Origin: Fratercula arctica
Lineage: Eukaryota > Chordata > Aves > Charadriiformes > Alcidae
Direction of reading: 5' to 3'
DNA: 64,000 nucleotides
Assembly (NCBI GenBank): GCA_947846985.1
Contig: CANTUZ010000003.1
Span: 58,848,096-58,912,095, forward strand
In this document: piece after piece, positions 1 to 64,000 of the stretch
How the letters are laid out: each line of letters begins with the position of its first letter
Numbering within the stretch: the first letter of the stretch is position 1
Made by a program: the position numbers and the translations under genes
Notes under the pieces: generated by a model
The model's database searches: none
What the model saw: only the letters and a program-made list of their open reading frames with translations
What the model was told of the DNA's origin: nothing

Positions 1-50
1 CCCTTGTGGCTTATCAGCATTGTGGAGAAGTCTACTTCACAACTGTTAAG
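1..50 (+). CDS. PLAGL1: PLAGL1 exon encoding part of a PR/SET domain (5' border outside window)
   Basis: Frame from base 3 reads [16 protein letters not shown] and is followed by a donor (AAG|gtagtt) in phase 0. The pattern A-Q-H...(I/V)YF.T is the strand just before the TEL.VWY motif in PR domains of PRDM10/PRDM15 type. After base 50 the frame stays open to base 308 but loses all similarity to the domain. The next phase-0 exon is 3595-3714. Confidence 0.75.
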
Positions 51-3000
51 GTAGTTAAACCCACATTGCTTCACCCGTCATCCAAATGGAAATTTATAGG
101 CGAAGGTTCTGAAAGCCTAACCTTTTTACAGGTGAAAGTGAGATTATATTCTGCCGACTGGATCTTTATTACATACCACCTTTTATATCACTTAATCCGT
201 AGCAAAGCAAGCAGTGTATGGAGTTTTCCAGTAAAAAGCAGTGTGTACTTGCTGTTGTGGGTAGTGAAGAAACTAAGAGAGAAACAGAAATATCATTCTC
301 ATGAATGATGTTCAGATATGGCAGCGCTTAAACATGAATGTCATAAAGTTCTTCAGTTTCAGATAGATACATGGTGAGATTATCTACCATTGTTACATTC
401 AACAGTACTTCATCCTGGAAAGAACACACACAATCCTTTCCTGTATTACATTTTTGGACACACGTATTCTGAGGACGTTACCAGGTGCTCAGGAACAGGA
501 TGCTAAGTATAACCTTTATAGACTATTTTTTGCTCTCATTAAATCTGAAGACTTAACTGCAGAACTTACAATACTGCAGTGTTGCCGTGAAATGATCAGT
601 TTATGTTAGAGATTTTGGGCTGTGTCTTCATCTGAGGAGGGAGAACAAAGTACTCCGTATTTATAAATGATACTGGAACACATACAGTCTTGGTTTTTGT
701 GGGTTTGGCCACTTTCTCAGGCAAAGCTTGTTTCAATCAGAACTTACTTTTTGGTACACTTAGGAAAGTGAAGTCTATATGTTGAACATTTTTTCTTTTT
801 TATTCTTAAGTTAATGTTTGTATGTCATCGTAAGCAACATTAAAAATAAAAAAAGAGAGAATATTAGTCAAATTATTGTGGGATTGAAATCCAGCATTTC
901 AGTTTCGTTTCCAAGATTGGCACACATTTCTGTGGGGAAGTAATGTTTACTTTTGTTCCTCTATTTTTGCTTCTCCACCTACACAGTGAGAAAAATATTT
1001 ACGGCAAAGTGATAATGTGAGAATAAGTTAATAGTGATAACATTTTACACCTTCAAACTCTTCTATAAGAGTATGAAGTGTAGTTGCTTTTGGATAAATG
1101 TTAAAATAATTTTTTAAAAATAAGAAAATCGATGTAAACCAGCATACGCTAATCTGAGACATTGTTTAGGCTGTGTTTGAGATTCTGATGCACTCTATAT
1201 CATTTGAGATTTCAATTTCATTGTAAATGCGTGCTATACTTGTAGAACTGACAGGATGAATAATAGTATATTTGGGACGCCTGAACAAATGCTCTTCTAA
1301 GAAGTTGCAGTTATGAACTGGTAGCTTACAATTTCCAGTATAATTTAAATACTATTGAACCAGCTCTCTGCTGGCTTCAGCAGAACTCTGCTTATTGGCA
1401 TTAATGGAGAGTTGCATCCTGTATACTGACATGAAGAGCATCTTAGAATGAGGAATGTGTCTTCGAACCTTTACTGTGCCGTGTATCATAGTGAATGGTT
1501 TGGGTTTTATTTCTCCTAAGTATCTCCCAGTACCATTCATGATACTGTGGTATCCTGCAGATTTTCTCCTTGTCAGTGAAAGTGATAGCCTTTTGCTACA
1601 CTTAGGCACACCCTGCTGGTAATGGCATAAGGCTGCCTTAGGGCTGATTATGAAGATATTTTCTCAAGATACTCTGAATAAAGTGTGTTAAATTGGGATT
1701 AGAAAGATTGGCTCCTCTCCCCACTGTTTTTACAAAGAGATGGGATTTTGGTGACGTGAAACTGCAGCTAACAAAAGCATACATGTAAGTGGCGCACTAA
1801 CAGCATGGTTAGCATGCTTGCTGACCTAATGACTGTAGTCCCTAGAAATAAGTGCTTTAAAAAAGTATAGAATTATGGTGAAGTAAAAGTCATCCACAGT
1901 TGCTGTCTGTCTGCTCACGGGAGAGTTTCATGTGGGGGTTGCCAGAGCTTTCTCTTATTGCCACAGGTGAGACAGAGTAAATGACAACTTGTAGTGGATT
2001 TGAATACTGGTGTTTGATCTCAGTTTTACTGAGATCAGAGCTTCTACCTTACTTGACTATTTCACACACTGATGCACTTTGCTCTCCCTCCAAAGTCACG
2101 TTGACTAGGTCTCAGCTTCCCACAGAGGAGATCGCTGCTAGTCCAGGAATGTCAGTCAGAAAGTCATGACAGTGTCGTGCTATGCAGCTGTTCGTGGGTA
2201 CCAGTCTCAGGTGTCACTGGCCAGGGCTCCGGGACATCCCCAGGCAGTTGTCGCTATGGAGCTTCCCCAGACTTGATTTTCTCCATCTAAATAGACTATA
2301 TGCAGGAGCACAATGCACAATCAGCCTCCTATTGGTGGCTCTGCTTCATGTCCTGTATTGAGTGGAGAATTCAGTACATACCATTTCTGTTAGGCCAGGT
2401 GTTACCAAAATGTACAACCAAGCCATACTGGTCGTAGTTAGCAAGCAGGCTTGTGCTTGGGAGTTCAGAAGTTAAGTTTTCAGCATTATACACACAATTA
2501 CCTGTCACCTGTCAGCATTCACAGTCTAAGTTGTCTTTCACCTACCATGCTTATCCAACACCAATGTTAAAAAAATAATTGCATTTTAAGATGTCACATT
2601 TTGTGGAATAAGACTCAGCCGCTCTCCTTCCAGGCTAATTTGTTCTCTTTAGTGGCACACGTTTAGTTTAGTTTAAATAAAGCTACAAGTACAGTGCAGA
2701 TTGGCTCTAGCCTTGTTGCAGCAAGGTAGGTTTTTATTATAGATGAAGAAAATTGTGTACAGGGCCAGGGAGTCATATAAATCATGACCCCAAAGTTAGT
2801 TTTCTCCGTTGCCTTTAAATAACTAATGGATCTTTAACCAGTGAGTGTAATCACTCTTCTCTTTTTCTATTTGCTGTATTATTGACTGAAAGTATTTGTC
2901 AGAAAAGGTCATAGTCCAGTCCAAGGAAAAAATTTGGGCAGGTGTGACTGGATGGGAGATTGCAGTTTATGGGCTCCCTTAGAACTGTGTGGGAAGGCTT

Positions 3001-6000
3001 CAGTGAAAGGAGAGCAGGGAACAATAGAGCACTTACATAGTGAGCCTGACACATTAGAGCCAGTGCGTCAAAACATGCAAGTTTGACTTGTAGTCCACAT
3101 ATTGATCAACTCTGCACCCATGCTCTGCGAGTGCAACACACCCAGGAGGCACCCAACCTGTTGTGCATTCGTGATGCATTTTTCCTTTGCCTGTACCCTA
3201 TAGTTAAGTGTTGCGTTCATTGGGCTTTGAAACATCGAGGAATAGGCATGGGATATTTTGGAAAGACTGCTGGATGTCTGGATATCACAGGCAGATAGAT
3301 CTCCCTGAGCAAAGGTCATGAGGGCTGAGGCACCCCCTCGTGCTACTGTCCCGCAGAATTCTTTGTGCATATGCATTTCTGCTTTCAGAAACTGTGAAGG
3401 TGTCAAACCTTAGTGGATAGAAACGCTCAAAAAGTGCTTGAATTGTGAAACTGTGTTACCAGTAATTTAAACAGATTCAAAGAATACGACTTGGGTAAGG
3501 AGACAAATAGCACACACACCCCCCTCTGATCTTCAGTATTTGTTATAGGGAGAACTGGCGCAAGTAAACATGTGCTATTTTCTTCCATTCACAGCCAATT
3601 GAACCTCACACAGAATTGAAAGTATGGTATGCTGCCGATTATGCCAAATTTATGGAAGCTTCTGCAGTCTTTATTAAAGAAGAATCTGACATCTGTCCTT
3701 TGCCTCCAGTAGCAGTAAGTACCCCTAATCTGCATTCAAGACATCACCTGACATAATAAATTACAATGCACATGCTTTCTCTGTTTATGTAACTCTAGTA
3801 ATGCTAGAGTAGACCATATAGTAGCAGGCTAACACAAAGCCAAGAGCAATTTTAACCAAACAGCTACTCAGAGAAAGGCTGCTCTTCCTCTCCTGTGTTT
3901 TTAGTCCAACAGAGCCGTTAGATATAGCCAGAAGTAACTGGCACCAGTGAGACGTGTTGAAAAGACTTAAGATTGGCATTAATTTGTAGATAAACAAGCT
4001 GTCCAGCCTCAGACTTCTTTCACTAGTTCCTCTTTGTTAGGCTCTGATTGGTTGGTCAGGTAATGCACTGATTATTTCAGTTTTTCCTGTGCAATAACCC
4101 TTTAATACCAATATCTTCCCCTCTGTATGATAGCACGAATCCTTAAACTGATAGGAAAAGTTCATAAGTGTTGAAAACATGATACCTATGTTAGAAGGAA
4201 AAGTTAAACAGGGAATATGATAGAACTGGGAATTCAGAGGTGCTCCAGGAAGGGAAGTAACCCCATTGTTGCATTTGCATATAAGGGCTTTAGAGCATAC
4301 CCCAGAAAGAATGGGTGGGAGGGCCACAGCATCAGGCATAGACAAGGTAGAGGAGGGCTCTGCCTGTAAATAAAGACAGAGTGGACATAGCCTCACCACG
4401 TTCTCCAGAGCAAGCTAGCCCAAGAGCAAGGGAAAGTAAGGACAGTTTAAGAGACAGCTAAGGAAGTACATGATTGTGTATTAATTGGAAGTACGTTTCA
4501 TCAGTGATTAGGGTTTTTTTGTAATTGTTTTTCATCGGCATTTTAAAAATGTAAATATTTAAAGTGAATAACTAAATCCAGTAGAGCTCTTGTTTCCGCA
4601 GAAATAGTACTTCCAAATAATGCATTGCTTGCTAAAAAACTTTTATGTTTTAATGCCTCTAAATCAGGATAGGCTTGAGATCCCCAAACCTAAGGTGTTT
4701 CTTATCTAGTTTAAGAAAGTCTAATGCCAAATGTCAAGCTAAGTGAGGAAGTCTCTCCTGGAGGCATTGACTGTTACCAGCATTCTGGTAAAGCAAGGAA
4801 ATCCTGTTCGACTAAACTACATTTGTGTGCAGAAACCCACACAATTTTTGTATGCTTGTATGCAGTAGGAAGTAAATTATGTCAGTCTAAGGATATTTGC
4901 AACAATTTGCAACTGCTTTTATGATTAATTCCATAAAAGGAACAAATGTAGAGACTTTGAAATTCAGTAAGCACAGATAAATAAAGGTGAAGGATTCAGG
5001 ACTGTTACTGTAAATGCTAAACAAAAGCATGGAAAGCTATTTAGCCAACCATTATTTTTTCCGTCTAGTTTGTAGGCTCCCAGAGAGAATCCATTTCCAG
5101 CCGAGTAGCTGTATGGTAGGTAATACACTGAAGTAAATATCGCTAAGGACACTGACAGGTCTTAGGAAAGCCCAGGAGAAGATTTAGGGTCAGTTAGAAG
5201 AATATGACCTTTCCTTAGAATGGCTAATAAAAAAGACCTGTTTCTGTTCTCATTGCAGAAAGAGCCCGTAGACCCTTGGATATGTTCCAGCTGTAGAAGC
5301 ACTTTTGCAACTTTTGCTCTGCTAGAATCTCACCAGTGCATCCACAAAGACCGAGTCCTTACCACCAGGTTCAGACCACCAAACAAATTGGGACCTGTAA
5401 AGGCAAAAAGCAAACTCAAAGGGAAACTGAGAGGAGCGACATTAGGCAAAAGCATTGCCCAGTGCTACGGGACCATTTCCTGTTCCTCTGCTGCAAAGCT
5501 AAGCTGTGCCAGCTCAGGAAGCACTTGTGATGCTCTTGTGAGGTTCATACCTAAATGGAGAAATGGCCGGTCTTCGCTGTTGAAGGGAAAAGAAGTGAAG
5601 CAGACAGACGGTTACCCTTGCCGACTCTGTGGGAAGATATTTGATTCAATTGACAAGCTCACAATCCACACTTACGCGCACAAAGGGGAGCGCCCCTACA
5701 AGTGTTCACAGCACGGATGCACAAAAGCCTTCATTTCCAAATATAAACTGCTCAGGTACAGTTCTGAAGGCACTCCTTTTCTGGTGGGTGTGTGGGGAAA
5801 AAAACAAGGACATCTTTTTCCTCTTGAGTGTCCTAGTGACAGTTAATCCCCAAGTTCCAGTTTTTATTATTCCTGTTTTGGTAGAATTGGAGAAAACTAA
5901 TCTCCCTCAATTGCAGTGGCTACTGAAAAAGATTATGGTGAGCAGTTTGAACTACTGTATGCTTTATGATTAACACCTTCCCCCCAAAAAAGTCAGGCTT

Positions 6001-7412
6001 TTACTAATAATCTGAGAATTTGTGAAAGTGCCTTCCTTCAAAAGTGCCAGAGTTTTCAAGTCTTGAAGCTGCACTGGGTACTAGAGTAGAGTAAATGTAA
6101 ATGCAAATAACTTCTTTCTTTTTTTTGTTGTTTTAGGCACTCAGCCACTCATTCTCCACAGAAATCTCACCAGTGTGGCTACTGTGAAAAAACATTTCAC
6201 AGGAAAGACCATCTGAAGAATCACCTTCAGACTCATGACCCTAACAAGATGGCCTTCAAGTGTGAAGAGTGTGGAAAGAAGTACAACACCAAGCTAGGCT
6301 ATAAGAGACACTTGGCTCTTCACGCAGCCACCAGTGGGGACCTTACCTGTAGGGTATGTGCCCAGGAGTTTGGCGGTACGGAAGTTTTGTTGGAACACCT
6401 CAAAAGCCACGCAGGGAAACCAACTGGTAATACCAAGGAGAAGAAACATAAGTGTGACCACTGTGAGCGTCACTTTTATACCCGTAAAGATGTGCGGCGT
6501 CACATGGTAGTTCACACAGGCTGCAAAGACTTTCTATGCCAGTTTTGTGCCCAGAGGTTTGGGCGGAAGGACCACTTGACTCGCCATACTAGGAAGACTC
6601 ATCCACAAGAACTGCTGAAGAGCAGGTTGCAGAATGGTGACTCAGTGGGTCTCCTGGACCAGCTTTTTCCATTCAGACTGAAGGAAGATGCTGGCGTACT
6701 GTCCCCTTTTCCTGAAAGGGTCTCTGTGCAGAATGGGATTTTGAATAGTTCAGAGTCAGAGGAATACAACTGTTCACATCTTCATTCCCAGCCAAGCTTA
6801 CAAACTGCTCTTCCCCTTGAGTCTCCTCCTCATTTGCAAAGGATGGGCTGTGCAGACAGCCTTCCAGCTGTCCATCCCACACCATGCTCAACAGCCATTC
6901 CTGCCAACCTGAACCTTCATCAGCCTAATAAATATGACCTTAGTTCTACCTCATTTGCAGCGGGATCCCTCAAGAGTCTACCGATAAAAGTGGATGTTAA
7001 AGGTTACAATGTGCATCTTCTTGAGGACCTGCCATTACCAGAACCTCAGTCTCTCCACAAAATCAGTCTGGAAGAAGCTTCCTCAGGGCCTGTAGGGGAT
7101 ACTAACAAGTATCCAGTGCACAAGGAGACAGAGGCAGCAGCTGAAACTCCGAGCCTGCCTTTCATGGACCTCACTCATGTGATGAGTTTCTGGCAGCTCC
7201 CACCGGGTGACAACCAGAACACTACTGGAGACATCACAATGGCATTTGGTACAGAGGAACCATCACACAGGCTGAATGGCTTTGGTCAACAGCAAGGTCT
7301 TCAGCTAGCAACTGGTGGGATGGCCATAAACCAGCTGCATCATCTTCCTCGCTCCTTTCCATCCACTACAAATTCTGTAACATTGCCTCATTTTCACCAT
7401 GCCTTCAAATAA
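1..7412 (+). CDS. PLAGL1: PLAGL1 (ZAC1), 3' coding exons, with a PR/SET-like N-terminal part; 5' end outside window
   Basis: Zinc finger transcription factor of the PLAG family, expected to act in the nucleus. Coding exons seen: <1-50, 3595-3714, 5259-5755 and 6137-7412 (stop TAA 7410-7412). All have AG/GT borders and matching phases (0, 0, 2). Exon <1-50 reads [16 protein letters not shown] and exon 3595-3714 reads on with [15 protein letters not shown], a pattern of the end of PR/SET domains. Exon 5259-5755 holds a CX2CX12HX3H finger (start WICSSC), a basic linker, then PLAG finger 1 ([10 protein letters not shown]) and most of finger 2. The last exon holds the rest of finger 2, fingers 3-7 and the C-terminal tail. 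Identity as PLAGL1 rests on [45 protein letters not shown] and the end LPHFHHAF, and on the neighbours ZC2HC1B and LTV1. Mammalian PLAGL1 is known as a seven-finger protein starting just before finger 1. The extra N-terminal part seen here is unusual for that family. Confidence 0.9.
3595..3714 (+). CDS. PLAGL1: PLAGL1 exon encoding the end of the PR/SET domain
   Basis: 120 bases, phase 0 at both ends, with acceptor ttcacag| and donor |gtaagt. It encodes 40 residues. [20 protein letters not shown] matches the C-terminal PR/SET signature (TEL.VWY...YA). It is followed by an acidic linker with a KEE-type sumoylation-like motif (FIKEES). The exon is too short to start an ORF of its own. Confidence 0.8.
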
Positions 7413-8290
7413 CTATCACCGTGTTTGGGGTTTTTTCTCCTTCTTTTTTGAAGACTGTGCTTCTTACTTAAATCTGTTAGGATGGGGTGATTTTGGTTTG
7501 GTTTTGGTTTGGTTTTAAGAAAAACTGCCCCAAATGTTTTCAAAGCACGTTATGAACGTGGTAGTTAAATTCAGGACGTTAATAAACAAGAAGCTCTATT
7601 TTTCATACTACTATTAGTTTTTTAGCGTATGACAACAGTAGAACTAACATATTTCCCTCAACACCCTCTATATTTTTGTTTCTTACCTTTCACGCGAACA
7701 ACTGAATAAACACCTGCAATGATAGCAAAGCATCATAACAGGCACAATAAAACTATGGCTGCCGCAGTAGGAGAAATAGGGTTAGGGTGAATGGGAAGAA
7801 GGGGGAAATCACAGAAAAATCATGTTAATGAGCCATAAATCACAGCAAATTTATACACATGGCAAACGTAACAAACAATTTATCAACGTCACATAGATTT
7901 CTGCTAAGCATTTAATTACTGAACTTTATGAAAATGTAATTTAAATCAAAATCATTCCAAGAATAAATCTTACCTCCTTGTTCCACTTTTTCAAATGAAG
8001 AAGATCACTTCAGATATGTGCATCTCCTGCATTTTTTCCTAGGGCTGGAAATAACTCCCACTTCTGCATGATTGTGTGAGAACCGGTCTTGTATATGTGC
8101 AGTTTTCAGAATGGGAAATGAATTGTCTCAAAGGTTAGAGCCAAACATTAATTTTCACTTAGAGCTCTATCTGGCAAGGTATCAGCACCGGTCTTTCTCT
8201 AGTAAAGCACTTAAGCATTTGCTTAAATTTAAGCCTATGTTATCCCATTGGGTCAACAGCTTGATTGATTTAACATTCAATAAAAACTAA
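7413..8290 (+). other. PLAGL1: PLAGL1 3' UTR with several poly(A) signals
   Basis: AT-rich sequence after the PLAGL1 stop. AATAAA hexamers lie at 7581-7586, 7705-7710, 7746-7751 and 8279-8284, so the transcript could end at any of them. A GGTTTT-type simple repeat lies at about 7494-7516. No coding frame is seen. Which signal is used cannot be told from sequence alone. Confidence 0.5.
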
Positions 8291-10089
8291 TGCTTCCTAC
8301 CTAAGGGGCCTTTATTCACCTTTTGTTGATTAAAAAATGGCCTTTGTTTAGTCTGGGAAATGATTATTAATCGTAGCCATCTGAAACATGGATTCCTTTA
8401 TGGAAAGCCAGCCCTGGCCAGGCAGCCTGCCGAGGGGAGGCTGCGACCACGCGGGACCTCTGGTGGGACAGGTCCACGCACAGAAGGTTTGTGGTGGTGA
8501 GTTCATGCTTGGCCTGTTCAAAACCAGGTTATGAACCTGCCTCACAAGTGTCACCTGAAATTAATGGGTGTAATTGAGGCAATTTCAATCCTGGGGGTTT
8601 TGCTCAGCAGTGTTGGCACAGCTGCAGTTGGACTTCCAGCATTTTGTTTCTTCCAGACCAGAACCACTGGGACTTTCCTTTGTTTCCTGGGGTAAATTGT
8701 CCACATACGTTTCTAGTTGGTGGTGTGTTGGTGTGACAGTCGTGTCACCTGATACATTGCAAAAATCACAACTCCCAGTAGATGACATTATTGAAAAAAC
8801 AACCAACCAAATTCTTCACAGTTTACTTTCTTGCCTAATCCATGCTTATAAAAAAAAATAAAATCCTGGTTTCAGTGGATGATGCAATTACTAATGGATG
8901 CTGTCGCAGCTAAAACAGACACAGACTTTCTGAGTCTGAGTAAATTCTCAAATACTGACTGAGCATGTTCTCTTCTCCCCCATTAATCACAGGAATATTT
9001 CCAGATAAGTTCAAATAAGATATATTTTTTAAATTATTGCTGTTTTGCTGTTCATGATCTACAACAACATTGTACAGCTACAAAGATCTGAACATTCTTA
9101 CAAGTTTATCAGTACTTGGATTAAGGAAAGGTTGCATTATTGCAGTTCATGCAAGAATATCTTCTTCAGATACACTGTTGAGTGGTGTATTTTGTTATGA
9201 ACATTTCTAGCATAAAGCACCAGAAGGAATTTTAATATTCTTTTAATGACAACCGCGGTAGGAAGAGCAGATGCTGCACAGTCATGCCCAGTTAGCAGTT
9301 ATTTAAATTATGAGTTCCAGAATAGGGAAGAGGTTGCAAACAATGTTATATGGACATTCTACAGCTAGGCTCGTATTTTCATTTAGACTTGGAAAGTCTG
9401 TATGTATATTCACTTACTGCATTGTTTTCTTTGTTCATGCAAATTGTATTCACTTGGCTTCATCCAAGTTTATGTACTTGTAAAAAAGAAAAAAACAACA
9501 CAAATTTTGTAGCAGTTCCTGATCATATACTGTTAATAGACATTTTTGTCATTTTGGTTTGTGCTTCTATAAGAGGTGTAACTAATTACTGAAATACTTG
9601 TCTTTGAATTAAAAGCTGATGTTGAGAAGAAAACGTTCTGCAAACGCTGAGCTAGACGGGCGCCCAACCTTCTTTGAGCTGCTCGACTGCAGGGGGGTGG
9701 CTGAGCTCTGAGCTGCCCGGAGGGGTGCTGCTGCCGCTGCCTGGCCTCAGCCTCCTCTGAAACCTGGAAACATGCGTTGGCAAGAGACGCTTATCCTACG
9801 TAACTACGGGTCTCATTCAAGTAAAAAAGAACCACTTTTGATATTAAAACACTTAAGAAGCACACTATGATGATGTCTACAAGTAAAACGCACATTAAAT
9901 GCGTAATACTGCAGCTTTTACCCTTCAGCCCCTTCAAATTTCTTTTTCCGGATATCTTGACATCATAAATGTAGAGGAAGCTGATGATGTCCCATCACAA
10001 AGGCAGACAAATTATTTCAAAAGGTCACGTTTGCAGAAAAAAGGTTTTGTTTTAAAATTCTCACAACTCAGGAGATGCCCCGGAGTCAT
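8291..10089. other. Intergenic stretch between PLAGL1 and the minus-strand exons
   Basis: I see no exon-like segment with both splice signals and a sustained frame. A short GC-richer patch lies at about 9640-9780. Another AATAAA lies near 8860. Confidence 0.5.
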
Positions 10090-10687
10090 CTAATACTTAG
10101 CGTAGGGCTGGACTTTCTCATAGTTGTTGTTAGGGAAGTTTTTTGTGAGCATTTTTGAGAGGCCATCAGTAGCTCTCAAGGCTCGTGAATACTTTGTTTC
10201 TGGGCAACCAAATTCTTCAGGCTCGGTAGGCCTGCTTGGTGTGGGCCTGAATGTTGCATTTCTGGAAGAGGAATAGTTTAATTTTGGTGGGGTTTGGGTG
10301 GAAAGCAAGAACCCCGTGGAGAGGCGTGGAGAGATGGCAGCAGGTCTCTCCACCACCTCTCCTTTAGCCAGCTCTCCCTGGGCTTACCTGTGGTGTCCGA
10401 GAGGATGGGGCTGGCAGGCATGGCTCCAGGCAGTGGCGGTGGAGAAGGTAGCAAGGACACCGGGACATCTCTGGTGACGCTGTCTTTCACTGACGCAGGG
10501 CTGTGACAGCACTGGTGTGGGGAAAGGTGGTCCCATACACACTGTGAGTATGGTGGAAGAAGGCGGCAGCTCCACCAGTGGCCAGCGCTCCCTCCTCTCT
10601 GGAATAGCCCGTTCCTCCAAATGAGAGAAGAGGACGTACGGGCAGAGAAATGGCGTGGGGAAGGTAGGATAGACCATGGCATAGCAC
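10090..10687 (-). CDS. Two exon-like segments of an unidentified minus-strand gene (or the ZC2HC1B 3' end)
   Basis: On the minus strand, segment A (10687-10388, 300 bases) has a strong pyrimidine tract and acceptor (tgtcccttag|GTG) and a donor (CACAG|gtaagcc). Segment B (10261-10090) has an acceptor (cctcttccag|AAATG) and ends with TAG. The intron between them is about 126 bases. One phase-consistent reading runs A (phase 2 in, phase 2 out) into B and ends in a hydrophilic tail (PNNNYEKVQPYAKY). A second reading fits the phase-1 end of the ZC2HC1B exon at 15035 and also stays open, ending sooner with SIHEP. I recognise neither protein. The first reading looks more protein-like, but there is no homology behind that impression. 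All three frames are open over much of segment A, which weakens the coding evidence. Confidence 0.35.
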
Positions 10688-13600
10688 CTAAGGGACAGAA
10701 AAAACCAAACCTGGCCCCCTAGGAGATGTTAGGATATTTTACCTCACGTCATTGTAGCAATAAAACCACTCTTTCATCCGAACTCTGCTCGGAAAGCCGT
10801 AGAAGCAGAGTGATACATGCCAACTAAACAACAGAATTACTAAAATCAAATGATACCATAACATACAGAGAAACTTAGTACATATTTCCTCTCATACAAA
10901 AAAAAAAAACCGTACTCATTTTATAAAGAAAAGGAAGCCATGTAAACCTGAAATAAGGGGCTAAAATTATACTACATGGAACAAAAGGCTGCATCCTCTA
11001 TGTAAAAAAAAAAAACCAACAACAATTTCTAGTGCTGAGTTCCCATCCCCTACCAGAAACCATGTTCATTCCTTCAGTTTTATTTACCAACTGTTCCTGT
11101 TGGGACTTTTTTCTTAATAAATGCGTTACTGTTAATTCCCAAGAGTTTTTCACAGCCAGTCTGAAATAGGATGTTAAGGATGTTAATAGGATATATTAAT
11201 GATTGATTCTTTTTCTGCTAGCATAATTTTAAAAAGTGCTCCTCTTCAATACATGGTTCCTGTCCCTATAGTTACATTTTCTGTAAGACACTGGGAAATG
11301 ATCTGTGGAATCAATACCAAACAGCTCTACACACAGAAATAATGGGGGAGGACACTCCAAACATGGTAAAACTTGCTTTAACTTTTGAGGGTTCATTTAT
11401 TCAGGTGTAAAATAAAACAACTGTGATAACAGTGCACAAGACAGTCTGGTATGGGGTTGTTCCCCCACCCCTTTCTTCCTGGATTGAAAAAAAAAAGGCC
11501 AAGAAGCGCTGCTTTAATGTATTTGGACTAACTTCATGCCCGTTGTTTCTAAGTTTATCTATAGGAGTTACACTTGCTTCAGTGTCATCCTTTCTGTATC
11601 TAATCACTATTAGCCAGAGCCCAAGTAGAGATTAATTAGACTCTGTAAAGACTGGTATTTATTATTGCTGCGTCCAACTATTTTTCATCTTCATTTACTT
11701 TATGAACATTTAATAAGCAAGAAAATTCCTTATGGATTTTAATTGAAAGCCTTATTGGGAACTGTTGGGCTTAAAAAAAGCCAAACAACCCAACATATTG
11801 CAACACTGAAAGGTGATCCAAGGCTGGTAATAGCTCAGGTGGCCAAAAAATAAGGCGGCATATGCCTCTGTGACATTTCTGTCTTATCAATCCATTTCTA
11901 AAAGCAATTGAAGTTTTTAATGCAAGAATGAGGTTTGGTTTCAGTTAGTCTAAACTTGAAGTGCATACACAGCCATTTATCACTTATCAATCACTAACAC
12001 TTATCATTTATTGTTTACTAGAAGATTCTATTAAATATATACATGAAATTTTGAAATGTTAATTTGTCTGTTCAATATATCAAAGCAAAGCATTAGGGGA
12101 AAAAAAAAAAAAATAATCACGATATTGGGTCTTCCTACATTTTCTTGAAACCATTGAATGAACCACATCCATCTACTTTTAGGCAATCAGATAATTATAT
12201 TTTAGCACCTGATATACAAATAATCTCACAGCTTTAAAAAGCACAGCATTATAAGCTTTGTAGCCGGGGGGGGGAGAATAAGAAAAAAAAAAGTGAACTT
12301 CAGTTCATTTATTTTATTGGATGTGTTAGCTGTAGCACTTGGAGTGGAAGAGATGCTGGAAAATTGTGTTGCTTAAGGTCTTCCATAATGCTTCAGAAGA
12401 AAACCTTAACACATCCGTGCCGACCAGCCACTCTATCTTCTGTTGCGTGATTGCAGTCTGAAAGCAGCAACAAGCCATATACTTGTTGTTTGCGTAGAAA
12501 CAGCTTTTATAATTTACTCCATTTTACACAAGAAGATTAAGCCTAATCCCTGGGAAGGTGGTGGAGCAGCTCATTCTGGAAACCATTTCCAGACGCTTTA
12601 TGGATGAGAACATTTATTTGCAGCACTCAAAGCTAGTTATTCGTGTCTGCTTTCTCAGCTAAAAAGCAATCTCGTGTAGCACTGAAACTGATCTCTCGCT
12701 AGCCCAAAGCGCTCCGGATGGAAAGCACCTGGAAAAACTCAAATTTTACAGAAAACACAGCAGTTGCCGACAGCCCGGCACCTACAAGCTCACCCAGGCC
12801 AGTGGCTTCCACAGTTCCCTGGGACGTGCAGGACACTCTCCTGTATTTTGGACGCTAGTGTGGATGTCTGTCTCGGGGACCTGCTGGAGGCACAGGCTGT
12901 CCCAAGCCGCTGCAAACTGTCTGCAACTACAACCCCAGCAGTACCTGGACTCACCAGTATCCCTAGGGAAAGAGGTGTCTCCTCCCCAAGTCTGCCAAGC
13001 CCCAAGTTTCAGAGCTCAGTGATTAAACCTTGGGAATGATGACGGTATCAATAAATCCCTGTTGGTGGTCTGCAAGACCCTGCATGACAACCATAAGAGT
13101 TACTACACTGTTGACATAGTCACAGGTAACCAGGGAGTGGAGGACACCAGATGAGACCACTAGGTACCGTCAACAGTTTTTTCCTGTAGCTGGCAAAATC
13201 AAGGAGGTAGATAGAGTTGATGATGGCACCACGGACTGAACGCCACCTCGCCCATTGCGGACTTGCCCACAGTTGAAGGTGGTTAGGCACATACCAGCAG
13301 CAATCAAGGATAGCAGAACTCCACATACAAGGATTCTGCAAAGACTTCGAATGTTGCAGTGAGTGTCTGCAGCAGACTGTTTTGTGCACGTTACTGGTCA
13401 TGCCACACTCCAGCCTCTCTTACAAGCTCATTTCCAGGCTCAAAATATCTTGCCAGCTACAGGGAATCCATCTTGGCCACATTTCCTGCCAGGATCTCAT
13501 TTTCTGCAGTGGTACGCATCTGACAGGGGTGCAAGATGCTGATCATCTGAGCCATCTCCTTGTACAACAGCACTACAACCACCTTAAGTAGGGGCCGGAA

Positions 13601-15034
13601 GGCCTTGCTGCTCTGACATGGCTCTGCGTGGCCAGAGAAGGGAACAACTGATTGCGTGATCTGAAGAGCAGAAGCACCAAACACCGTGGTCTGGGAAAAT
13701 AAACATTGAGGAGAAGGAAGAACCTCCACACTGCCATCCTGACAGTGATTATTGAAATGGATGCTGGCAACTTCCTCTCTTGGACAATGGAAGCACATCA
13801 TGAGAGCACAAGACCTGCTAGAGAGGTTTGCATTATCAAGCAGCAAATCCTCTCAAGATGCCTGTTACGGCAGAACGCAGTCACTGCCTACTCCAGATGG
13901 AGCTGCTCCAAATCAAAGAACATTTAACACCAAAATGAATCTTCTCAGCAGCCTGTACTGGTGACATGAGGAGCTCTGCAAAAATTTGCAGTGCAATTTA
14001 ATGAATACAAAGAAATTTTTACTGTGAACACTGCAACAGGATATTGTATATAGACAAAAGCAAATGAAGTTCTTTTATGTTGTTCTGCTGAAATAAAAAA
14101 AATTCTTACCCAAACTCTCCTGAAGATTTTTTTCCAGGAGACACCCCCAAAGATTTTCTGGTTTTCTGCAGTGTTCCTGGAGAGTTCTCTGCAGAGCATT
14201 ATTTAAAAAAAATATTGGCCATAAAAAATTATAACCTACATAGATTCAACTTAAAACCCAGAAATGTAGGGCTTGAGAGCAGTATCTATTATCATTCACA
14301 GGTTATACTACAAATAATCATTAAAATAACTTTATAAAACATCTTCTAAACATAGACTGAGTACGGGTCATGATTACCAGTAGCAATGGGTGCTAGCAAA
14401 TATATCATATGGTATGCTGCCTAGAGGGAACAGGTTTAGGGATGTGGTGCTGTTAATTTGAAGGCTGAATCAACAGGAGGAAAGTCATATGGAATGAACA
14501 ACATACAAAGCTTGATGCTTCATCTAAATGGACTTCAGAAAAGATAAAGAAGATGGAATAAATCTTAACATCAAAGATTAAAGGTTATGGAGTCTTTTTA
14601 TGGGACAGAATGAACCTCACACCCAGACTGCATATTTTAGGGCTATATAGACACTTCTGTTTGAGGACCTCTATTTGAAAGGACTAAGAAGCCCCTCCTG
14701 AAAACCCACATGAAAACCCCTGTGTATACACTCGGCACAACGGATCAGGATAATGACTTGGAAAGCCATTCAATACAAAAAACATCCGCTTGGAAATTTT
14801 TGACCCTTCTCGTTTCTAACAAGTGTTGTATGGAAATGAGTTTATGATTTCGTGTCAAGGCCCAGACTTGAAAAGAAAAAAAAAAAAAAAAGTAGAAAAA
14901 TATCAAACTTTATTATTCTTTCAGAAAACTGGATTCCAAAGCCAAGGATCTGCTTTAAAAATGCCACCCCCCACCTCAAATACATCAGAGTTTGTTATAA
15001 GAAAAACATAAATATGGTGAAGTGAACTCCTTAC
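10688..15034. other. Intergenic or intronic stretch left of ZC2HC1B
   Basis: Mostly AT-rich DNA with poly(A) tracts and no clear exon. If the segments at 10090-10687 belong to ZC2HC1B, this is an intron; otherwise the short last coding exon of ZC2HC1B should lie here and I could not place it. About 12760-13960 on the plus strand contains several broken coding-like stretches that could be a decayed pseudogene of unknown origin. Confidence 0.35.
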
Positions 15035-18000
15035 CTGGCCCAGGTTTGACTGTATTGGCACCTTCTTGTACTCTCTTCTGAAAGGATAACACAGCAGTTG
15101 TTACGGTTGGGGGTTTTCTCTGAGTCACTGGTTGCTTGCCCTAGTAAAAGAAGATGCGCAATCCACACTCTGCTCTGGCAAGTTACGGAACCTGGTGACA
15201 ACTCTCCAAATTGCTGTTGAAGCACTGCTAGGAAGGAATAGGAAAAAAAGGTGCACCCCCTCCCACCTGGAAGCCATTTTTCCTGCCCAAAATAGGTAAG
15301 AGAGTAATAAGATTTTCAAATATCTTCCAAAAGAAATACAAAAATCGGTACTCTCCTAAAGGAACTGTTTATTTTTTTTTTTTTCTATAATAAAATAGGA
15401 GCTCACTTCAAGACACTGCCAACTACCTCCACTTTTCTGTTTCCCTAAAGGGGCTTAGCCCTTTGGCCTTGTGTCTAGAGACCAGGGAGTAAATCAGCTA
15501 CGCATTTGCAGGGAAGAGCAAACCTGCCAACAGTGGGGAGCCCTAATGAACAGGAAGAGCTTTCTCTGTATATTGCAAAAGCTGCCAGGTTTCTGCTTCC
15601 CTGCAGCTGTTACCCTGGAAGCGCAGAAGAGTCTGAAGAAATTGTTGTCCAACTTTTTCGTACGATCATATTCTGTCCCTTTTTATATCAGACAAAGGGC
15701 TCCAGTTTTGGGGACCTCCCTAGCTGATGTTCAGCGTGTACCTTCTCTTAACAATTCACCAGCTTCCTTGGAGTCTTAAGATTTATATTAATATAGGTCT
15801 TTACCCACCATAAACTACAGTTTGGCAAATCTGCCTCTGCGACAAGACAAGTGTGACTGTGTTTGCTTACCAAAGCCTGTCTGGTGGTCTTTGCAGCAAA
15901 GGCACGGTGGGCAGCTTGTTCTTCACAAAACTTCATGTGCCTCTGTGCTGCAGTCTCATTAAATCTTCGTGAGCAGTGTGGACACTGAATATAGTCTGAT
16001 CATGAGAACAGAACAACTTGTGTCACAGTTTATACACTACGGGAGAAGAATTGCCCTGCTCTACTGGAGCATTCAAGATGTAGTTCAAAACCTGGCTCCA
16101 TCAGCAGGTGACCACAGTGAGTTCCTATAAGCTCCTGAAGTACAAACTTTGGAGAACTTCAAAACCCTCCTCTAGAAAAAGCACTCGGGATCCCAAAATA
16201 CATGCTTACAGTATTAACCCAACAAACAGTGATTGCTTTCAGAAATAAATCCCTGGGGATTAATAAAAGCAGATTTTATTATCTTTGTCCTATTCCCACC
16301 CCCAACCCCACAATTAACAAATCTGCAGAAAAAGCGATATTTAGAAATTCCTTGAGTAGTCTAAGCCAATGATTTTAAGACTACTTTTGCAGACTGGTCA
16401 CTAAGATTGTTAGTTGTTTTCGCAAAATCTGTTTCCTTAAGAAGTTGTGCCCCAGCAGGTGAGGCGCATCCAAGAGCCAGGTTTCTGGATGCGGAGCAGC
16501 ACTGTGAAGAACACACCGCAGTGCTTCCTAGAGTCCTTTTTCACAGGGTTATAGTCCTGATTCTGCTAAAAGCTGCTCAGCTACATTTATCACTGGTGGA
16601 GTCCTACTTGTTTCAATGAATGGTTGGTGCTTGGGGTCAACACAGTCACATTCAGCCCTCGCATTGCCCTTGCCATCCTCAGACCCTTCCTCCCTGCCCA
16701 GTGCCTTTTACAAAAGCAGACCAAGTGTCCTTATCATAGTATTACAGATATAGCATCTTTACAAATCATTTCTCCCTGTAACAGCCCAGAAAAGGTGGCC
16801 CAGGCAGCCACCTAAAGCCAGCCCCAGAGCAGCAGCATGAGCAAAATGGTTCTGAAGACAGGAGGGGAGGACGAGAGAGGGCAGATGCCCAGCTTTGGGG
16901 GGCTGGCAGGGGGACCTGGCACTTTAGGGGAAAAGAGGGAGCCTTTGGGCTCTATTTGGAGGAGGAAGAGAGGGAAGGGAAATCTCTCTCTCCCTTCTCC
17001 CCACAATCCATGTGCTTTCTCTCCAAGCCTGCAGGACAGGATATACATCCTCACTAGGCCCCTCAGCAATTTGTCATTCCTAAAAAGCAGTTCTCCAATT
17101 CCTTTCCCCACAACTACCACTGCTCTTGCACAACTTGGTTTCCTCCAAGAGGGAGAAGGAAAGGGAGGGGTCTGCTCTTAGAGTCGGTGGAGTCAGACAA
17201 GAAATAACAGAGTCATTAAAGAATTCAGCAGTGGAAATTCAGAGAGGAGCTTGACCCCAATCAAGGAAGGAAGATGTGTCCCGCTGCTTATACCACATTG
17301 GTGTCATCTAGAGGAGGAGAAAGGCTGGAATCACGGCAGCTGGTTTTGCTATCAGTCGTGAATTCCTGCTTTGGAAGTGAGCCCAGAGAGCCCCCCTTTC
17401 CCCCTCCCTCTGCCTCCCTCACGCAGGCGAGATTCCACTGAGATGTTCCATAAATTGCTCCCACGTTTCATAAATCACATATCGTGAGAAATACTGGCTC
17501 TACGTGGGTTTTTTTGGATCTGTAACTTCCAACACAGTGAGCTCTATGCAGAGACCACACCTGGTATTAGTAGTAAACCAGACCAGCCTTTTTCTAACTG
17601 GCTTCCCCTAACTACACAGGAGAAGGGGACAGTGGAAAGCCACCACATGGGAATGCGGAACCCTCTATGCACTACAGTTGCTTTGAATGGTGAGGGGATG
17701 TATTTCACCCTCTGTTACACGCTGGTACAGCCTGTGCTACAACACAGGCATCCCGACCCTCCTCCCAAAGCACTGTCTATATCAGACCCCAAACTTGCTG
17801 CCTTTAAAAAGGTACAGTTAGTTTTCTGTTCCTTCCCACCACCTCTGCATTGCAGTCCTACTCACTTTAAGCCAAGAAATACAGCTGAAAATTAGAGAGT
17901 ACAGAGGGAATTAATGTTCACGTTGTGCTGTGCTGGGGGGGGTGCAAAACTGAAGCCCAGCTGTGGGCAATGAGAGGTCACTGCTTTACCAATGACCAGT

Positions 18001-21000
18001 ATGAGAACATTAAGAAGATAAAGTAGACCACAAACCTGGATTGATGCTTGGTGGGGGAGGAGGCGGAAGAGGGCGGCCCTCCTTCAGAGCTTTTGTGACC
18101 TGCTTGGCTGATTGAACAGTATTGATAAAATCCTCATGGTGCTGCCTCCAGTTAGATTTCTTCTCTGGCTGTTTCTGTAATGGAAAAAAAAGGAAGACAC
18201 AAACTACATTTCCCCCTTGCAATGGACAGAGAAAAATCTTAGACTGAGGGTTCTTCCTTTCTGAGGGAAAGGAAAAACATTACAAACAAAAGCAGCGTGC
18301 TTTCTTTGAAAGGCACAGGAAAGCTGGTTTAGCCCTTTGCTGTCTATTGACAGCACCAGAAGATGGATAAAAGAAAAATGCTCTCCAACAATACACCCTG
18401 GTCATGGCAGACCAAAAGGTGCTTAAGAGGGAATAGAAAAGACACTGTGACCAACGCCTTCCCTTCTCCTACACTTGTCAGATTCTTCTTCTTGCTTTAA
18501 ACCTTTGTGTGCTTCTTTTTCTTTCTACAACTGATTTTAAAGGACATATTACAATGGCAGTCTGCATGGATACCATATCAGTAGTGATCTGGCATCTCTG
18601 GGTAAAATTGTACACACAGAGGTCCATGCATATTCCCCACTTCCCCAACAATGCATGAAAAAAACTTGTTCCAGTAAGAGCTTAAGCCTCTTCCCCTCAA
18701 GCTCTGTGAATATGTTCAGTTTAAATGCACTTTTAAACCTTTGGGTTCAATAGCAGTGAATCTCCGTAGCTCCGCAGACTGGGGGCTACTGACAGCTCCC
18801 AGGTTCGACCTGGGGCGCTGATGCACCAGCCATCTTGGATCACGCTCTCTTTTAGATTTAAGCGAAGAGGAAGCTGTCAGAGACTCACGTAGTCTTTAAA
18901 ATACATACACGAACATTTCCTAGAGGAGGAGAGACGCTCATGTGCCCAGAGCAGTCATGACACCTACTGGTTTGGGTTCTTAACGGAGAAATATTCTCAA
19001 ACGCTAGCAGCACAGGGAGGGGGAGGAAAGACTTTGGCACTCAGTCAAGCACATATGTGAGACTCATCCACAATATCCAGGCTTTGTCCCCAGAGGAAAC
19101 AACAGCATTACTGAATGAAAGACTTCATATGGAGGTAACACCCACGCTTCAATTTTAACTATTACCTTTTGTGGGGGCTGCTTCTTCACAGTGGTGATTT
19201 CTGTTCCCCGCAGTCTCTGTTTCAAAGAGCTGAAGGGCTTGCGCTTCTTGTTGAAGACCGTCTTGCATATCGGCTCGTGTCTCAGCTGGGATGCAAAGAA
19301 ACACAGTCGTTTATGGGTTGAAGTCATGCTTTGCTCATGATGCTTCCTTACCCAGGCTTTAAAATTACTTCTATTCAGGAGCGGGGAGCTGAAGCTGTAT
19401 TTATTTTGGGGTCAGTTTGACTCCTGAAGGACTTCAACAAAACTTTAAAAAGCTGTCCAAGTACAGCTGCAGTTCGACACAAATAAGACATAGAAGCCAT
19501 TTCCAGTTTGTTCTGCTTGGGGACATGCTGGAAGACAGCACAAATAATGACTTGCAGAGAGGAACAGACTGGGTCTGTGAACAGGAACAATCCCCTTGGA
19601 CTTCTCCTTCCCCACCCTCTGCCCTGGGTTTTCTTTCTTTCTCGGTTAAGAGGGAGAAGGGACTGATCCTGTTCAAGGGGCCGATATTTATGATATTAGC
19701 TATTTGAGTTTAGGTAAGTATTCCGGACGGGGGCTCCCCTGACAAACAGCAGCACCACTGGAACAGCGGCAGCCCTGGGCTGAAAGGGAGCAGCTGCTTT
19801 ACCAGCACACCCAGCCCCACAACTCCCAAGGAAAAGCAGGGATGCCACCCGCAGCTGAAAGCACAGGGAAATTTTAGATGGGTAGATAGATATCCAGTGC
19901 CGAATTTGTGGAAGAGCCATGCCTCGCAACAAAGGAGGTTTTAAGACTTAGAAGCGCCTCAGATTTTAGCATTGACCACAGGATGGCCAGCCCCTTTGCG
20001 AGGAACACTGTAAAAGCCAGGGCCAAGCTTCCTCCTCTCTCTTGTGCTGTGGATCACACCTATTTGAGCCCACCCACAGCTGGTAAATTAAAGAGCCCGT
20101 GGCTATCTTCCTTTGGTCACTTCCCCCTTCCTGTTCTCAGTTACTCTGCTTGATCCTCTCATTGATTTCTCTCCGCCATCCACTCTCTTGCCCCTATGCC
20201 ATCCACTCTGAGTTAAGCAGCAGCCTTTGGTTACAGCTCGGCTGGGCCAAGAAGCAGCTCCTACCACAGCAGACGTTCCTACATCCTCATTCCCCTTTGA
20301 ACTTTTCTACTCATGTGCTTCAGGTCCTTATCTTCTCTTTCTGGACATCTTTGACAGGAAACTTGAGAGGAGGAGTCCTCTGCAGGACCGAGCAGGCAGC
20401 AGGTAGCTGTCTTGCTCACCAAAGAGCACACCAGTCCTGCATCATCGGGGCACAGAGAGGCATTACAGGACTTGTATCCCACGCTAGTCATAGTGACAAG
20501 AAACTTCCCGCCTCCCTGAAAACATAGATAGCCGTCTTTTCAAATGATTTGGCTGGATTAAACCATCATGTTCTTCATGTATCGGGTCTGAGATACCAAA
20601 TGTGGGACTACTAACATGGGGTAGTTCCACCTTTGTCTCAGTGCTCATAGTTACTCAGCTTCCAGTGCATTTTTCTTATTTTTTTTTTCCTTTTTTTTTC
20701 TGAATCAGTTTTTAGTTCTGTCGCAGCGCTGATCTGATCTACCACAGAGCCGCGGGATCAGTAATGCAAACTGCGGAGGGGAGGGGTGGGTGCAGAGCCC
20801 CCCCCTCCCCTTGGCAGAAAAACCCCCGCGGTCGGGTTGTGCCGGGCAAACTGTGCAGCCACCCATTTAGTTGGTAATCCCGGGGATCAGGGAGGTCAGG
20901 GGGAATCTTTTCATTCACTTCAGCAGGCTTTGGAACAGAGCCTGGTGCCTGCATTGTGCTGTCAAAGGGACTACTTATCAGATGGTTTATTAGTCTATTT

Positions 21001-21457
21001 TTCCCAGGAAGCCTGAAATAACAAATTCCGCCTAGAAACCTGGAACACAAAGGAAGCTTCAGGTTAGTAATTTACGTCTCACCAAGAGATAATATGTTAT
21101 TTTAAATGCAATATATAGTAAACATCTGGTTTTGGACAAGCAGGTAAATTAAGATAGTGCAAGATTGCAGATTAAGTCACAATATTTCTGTGGGCATTCG
21201 TTAATTCTCTAATCAAATTCACCAATGAAAGCAGTCACTAGATCATTTGCTCGTTTAAACACGCGTTCAACCCATTTCTCTACTAGCAGCCACCTCCTCC
21301 TTCCCCAGCGCTCACCACCGCTTCCAGCTAAACGCATTGACATTCCCATTTAAAAAAAAAAAAAAAGAAGTAAAAAAAAAATTTTGCTTTACCAGAACAT
21401 CTGGCGCAAAATGTCTTCCACAGGTTGTACACGGAGCCAGATCTTGCCTTTGGGCAG
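15035..21457 (-). CDS. ZC2HC1B: ZC2HC1B (FAM164B), zinc finger C2HC-containing protein, five internal exons
   Basis: Exons on the minus strand: 21457-21393, 19285-19166, 18174-18036, 15995-15871 and 15140-15035. Each has AG/GT borders, and the phases fit (in-phases 1,0,0,1,0; out-phases 0,0,1,0,1). About 185 residues are visible. The first C2HC finger is split over two exons (CTTCGRHFAPDVL then LRHEPIC). It is followed by KRKPFSSLKQRL, the SNWRQHHEDFINTVQSAKQ segment, a proline run (PLPPPPPPS), then the second finger (CPHCSRRFNETAAQRHMKFC). This order matches the ZC2HC1 family, and its place beside LTV1 and PLAGL1 supports the B paralogue. The role is unknown; the two C2HC modules should each bind zinc. 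Exon 1 with the start codon and the last coding exon are not securely found. A donor at about 22229 (GCAG|gtaagg) has the right phase and open frame for a first exon but is weakly supported. Confidence 0.88.
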
Positions 21458-22376
21458 CTGTGTAAAATCCAAACCATGCAAGAGTCTCAGTTACACAGTA
21501 CAGGACAGCGCGACGACAGCAGCGTTGGCGTTGGGACTCAGCCCTGGCTGAAACACTATTTCTTTGTCAGAAAGGGACGGCTACAGCCATGTGCCTGGGC
21601 TCCCCTTTGCACAACTGCCTTGTTTTATCTCGTTCCTACGAAGCACAAGCGCTCCTTTACTACGCTGGCCCGCTTTTTGTTTTCCACATGACTGCTCAGG
21701 TATGTCCTTTCACAACAGCATCACGGTTGGGTGAGGAGATGATGGAAGCATACTGAGGTGTATCGCCACCTAAATGCTGGGAGCTGGGCTGGAAAGCAAG
21801 AGCAGGCAATCTGCACCCAGATTTATTCCATTTCCGTTGGAAGTCATCTGGAGCTGGCGATGCCCCGTAATGGCTCAGGGCACTCTCAAGTGTGACACAA
21901 TCTTCATTCTTAAAATAGAACGTTTCCATGACGTGCTTAAGCAGCATTCCAAGATGATCTTACTTTGTAGGTGTCGAATTTGTGGGGTTTTTTTGTTTGT
22001 TTTTAAATCAGTGATCTTTTTTTTTTTTAAATAGGTTTTTAAGTTACATGGGAAATAGTTTTAAGCCTTTCTGACTCCAATGGCAGTCACATATACTCAT
22101 TTCAGAGCAGCGACATTACTTGTATTAACAAAAACAGCTTTTAGGAAAACTTGAACAATAACAAAGAGCCTTTTTTGTGAGACTTGTAACCTACAGAGGG
22201 AAAGAGTTCTCATTTAAGCGTTCCTTACCTGCTCTTGCTGAAACAAAAGAAATCCTTGTCTGGCTGAGCAGCAGCAGGTGTGCAACTGCTTTCGTTTCTA
22301 CCTTTTCCTTCAGATTATACCATACTCCAAGGCACAGAGTTAAGGTTACCATAGCATTCCACTCATTACAAGCCAC

Positions 22377-24574
22377 AAAGCGAATCTAAAATGTTTTTGA
22401 CTCTTATTCTATTGCCGCTGTTTAAATGTCTTTCCATTTCTGCTCCCATGTAACATCTTTCTGTGTGTCTGTGCTTAGTCTGGACTATACTCTTCATTTC
22501 AAGTGTCTTCCTCTGCCTCCCCCCTCTCTTTTACTCTGTTCTCATCCCTTCAAGGTTTTGACTGGTATACAGGGTTTTTTTTGTTTTGTTTTGTTTTTTA
22601 AAAAAAAGAAATCTAGGTACAAACACAATATCACTGAATCAGCAATGAGAAATCAGGAAAAAGGACAATGTGCCACAGAAGATTAGTTACTTTAGATATG
22701 TACAACAGCAGATGAGTTAAGTGCTAGTAAAGAACACGTGCATTGGCTTTAGTAAAAGATTTTCCTTTCCAGTAAATCACAAAATCACATTCCATCCAAA
22801 CCACTGAACAGCTTCTGTTACTCACTTGTCCCATTTAACTCTTTTCCTGGCATCTGACTCATCTCAATAGAATGGTTTCTCAAATTCCCACTTCTGCGTT
22901 GTTGTCAGGAGTGGAGAGTACTAGGTGATCAGTCTTCATGACTCAAAAGCTCACAATTCAAGTTACCATGCATCAGCAATTACATAATAATTATGACACA
23001 GGCAGACCCTGTTTAATCCTGTAAAACATATGAAAACTAGTACAGATATCAGCTAAATGACAACCCTGAAACTTGTTCTAAGCTTACAGACGATTTCTAC
23101 TTACTTGGTTAACAGACTCTTTAACAATTTTAGAAAATTAAGGCTTAATCTAGATATGAGTACTGTGTTGACTGAGCAGTGATCAAGAGACTTGTAGACC
23201 TAATTGCCTGTTTATTCCCTTCTCCAAAGCCATGTTACTTTATCAATTAAAATATATTACAAAAGCCTTCTTCCACTAAAAAGAAGTACTTTGAATTGTT
23301 TCTTTCTGTACATTAAAAGGCCTCATCAGTCCTCCTGCTAGCTTGTCTCCATCTAGTATTCACACAACTACTTAAGGAATATTTGAGATGCTTTGAATTT
23401 AGTAGTAGTCAAGCCACTCTACTGATGTGTTGGTTACTGTGTTCCTTACCAGTAAAATGGTTAACTTTGCACCCAAAGGCAGAAGGTTGCTCAGTCTATA
23501 GTCCTAAAGATCTAAAGCTGAGGGTTTGTTATGAATACAGAAGGATTCAGAACGATTGACTACAAATCCTATTCATGTCATTCACATGTATGGACCCGTC
23601 ACTATCAGAATAACTCACATGTGCAGTACAGAAATTTAAGATCACACCAAGCCTGAAGATACTGGCCCTCTGCTCATCTTCAGAAAGTCTGTGCCACAGT
23701 TAGGGTGGGTCATAAGTTTCTATTTCTATGAAATCAAACTGAATGCAAGACCTGAAGAATAATATTTTATGAAACTCAAGACAATGGCTATCTGCAACAT
23801 ACAGTATTTTTCTAAGTATCTGCTGTTTTGTTTGCCATACTACTCAGACCGAGTACTTTCAGCAAAGCTGATTTTGGCGTCAATAGTCAGGGTCACTGAC
23901 TACTGCAACACTTGTTGTGACAAATTTTATTTGCTAAGAAATGCAAAACTCAGGTTAGGTAACAGGGATGTCTACCTGCACAACGGCTTTTCAGACACCT
24001 CTGTTTACAAAAGGTAATTTTACAACTTTCATAATAGTACCCAAACAATAAATAACCAACCCAGAAGAACTAAGGAGTGGGTGAAAACTCCTTGACTTAC
24101 AAAACTGTGCTATATCAAGGCACTGTATTTAACCATCAGTATAAGGGAGAGAAGACATAAATGGATATATTGCTTTGTAAACTGAAATAATTTAATAGAA
24201 GAATCTAATCAGATCACATCTGTAGTATTCTGCTGATTTGCTGAATACATACAACAAATATATATATATATATATATATAAAACTTGTCCGGTCATAGCT
24301 TGTAAGAAAAATAATTTTTATGTATTTTTAATACATTTCTACTTTAATGAAACTTTGCAACAGATGCCACGTCACTCATGACAGAATAGACATCACTAAC
24401 ACATTGTTTTATGTGTAGCTTCATTTCAGAAAGAATAACAAATTACTGGTTCTTGTTACTGTAATATCTGAATAACCCTCTTTGTGCATGACTGGCAAAG
24501 CTATGAGTTACCAGTTCCCTTCTCAACACAAGTGAAAACTTAAGGATGTTTCCAGAGTAAGTTCCTCAGTTTCA
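22377..24574. other. Intergenic stretch between ZC2HC1B and LTV1, with LTV1 3' UTR
   Basis: AT-rich with no sustained coding frame. A minus-strand AATAAA (plus TTTATT at 23926-23931) about 650 bases past the LTV1 stop is a candidate LTV1 poly(A) signal. A (TA)n microsatellite lies at 24258-24280. Confidence 0.4.
24258..24280. repeat. (TA)n microsatellite
   Basis: About 11 uninterrupted TA units, in the likely 3' flank or 3' UTR of LTV1. Confidence 0.9.
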
Positions 24575-27500
24575 TCAAGAGAGCTTCAGTCCTTGAACAT
24601 TCTGTTTCAGATTGAGCAACTCTTTTTCTTGCCTTGTTTTCTCCAGTTTGAAGGCTAGCTTATTTGCTTTCTTCTCCATTCTGCGTTCCTGTGCATACAA
24701 ATAATTACAAATTTACAAAATAGGCATAACATGCAAAAAACCCCCATCCTAATGAAAACAGCAGAAATCTGGACAATATTATTATTTATGGCACTGATTA
24801 TTAGTAGTCACATTAATATGTGTACCCCCAGGATCATCATCTTCAATTAGCTGAAGATTCTAATATGCTAGCAATTTCTGTTCCTAAATAAAACAGCTAG
24901 CATATCATTGTGGCCAATTAGATTTTTCCACATTTCTTTCAGAGTCTTTTCACTTTGTGTGATCTGAAACATCACAACTATTTTCTTTGCTTCCCTAGAT
25001 AATAAGGAAATATGAAGGCTCTTTCTGAAGTTATATATGTAAATAGTGGCTGCACGAACAGATCACGATTTCCATATAGGAAATCAGGATAACAAAATTA
25101 TAAGGTTAACTTTCTTTGCAGTAGATTTTTTTTGAAGAAGTAATAATTAGTCCTTTGAGCCCGCAAGTTTTTCCCGTTAACTTCCAGACACAACAACAAA
25201 TGAGCTTCAAAAAAAGTTTGTAAGACAGAATTCAGATAATATAACATGTTTTTGCAGGGCCTTATTTGAAATAACGCATACCTTTCGCTCCTCTTTTATT
25301 GCCTGTTTTCTAGCTTTCCGATCCTCTTTGCTCTCGTCTTTGGAACGGGGCTGTGTTGATGCTCTTGGCAGGTCGTTACCATTAATCATTTGCATGCGTT
25401 CTATCTGCTTAGCAGTAAGACCTTTCTGAGGCAAGATATGTAGGGGAATTCCAGTCTTCTGTGATATTTTTATTGGTTTTGGCTAAAATAAGAGAGGACA
25501 TACATATTAGTAGTCCATAGCTTTCTCTCCAAGAAGTGCACATTGCACTGCCTTATCAGTATAAAAACATTAGATTCAGATTTAACAGTAATAAACAGCT
25601 AAGTTTCCTCATACTATTTTCTTCCCTCACAGAAATGCACATTAATCCCAAAGTAAGAAATCAGAGGCACTTGTGAGCAAAATCTGGCCTTCCAGAACAA
25701 GAAAAGTTTTTCCCTTTCATTTAAATATTACTGAAAAAACCTGAATTTAAGTATGCACTTAATATTCCTTTATAAGCTTTCGAGAAAAAGGTTTCTTTTC
25801 AAAATCTCACGTATCTGTAATACCAAGCAGTGCTCTAATAACGGGGAATGTCTGGAAGGCCAAAGAACTAAAATGAATTGCTTCAAACTCTAGAAGGGAA
25901 ACAGAAGCCTATTTTGAAGAAAAAAAACCCCTAATCCGTGTTTGTGAGACACAGATTACACAAAGGTATATCACAGATAACAAGAAAGTAAATTCCTTGT
26001 TCTCTACATTTCTGCCTAGGTATTGCAGAAATTTTGAACTTATTCAATTTTCCTTCTAATAGAAAAAAATATATCCAAACCCTTCTTCATTGAAGAAGTA
26101 ATACCATAGGTTAACACCTTCCCCAACCCTGTTTTCTGCTTCCTCCTTCTTTTAAAAACAGATATCCATTTAGAAAACAATCACTTTTGTCTCAAGTTTT
26201 CCCAGGCCAGGTTGTTAGTCAGAGTAAGTTTAATGATTTTACCTTTGATGGCTCCTTAATAAGTGTTGGATGATTATATAAGTTTGAATATGTACCTAGG
26301 TCACAAAGAAAGAAATAAAAAAAAAAAAAAAATGAAGAAAGGCTTGCAAATAGAAATTAGGTCAATTTATTATTAATTGTACTACTACATAGTCTTTGAA
26401 GACATAAAATTGCATGAATTAAGTTATCCACACAAAAGCAGTGATCTAGCAAGAATTCCTGCTGTTCTGCTTCAGAAGCATAAAACATTTTAACTAAAGC
26501 ACTGTTAGCAAAGCTCTGAGATCACCTATCATTTCCTTTAAAATCCTAGGAACAAACAAGCGAACTCCAAAATACTTACTCAAAATGGATTCACAATCCC
26601 ACTTTTCTTTTGTTTCCTCAATAACTACAGCTACTATTTCTTCCTTTTCTTCCTCACTTTCTTCATTCACAGCAGAGTCTAAATCTTCGTAGGGTTCAAG
26701 AGCATCCAATTTTACACAACTTTGAAGAAGTCCAGAGAGAAAAAAAAAAGGTTTATCTCTTCTTGAAAACGTGTAATTATGTAAACCCAGTCTCCCCTCA
26801 GTAAAACCCCAAACCAAAGAAAGCTATTCCCAATGAAGCTTGCAGCAAAAATAAGTTTCCTTAAGTAAGCATCCCCAAAATAAACTAAAACATTAGGACA
26901 AGAGACACAGTTGAAAAAAAGAAGTATTTCTGCATTTCAAAGTATGTGGCACACAAAATTTGTGACTAGAGGGCAGGAAGAGGATATACATTTTAGTGTG
27001 TAAGCAAAGCACCTCTAGAGGTGATTATGTACTCTACTGACCAGTCATCCTTCACTACAAGGGACACATTACCATGTCTTTCAATCAGTAAACACAAGAT
27101 TAATGTGAGAACATTTAGTCATTTAACTTTGGGATAATATCACCTGCTTTAGGACAAAGTGAATATTCTGTGAAAACACAGCCTTACATTGACACGGGGT
27201 TGCTTTATAAGCACTGATTTTTGCAGTGCTTCAAACAGTGGTACACATGCAACAGTCACCTGTGAGTTTATTATCATGTAACTAGGTATATAGTGGAATC
27301 AGCTGCGTACCAACAGGACAGAATATACTAGAGAGTCTGTTAAAAAGTAAAAGGAGAAAGGTTACACTAAGAAGGGGAAGGAAGAATGCCTCTAGATATT
27401 ATTTACACTAAATTCAATACAATTATACAAAAGGAGCATGATCTCACCTAAACCAACAAAATGCTTCTACTTAATTTTATCATCTTGTAAGTTAAGACTG

Positions 27501-30500
27501 ACATTGAGTGACACCAAAAAATGGGTAATACTCATACATGGCTGCTTTGATTGTGGGATGCAATCTTTGAGTACATGAACTGCAAACAACATACCCGAAC
27601 TTTCAATATAAACACAGGATTCAATACAAACTACTTATGTGAACCAGTATTTCTGGGAATAACATACTTCTTTGCTTTCTCCTTGTAGTAATCATTCAGG
27701 ACTTCCTGCAACCGAGCATTGTCCGTGTTAATATAGCCTTCTAACTCCACGTTATCCAAGGCTCCAATTTCATCTTCATCAAATTGTTCAAAAAACTAAA
27801 ATAAGTAAGTGGATATCTGTAGTTAGATTGTATTTGCCATGCAACTTCTTGATAGCTTAAAGAAGATCTACATGTTTCCTTCTACTTACCCCTTTTTCCT
27901 CTCCCCTCTCATTTGCTGAACAACTGCCAAACACATCTGCAGTAGGATTTCCTCCTTACTGTCAGTATTCTTTCAGCATGGGAGTCACAAAATTATCTTT
28001 TAATAATATTTAAATCAGCTTCTAGAAAATGTTTCTTATTCTGATGTGTTATTTCAATCTGTACATTAAAAAGCCTGTCACTGCTCAGGACAGAAGTTAC
28101 ACCGTATTTCCACTGCTCTGACATCATTTCATGAACGTGTACTTGGCACAGTGAGGATACAGGGTGATATAAGTGAGTCTTTACTAGGCATATGTACGTG
28201 ATATCCTGTGTTGAACTGAGCCTCTCACATGGAATTGTAACAAAAACTATGAATGCTCATTATGGTGACTGGAATAATTTTAAGTGTATCAGCATTAGGC
28301 CTTTTAACAGCAATTAACACTCTAGCTATTTAACACAAGCTTCTTAGTGTACACAAGATTAAATGCAGAATACATGCAAAGAACAGCTGTTTGATGCCCT
28401 GACTACTGAAGGCAGTAAGAATTTGCATAGGCATACGCAGGAGATGAATCAAAAGACAAAGAAGCATTTAACACCCTTATGTTTAACAGTTACATTCTTG
28501 AGCTGCCTCACCTTCTCAAATCTGTCATCCAACAGGGTTAACTGCTCATTCCTTCTCATTACTGAAGATGTCATTGAATATTCTGTGAAACGACTCCTGG
28601 TTTCTTCTTGCATAAAAAGAAATTCTTTTCGCTGACCATTAACCCCATCATCTGATAAAGGACCTTCTGAATCATAGTCTTTATCATTACTGCAACTATC
28701 GTTTTCATCACTATCTTCCTCCACATCTTCCCACTCATCTTCATCCTCAGCATCTGATCGCCTGAACACAAGTATAAAACAGTTTTAGAATAATACACAG
28801 ACCTTTCCACAGCTCTGTCCAGTGTTGGGTTACCCAAAATAATTTGGAAAGAACAGATTTAAATCTTGAGAGGCAAAGATAAAAAGTGATTATTTTCAAG
28901 CCAGTAAAAGAAAAACAGGTTTAGCCGTAACAGTGTTGCCAAGGTCAGCATACTACTACTTTTGTCTGAAAGCTGAAAACATATCTGATAACTGCTGGAT
29001 CACACCTCTGTGCACTGAGAGTGAGGTTACGTTTACATTCAGCTATACATGTCAAAGTGGAAAAAGAAAAATACTAGCTGCATTCTTGACTATTAAAACT
29101 AGCAAAATTTCTCATTGGTCATAAAATATGCAGTGGGGTATCACATAAAGCTTTGGAAACACCCATTAGCCTTCATCAATGTCATTACAGAGGTATTGTA
29201 AATATGACAGATGGTAATGTTTTAAATAGTTCAAGAATTCCATTATTCCATACATTTCATATGTAAACAAATACATATAATCCATGAATTCAAAGTAACA
29301 AATTGAACCCATCTCTTGGATAACACATGAAAATTTTTGTAAGTTACCATCCACATAACACAAGGTAATACTTTTTTCCTTTAACGCACCTAAGTATTCA
29401 ATTTGAAATCTGAAACAAGTCTTGCCTTCCTACAACAATACATGAAATAACAGATAGCATCTTTCATATTTACACATGACAAACAGTTCTACAAAGCACT
29501 GTGTACCCTTTCTGTGGTTCATTTGCTTGTAGAACAAAATCATCTTCCAGAATATTTTCTGGATTGTCAAAGTCAAAATCATCATCAAGAGCCGCAACAA
29601 TATCAGGGTCAAAATCCAGCCGTGGTCCTAGAAAGTTAAAAAAACCCAACAAAACACAAACCAACATAAATATATAAGTTTCTCTGACATTATGAAGCTG
29701 CTTTTATGGATAAAACCCAATCCAACTAGACTGTTAATTTGCACTAAGGAAAGATTAAACCTAAGAATCACAAAATTCCTCAATAATATTTGTAGATTTG
29801 ATACAAGCTAGGGCAAGTCACCAGCCTCTTGTCAATTCTCCTCATCCAAAAAAGAACATTTTTGCAAGCTTAAGATGTCTAGGGAATGTATTTTAATATA
29901 TTTTACTTAGAATATTGTAGAAGAACAGATATCCAAGCTAGAGTACTGTATATCAACCAACCCTAGCTCCGATCGCCTAAAATTCCCTACATTATAAAAG
30001 GTCAGAAAGCGTTTCTCTGCTACCATTACCAGGAGTGTTCTTTACCATCCTTCTGTCAGGACAGAGAGAACTACCACAAGTAATTCCTGTTATAAAATAT
30101 TAAGATAGCTGCAAAGTGAATGTTCAGTGCATACACGGATATATAACAAAAGTGTACTTACAGCCTGTAACACTGAAATAATACTAATAAAGGACAGTAA
30201 ACACCACTCTGCATTTGAAAAGAAGGGAAATTCTGAAAGTGAAAATCCAGTTCCAGACTTGGATTCAAACAGATGGGAGTAATAAATCAATAATATTATC
30301 TACAGTTTTCCCCTGTTATTAGTTTATATTTGCTACACTATATTAAGAGCTCATGGATTCCCCCTGCCCCAGCAAAGCTAACAAGCTATTATTAGCGATC
30401 GCATAAATAGGTCTCAAATTGAAGCACAGGTCTCCTATAGATCATTCTGTCTGCTATTGAGCCTGTTCTAAACCAAAATTAATACGATACTGTAATCAAA

Positions 30501-33500
30501 GACATAATTATCATGTAGTACCTAGATGGCAACTCATGTTACAGAAAGGTAGAAGATTTAATGATACCTGAAATGGGAGCAGCTTTATTTAACAAGCCCA
30601 CATCCTCTTCAAACTCTGTGGCAAATACTGAGGAAGGCAGCTTAATAGATGGAGCCTTAGAGAAAGAAACAAAAACCCAGTATCACAATATACTTGTTCT
30701 CAGTTTCTCATTTGAGCTCACATTAACAAAAATGTGCTGATAATCACGTGACCTAAAGAAACTCTGAGAGTGCCACTTAACTATTAAGACAAGTGCTACT
30801 TTATTGGTGGCAAATTTTCAGTCATGCAATAAAAACTAGGTAAAGCGCTGGCAACATTAATTCTCATGTCAATATTCTCCAGGTATAGAAACAGTATTTG
30901 TGCATCTCTGAAGCTTTGTAGAGAATGCTTGCACAGCAGACATAATGAAATTTGTAATATTTTTTTTGTTGTTTTAGAGAACACACATTTGAAACTTCTC
31001 CTTTATTGAAAGGCTTATTAAAATCTTACTAAATTGCACATCTAAAATAACTTTAAATCTTATGTAGTATCACTACATAAGGTATTTCTAACGAAGAACA
31101 TTGGTTTCGACTAAAATTACAGTATTTGGTTAAACCAAACTCCCTCAATTAAACGTGACTGACTGGCAATTGCATACTTCATTGCTTGAAATTACTTATT
31201 GATTTTCCACTCCAGTGTGATCTAGCATCATGAAATTCCACAAGTTATGCCAGCAATTGAAAGGTTTGGTTGTATTCCCTCTGGGTTCTGTTTTAAAAGC
31301 ATGGTGTCCTGGTAATACAACCTGGTATATACATAACCCCAGAGCATTCAAAAGTTCTAAAAATCTTAAAAACAAATTCCAACTCCAGAAAACACGACTT
31401 GTTCAAACACCTTTGTAAGGCACCTCTGTCAAGAAAAGCTTGTCATGGGTACACAAAGTGTTTTAACGCTGTGCTAGCAAAATACTGTTCATCAGTAAAC
31501 TTTGGCTTGTCAGCTTTTGTTTTTACTTGTAGGAAAGTCTGATTGTGGGTCAAAAGGATAATATCTATCTATCCATCTCACAGTCACGATAGCACTTGTT
31601 CAATATGGTTAATAGGATGCTAAACTCAAAAGGATGCTAAACTCAAAAGACCAGCATAAGATTATTATGAGCAAAAATACTACTTACTGGAACTTGCTGA
31701 ATTTCATCTTCTATGTGCTCCTCACTTGTGACAATAATTCTACTTTGCTGTCCATGCACAGAAGGGACAAGCTCAGAGGGACCAGAGGCTTCTTTCAGAT
31801 GCTGCAAATAGTCATAATCATCATCAAAGAAGACTCCATACTTCCGTTGCTCTTCCCTCCGTTGCTCCTCCTGCACCTTGGAATTGTAAAAAGAAATACA
31901 TTTAGTTACTTAAGTCCATTTAAAACTTATTAGTAAAAAGAGAAGTAACACATCTATTGAGAATGCCTGAATTCTAAAGTCCTTGTAGTCCTCTCTCCTC
32001 TCATTACCCTAACACACAGCCAATAAGAATGTTGTAACCATCTGGTTCAGTGTTCAGGTGCTGCCTGAGCAGGAACAACTTAAACAACTTTTTCCATAAG
32101 CAGCATAATTAACAACACCTGTTTTTTCAGGGTAGATCAGGCAATCTTTGTTGTTGTTGTTGTTTTAAGATGTTTATAACCCTTACGCCAGTTAGTCATC
32201 CTTCAACCCATCAGGTAGTAACTCACAACTATCAAATTCCCTACAATACCCCCTTCTTTTTACTATGCTAGACTAAAACCTACGTTCTCTTAGGCTATGT
32301 TTTTGAACTGTACGATTGCATACCCACTTGTCTCTCCTGCCACATTTCTTATCTCAATGAACCTCAATATTAAAAGCAAGTATTTACTTTCTGTGTAGGC
32401 AGCAGAACTCTCTGGGGCGCAGTATCATCAGCAGCAAGTGGATCCCTCTGACTTCTGTGCACTAAGTGAAACGTTACCGCTTTCTTCTTGTCTATGAAGT
32501 GTTTCTTTTTCTTGTGAGGCTGCAAAAGGACATTTGGTTAATCATTAATAAAAAAGGAAATATTGAATGCACCTAAAAAGAATATTTTACCAATGGACCA
32601 TGCTACTGTATTCCTTTTAAGGCAATGTCCTAAAAACATACACTTAACAGACAAAGCAAAAAGAAACTAGTGGTAGCTTAACTTTTCTCACCCTGTGCAC
32701 AATGGCCATTTCATAAGTTCTAACAGCATATACAGCTGTATTCAGTTGCAAAATGGCAATAATACAATAAATATTTGATTATAGCATATGCACCTTAACA
32801 TATAATCCCAGAAAGGAATTTTTAAGTAACTGCTTTCTAAACACTGGTTCAAATCTGAAACAGTCTTCATCCAAGAACCAGAGGAAACTGACATAAGAAA
32901 ATTAATCTAGACACACCTAGCTTCTTGAAAAATTGTTTAGACAGCTGTTCCCACACCAGTAATTCAATATCAACCACGGACTGCACCATTACACAGACAC
33001 AGCTCTAACATCAAAAGTATATCTACATTCTGATCAACAAAAACCTGAAGCATTCTTAACTGGGTGAAAACCTTTTCTACACGTTAGCACATCTGACTTG
33101 GAGAAATACTTTTATAAAAAATTCCAGCTTTACTTACATACCAAAACATGTTAATAGCAGATATATGCAAATTATCATAGAACAGTTTAGGCTGCAAAGG
33201 ACCTTAAAGATCACCTAGTTCCAACCCCCCTGCCATGGGCAGGGACACCTCCCACTAGACCAGGTTGCTCAAAGCCCCATCCAGCCTGGCCTTGAACACC
33301 TCCAGGGATGGGGCATCCACAACTTCTCTGGGCAGCCTGTTCCTGTGTCTCACCACCCTCATAGTGAAAAATTTCTTCCTGATGTCTAATCTAAATCTGC
33401 CCTCTTCCAGTTTGAAGCCACCACCCTTGTCCTGTCACTACATGCCCTTGTAAAAAGTCCCTCTCCAGCTTTCTCGGAAACTACTCTACGGATCTAATCT

Positions 33501-33964
33501 ATCTTCTTTATCTCCTAACTTTAAGTATACAACATAATACATCTAAAAATTCAGAGCATATCAACTGCTACCATATGTTTTGAGTTAAAAACGCCAAAAC
33601 GCCCTTTAAAACTTTATGCTTGGAGCAGCCATAACAGGAAATAGAAGAAGCTTTTGGAAGCAGGCAACGTGCTGCCCCTACGGACCGATGGTACCGCAGG
33701 AAGGTGCTGGGCCCGCAGGAAGCCGGGCGGAAAGGAAGGCTCGCCCCCATCCCTCACGGCCCCCGTGGGGAGGCCGGCCGCCCCTCAGCAACGCTTCTCC
33801 CAGGCCGCCGACCCCTCCCGCCCCCCGCCGCGGGTCCGGGGCTGCCGCTCCTTCCCTCCCAACCGCGCTACGGAAACAGTCCGACTTCGACCCAGGCGCT
33901 GGGTCGCTGGTGGCCGCCCTGTCCCGTGCCCTCCTGCCTTCCGCCTCCTCCTCCTCCTCACCAT
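24575..33964 (-). CDS. LTV1: LTV1, 40S ribosomal subunit biogenesis factor (complete, 11 coding exons)
   Basis: Coding exons, minus strand: 33964-33962 (ATG only), 32519-32388, 31876-31688, 30655-30568, 29627-29507, 28761-28512, 27795-27668, 26719-26580, 26295-26243, 25482-25282 and 24688-24575 (stop TGA 24577-24575). They sum to 1419 bases, or 472 residues, close to the mammalian length of about 475, with all phases consistent. Landmarks in order: PHKKKKHFIDKKKAV at the start, KYGVFFDDDYDYLQHLKE, the acidic GPRLDFDPDIVAALDDDFDF segment, SRFTEYSMTSSVMRRNEQLT, KWDCESIL then TYSNLYNHP, LPQKGLTAKQIERMQ, the basic RKARKQAIKEERK helix, and a leucine-rich C-terminal end. LTV1 is known to bind pre-40S particles and to be released in late cytoplasmic maturation. 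Acidic stretches flank the middle. The exon 29627-29507 donor (GG|gtacac) is weak but is needed by phase. Confidence 0.95.
31614..31647 (+). repeat. 17-bp tandem duplication in an LTV1 intron
   Basis: AGGATGCTAAACTCAAA occurs twice in direct succession about 40 bases from the LTV1 exon at 31688-31876. Confidence 0.9.
33174..33476 (-). mobile_element. CR1 LINE 3' fragment in LTV1 intron 1
   Basis: Reading on the minus strand, this is the familiar CR1 3' end: the GGGTGGTGAG..CAGGCTGCCCAG block, the CCCTGGAGGTGTTCAAGGCC block, then GGTCCTTTGCAGCCTAAAC. It is truncated on the 5' side. It closely resembles the copy at 56.4-56.7 kb but lies in the opposite orientation. Confidence 0.9.
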
Positions 33965-34130
33965 GTCGCGGGGGCAGGCCGGGCAGCGCGCGCTGCCCGC
34001 CGGCTAGGGGAGCCGTTACCGGCACCACTGACAGAGGCCCTGATCGCTCCCACGCGGGCCGGCTCTCAGCACCCCCGAGCTGCCGCCGCCATCTTAGCAT
34101 CAACCAGTGACCAGCGTCGGGGGAGGAGAT
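33690..34130 (-). promoter_or_regulatory. LTV1: LTV1 CpG-island promoter and 5' UTR
   Basis: Dense CpG and GC-rich sequence in a window that is otherwise AT-rich. It contains the LTV1 start codon at 33964-33962, which sits directly on its splice donor (ATG|gtgagg). On the minus strand, AAGATGGCGGC at about 34096-34086 is a YY1-type element of the kind found at the start of many housekeeping and ribosome genes, so transcription probably starts close to it. No TATA box is seen. GC-rich sequence with scattered CpG continues to about 34.5 kb, up to the CR1 copy. Confidence 0.7.
34086..34096 (-). promoter_or_regulatory. YY1-like site near LTV1 transcription start
   Basis: Minus-strand AAGATGGCGGC about 120 bases upstream of the LTV1 ATG. 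It matches the YY1 consensus and carries an upstream ATG that would open a short reading frame if it lies inside the transcript. Confidence 0.5.
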
Positions 34131-34519
34131 AGGCTGCCAGTCCGCATAGGTTATGTTTGGTTTTTTTTTTTTTTCTTTAACGCCAGTAACAAAAGCAACG
34201 AGAGTTTTCTCAGATTTAAATAGTCTTTTAATAAAAGACAGGCTCCGTGATCGCAAGCAGGGTACTTCCTCCCACCTTCCGGAGGCATATTTTCCCCACT
34301 TTTCCCCCCAAAAAACTAGTGGAGAATGGTTCCGCCCGAAGCGGCAGAACGCTGGGCAGCGGGGGCCAAAGGGCAATGCGCGTGCGCAGGGGCCGGGCGG
34401 TTGCTACGATAAAATACCGTAAACTTTTACAAAGGGGCGTTGCGAGACGGGAGGTGCGGTGGCGCTCAGTCGCCTGCAGGCCCGGCAGAAAGGGCTTTCT
34501 CAACCAGCCGTGCCGTAGC

Positions 34520-35283
34520 CAGCTTCAATAGGGCCGAGTGCCGGGTCTTGCACCAGGGTCACAACACCCCCCTGCAGCGCTACAGGCCTGGGGAAGAGTG
34601 GCTGGAGAGCTGCCTGGCTGAAAAGGACCTGGGGGTGTCGGTCAACAGCCGGCTGAATATGAGCCAGCAGTGTGCTCAGGTGGCCAAGAAGGCCAACAGC
34701 ATCCTGGCCTGTATCAGGAACAGTGTGGCCAGCAGGACTAGGGAAGTGATGGTCCCCCTGTACTTGGCACTGGTGAGGCCTCACCTTGAATAATGTGTCC
34801 AGTTTTGGGCCCCTCACTACAAGAAAGACATTGAGGTGCTGGAGTGGGCCTAGAGAAGGGCAACGAAGCTGGTGAGGGGTCTGGAGAACAAGTCTTACGA
34901 GGAGCGGCTGAGGGAACTGTGTTTGCTCAGCCTGGAGAAAAGGAGACTGAGGGGAGACCTTATCGCTCTACAGTTACCTGAAGGGAGGTTGTAGCGAGGT
35001 GGGGTTCGGTCTCCCAAGTAACAGGACAAAAGGAAATGGCGTCCAGTTGCACCAGGGGAGGTTTAGACTAGATATTAGGACAAAATTTCTTCACCAAAAT
35101 AGTTGTCAAGCATTGGGACAGGCTGCCCAGGGAAGCGTTTGAGTCGACATCCCTGGAGGTATTTAAAAGACGTGTAGATGTAGTGCTGAGCGATGTGGTT
35201 TAGTGGTAACCTGGCAGTGCTAAGTTAACGGTTGGACTCGATCTTAAAAGTCTCTTCCAACCAAAATGGTTGTGTGATTCTAG
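34520..35283 (+). mobile_element. CR1 LINE fragment (end of reverse transcriptase ORF plus 3' UTR)
   Basis: The plus strand encodes the end of the CR1 ORF2 ([48 protein letters not shown]) with a stop after HLE. It then runs into the CR1 3' UTR and ends at about 35283 with TGGTTGTGTGATTCT. It is 5'-truncated and inactive. It lies about 550 bases upstream of the LTV1 start codon. Confidence 0.9.
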
Positions 35284-37325
35284 TGTCACCTCTGACACAC
35301 ACCTTTGCAATCTGGTTCCACACAAGCTCACATCCAGGCTGAATTTGAAGGCTCAGATGTAAATAATATGTGTTTGTATTAACAGTGTTACACCATATCT
35401 GATTTCTTGTTTCTTGTGATGTGACACTCTAGCTGTATAAATTATACCTATGCCATGTAGCATGCCTGTGCACAAACACACTCCTTAAAAAAAAGTATGC
35501 TTGGTATTTTAGGAATATGATGTAAACCATTTTGTTACATTTCAAAAAGAAAGTGTAAAACACGGAAGGGAGCAGTTTCTTCCATGTGCATGTAGACAGT
35601 TAAAACAGTAACAACTATGGAAAGGTTGTTACTAAAAATTAAGAAATAATTATCCATGTTATGTGTGTATATGTATGCAGCTAAATATATATGTGTATTT
35701 GAGTGGATTTCATTGTTTTTCAGTAGGTGTCACTAAAGCTTCAAAAAAAACCCCCAGATTTTCAGTGTTCTGGTGATTTTTTTCTAAAGTCTTGCGTGTT
35801 TACTATCAAGTTTCATCATATCACTGTCATGGAAGTATATAAACTAATCTGGTCTGCTCCATCAGTTGAAATGACTCCTGTGCTAAAATTACTCCTGCAC
35901 ATATCTGTGCAAGGGCTAGACCTTCCTTTCCCCTTGCTTCCTAAAGGTACATGGCAAGTATCTTGTTGCTATCAGCCATCTGACGGTTGTAGTACACACC
36001 TTGTGGTACAGGAAGGTTAGCAACCCTTTGACTGCATGCTGTGAATGGGTTTTTCAGGACTGCACCTAACAGGAGCAACTACCTATAGTGTGTCTGTACT
36101 GCAAACCCAGTGGCGGGTCGAATAGCAGAGCTAGCTTTTCACAAGGTGACTAAGAGCAGAATCACCCAACTGTTAAAAATACAGTGCTTAGCATTTATCT
36201 GTGGGGTAACAAAGTAGATCAGATGCTCCTTATTGCTTCCAGGTCCCTAAGGTAGCTCTGGCATCAGAGAAGTGCAAAGTAGTTGTACACAGACTTGGTA
36301 ACAGGATTGCGCTTGACAATCCTCTGTGTCTGGAGACCCCTTATCTTAATAGTGGTGGTGCTGTCATTCCATATACCCCGAATCTGGTCTAGGAGCATAT
36401 GTCAGTCTGGAAGTGGGAAAAATTAGCTTTTGGTCTCAGCTCTGTTGCTAATAATCTGTTTCACATGTGCAAGTTAGATTTTACGTGTTCAGTTTTGTAA
36501 GTCTCAGGGTTTTCTGTCTTGCTTTAATTCACATCCCCACCCTCTATTTCCTGCTTAGATTCTAAGTGTTTAAGGGGAAGGATCTGTATTATACGTTCAC
36601 ACTGTGATTAAAACAACAGGCTCCCTTATCACAGAAGATTGATAATGTATGCCAACAGCAATACACCTGGAGATCAGCTTTAAGATTGAGGGATTAGCAA
36701 TAATAAGCATCATATTGCCTCCTTTGTTGATACCTAAGGGCGAGTCATCTCATTCCAACTGACTTATGATATATAAGAATTCAAAATTGAGTAGTACATG
36801 TATGTGAAATGTGAATGAGAGAGTCTCTCAGATGGAGACTCCACTTAAGCTTCTAATTTCATCTAAACCTTACAAGACCACCCACCCCACTGTACGATCA
36901 TTGTGTTCTCTGCTGAGACACCGTGCAGTTTAAACTCAGGAAGGAGCAGGAGGAGTCTGAGGGGAAAAGCAGTCCGGTCACTTACCACTTCTTTTTTGCT
37001 TACAGAAGAATGGTTGGTATTGGAATGGTCTCACTGTTGAGGCAGCCACTCGAAAAATAATATGCTGGAATAATATGCACGCATTTCCTTAACATAATCA
37101 ACAACTTGCCTTTCATGTGAGGAAATTTTTCTCTTAGTTCTTGCAAAGCAGAAGTTATTACAAAGTAATTAAGAAGCAAAAGTTATTGTCGGTCACTTTG
37201 TAATGTTAAAAGATTGGCAGACATGCTGCAGATTAGGTTGAACCCTCCATGTGCAGTAGGTGTAATTCTGTAGCAAATCTGCTGACAATGAAACTGAAAC
37301 TAGTGAAAACCACTATCTTGCTGAT

Positions 37326-37354
37326 AAAAAAAAAAGGGGGGGGGGGGGGGGGGG
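37326..37354 (+). repeat. Homopolymer A10-G19 tract
   Basis: Ten A followed by nineteen uninterrupted G on the plus strand. Such a run can form a G-quadruplex and is prone to length error in assemblies. Confidence 0.9.
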
Positions 37355-38001
37355 AAACTTGGAGCATGAATTTGGTCTCTGAACCATTGAGCTACAACAC
37401 TAACTTTGTGTTTTTAAAATAGCTACCACCTCTTTGAACACACCTCTGCATGAATACATCACCCACAAAAGAGCTACCAGATATATTTGAAGGACTCCCA
37501 AAATTCAAAGGAAGGTTTCAGGAACCTTCCTTCATCTCATTTCCATGAAGCGGGACTTTTAATTTTGTCTCTAGAGGCCACTTTCCAACAAGTAACAGCT
37601 CTCTGAAGTTAACTCGGTTTTACATGCCCATGTACTTGCTAGAGCTTCAAGAACAAAATATTTTCTATAAAGTTTTTCTGAACAATTTTATTGAGGTAAT
37701 TTTCTTCATTTTATATTTTTATATATATTCATTCAGATATATCTATAATTCAAAGATCCAAACAGTTGTCTAAAACACTTGGAACTGTGCACAGCAGAGT
37801 ATCCTACAGTTCTGTACAACTAGGCAGCACACATTTTTTTTACCTGTTAAATAAAAACACCATAAAATAAGCATAATATATGTACCATATAAAAAAGATA
37901 ATACATATTCTACTTTTCAGATGACAATAGTGCAATATATTTGTGTGTGTGTATCTGTAGGTATGTACTACAGTACAGATAAAACCCCAAGAAGCAGCTA
38001 T

Positions 38002-38039
38002 CATTAATTTGTAACAATTCCATTAATTTGTAACAATTC
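38002..38039 (+). repeat. 19-bp perfect tandem duplication
   Basis: The unit CATTAATTTGTAACAATTC occurs twice in direct succession. Confidence 0.9.
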
Positions 38040-40024
38040 CAGTTATTTACATTCACAGATATCACTATACCTACGTAAAAAGCAGTATCAGATCAGCCAC
38101 TTCTTTGTAGTTACCATATTCAATCACACTAAGTCAAGCTGCCAAAATACAAGTAAATGCATTTTATAATTGTTATGTAAAATACACACTGCATAAACTG
38201 AAAAGTTATCGGTCTTGATTCTCCACAGCCTCATATCTTTTGAAAATCATTAACCATGTGGAAAGTACATTTTAAAGTACCAGCATTTCTAAGCTGATAA
38301 TATTTCAGATAGTTTTTTTTATAGTTATCAATAACTATCCAGCACTATGGGCAGTGGGGAAGCAAGTCTTGAATTTTGTTTGCCTTACTTTCCTTGTAAA
38401 TAGGAACATTTAGTGAAAAATCACACAGGTTACTTTGAAAAAAATTGTTTCTTTTTAAAATCAAATTAATAGAAACAATAATGTCTAAGAACTGGCCCAG
38501 TGCCTGTTAATAGGTGACACTCTCCATTATGTGCTGCAAAATTTTGATTCCGATGAATTCATGTGAAAATTTCATTTCAGGTGATTGTGGCCCGCTTATA
38601 GTATATTCAGCTTGTAAGAACCTCCTGGCTTTACTGAACCCTCATAAGACCCTACTGGAGCTTCACTGCCTGCACTGGTGTGGATGGGTTTTCAGGCCCT
38701 CCTCACGGGAGTTGTCTCTCGGCGGTGTCCTTGCCGACTTGATTGGAAGATGCATGTGCACAAGGATTCCTACTGCTGAGTAGTACCTTGCCCCCGTGTA
38801 TTGCAGCTCTGCCAGGGAAATAAACATTCTTGAATGATCAGTGTTTAAGGTACAGTTGGGTCTTCAAAGCATGGCATACGAATATTGCCACATTTTACTG
38901 TTTGAGCAATTGTACCGTATAAGCTGGGAAGGGGCACGAACTTACTAGCCCCTGAGTGTACAGCAATGTGGTCTGCAGCGTTCTTGCACCTCTCCTAGAT
39001 TTGTAAATGGAATTCTATTTCTCTTTTAGGGAAAAAAAAATAAAAATATTAAGATCTATTTAAACAGGTGCAGGCAATTAGCATATGCCATCTCCATACC
39101 CTTCCCACCCCTACTCATACAGTTAGATGTCCATTCAAAGAAGCCATTGATATCTTTCTGTTTCAAATCATGCCAGCTAAAATAATCATCCAAAACACAG
39201 TATTTCTTTAATTCCAAAATTTATCCAAGTTTACAAATCAATATACCACCACACCAAATAGTGAAAAGAAGAGATGTTCAGCAACATTTTACTATTTTAT
39301 AACAATGTTCAAATATGGTTAAATTCGACACAGTATTGCAAGACTTTTTTAATATAAAGAATTAATGATTGAACAAGGAGACATAGAGAATACCATTACT
39401 TTCTTTGTTCCTATCCAATGCGATATTTAGCTTCTAGAAAGTAATGAAATATTGGTGAAATGCTGTATCTAGTTCATATGAGCTCTATTTCCATTAAAAT
39501 CTTGAAACAAGATGGGAACAATGACAAAGAGAAACAAGACCTTATTAATCATTAAAGTTAATAAATAGAAACCTGTCAAAAGATTACAGTGAAATATGTT
39601 GGTTTTACTCTGTCTCTCCCTTTCTCTATATAGATAGACTTCTGTAAGTTTTTTGTTTGTTTTCTTTTCAGATATCTGCTAAATAGAAGCTTTAAGCTAT
39701 TCTGGGGAATTTACTTTTCTTTTAATTTGATTCTCAAAATATTTTAATATCAACCTAATAAAAACTTTCAGAATTGCTTTTTTTTTTGATTACCAAAAGC
39801 TCGGTCCCAGCACTGAGCATTACACTGAGCTTTGTACAATAAGAATAAAGATAGCAACAATAATGGAGCTAAATGCAGGAGTTCCCAAAGGCAGGAGGCA
39901 AGTTTATTCTGGTTTCCACCCTGAGTATGTCTTTACTTTAGTTTACAGCAGTGAGACAGGTCTTAGCTCCTTGAGATATGAATAAAAACAGACGACATGA
40001 AAACATTAAAGACGCAGTTCTGGT

Positions 40025-40030
40025 ATACCT
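40025..40030. repeat. Target site duplication, left copy
   Basis: ATACCT directly before the left LTR. The same six bases follow the right LTR at 44711-44716. A 6-bp duplication is typical of alpha- and betaretrovirus-like integrases. Confidence 0.85.
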
Positions 40031-40361
40031 TGTGGTGTATGAGGGCGCGGACTCCGGCTGTGATAAGCACAAAATCGTTTATTGCTTCTCAAGCCTTGGC
40101 TTTTATACCTGAGCTCTAAAACTTTCCATGCACCTGCTAGGCAAGTAAACACATATTTCAGCTCACTAACCCAGCCACCTTATTCCATTCCCACTAAGAT
40201 AAGCACGCGAAGCTGTTTTCTTGTTCCATGTTTACATCGCGAAGCTGTTTTCTGTTCCATGTTTATATTCCATCCGTATCGACATCTGTGTTCCTGTTTC
40301 TATGTGCTCTGCTCGCTGTGTCTTTGGCCATACGCAGGCCTCTGCTCGTAGATCTGCCACA
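40031..40361 (-). repeat. 3' LTR of the endogenous retrovirus
   Basis: 331 bases, collinear with the 5' LTR. A short internal duplication at about 40206-40267 (GAAGCTGTTTTCT..GTTCCATGTTTA twice) is not present in the 5' LTR, which instead has a short segment (about 44600-44618) that is missing here. Confidence 0.92.
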
Positions 40362-40372
40362 TCTCCCCCTTT
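40362..40372 (-). promoter_or_regulatory. Polypurine tract
   Basis: The minus strand reads AAAGGGGGAGA directly before the TG of the 3' LTR, as expected for the plus-strand primer. Confidence 0.75.
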
Positions 40373-40439
40373 GTTGTTTAACACCAGACCATTTATTAAC
40401 AAGGTCGCCATGACTCGTGTTTCTACTCATCGTGATGCG

Positions 40440-41660
40440 CTTACCAGGTTATATACTGAACACAATTGAAAACAGAATCAAAAAGAACCCTGCTAAGGCA
40501 ATAAATACCCAGATACTTAAATTTAGCCCAGAAAATCAATTTTTTGGATTTACCCATGACAAATCCTTTTGCAATGTTTCAAATGCATTGTGGTTCATTA
40601 AGTCTTGAATCTTTAATATTTGAATTTTTAGTTGATCATGTAAAGAACAAATATTTTGTTGCAACGACATGTCAAAAGCACCTTGGAGATGGTGTTTAAC
40701 CATTTCCCAGCCACGTAGCGACGCATTCCAGGGGAGAGATGTAACACAAAGTCTTCGAGAGCTGTACTCCCAATCACAATACAGAGAAAGGCATGTTTTT
40801 AACGCATTTTGCCAATCCCCTATCCATAATACTGCTGCTTCTCAGGCTTGTAATTTGGTTAATATTTCTTCATCTATGCGTTCTTGGGTATCAGTGTCAT
40901 ACCTATGGGAGGGGGAGGCAGTCACAGCACTTCAGGGCATCGCCTGTATCTTCAAAGTGCGCGCATGTCTCTCTCCCTCTCTCCAAGCCTGAGACAGCCC
41001 CCTTATATCCTGCATCCGATTGAGTGGAAAAGTACAGGCTAGAGTCGCTACATGCATGGCCAGCGCATGCAGCGAGTCCCACCGGACTCTCCTGCACTGG
41101 ACTGAGTAGAAAAGTAAAGGCTAGAGTGGCTGTGTGCGTGGCCAGCGCATGCAGCGACTCTCACCAGACTCATGATCCAGCTTTGCTAATTGCGGCTGTC
41201 TGATATGTGACTACATTGTTGTACTCCCTTCTTGTTATTTTCTTCTTTGAAGGTCAGGTTCTCATGGATACACATATAGTTTTTACAGCAACATATTCTA
41301 CAACTCGTATAAGGGTACGGTGCAAAGCAGCATCTACAATTGATGGTATAATGCTTATTAAATACGGCAAACAGCATACTAAACATAACTAATTCTTCAG
41401 TTACGTTAGATAAAGTTTCTCCTACAACCTTAGCAGTCTGGACAGATTCAGTAAGTGCAACAACGGCTACAAAAGCTGAAGTTAAAATAACAATTGCAGA
41501 TACTATTGCAAAAATCACGAGAAGTACAAATCATTACAGAATCTTCTTGCTCACAACTTCTATTTGTTGTAGTATTATCTATGGTTAGCTTATGAAGATT
41601 TCTGTTTACAAATGCAAATCCCATTCGCCAGCCCTCAGTATATAACCCAATATACAAAAG
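40440..41660 (-). pseudogene. Retroviral env remnant (mostly transmembrane subunit), broken
   Basis: On the minus strand, pieces of an env transmembrane subunit are visible: a hydrophobic fusion-peptide-like segment followed by a helical region at about 41520-41380, ectodomain sequence at about 40900-40660, and a membrane-spanning segment (IWVFIALAGFFLILFSIVF) at about 40520-40460. Frameshifts and at least two in-frame stops separate them, and the surface subunit is largely absent. The middle (about 40940-41190) holds an imperfect 82-bp-period repeat that does not look like env. Confidence 0.7.
41021..41171 (-). repeat. Imperfect direct repeat inside the ERV
   Basis: Two copies of about 69 bases (41021-41089 and 41103-41171), starting TGAGT(G/A)GAAAAGTA and sharing GGCCAGCGCATGCAGCGA. 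They differ at several sites and are spaced 82 bases apart. Confidence 0.8.
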
Positions 41661-41868
41661 AATCTACATGAGACAGAAAAGAGATAAGCATTAAAAACTG
41701 AGAGATGAATAAAAATACCCATCCTTAGGTATGTCTGCTTTACTCATTGATTGGCTCGACTGGTTCCAGGCCTCCCTTTTCCCGTACTGGACTCAGCTGA
41801 TGATCCGGCTTAATGAATTTTGCAGGAATCCACTATGAACCTGAGGATAAAGACACACAAGCATACCC

Positions 41869-44211
41869 TCAACCCCATGCTATCAGGGGGACCGGTCCTT
41901 CCCAGCGCCCCGATTCAAGGTGCTTATAATACACCTTTGGTTTTTCAGGCCATTCAACAGTCCTTCCAAAATGTGTCTCTACTGCTGTGGATGACAAAGA
42001 AGACATGTTCAGAAAATTTAAAACATAAGTTGCTTTATACAATCGCTCTTGAGGTGTCATACCTATGGGATTCCCCCTTTTTTGTTTAGCAAGCATGGTT
42101 TTGTTTAGCAAAGTATGATGCATATGTTCCACAATTGCTTGCCCAGTCAGGGAATGAGGAATACTGGTGACATGTTTAATACCCCATGTCTGTAAAAAGG
42201 CCTGTATTTTAGCAGACACATAAACTGGTCCGTTATCAGTTTTAATAGGTTTCAGTACTCCTGTGACTGCAGTGCATTGCAACCAATGTCGAATAACATC
42301 ACAAGCTTTCTCTCCTGTATGAGCAGTAGCTACAACAAAGTGAGGAAACAAATCAACTGAAACATGTACATAGTGCAAATGTCCAAATTCCATAATGTGC
42401 GTAACATTGGATTGCCAAAGTTCCTCAGGTGTAAGCCCTCGCGGGTTAACCCCCACAAATGATGGCAGAGGAGCCAACTGCTGACAACTGGCACAAGTTC
42501 GCACAATATCATGTGCCTGTTGTTGTGTTAAAGAAAATTGCTTCCTCAGTGCCTTCGCATTTTGATGAAAAAAATCATGCGACATTTTAGCTTGCTGCAT
42601 AATGTCCGGAGTTGTTACCGACAGAGTGTGATAATCTGCAACTGCGTTTCCCTCAGTTAAAGGACCAGGTCTTGAAGTTGGATGGTTGGTGTGTCGGGGA
42701 CAATTCCGTTTGATATGTCCTTCCTTATCACAAAGGAAGCATTTAACAGCTGCATGGGCTACCACCATCTGTTGAGCTAAAGCAGTAGCTAACATTCCTG
42801 CTTTACATTGCTCAGAGCCCACGTTTTGACAGGCTCTTATTAGCTCTGACAGAGTTTTGGCCTTATTTCGCAAAGGCTCTAAAGTGCGCTTGCAATCCAC
42901 ATTCACATTTTCAGTTGCTAATTGAAACGGCAACAGTTGCTGCGCCTCTTCGGAATCTATTTGCCTTTGGATAGCAGTCTGCAATCTGTCTAAGACAGTA
43001 ACAGGTGCCCCCTGGTGCACAGCCGCAAAAGATGTTTCTCTTCTTCCTGTGTCAGGAACTCGCCGCAAGGCTCTAATAGCCAGCGTGGTGGCCTGACCAA
43101 GAACTCTTCCGTCTAACTGGGCTTGTGCCTGCGCAGTGGCATATGGCCCTTGTCCCAGCAACTCGTTCAGACCTATATTAATACCTTGAGTAAGATTGTC
43201 CATAATTTGAGCAGTGCCAGCATCACGATACTCTGTGTCCCAGACTGCAAATTGTGCTGCAGTCAAGATTAACTGCAAAAGAGAACGCCAATCATACGCT
43301 GTCATTGTATACGAGTCAGCTATGGCATGAATAAGATTCATTGTAAAGGAAGATTGCAATCCGTAATCTCTGGCAGAATTTCTTAACTCTTTAACTAACT
43401 CATAAGGTAAGTGCTGATACTGAGGAGTTTGGTTTATAGATGCCTGTCTATAAATTACAGGCATTACTTGTAACATCCGAATGTCTCCCCTGTGCAAAGC
43501 CTTCCGCCGACATTCTGACAATATGCCGCAATACCCCGATTCCGGCTGCACACGTATAAGCGGTTGATAAGAAGGAACAGACGCGGTACCTGGTGCAAAT
43601 GGAGGAGGGTTAAGAATGGAGAAGCACGATAATGACTTTTGTCGCTGTTGCTGTAAAATCTCCTCCGCAGTTGGAGCAGATGCAGGCATAGCTTTAATTG
43701 GGGTTAAAGGTGGATATAAATCAGGTTCAGTCTCTGGATTTATTGGACCAGGATCAAAGGGATCTTCTGGCTCTTCGCCTCCCGAATTCTGCTTTTGGTA
43801 ATGTTCTGCAGGATTGGGAATTTCAGCAGATTCAGGGTCCACAACTGGGGGTATTACGTCAACAGACTGAGGTTCCTCCGGCGGAGCTTGTGGTGCCCCT
43901 CCAGTAACCCCTTGCAGGGCTTGCTCTGCGGGATGCAGTGTTCGTATGGCAGTGTATACAGTTCACCAAGTAATTATTATTCCTTCTGGCAAGGACAAGC
44001 GCAGTGTCTCCCGCATTTGCAATTCCTCCCCCACTTTTCGCCAGTGAGCTAAATCATAGGACCCCCCTTCAGGGAAACATGAGCAATGATCACGTATCCA
44101 TACAAGCAAAGTTACTAATTTAACAGAGGCCACTTTAAAGCCCTGTTCTGTTAAAATGCGCTGCAGAAGTTCGAGTTGCAATTTCTGTTCTCAAGCAGCT
44201 GTTTGTCCCAT
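41869..44211 (-). pseudogene. Retroviral gag fused in frame to integrase; two stops in the matrix region
   Basis: A single frame runs from a gag-type ATG (44211-44209) to the stop at 41869. It carries TGA at codon 7 and again at 43965-43963; after that it is open for about 657 codons. Content in order: a matrix-like part (about 44190-43966), a proline-rich linker, a capsid part with a QGPYATAQAQA-like segment and a major-homology-like region, and one zinc knuckle (CX2CX4HX4C, from CFLCDKEGHI). Near 42670 it passes straight into the RNase H/integrase border. The integrase has an HX3H..CX2C zinc module and a core with Asp, Asp (TDNGP) and Glu (IVEH) in DX35E spacing. Protease and reverse transcriptase are missing, so the frame reflects an internal deletion that kept phase. 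The long open stretch has no ATG at its start, so expression is uncertain. Confidence 0.85.
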
Positions 44212-44371
44212 TTTTAATATTTACCGCGGCTGCTCACCTTTTTCGTCCAGAGAATGGCGATGAAAGTAATTGCTAGAGAGCTCTCAGTATGAATTCCTCC
44301 GTCCAGCCACGGGTACACCACTGGATAATTAGTACTCCATATCTCTGTTCCTTTTAATCCTTGTTCTTTTA

Positions 44372-44389
44372 AACCCTGTTTGGGCACCA
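44372..44389 (-). promoter_or_regulatory. Primer binding site, tRNA-Lys-like
   Basis: Two bases past the 5' LTR the minus strand reads TGGTGCCCAAACAGGGTT. This resembles the lysine tRNA-3 type site with a few substitutions. The substitutions fit decay or a variant tRNA. Confidence 0.65.
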
Positions 44390-44391
44390 TT

Positions 44392-44710
44392 TGTGGTATA
44401 TGAGGGCACGGACTCTGGCTGTGATAAGCACGAAATCTTTTATTGCTTCTCAAGCCTCGGCTTTTATACCCGAGCTCTAAAACTTTCCATGCACCTGCTA
44501 GGCAAGTAAACACATATTTCAGCTCACTAACCCAGCAGCCTTATTCAGTTCCCACTAAGATAAGCACATGAAGCTGTTTTCTTGTTCCATGTTTATATTG
44601 GACCAGTTCCTCTTCATTCCGTCCGTATCGACATCTGCGTTCCTGTTTCTGTGTGCTCTGCTCACTGTGTCTTTGGCCGTACGCAGGCCTCTGCTCGTAG
44701 ATCTGCCACA
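44392..44710 (-). repeat. 5' LTR of the endogenous retrovirus
   Basis: 319 bases, bounded by TG...CA on the minus strand (TGTGGCAG at the U3 end, ATACCACA at the U5 end). A TATA-like GGTATAAAAGCC and a poly(A) signal CAATAAAAGA about 30 bases further on mark the U3/R region. Confidence 0.92.
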
Positions 44711-44716
44711 ATACCT
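44711..44716. repeat. Target site duplication, right copy
   Basis: ATACCT, identical to 40025-40030. Confidence 0.85.
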
Positions 44717-47700
44717 GATAATTTAATGGAAATGTAGGCTTTTAGCTTGGTTTACTTTATCATTAAAGCACTAACAGACATTAAGACATGATCTCATATT
44801 CTAGTCTCTACTTAGGATGCCAGCAGTGCTGAGCCAGACCTGTCCTACTGGTGCAGTCTGCCAGGTGACAGCAGAGGTGGCAGCGTGGCTCTCCCTACCC
44901 TGGCTCCAACCCGCTACCAGCTCTGGCCCATGAGCGGCTTTCGGTTGATTCACAGTCTGCCAGACTACGTAGATGTTTTTAGTCTGTGCTGTCTGGATCT
45001 TCCTCCCATTTTATGACACAAAATTGTGGCTCAGACTCTATTTATTCTCAGGTTAAGGGACAGCTCTTTTGCAACAAATTCACTGATGCAGCTGTAGTAT
45101 TATTAGTCACAGATCTGTGTTTGAAGCGTCTCCGCTGGAAACAAAGCAGTAATCTCACCTGGAAGGCGGGGACTAATTTCTGTAACATTCATCCCTTTCT
45201 TTCGCATCTTTCATCTGTTTTTCAAGAAAAAAAAAAAAAGGTAAAAAGTAGCGGTCATCTGATACATTTTTTACATGTCAACATTGAGACTGTGGTGCTT
45301 CTCTAAGAGCTCAGTGTGGCCAAAGCAGAGTCCACCACAGCACAGGACATGCAAAACTACATAAATGCTAAGACCATCAAATAAATACAATCTTGTAGAC
45401 CTACAAATGGCTGTGAATGCTTCCAGTGATTTTGAAGAGACTCTGCTCCTGGTCCTACCTTGCTTGAAATCACCAGTTGAAATGGTATTTAGCTTAAATA
45501 ATTGTTAGTCTTTAGCTTAAAAATTTTTTTTGGTATTTGTTGAGTCAATATATACATCACAATTCAAGGATATTCAGATAGACTATTTTTCATTTGAAAC
45601 AACTAATTTCAGTTACAAGGACTAATATGTATTAACCTGAAAGAAGAGAGAGATGAGAGACATTCTAGAACAATTTCAATTTGTTCTGTGAAGAAGAAAT
45701 TAGGATTTGATTAAGCATCCATTCTTCTGCACCCACAGCAACATGCTGTGATGTGTGATCCTACTGATAAATGTGATATGTGAGGTAATTTTAGAAACGA
45801 CTGCTTCAAGCTACTCATTTTCTCTTTGTGTGCATGTAGTCATCCAAGTTCATGTCTGACTCTGTGGAACATAGGTATGTGTGTCAGGTTTGTCATATGT
45901 TGTGGATGACATTTAAATGATTTGTCCAACTTGATAAAAATTAACATGTTGCTCCCTTTTTACCAGCTGGACTGTACTATGTGTTGCATGGAAAGTGGTA
46001 TTTTTAATTTGCCTTTTTTTTTTTTTCTTTTTTTTTTTTATTCCACCTCAAGGAGTACTCACTTGGGAGTTTCTCAGGCCTTATCCTGATTTTTTCCCTT
46101 CTGACAGGCATACAGCACCATGGGCAGTTAGGTACATGATGTATTATTTCCAACAGGCTGTTACAGCAACTTGGAGACATTTGAAATCATCAACACAGAG
46201 GACTAGGAGATACAGCAGAAACCGACTTCAGGCAGCTCAGTAAGGTAAAGCAAACTTGCTTCACTGCACATAGTGATATACCAAAATCTTGTTATTTTTT
46301 ATTGCATGGGTAACACTTTACAGCTGTCTTTTTTCTGCCAGTTGATATTTGGAATATAAAAATAGTATATACAATTCTGTGGGGGGGTACAATACACAGT
46401 GGACAGCTTATAGTTCTAATTCTTCAAGTATACTACATTTTTACATAAGTTCCAATAAAGGCAACTCTTTTTGTCCAGTTACATAAATTTGCTTAAGTAG
46501 TTTGCTGTATTTTGGGACAAAGAATGCATCTGATTACTTATCATCAAAATAATATGAAATTACATAAGAAAGATTAGCTCAGCATCTCTATCCAGACTAG
46601 AGTATTCTGCCTCTAGCAATGACTTGTAGTGAATACTTTAAAAAAACCCCAAGCCCAGAAGGAGGACAGGGGAAGCCTAAGTGATACCTCACCTATGTAT
46701 CCTCATGTCTTATGGCAAAATGCAGCTTGAGGAAGTCTGAGCCAGAAGTTGTATCCTCATCTTGGTGTTCCAACTCTTAAAACAAGAAGGTCTTTCCATC
46801 CATGCTCCAGGCCTAATATAGAGAAATGTCTTCTTGTAAAGTAAATTCATTAGCTTCATCCTGAGAGTTTAGCAACTTTTAGTTTGCTTGTGTAACCCTA
46901 TGTGCCCTGGTACATCAGTGGAGCTACTGCCTTATATATAAACTTTACATAGTCTGACCTTACTTTTGTCCAAGTTATTCAGCCTGTGCAACAGACGTCT
47001 TTCTGCCTTTAGTATCGTGGCTGCTTTCAAATGTTTCAAAGTGATTAAGGCAGCACTGAGGTCTATTTAATTGCTTCACTTGTTTCCTTTGAAGTGAAAT
47101 ACTGTGTTTTATACTTCAAAGTCAACACAGTAGGCCTTTATAGGATTTGGACACATATTTCTAAATTTGGCAACAACAACAACAACAAGTTTAAGCAGTA
47201 GAACTATTTATTAAGTACCAGTGTAAGTTTTAAGTTTACTCTTCAAATTCTAAAAATAAAAATTAGGATTCTACCAGAATTGCTGACAAACCTTAACTCT
47301 AATGGCCTGATCATTCCTGTATGATTTAGTGCCAAAGAATACATTTTCACTGTTTCCTTGATGTCAAAGCGGTGCTTCTATATTTATAAAATGATGGGCC
47401 TCACAGAAGCTAATCTGTTTTCTGCAAATGGAGTCCTAATGGCTCTTATTGATTCTGTTAAAAAAGGAAGGTTCTGCTTCCTTTTCTTTGCTACAAGCAT
47501 GTAGATGGTTATTTTATTTGGTTATTGATATTTTGGGCTCTGTACGTCATTAGATTTTTACTAAAATGTAAGTGATCCTAACAGTCATATAAATCTATCT
47601 TTTTTAAAAAAGGTTTGTCAATCTCTTTAAAAATTATTAATAGAGTGCCAGCTGTTGGAAAGCACTCTCCTGTTACTAGAAGTGCTCTTTACTAAAATAA

Positions 47701-49398
47701 TCTACCCCATTTATGCAAACCTGGTCTTGTTGTAAATATCTGTAAAGAGGGAGATCTAATTTTAGCCACCAAATTGCCTTCCTGCCTTTAGGCTGGCATC
47801 TAAAACAACCACCTTCAATTTTATAAATGAAAAACATTCCACAAGAATCTCTTGCAGGTTCTGAGGTAAAAATCACATCTACACAGATCTTTTATTGCCT
47901 GAAAAAGAAATACTTACACTTCATAATTAAAAACGAAACAGGGCACATAAAAGACAAAAATAAATTGTAATATGTACACGCATTAGAAAGGATAAATAGC
48001 AAATATATTGTAATACTGCATTAAATGTATGCATATGTGAATTCCAGACCCCCCCAATGTTGTGTACATTAATTCAAAGGATAAATAAGTGCTAATATAA
48101 GACAGAATTTCTTAGTGTAAACAACGCCACAGGCTTTTTAATAGGCCTTTGGGCCAACTTAGAAAAACCATGTATTGCCTTTCACACTCCATACCACTTA
48201 ATTTTAATAGTACTGTATTCACATGTACAATTTCAAGATAGTATAAAAAATTAGGAATCTATGAAGCATTCTTCACACTCATCAAAAACAGGCTGCAGAC
48301 ACTAAGGATTTTCCATTCACTTTTACAGGACCTATGGCTGGAGACATACTCATTCATCTGTGAGTTCTTCCTCAAAGCAGTGCAAGAGTCCTTAAACATA
48401 AAAAGTCACATTAGTAATCACTGCTCAAGCCCACTAGTAGAGACTTTTCTGCCTAGTTTCAATTCTGATTTTGGATTTACACTAGCATGATGTCGAAGTT
48501 GTCACCACTGCCTGCCATAGGTGAGAAAGATAATGATCCCTCTGGTTTAAATGGCAAGTGACAGACAGCAAGGAGTGTTTCTAAACATGAAGCATTTCAT
48601 TGCATTCATAGTGTCACGTTATTTGTCCTTCAAATCCTGTTTATGTATTTCTGAGGATCCAGGGTATGTCGACATTAAAAACCAAAAAACATATGACTTG
48701 TTCTGTATGGATGTTCAATGTATTTTCTTGAAGCATGCTCATCGGGATTTTAAAAAAGACAGCTGAGTTATACTAGGACTAATTTCTGGCAACTGTATTT
48801 ACTGGCACCAGAGAAAATTACAGTTCTTCACTAAAGTACTGATGACATGAGGACTTGTGGCTTGCTGTCTTTCTAAGACAGGCTGTGGCCACCAAAAGAA
48901 ATACATGCACAGTTGCTCACACTCTGTTTTTTTAAAAAAATAATTCCTCCCACTGGCCAAGTGCATCATTAAGCAGTCCCATCCGTTCCACTTTTCTCTG
49001 TGGAGCGACAAGCGAGTCCTTTTCACACTCCCCCCTCTCAGTCACCCTCAGTCTCAACCCTATGAAGTCTGATGAGTTCCTGGTAACAGGCTCTCAAGCG
49101 ATTGTCTTCAGCTCTTCCTGACTTGTGGAGCTCCGATGAAGTCGTCCACCGACTCGTTTGTGTGGGCTAGCCACAGAGCCATGGTCTGTCTTAACAATGA
49201 CAAACACTTCATGTGGGTTCTCCTCCTAGACAAATTATTTGTCCGTTGATAAAGACGAGGGCCACATCCTTCATTAACCTCAGGGTAAGCTGTAGCACAC
49301 ACTCACACAATCAAGTTCCAGTGCAATCTCAGGTCATCAGGACGCAATGATTTCCCCAAAGAAAATTGTTACATGAAATATGGGATGCGGTCAAACAG
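44717..49398 (-). other. PHACTR2: Downstream of the PHACTR2 stop: 3' UTR of unknown length
   Basis: AT-rich, without sustained reading frames or exons on either strand. A minus-strand AATAAA (plus TTTATT at 47891-47896) about 1.5 kb past the stop is one candidate transcript end. The stretch also holds a short (AAC)n run at about 47171-47187. Confidence 0.45.
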
Positions 49399-52300
49399 TT
49401 ATGGACGATGAAACCTGAAATGATAAAACATTAAAAAACTTAGAATTATACTATTTCAACTGACAATGACACCAATCTTCATCCTGCTCTCACAGCTATT
49501 TACTTTTGTTGCCTGAAGAGAATTATTCCTGATTTTCCTGGTCTAAGTGGGATTAGAGTCAGCTCTATTATCCCCCGCTGTCTGTCTGTCTCTACTAGAA
49601 AACCAAACGGGTCTGTGGTGTGGCTTAGGCACTGGCGTATGTCTGTCTGTCCATATCATTAACCTGTTAACTGTGGTCCCTGGCACAGTTTTGCTTGGGT
49701 CAACCAGTGCTCTCCCAGATACTGCCTGGCCATGGCTGGGATTAGCACAGGCCAATAGGCAAACTGTGTATGGGGGGGACGTCACCCTGTTTTGGGGTTG
49801 GGGGAAGAGGTTAACTGTATGAATTCAAGCTGTGCCAAGCCTTCTGGCCTCAGGGCTGGAGAAAAGTCTCCACTCTGTTTTGTATATTAATATAGATTTA
49901 GCCACATTGCATTTACTATTTGGAGACACTGTAGATAAGTCAGAAAAGCTTTGCTAAGCCACAAAATTCAACATTCTGGTTTTTTAATCCTTCCACAAAA
50001 TGAGGCTAACAAAAATTTTTGATTTTTTTAAAGTAAGCAACAAATTTTATAGCCCTGCTGGTGCTTTCTTCCTACTAACAGCAGCCAACTGTGGCACATG
50101 AAGGCCCAAATACACCTCATTTTTTTCTTAGACTTTTAGGTAGGGCATATACATCACTCCAGATTGCCTGTATGATGGATAGAGAGGTGGGTTGCTCCAA
50201 AAGGTGTTGCCAACTTTTTTCTAGAATAAGTTAGGAGCCTACAGCAATTGAAATTCTAAATTAGCTTAAATATAGTGAATCCAAGCAAAAGGGTATAGAC
50301 GGGCACCAATATCAGGTGTTCAACGTCTCTATCACCAGACTTCTAAATCTTTGTTTAAATGGCTTTAAAAATGTATCTATCCATGAAGTAGTAAAAGATG
50401 CAACAACTTTAAAAAAGCATAGGTAACGATGCACCTAACAGAGTACATTTACATAGGTTTTTGTTTGACGCATCTTCTCTTAACAGTTCCAGAGAAGAGA
50501 AAAGAAAACAAGCCACACATTACCCCTATAATGTGGTTCACTACAATACAGGGATGCATTTCTCAAATAAAGGAGGTGTACACAAAAGCTGACATTCACA
50601 AGTACACAGCTCATCTGCTAAGTGAGGGTACAGTGCATTGCAAAACATACACAGGGTTTTTGTATTTGTGTAGAACAACAATATCTTGGACTATGTCTAG
50701 CATTTCCATTAGAAGCACTTTATAAACTTCTACTAATGTCCTCTTCCCAAACTCTTATTTATTTCTCTGTTTTTAGAAACTCAGTTTCTTGGATTCTGTT
50801 ATGAAATAACAGAAGGAATCAGTCTAAGTTCCTAGGAGCAGAGAAACAGTTCAACTGACAGTCATTACAGTAAATGATGAACGATGAAAACCAGTGTTTT
50901 TCCTTTCCCAATTTTAATATAAAATTTTAACAATTCAAAGATATTTTAAATATTCATTATAATCTTGAAGTGTCTTATATTGAATAGCTAATAATATAAG
51001 AAACCATATGCTATAAGCTATTGTTGTTTAATAAGCAGCTTCCTTGTTGTCTCATTCTATCACAGAACTTCATGAATCAGTCTTTGTTAACCAGCTGCCA
51101 ATGCAAGCGCCTTTTGGTTTGTATTACCTCAGTGAATATCCTTGAAAAAAATTAAAAGGTAATTCATTATCTGGCCAGAAACTTTTGCCTGTCTTTTTCT
51201 TAAAACAAATCACTTTTGTTGTATCAATCCAAATGTAGTGGTGAACTACATAATTTTTAATGAGAGGTCCCAGAGGAAACTGAATCTCTTTTTATTTTCA
51301 AAATTGCAATTGACTTAAAACATCTGCATCTAATTCTGTTCTTAATTAGCTTTTTCTACAGTTACTCTGCTGACTTCTGTGCAGTGACTCCACATGACCA
51401 GTGAAAAAAACAGGGTGGAGAAGGAACAGAGAAAGCCTGATTTCCCTCAGGTTGAAATTCTTTCAGGACCATGTATTTATCACAATTTGTCTGTGCCTAT
51501 TTTTGAATCCATTTTCCAAGGTCCTCCTCAGAAAAAAAATTCACTTTTTAACTGGTTTGTCATTCCATTGGGTCCCTGAGATTTTTGGTTCATCTTTCAA
51601 GACAGGTTCATCTTGAAAGGCAGGTCCTGCCTGACGAACCTGATCTCCTTCTATGACAAGATGACCCTATTATTGGACGAGGGAAAGGCTGTGGATATTA
51701 TCTACCTAGACTTTCGAAATGCATTTGACACTGTTCCCCATAGAATTCTCATGGAAAAACTGGCTGCTCATGGCCTGGATGAGCATACGATCTGCTGGAT
51801 CAAGCACTGGCTGGCTGGATGGTCCCAAAGAGTGGTGGTCAATGGAGTTAAATCTAGCTGGCGGCCAGTCACAAGTGGTGTTCCTCAGGGCTCGGTCTTG
51901 GGACCATTTGTGTTTAACATCTTTATTGATGATCTTGATAAGGATATAGGGTGTATCATCAGTAAGTTTGCAGATGACACCAAGTTGGGCAGGAGTGTTG
52001 ATCTGCATGAGGACAGGGAGGCTCTACAGAGAGACTTGGATAGATTGGATCGATGGGCCAACGCTAATGGAATGAGCTTCAACAGGGACAAGTGCCAGGT
52101 CCTGCACTTGGGCCACAACAACCCCATGCATCGCTACAGGCTTGGGGAAGTGTGGCTGGAGAGCTGCCTGGCAGAAAAGGACCTGGGGGTTCTAATTGAC
52201 AAGGGGCTGAACATGAGCCAGCAGTGTGCCCAGGTGGCCGAGGTGGCCAATGGCATCCTGGCTTGTATTGGAAATAGTGTGACCAGCAGAAGCAGGGAGG

Positions 52301-55300
52301 TGATTGTCCCCCTGTACTCAGCACTGGTGAGGCCACACCTTGAGTACTGTGTCCAGTTTTGGGCACCTCAATACGAGAGAGATATCGAGGTGCTGGAGCG
52401 AGCGCAGAGGAGGGCAACGAAGCTGGTGAAGGGCCTGCAGAGGAGTGATTGAATGAGCTGGGACTGTTTAGTTTGAGGAAGAGGGGGCTGAGGGGAGACC
52501 TCATGACTCTCTACAACTACTTGAAAGGACATTGTAGAGAGGTTGGTGCTGGTCTCTTCTCGTAGGTAATTAGCGATAGAACAAGAGGGAATGGCTTCAA
52601 GCTGCAACAGGGTAGGTTTAGACTGGACATTAGGAAAAAATTCTTCACAGAAAGAGTGGTCAGACACTGGAATAAGCTGCCCAGTGAGGTGGTGGAGTCA
52701 CCATCCCTGAATGTGTTTAAGAGTCGTTTAGATGTGGTGTTAGGGGATATGGTGTAGGGGAGAACTTTGTAGAGTGGGGTTGATGGTTGGACTCGATGAT
52801 CCCAAGGATCTTTTCCAACCTAAATGATTCTATGATTCTCTGATTCTATGATTCAAGAATCCAATTGTAATCAGTCTCAACTGCTTTCAATTCTCATGAA
52901 AAATAAGCAATTCTTTTTGTACGACTCATGCCTATCTGTCCTTATGTTTCTATATTGCAGTGCAACTCAAAAAACGTAAAAACATAAGCAGGGGGTCACA
53001 CTCCATCTTTCTCAGCACGCAGCCAGGTTTCTAATCCTGCTGATTTTCCTTCTCTCCCTTGGGATGCCCATTTTTTTAAAGCAGTATTTTTATGTATTCT
53101 GAAGAAGGTATACTACCTACTGCCTAAAGAGAAAATGACATCAGAAGCCAAATGAAAATATACAAATCCATGTTTGAAAAGGACCCTACCTCCTGGTTCA
53201 TCTCCTTGTTTAGTTTTGCTGTCTGTGAAACTAGTTTGTTTTTTTTTAAATTAATTTATTCATGTCATACATGACAATATGAACTACACTGAAGTGGGTT
53301 TATAGTATTACAGAAAAATCCATGTTTTGGTGAAAAAAATCACTGAAGTTGTGAAATCAAGCACTGAACTAGGAGATGCCAGAAATCACCAAAAGCCCAT
53401 GTCCCATTGTGAATTTTCCTTGTGACAGTCTCTTTAATTAAAAGAGTCACACTCACCTGTGCAGATCCTAAGTTTGATTGAAACAGTAGCAGGAAAAGGA
53501 AGGGACACAGTCGTAGCCATTTATTTTTATTTGACTTAACTCCGTGTGGAAGTGAAGGCAATAATACTATGTATGCAATGTTGGCTGATCCTAACAGCAA
53601 GTTCTGCTTAGCCTTTATAACTTCAAAAGACACAGATGCCATGGGGATGGCAAAAAGTGCCTCCCTCCTCCTTAGGAATAAATTTGAAGTCTTGCTAAAA
53701 ACTGTGGACACTTCAGAGCTCTTTAAATCGTAATGCTTCAGACAACATCTTGGTGTTATCCAGGACAGAGAATGAAACAAATCCAGATTAAAACATCAGA
53801 AGTAGCAAACAAGGAATATTACAATCTGTCTTTTTCCCCTTAAACTGTTGTCAGGAGCCTAGAAAGCTCCCCAAAACACTGATAAGCTTTTCTGAAGTTC
53901 AACACATCATCTAGTTTTCACTTACCAAATGCATCTACAAAAATGGATACTTTCATTAGCAAGGGAGTACTGCCAGAGAAGGACATCCCTTTTTTGTGCT
54001 TGAGGACTGTTAAGTTATACCTGGGAGAGATGCTGAGTCCTTTCAAAGGATTATTTTTTTAGATTTCCCAAAGAATGTTTTTCCCTTTAGCAACTGATCC
54101 ACTGCAGTCACTTTCACTGCTGTATCAACTACTCAGCTTCAGGGATGGCATCAGCAACACTGGGAATCCCAACACTAGTTCTGGGTTTCAAAGGGACTCA
54201 CAGTAGGAATCTACACAAGGAGCCAGTCGTGACACAGCTGCAGAGGACTTGCAGAGAGGCAGAGGGTTAGGGTCACACTCATCTTTCCGACTTATGCAAG
54301 AAGAGGGATTCACCTACCTGGTAAATTGCCGACTTTCCTCATGTACTTCCATTTCTGTGCTTTTAAATTCATTCAGTTCTTTCCGTATTGCCGCCTAATA
54401 AACAATAATGACATATGCAACCATAAGAAATAGGAATCTTAAGGAAAGCAAAGAGTCTGAAAGGAATCTGTCCCTACTCTTGCAAGTTCCCTTGCAGTTC
54501 CCATTTTCCAGTCTCCCTTAGCGTAATCCACAGCTCTCACACATTTCTGATCATCAACATGACTGAGTTTTTTCAATTACAGTGATTTGGAGCAGTAATA
54601 CACTATGAAGAAACTCTAAGTGTCAAACACCAACAATAAACAACGAAACACCAGATCTGCTGCAGTGAGCAAAGCAACCCCCTCACTGAAATATGGCACT
54701 TGCTACGGAAAAAAATGGGTAAGAGACTGGGTTATCTCGACAGTCACCTGCTGAGTATGCAACCGCGAGGGGATAACATCTGCGGGGGCAGCCCCTGGGG
54801 AGCTGGTGAGTCACGCTGCCTGCACAGGCACTGTACACGCAGCAGGGGCCCCGCATCTCCCCACTGGAGGCAGGACTTCAGGAATGCAAGATGAATAGCA
54901 GCTTTTAATTGGGATTAGTCACTTGGTTTGATTAGTTTTATGTAAATTTACATGAAACATTTGGACATTCCAGGCTTGCGTTTTCAGCTGGCAGATACTA
55001 AAGAACAGCAGAAATTCAGTGCACTTTGTAAATGTCTTGCTGCTTATGTTAGAAGAGCGATAAGCAATTTACTTCATCAAGTAATAAATATAATTTCTGA
55101 AATATTCTAATATATATACCACAAGGGGCTTTTGTTTCTATCCCATATGCTTTCCTGTGAAATGAAACGACAGTTTGTTCTTACTCACTCTTTTCTTTCA
55201 CCATTTTAAAAAAAGCAGTATCATTTCATTACTCCCTAAAGAAATCTCATCTGGTGTGCATGCCATTCAATGCAGAACAGACAAGCAGCTTGATAAAATT

Positions 55301-58300
55301 ATAGCATCACCAGACTGCGGTCTCATAAATGAGAAACTTCATTTTAAGCAGGGGATGGTTCTGTTTAGCCACAACAGCATGCTTACATGAGGCTGCTGTA
55401 ATAGCTAGGAAAGAGACAGCTATTTCTGAGCACCAAATGAGTAGCAAAGACACCAGAGCTCCAGCTCCATAATACAGTTATAGTAAAATTTTCTGCTCCC
55501 ACAGGAATTAGAAAAATGACTTCCCTGGGAAAAAAAATGGGCAAGGGAGTTTTCCAGGCAACCTGGGGTGTGCCTTTCTGCTGAGGCCAACAAACATGGG
55601 GATCCCAGAACTAGCGTTGAGCACCTGCTCATCACAAAATCAATTGAGATTAAAAACTGCTATCCTAAAGTAGGTAGGAAACTCTACTGGTTTTTGTAGT
55701 GCAGTTTACCGTGGTTGGACCCAGGTGAAAGTTGGACCTAGGTGAAAGTTGGACCTAGGTGAAAGTTGGACCTAGAACCTCTACTACCTACTATGTGAGG
55801 ACTAGAGAGTGCTCAGCATCTCCCAGAACCAACAGCTACGAACACTTCTGGGTACATTTTTAATGTCTCCACCTTGACTTGATATGAGATTCTCCTCTGA
55901 TTTTCAGACGAGCTGGCATTAATATTAAAATACAAGCTGAAATAAAATCAGCCCTTCATAGTCTTTAGCTAAAAGACAGTGGGTTCCTGCATGTATCACT
56001 TTTCACACCAAGCACATCTCATAGGCTTTTCATAAAAGCTGGTTCAGACCCAGTACTAAAAGGGCCAGCACTTTTTGATACAAGTATCCCTACAGCTTTC
56101 CTTTTATGAAGTGGAATAGGAGGAAAATGGAAGAGTATTTTATAGTAATCTTTGACTGATCTGTTTTTCAGAAGAGAATCACGGAATCATTTGTTAGGCG
56201 AGGGAACTATTAACTGCAGCATGTTGGGGGCAAACTTCCCAAAAAAGTGTGCTGCATGCATACGGTCAGCTCCTGCACTGTCAGTTGTGGCCAAGAACCC
56301 TTATGAGGATGAAGCAGCTTCTACCTTCTTTCACTTGAATGAATTGCAAAAGTAACTCTTGGTGGCAGCGACGCAGGCTTCTGCCTGCAGAAACCTTGCC
56401 TGAATACAGGAAAGATGGGGAGGGACTCTTTATCAGGGAGTGTAGTGGTAGGACGAGGGGTGATGGTTTTACACTGAAAGAGGGTAGATTTAGATTAGAT
56501 ATTAGGAAGAAATTCTTTACTCTGAGGGTGGTGAGGCACTAGAACAGGCTGCTCAGAGAAGCTGTGGATGCCCCATCCCTGGAGGTGTTCAAGGCCAGGC
56601 TGGATGGGGCTTTGAGCAACCTGGTCTAGTGGGAGGTGTCCCTGCCCATGGCAGGGGGGCTGGAACTGGATGATCTTTAAGGTCCCTTCCAGCTCTAACT
56701 ATTCTATGATTCTATGTATTCCATGGATTGTGGCCATCTTTGCTAACAGTGTGTGCCTGGCTTAGTAAGGCTTTAAAAATGCAAGAAATTCTGGCCTGAA
56801 CTGCCATAAAGGAGGTAGCAAATATGCTCTTTAATAGGCACCTGAGCAGGTTTTCTTAGCTGCAAGTAGTAGATGCACAGTAGTACCATGACAATCTTGC
56901 TGCCTCCAGCAGATGTCATTTGTGATGCTGGTGTCAAGAGAACGTAAACCAGAGGAAAGCCCCTCGAAAGTGACAGATGCGAGCATTTTTTTATAATCGA
57001 CATTTGTCCCTTGCCTTGTCTGCAGGAGTTAACCTGGCCCAAGGCTTGTCGGCACGACGGTCATAATCCGGAGAATCTGTGACTTCCACGTACTCGTTAA
57101 ATCGAAGGATTCTTCTTGCTTGAAGTTCAGCCACTGTAGGCCTCAGGCTGAGCTGTTAGCGGAAGGCAGAAAATAGTACGGTTAATAAGATGAAATAAAA
57201 GAAAAGAAAAGCTGAGGGTATGATGTAATCTCAAGAGAACTTTAATGGTATTTCTAAATAGGGTCACTTTCAGGTGTCTAAAAAAAGGCACCATCCTGGG
57301 AGTGCTGCACGGGAACGGGGAAGCAGCACAACCTAATTTCTTCAATTATAAAAATAGTCTTTGTTGGGCAGGTCACAGAGAATCATGACAGTTATCCCTG
57401 GAATATTAATTGTGACTTTGCAACTGTCACATCATTTACCCCACTAGGCAGTAGGCACATTTTGTGTTAATGATTAGTCTGCTGTGTTCAACTAATATGT
57501 TGAAAATAAGCAGAATTTGGAGGTGCCTGCCTAACTAAAAAAATTAGTTTTGAACATCTAGGGATCATTATGATGCCAAATTGTTTCAGTCACCTCAAAC
57601 AATATTCACTTTAATTAACTAAGGACAATCACATTGAGGAAATTGCATTTTTGCAGAAAAGGGCAGACTAGGGATACATATGAGAACTTCCCGCATCCTC
57701 TCCCAGAACGAACTCCCAACGTCAGGGCAGCAGGTCCATAACTACTTTACTTCCAGGGGCAATGAGCTCAATCCCACCCGCAGCAGCCAAGACCACTGAC
57801 GTGGTTAGAAGAACGGTGAAGGGATTTCTTAGGGCCCACACTGCTTTACTGCTCTAGGGAAGAGTGGATCTACAGATGTGGCTGCCCTTGAACATACATG
57901 ACAGCAGTGGTCATGCTTTCAGAGGAAACACGTGTCATTTCTCTCCCATGCTTACACGGACAAATCTTAAGCATGACCAGAACTCCGTATGCTTTTCCAG
58001 GTATGTGAAATTGAGTTTCCCCCAAGACAGACTTGGCGTGTACTGCTTTTTAAACAGATTTCTAATCTGGGGCATGACTGATGGACATTTGCAGTAATGT
58101 ATGCAGGCTGACTTTTAGAATAATTCTATAATCTTATATATTCTATAAATCTATGTACACAAATACACAATACAAAAAACATATCATCACCTTTCTACTG
58201 AGTCTACGTTTAATTTCTCTTTTGGCTTCCTGTTCTTCTTCTTCATTCTTTTCTGTTTTCAGAAGAGATAAAAAGGAGTGAATATTTAAGTATTATAATG

Positions 58301-61300
58301 GCACATACTGTATTTCTCTTGGTTGAAAGCTTCAGGACTTCAAGTCCTGGCTCGTGTTTCCTCATATTTCTGGGTGATGCTGCATATGTTGTCCGCTTTT
58401 TGGATTTTGTGTGCTCTCATTTCCTTTCCCTATCCTCATTTCCCCCGATTCTGTAGACATCTCAAGTCACCACTGTGGCTCAGGAACACAGCAAAGAGTA
58501 GGCAGTGCCAGTCGTTTCCTTTCTGGGTAACAGCAAATAAGAAGTACCCTGAAAGAGCTGCCTAATGTTTCAATTACTTCTCCTAACATTAAAATCACTC
58601 TTGCTCTTACTTCCAACATGCCACCTATTGACTTCAGAGTAAGAGTCTAATTATTCATAAGGGTCAAGAAAAAAGTTTGCTCTGAGTCTCTGAAAGGGGA
58701 AGAGGAACAAATGATAAAAAAGAAAAAGAAGAAAGTTACAGTAGGAAAAAGGCGATGCCAGCGCAAGACCTGCTCCGTCCAACACCAGCCCCAGGTTTCC
58801 ATCAGCAAGATGCAATCTCACAGGCTTGCTGCCAGGATTAGGTTGGATCTAGTGGTGATGTGATTTTACTGAGATACTGAAATGTGAATGTAATTTATCA
58901 TTTATTAATAGCTTTTCTCTTAAACAGTGAGGAAATGGATGGCCTGTTTCCATAGGGGAACTGTAAGCTGACTAAACCTGAAGAACAGAGAGTTAAAGAT
59001 TGATCTACATTTTAAGAATTTTTATTAATATATCTATCAATAAACAAGTTGAGTGCATTTAGGGACTTATATCTTCAAATGAGAATTCTTTTAATAATAT
59101 CTTCACCTAACAAAATCAAAAGCTCTCTAGCTGTTTTAGGACAGGTAAATCATTAGTAGGCTTTTGTTTAAACATACAGTCTTTGCAATCAATAGGCGTA
59201 GTAACTGAGGTAATTAAACACAAACTATTAATTTGGGGTTCCATTCACCTGGGAATCATTTGACATAAAAAAAATTTGTCCTTTCATGAACTGAGTTGCT
59301 TAAGTCTCAGGAATTCTCCAGCAGCAGACACAGCAGAAAAAATGCAGCTGGATATACACATCACTGCCTTTTCCTTAACTTAGTTTGTAAAATACATTCT
59401 TCATTATTCATACCATGACATTTCTTTGCTATCTAAGCCACTGTACCTCCTAAGAAGCAGCAATAAGTTGCTTGATGTAAGAAATAGGGGCTCACACTGC
59501 TTGATTCTTACTTTAAGAAACAATTACCAACAGCACCTGAAATACTGTTTTTCTATAGTTTAGGGGAGGATAAAATAACTCAAAAAAGTTGAGCTGGACT
59601 TTTAGGAAGGTCGGAGGTTAGCTGCCTATTCCAAGCTGTGAAGCCACTGCCCTGTGGGCTGAGGACCCAGAATGCCGATGACTGCACGAAGGGATGGCTG
59701 GACTTGGGAATCCACCTAGAAATGAGAGATGAGCAAGGCCATCATCTTAGCTGCTGAGCTAAGGGTCCAGGCACATCCTGGAGCAGGCCGTCAAGGACAG
59801 CTGGAAACCCAGCTTCTGGAGGACAAGTCCAACAGGAGGCATCAGGAGCTTCCTTCACTCCTGGACAAAGAAGGTGGGGATCAAACCCATGGGGAACAGA
59901 GAGTCTTCTGCATGAGAGGTCAGGGGGCAGGACATGGTTTATACATTCAAGTTTAGTTTTATTCAAGGAATAAGACTCAAGAGCTAAAGGAAAGGGACTG
60001 AAATCTGGTGGCTGCTGCTAATATACTGAATCTGCTGTTTGACAAACGTCCCTCCATCTATGGCCTTAAGGTACGTTTGACTCGTACCTAAAGTACCTAT
60101 TTCCCACTTCCAGCCTACTGGGCAGGGTGTTGCTTTAAGCCTGGTGTTACAGAAACATTGCCCCGATACAAATTCCTACCAACAGGAACACCTACTATGT
60201 ATTTTTGGTCTTTTAAGACAAAAGTTTTGAAAGTTGCTGTAATGAGTTAAGAAGATGCGTGCTGCTAAAAATAATGGGTCTGGTTCTCCTGCTTCCTTCA
60301 GGTGGTATGGAGGGCCACATTTTAGCTGCAGGTATGAATTGAATTGCTTGCCCAAACAGGAACACATTAATGCACGGGAACGCACTTCTGACTGCTTTCC
60401 ACCTTAAAAGCAGATCTCATCTGTGTGATGTGGAGAAAGAAAATATAAACACAGCATTCCCAGCTGCAAGTCCCCTCCTCAGATGTCCTGCTGCTGCCGT
60501 ACTGGCAAAGGACCAGCCCAGCGAGCACCCTTTGCTTGCAGGAGTCTCCAGTTAGATCTCCGCAAAGCTATGGTTTCCCTCCATCCCTGCCTGCAGCTCC
60601 TAGGAGGTCAAACTAGGACTTGACTCCTAACTGGAACAATTTTGTTTTGCACCAGTTATCGTGGCCTTCGAATTAAAACAATCCATCAGTCAAAGCCAAA
60701 CAAACAGCTTCCCTGGCATCTATACATTACTGCTCCTCCAACTTTTGCCACACTAAATCTGGTCACCTTCTGTTCTGTGGGATGTTTGTTTCATAGCAGA
60801 AGGCGAAAAGAGAAGAGAGAAATTGTTCTGCCTGAGGACTGCTCCGTTCTTGACCAGAAAGTGCTCCTGGAGCGTAAAACCGAACTTTCCATTGTGTCCC
60901 TATGGGATTAGCTATGTTTAGACTTCTCTGTGGGCTTGCTAGGGAAAGAGAGAGAAAAGACAAACAAAGCTCTTGCCTCTTGCAGTGCTCTGGAGCGCAC
61001 AAAGTGGTTTCTCTTCCCTGGTTTTACAAGCAAAGATAACCATTAATATTCCTTAACTAGCATCAAGAGCTAAACCCTGTTTTTCACAAAGCCAGTACTG
61101 GCAGGGATGCAGGTGCACAGTACAAGAAGTTCACTGCCCCTTAGAAATACAGGAAAAAATACAGATATCTTAATCCGAAATTCCTGGAAGAATAAAGTTT
61201 CTTTGCCATAATGCAATACTATAAATACTACTGGCTTAAAGCCAGTACACAAGAAACCTGTCTTTATTAAAAACACAGGGCTTTATCTATTCCTTCAAGT

Positions 61301-63846
61301 GGACTCTTGAGTTATTGTAACTTTGTTTTAGTGTGGGAAGACTCAGAAGTCTGGACAGTTTTATCCAAATTGTTTTTATATAAATCCGCCTGCAATGTCC
61401 TGTGATCATGCTCAGTCACAGGATTTTCAGTAACTGGTTTATCTGGAAATATTATCAAAACAAAACTTCTTGCAAGACAGATTTCCTCACTAACTGGAAA
61501 TACAAAAAAAAAAAAAAAAAAAGAAAAGAAAAAAAATGGGGACTTTTTCTGAGCTTCTTAAAAGATTTGGGCTGAACTTAATCCTGAAAGAAACACTTAG
61601 ACCTTTACTACTTAATGTAACCTTGAAGTCTGATAAATATTACTCAAAACAATACTTTCCCTTAGCTGCAGTTTACATACATGCAATAATATAACCCCTT
61701 CTCCCCATCCACTGCTTAAAAATAGGAGGAAGGAAGCTTTATGAAAGAAATCCCAACTTACTCACAAAGGCTGCCTACAACAACACAGGCATTTAAGAGA
61801 TGTAAACATTTTCGAATGATCCGCAGGAAGGGAATGTAATAATTTTGATAAATAATATGACTGCCTTAGAGCTAACTTGCACCCTGAAAGGGCTCTGAGT
61901 CAGACCGTCACCACAAACCCCGGCTTGCTTTGGTTCGCTTTGCTTTTTACCCACCATTGTCAATATTTTATATCTCAGTGATGAGCAAAATGCACTTTTG
62001 GATTCTCAATGATGCTGCCATTTTTTTTGTGATTTATAACGCTGCTTCCCAGCCTTCCTTTCTTGCTCTCCTTTGCCTCTTTAAGACAGCCCCCCGGCAG
62101 CAGCAGGAGAGGACGGCGGGAGGCATTGAGTGCAAAGCCTGGTACCCTGCCAAAAGCTTAAAGTAAACAAGCTGAAACTGGAGAAGAAATCTATTAACTG
62201 CTTTCCAGTCTTGAGCTACTTACTGCAAAATCAGTGAACGGAATAAACAATGGCAAAAGGGATATTAAATACATCACAGGTTTGTTGCTAGATTAGTTAT
62301 CTAGAGATTAGCCAGACAGAGGGCAGCAAGGAAGCCCAGCTGCTGCTCCCAGCTCAGTGGCCGTATCCTGGCCCACCGAAGATGTTTTGGAATTGCCTTT
62401 CTCACATAGTCCAGTGTGAGCAGTTTGTCATATAAAAAACCGCTCATATTTCAGATTTTATCTTTATTTATCTATGCAGTCTGTAGGTTCAGAAATTATA
62501 GTCTTAGAAAGTCTGTTCACATTATGTATTGGACAGAGGTCCCTTGAACCTTCTCCTGCACACCATAATGCATGAACTGTAGCTTCACTTTTCAATAAGA
62601 CATGCCACTATTTGGCTTTTGAGAGCGTAGACAACAGCAGTAGGATTTCATTAGCATGTATGCTTGCCTGAAAGCCAATAATTTCTATGTCTCCTTGATT
62701 TGCTGGCCTGAGCAGGTGACAGAGGGATCAGTCCATGGACTTTGTCGGGTAGACAGACCATTTTCTTTCTTCCATTAGCATGCTGTGCACCAGCGTGGCA
62801 CAGATGAACTCCAACTGTTCTGAATGACGGTTGGAAATAATGGCGTTATACCTGGTCTTTCGGTTACATCAAGCATGGAAAGTTCTTATGCTTTAAGAAT
62901 AGATGAGGTTTTGGATTTGTTGCTATGTGTGAAATGCTTCCATGTGGATTTTCTTCATTTATTTTTTCTACTTAAGCATCAAGTACTAGCTACCCATGCA
63001 GAATGAACACAGGGCTGGAGGAGCTGGGCATGACAACTGTTATGGTATGTGTTTAGGTAGCATCCATATTATGGAAAGATTCGTAAAGGAAGACAAAAAA
63101 TGCCTGTTCTGAAGTGTTTGCCAGCCTAAGAACAAACCCAACATAAGTAAATGGGAGAATAGGTATAGAGGGTAAACATCCAATGGACTTCATTCCTCTG
63201 CCCCTGACTATTTGAATTATACACCTAAATTTTTCAAGAGGGATGCTGAGGAAGGATTAAATCAATGGGAAGATACTCAGTGAGAATGTCTCATGCAAGT
63301 TTCAGTACAGAAGATGTCAGAAGTGGATATGGAGGCCAGCAGGCTGAAGTAGTTGGCATATACCTATTCACTTTCTCCTCAATGCTTCACCTTTCCTCTT
63401 TCTACTCCACCTTCCAACCTCTGCCCTTATATTCCACCTCTGCCTCCTACTGATATTCCCTCCTCCTCCTCTTCCTCATAAAAATTAGGCGAAAGTTTGA
63501 ACAGCCTTGAACTACTTCTAAGGGGTATCTAAGTCATTCCTGGTCTTTGGGACCAGCTTCAAGAAGTGGGATTGAGACAAGCAAAATTCAGCATCTTGAA
63601 TGTATGCCATTTTCACAGCTACCGTTACAGGTTAGTATATAGATCTAGTGTTGACACGTTATTTTCTATAACATAATTTCACTCCAGTTATGGCTCTAAC
63701 ACTAGAGCAACAATGACAGGCTTCCATATGAATCCAACATATGCTCACTTTCTAAGTAAATACTAGCTGAAACCTGAATAAAATACTTACGCTTTAGGAT
63801 ATTTCTTTGCTCTAGCTCTTCAGTTGTAGGCCTCTGGCTAAGTCTC
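49399..63846 (-). CDS. PHACTR2: PHACTR2, phosphatase and actin regulator, last five coding exons; 5' part outside window
   Basis: Minus-strand coding exons: 63846-63791, 58252-58191, 57152-57015, 54394-54318 and 49414-49399 (stop TAA 49401-49399). Phases agree throughout. The first visible exon carries an RPEL motif ([17 protein letters not shown]). The second gives [20 protein letters not shown]. The third gives another RPEL motif ([16 protein letters not shown]) and [20 protein letters not shown]. The fourth gives [20 protein letters not shown], and the last ends in FHRP. RPEL motifs bind G-actin, and the C-terminal block ending FHRP is the PP1-binding part of this family. The paralogue call as PHACTR2 rests on the neighbour LTV1. 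The intron after 57015 starts with GC (GACAAG|gcaagg), a known minor donor type. Confidence 0.93.
49415..54317 (-). other. PHACTR2: PHACTR2 last intron
   Basis: About 4.9 kb between the two last coding exons. It contains the CR1 copy at 51.6-52.85 kb. A GC-richer patch at about 49540-49860 has small open frames on both strands and (CTGT)n runs; I see no conserved protein in it. Confidence 0.7.
51603..52856 (+). mobile_element. CR1 LINE, 5'-truncated, with about 280 codons of reverse transcriptase open
   Basis: The plus strand encodes the C-terminal part of the CR1 ORF2. [26 protein letters not shown] and the catalytic FADDTKL are all visible, and the frame is open to about 52452. The element ends at about 52856 with the typical repeat of ATTCTATG / ATTCTCTG units. 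It lacks the endonuclease half and is inactive. It sits antisense in the last PHACTR2 intron. Confidence 0.95.
55714..55774 (+). repeat. 17-bp tandem repeat, about 3.6 copies
   Basis: The unit GTTGGACCTAGGTGAAA is repeated; the first copy differs at one base (CCCAGG for CCTAGG) and the last is partial. Confidence 0.95.
56414..56722 (+). mobile_element. CR1 LINE 3' fragment in PHACTR2 intron
   Basis: CR1 3' UTR in plus orientation: GGGTAGATTTAGATTAGATA, GGAGGTGTTCAAGGCCAGG, GATCTTTAAGGTCCCTTCCA, ending with TTCTATGATTCTATG. Confidence 0.92.
58253..63790 (-). other. PHACTR2: PHACTR2 intron
   Basis: About 5.5 kb between two coding exons. It contains an A-rich tract at about 61503-61536. Short GC-richer stretches at about 59640-59940 and 60440-60620 have no recognisable coding content. 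Confidence 0.7.
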
Positions 63847-64000
63847 CTGTGAGAACAAAGTGATTGATTTAAAACCAGATCCAAATAACACATTTTGATT
63901 TGTAATACAGATTAAAAGGTGTTTCTCACATGGCCATGCTATTCTTTGCCATCAGAGGTATTCAACAACACAGGTAACTTCCGGACACAGTTATAATAAC

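Follow-up and report, generated by a model that had tools for sequence, protein, structure and literature searches.

Does the PLAGL1 gene of birds encode the seven-finger protein known from mammals, or a protein of a different family? In humans, PLAG1 and PLAGL1 have been studied as an oncogene, a tumour suppressor and an imprinted growth gene, and their function has to date been approached as that of finger proteins. The stretch of DNA analysed here (64,000 nucleotides from the Atlantic puffin, Fratercula arctica; hereafter the window) contains the 3' part of PLAGL1, and analysis of exons and phases finds PR-domain exons spliced into the PLAG fingers. The window gene thus departs from the mammal-type description of seven fingers and no PR domain. 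That description, given in PMC8069715, is based on mammals and does not define orthology.

Four exons on the forward strand make up the coding sequence within the window. The first, at 3..50, is the 3' end of a coding exon cut by the window edge; it supplies residues 1-16 of the joined protein, which belong to the PR domain, and ends at a phase-0 GT donor (...AAG|gtagtt). It was recovered by tblastn with the ostrich model P0011 and the Alligator model P0003, and its 16 residues are 100% identical to those of the Lonchura and ostrich models. The second exon (3595..3714; 120 bp, 40 codons, phase 0 at both ends) is bounded by AG and GT (cacag|CCA ... GCA|gtaagt) and carries the last residues of the PR domain, as far as about position 3660 (residue 38 of the joined protein), followed by 18 post-PR residues. 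The third (5259..5755; 497 bp, from ttgcag|AAA to CTCAG|gtacag) encodes a linker finger, a spacer and fingers 1-2, and the last (6137..7412), which starts at ttttag|GC and ends with TAA, encodes finger 3 onward and a C-terminal region terminating in LPHFHHAFK. Joined, the four exons give 646 amino acids and a stop codon, with consensus splice ends and matching phases; each is open over its full length in one frame only, except for the 48 bases of 3-50, which are open in two. The coordinates and the phase-0 joins into exon 5259-5755 given in a preliminary description of this DNA are therefore correct. A search of the 64-kb window for a conserved gene neighbourhood, with approximate probes for SF3B5 and STX11, found neither gene at an E threshold of 1e-3.

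The same description had taken exons 3-50 and 3595-3714 for the end of a PR/SET domain, and profile searches bear this out. The 56 residues of the two exons match the Pfam family PF21549 (PRDM2_PR) with an E value of 3.2e-13 and 49.9 bits, well above both the cut-off of 27 and chance expectation; within the whole joined protein the match scores 44.5 bits. The Pfam SET profile gives the same piece only 13.2 bits, below its cut-off of 22.4. The window covers no more than the last 38 PR residues (profile positions 85-122 of 123). The earlier PR exons are included in the ostrich model P0011, where the domain spans residues 53-168 and scores 129.4 bits against PF21549 and 32.5 bits, above cut-off, against SET. 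The nearest solved PR domain is that of PRDM10 (chain 3ihx), both for the 56 window residues (E 4.9e-10) and for the turtle PR domain (E 1.1e-26); structure predictions for the turtle model P0004 were of low confidence (pLDDT 47.9 and 53.1). The protein thus combines two features of the PRDM family: a PR domain that shares ancestry with the PR domains of established members, as judged from profile and PDB matches, and C2H2 fingers downstream of it in the same protein, as judged from exons and gene models. The first of these fingers, at 5277..5339 (WICSSC...ESHQC), aligns as the counterpart of the finger that follows the PR domain in PRDM10, and its W, C, C, F, L and H columns are invariant in two alignments that include PRDM10.

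One could suppose that the join is an artefact of annotation, the PR exons being remnants or parts of a separate transcript and the functional bird PLAGL1 starting downstream. Gene models do vary at their 5' ends, and the structure is known here from sequence and gene models. However, the PR exons are open, and their conservation relative to three shark models (85-94% identity over 36 residues) at least equals that of the fingers (74-77%), unlike that of the spacer (17-23%); the corresponding values are 57-67% for the linker finger and 28-33% for the C-terminal region. In the comparison with amphioxus, identity is only 44% over the first exon's 16 PR residues, though it reaches 90% over the next 20. 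Furthermore, a scan of the whole of exon 5259-5755 found no in-frame ATG, and none therefore lies ahead of the fingers there, so that a start of the mammalian type is missing; along the PLAGL1 coding sequence of the window, the first ATG in frame lies at 3652..3654. Finally, the same join recurs in gene models from separate phyla. We consider an artefact very improbable.

The distribution of the PR-PLAG arrangement was examined among 120 of 636 database matches; the relatives are gene models, some of which may have guided the annotation of others. A PR domain is present in 18 of these 120 relatives, including 10 of the 11 bird, crocodilian and turtle rows, and the same join to PLAGL1 occurs in gene models of birds, Alligator, turtles and sharks. 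Related models combining a PR domain with PLAG fingers come from lamprey, amphioxus, a hemichordate, echinoderms and bivalves, among which the mussel probably has the arrangement as well. The suggestion that PLAGL1 encodes a PRDM-like protein "in this lineage" thus holds for the bird, where profile scores, the bird, Alligator and turtle models and the trees discussed below all support it, and proves too narrow in its reference to a lineage. Conversely, among the matches listed, none of the 35 mammalian rows has a PR domain, in agreement with the expectation that mammalian PLAGL1 lacks one, and none is found in the 59 PLAG1- or PLAGL2-like rows or in the three from salamanders. In the latter case, loss is not separable from missed exons, since the Pleurodeles model P0128 has its start within the counterpart of exon 3595-3714 (by eye, its initiator methionine corresponds to the ATG at 3652..3654). 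A model from the shark Carcharodon (P0154) lacks the PR domain though it is of the PR-PLAG type. None of the 120 matches is named as squamate or frog PLAGL1, and we claim no loss in those groups.

How did the PR domain come to be joined to PLAG fingers? In the finger tree, the window protein, with its seven PLAG-type fingers, falls inside tetrapod PLAGL1 (94/90), which the shark type joins at 90/90. The root region, with PLAG1, PLAGL2, lamprey and amphioxus, is without resolution, and PLAGL2 does not form one group. In the PR tree, from which PRDM15 and other members were left out, the PR-PLAG sequences are sister to PRDM10 (87/91), with PRDM4, PRDM11 and PRDM1 outside; reptiles and sharks unite at 99/97, and PRDM10 forms a separate group (97/93). 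The PRDM10 pieces of the first tree carried extra N-terminal sequence; a tree rebuilt from the PR domain only, and without PRDM11, left the grouping unchanged, the monophyly of all PR-PLAG sequences being moderate in both (84/81 and 80/84). An origin of the PR exons from a neighbour of PRDM10 type, or a recent fusion to PLAGL1 in reptiles or early gnathostomes, might be suspected from the closeness of the PRDM10 structure and from the naming of the turtle model P0004 as PRDM10-like. Yet the tree tests reject a union of vertebrate PRDM10 with either the reptile or the gnathostome PR domains (p-AU 0.00105 and 0.00079, respectively), and amphioxus, hemichordate and echinoderm models have the same join. 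Such an origin is strongly disfavoured, and we accord it next to no probability.

Somewhat less remote, though still improbable, is the idea that bivalves and deuterostomes acquired their PR-PLAG genes through two independent fusions. The bivalve PR domain is split by a long insert, and the tree test does not reject its placement with PRDM10 (p-AU 0.098). On the other hand, the best trees unite all 17 PR-PLAG rows, and by eye the bivalve proteins examined have the knuckle and linker finger, the one exception being P0102, which begins beyond the knuckle. Since the PR-PLAG sequences form one group in the trees and the joins with PRDM10 are rejected, we take the PR domain to be ancestral and subsequently lost. 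The preliminary description had left the choice between a loss in mammals and a gain in the lineage of the bird; the former is supported, while a gain by fusion with vertebrate PRDM10 falls with the rejection of the reptile join. It is fairly likely that the PLAG family (PLAG1, PLAGL1 and PLAGL2, which in humans comprises oncogenes and an imprinted regulator of growth) branches off within the PRDM family as the sister group of PRDM10, with a PR-PLAG gene already in the bilaterian ancestor, and that the human proteins are fixed in a PR-minus state which birds, crocodilians, turtles and sharks do not share. The human PLAG proteins would then look like remnants of a PRDM-type gene without its front half.

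Taken together, these data make it highly probable that bird PLAGL1 is a PR-domain zinc-finger protein representing an ancestral PLAG form, whose PR domain is sister to that of PRDM10; its gene structure and ancestry are supported by sequence and gene models. The protein is predicted to consist of an N-terminal zinc knuckle, the PR domain, the linker finger, the spacer, seven PLAG fingers and the C-terminal region, the knuckle and most of the PR domain lying to the left of the window and being known from relatives' models. This form would have been kept in bird, crocodilian and turtle PLAGL1 and in its shark ortholog, whereas PLAG1, PLAGL2 and mammalian PLAGL1 would have lost it. PRDM10 likewise has an N-terminal zinc knuckle, a PR domain (its identity with the shark PR-PLAG region is about 42-47% among the matches listed) and a single finger directly after it, but differs in its finger array and C-terminal region. 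Mammalian PLAGL1 (ZAC1/LOT1) shares the orthologous fingers and the LPHFHHAF end, whereas the therian models examined begin with finger 1 (MATF/YPCQLC) or a little ahead of it, and lack PR domain, linker finger and spacer.

What the PR domain does can be approached by analogy. The fingers may bind GC-rich DNA as other PLAG proteins do, and the PR domain could serve as a docking module for co-regulators; a DNA-binding factor with a partner-docking PR domain seems to us most likely. It is also worth considering that the domain is an active lysine methyltransferase marking chromatin at PLAG sites. Relatives have full-length PR domains, and those of the ostrich, Alligator, shark, amphioxus, hemichordate and one mussel model exceed the cut-off of the Pfam SET profile; the PDB matches include PRDM9, named a methyltransferase. 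However, the sea-star model P0026 stays below that cut-off (16.9 against 22.4 bits), and a table of the review PMC4009873 gives no methyltransferase activity for PRDM10 and PRDM4, the nearest relatives, nor for PRDM15. An enzymatic role is therefore rather doubtful.

If descent from a PRDM-type gene is true, the PRDM genes gain one subfamily, the function of PLAG1 and PLAGL1 may be read as that of PR-minus proteins, by analogy with the PR-minus forms RIZ2 and EVI1, and the chicken offers a system for testing the PR-plus state. Gene models with a PR domain and PLAG fingers are already present in databases. Our text searches of the literature found no description of a PR-PLAGL1 protein, although the survey of Vervoort et al. 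(2016) may list invertebrate PR-PLAG genes under another name; in the PRDM papers PMC10451705, PMC2082429 and PMC4009873, a term search found no word beginning with PLAG.

According to PMC4009873, PRDM1, PRDM2, PRDM3 and PRDM16 each give rise to PR-plus as well as PR-minus products. A similar duality is suggested here by models P0007 (bird), P0012 (turtle) and P0224 (lamprey), which lack the counterpart of exon 3595-3714; unlike in those PRDM genes, the PR-less state of mammalian PLAGL1 appears fixed. One could envision that skipping of this phase-0 exon would take away the last part of the PR domain while keeping the frame, and so act as a switch to PR-defective forms like those of other PRDM genes. 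Within exon 5259-5755, an AG|GT at 5368..5369 corresponds, in a by-eye sequence comparison, to the point where the ostrich model X4 (P0011) joins the last exon; its presumed use in F. arctica would drop fingers 1-2.

The preliminary description had a PR/SET domain spliced in phase to the PLAGL1 fingers, and the window sequence bears out its exons, coordinates and phases. Bases 3-50, cut by the window edge, encode 16 residues and exon 3595-3714 encodes 40; exons 5259-5755 and 6137-7412 follow on the same (+) strand, with two codon bases carried from the former into the latter, which ends in a stop. Internal boundaries are AG/GT and the joined exons encode 646 residues. The two PR exons matched positions 85-122 of the 123 in the Pfam PRDM2_PR profile with 49.9 bits (cut-off 27 bits; E 3.2e-13); against the SET profile they scored 13.2 bits, below its cut-off. 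The best PDB sequence for these exons was PRDM10 (E 4.9e-10), which also headed the list for the turtle PR region (E 1.1e-26), followed by PRDM4, PRDM11, PRDM1 and PRDM9.

The PR end of the window agrees with three shark models at 94% and 85-90% in its two exons (36 residues together). Values for the other regions are 57-67% in the linker finger that follows the PR domain, 17-23% in the spacer before finger 1, 74-77% in the fingers and 28-33% in the C-terminal region. In the comparison with amphioxus the figures are 44% and 90% for the two PR pieces and 76% for the fingers. Over the part compared, conservation of the PR domain has been about equal to that of the fingers.

A query with residues 1-172 of the joined protein matched 18 proteins out of 338 candidates: bird (Lonchura, Porphyrio, Struthio), Alligator and turtle models, and shark models named PLAG1-like or PLAGL1-like; two bird clusters matched, of 400 and 609 sequences by cluster size. 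The shark N-terminal query matched 574 proteins out of 975 candidates. The 120 matches listed extend beyond these groups to amphioxus, a hemichordate, crinoids, sea stars, a sea urchin and then bivalves, after which come mostly fish PRDM10 and PRDM10 of the annelid Platynereis. PLAG1-like is the name of several, while others go by PRDM10, PRDM4-like, PRDM10-like or uncharacterized. At the C-terminus the printed deuterostome proteins have LPRFHQAFQ or a sequence close to it, and so has an amphioxus model named PRDM10 (P0020) in which most fingers are absent. In five bivalve proteins (P0031, P0032, P0034, P0042, P0102) an insert of about 150 to 400 residues, seen by eye, splits the PR domain between QFGP and NWMMF.

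In a tree of 26 PR domains, rooted on the long-branched PRDM11 and PRDM1, the 17 PR-PLAG rows (PR domain ahead of PLAG fingers) formed one group (84/81), sister (87/91) to the six PRDM10 rows (97/93). Branching within PR-PLAG tracked animal phylogeny, with bivalves first, ambulacrarians next, and amphioxus grouped with gnathostomes (97/91). The groups were unchanged in a second tree, built from 25 PR-only pieces (PR-PLAG 80/84). On it, joining reptile or gnathostome PR domains with vertebrate PRDM10 was rejected (p-AU 0.00105 and 0.00079); joining bivalve PR domains with PRDM10 was not (p-AU 0.098). From these groups and tests, a single origin for the PR domain is well supported across deuterostomes and likely, not proven, across Bilateria.

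Fingers plus C-terminal region, used as query, matched 636 proteins out of 6301 candidates, and all 120 matches listed were scored with the turtle PR region; rows were classed by their names, with a BLAST comparison to reference sets as a check. The PR domain was found in 18 of these 120 rows: 10 of 11 from birds, crocodilians and turtles, six of seven shark PR-PLAG-type rows, amphioxus, and lamprey (partial PR). The bird-like row without it, P0125, is an unnamed model starting just ahead of the last exon; P0004 (turtle) and P0019, both among the 18 N-terminal matches, fall outside this census. By the same query it was found in none of the 35 mammalian rows (nearest reference tetrapod PLAGL1 in 35/35), the three salamander rows or the remaining 62, whose nearest references were PLAG1 (38), PLAGL2 (21) and PLAGL1 (3, unnamed and mammal-like). 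Salamander models P0128 and P0132 retain the linker-finger region and have no PR domain; in P0128 (Pleurodeles) the linker finger is minus one cysteine (CPSR), and the first residue of the protein corresponds to window Met 3652. This may mean that P0128 is an intermediate in decay, or else that the model is truncated.

In a tree of 40 finger regions the window grouped with bird, crocodilian and turtle PLAGL1; the ostrich row, without fingers 1-2, had a long branch. The 14 tetrapod PLAGL1 rows formed one group (94/90), joined by five shark rows (90/90), with no resolution among PLAG1, PLAGL2, lamprey and amphioxus. PR presence requires at least five changes on this tree, the Carcharodon row P0154 counted. 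By eye, PLAG1 (P0161, P0177, P0182) has a short basic stretch directly before finger 1, like KPRKNFPC, resembling the spacer end of PR-PLAG proteins P0014, P0021 and P0224; it looks as if the PLAG1 start codon arose within an old PR-PLAG spacer.

Printed therian PLAGL1 models start at finger 1 (MATF/YPCQLC) or, in Otolemur, a short way ahead of it, whereas this bird gene has no such start: exon 5259-5755 contains no in-frame ATG, the earliest in the window's PLAGL1 coding sequence being 3652, within the last PR exon, and the second 6249, beyond finger 3. Judged from the sequence, translation must therefore begin in or upstream of the PR exons, unless there is an unseen 5' exon or a start at finger 4.

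Candidate isoforms come from gene models rather than reads. In P0007 (bird), P0012 (turtle) and P0224 (lamprey, 5' incomplete), YFTTVK or its counterpart is joined straight to post-PR sequence, the outcome that skipping exon 3595-3714 would give; such a skip keeps the frame and takes away the VWY with which the PR domain ends. In ostrich model X4 (P0011) the junction lies inside exon 5259-5755 and fingers 1-2 are dropped; at the corresponding point (5368/5369) the window reads AG|GT. The N-terminal zinc knuckle exon is missing from Lonchura model X2 (P0002). A review of PRDM genes (PMC4009873, excerpts) describes PR-plus and PR-minus forms of PRDM1, PRDM2, PRDM3 and PRDM16.

PLAGL1 models with PR domains are already in databases, annotated Pfam PF21549 in listings. 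Among the papers listed in text searches, judged by listing and abstract opening and with Vervoort et al. 2016 outside that scope, there was none on a PR domain in PLAGL1 or on PLAG descent from PRDM genes. Term searches found no PLAG- word in portions of the PRDM papers PMC10451705, PMC2082429 and PMC4009873 or the C2H2 survey PMC2889900, and no "PR domain" in portions of the PLAGL1 imprinting paper PMC8069715; a duck study, in the portion covered, terms PLAGL1 a zinc finger transcription factor (PMC9746021).

PLAG-family fingers bind GC-rich DNA. The PR domain of PLAGL1 probably acts as a docking module, since PRDM10 and PRDM4, which are closest to it, are tabulated as lacking methyltransferase activity (PMC4009873, in part); that it is an active enzyme seems unlikely.

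Elsewhere in the window, a 697-codon frame at 41869-43962 (-) has, by eye, a gag-like part with a CCHC knuckle joined to an integrase-like part, and resembles an endogenous retrovirus with an internal deletion. A 290-codon frame at 51580-52452 (+) resembles, by eye, the reverse transcriptase of CR1-type LINEs, which are usual in birds, and a shorter similar frame lies at 34413-34793.
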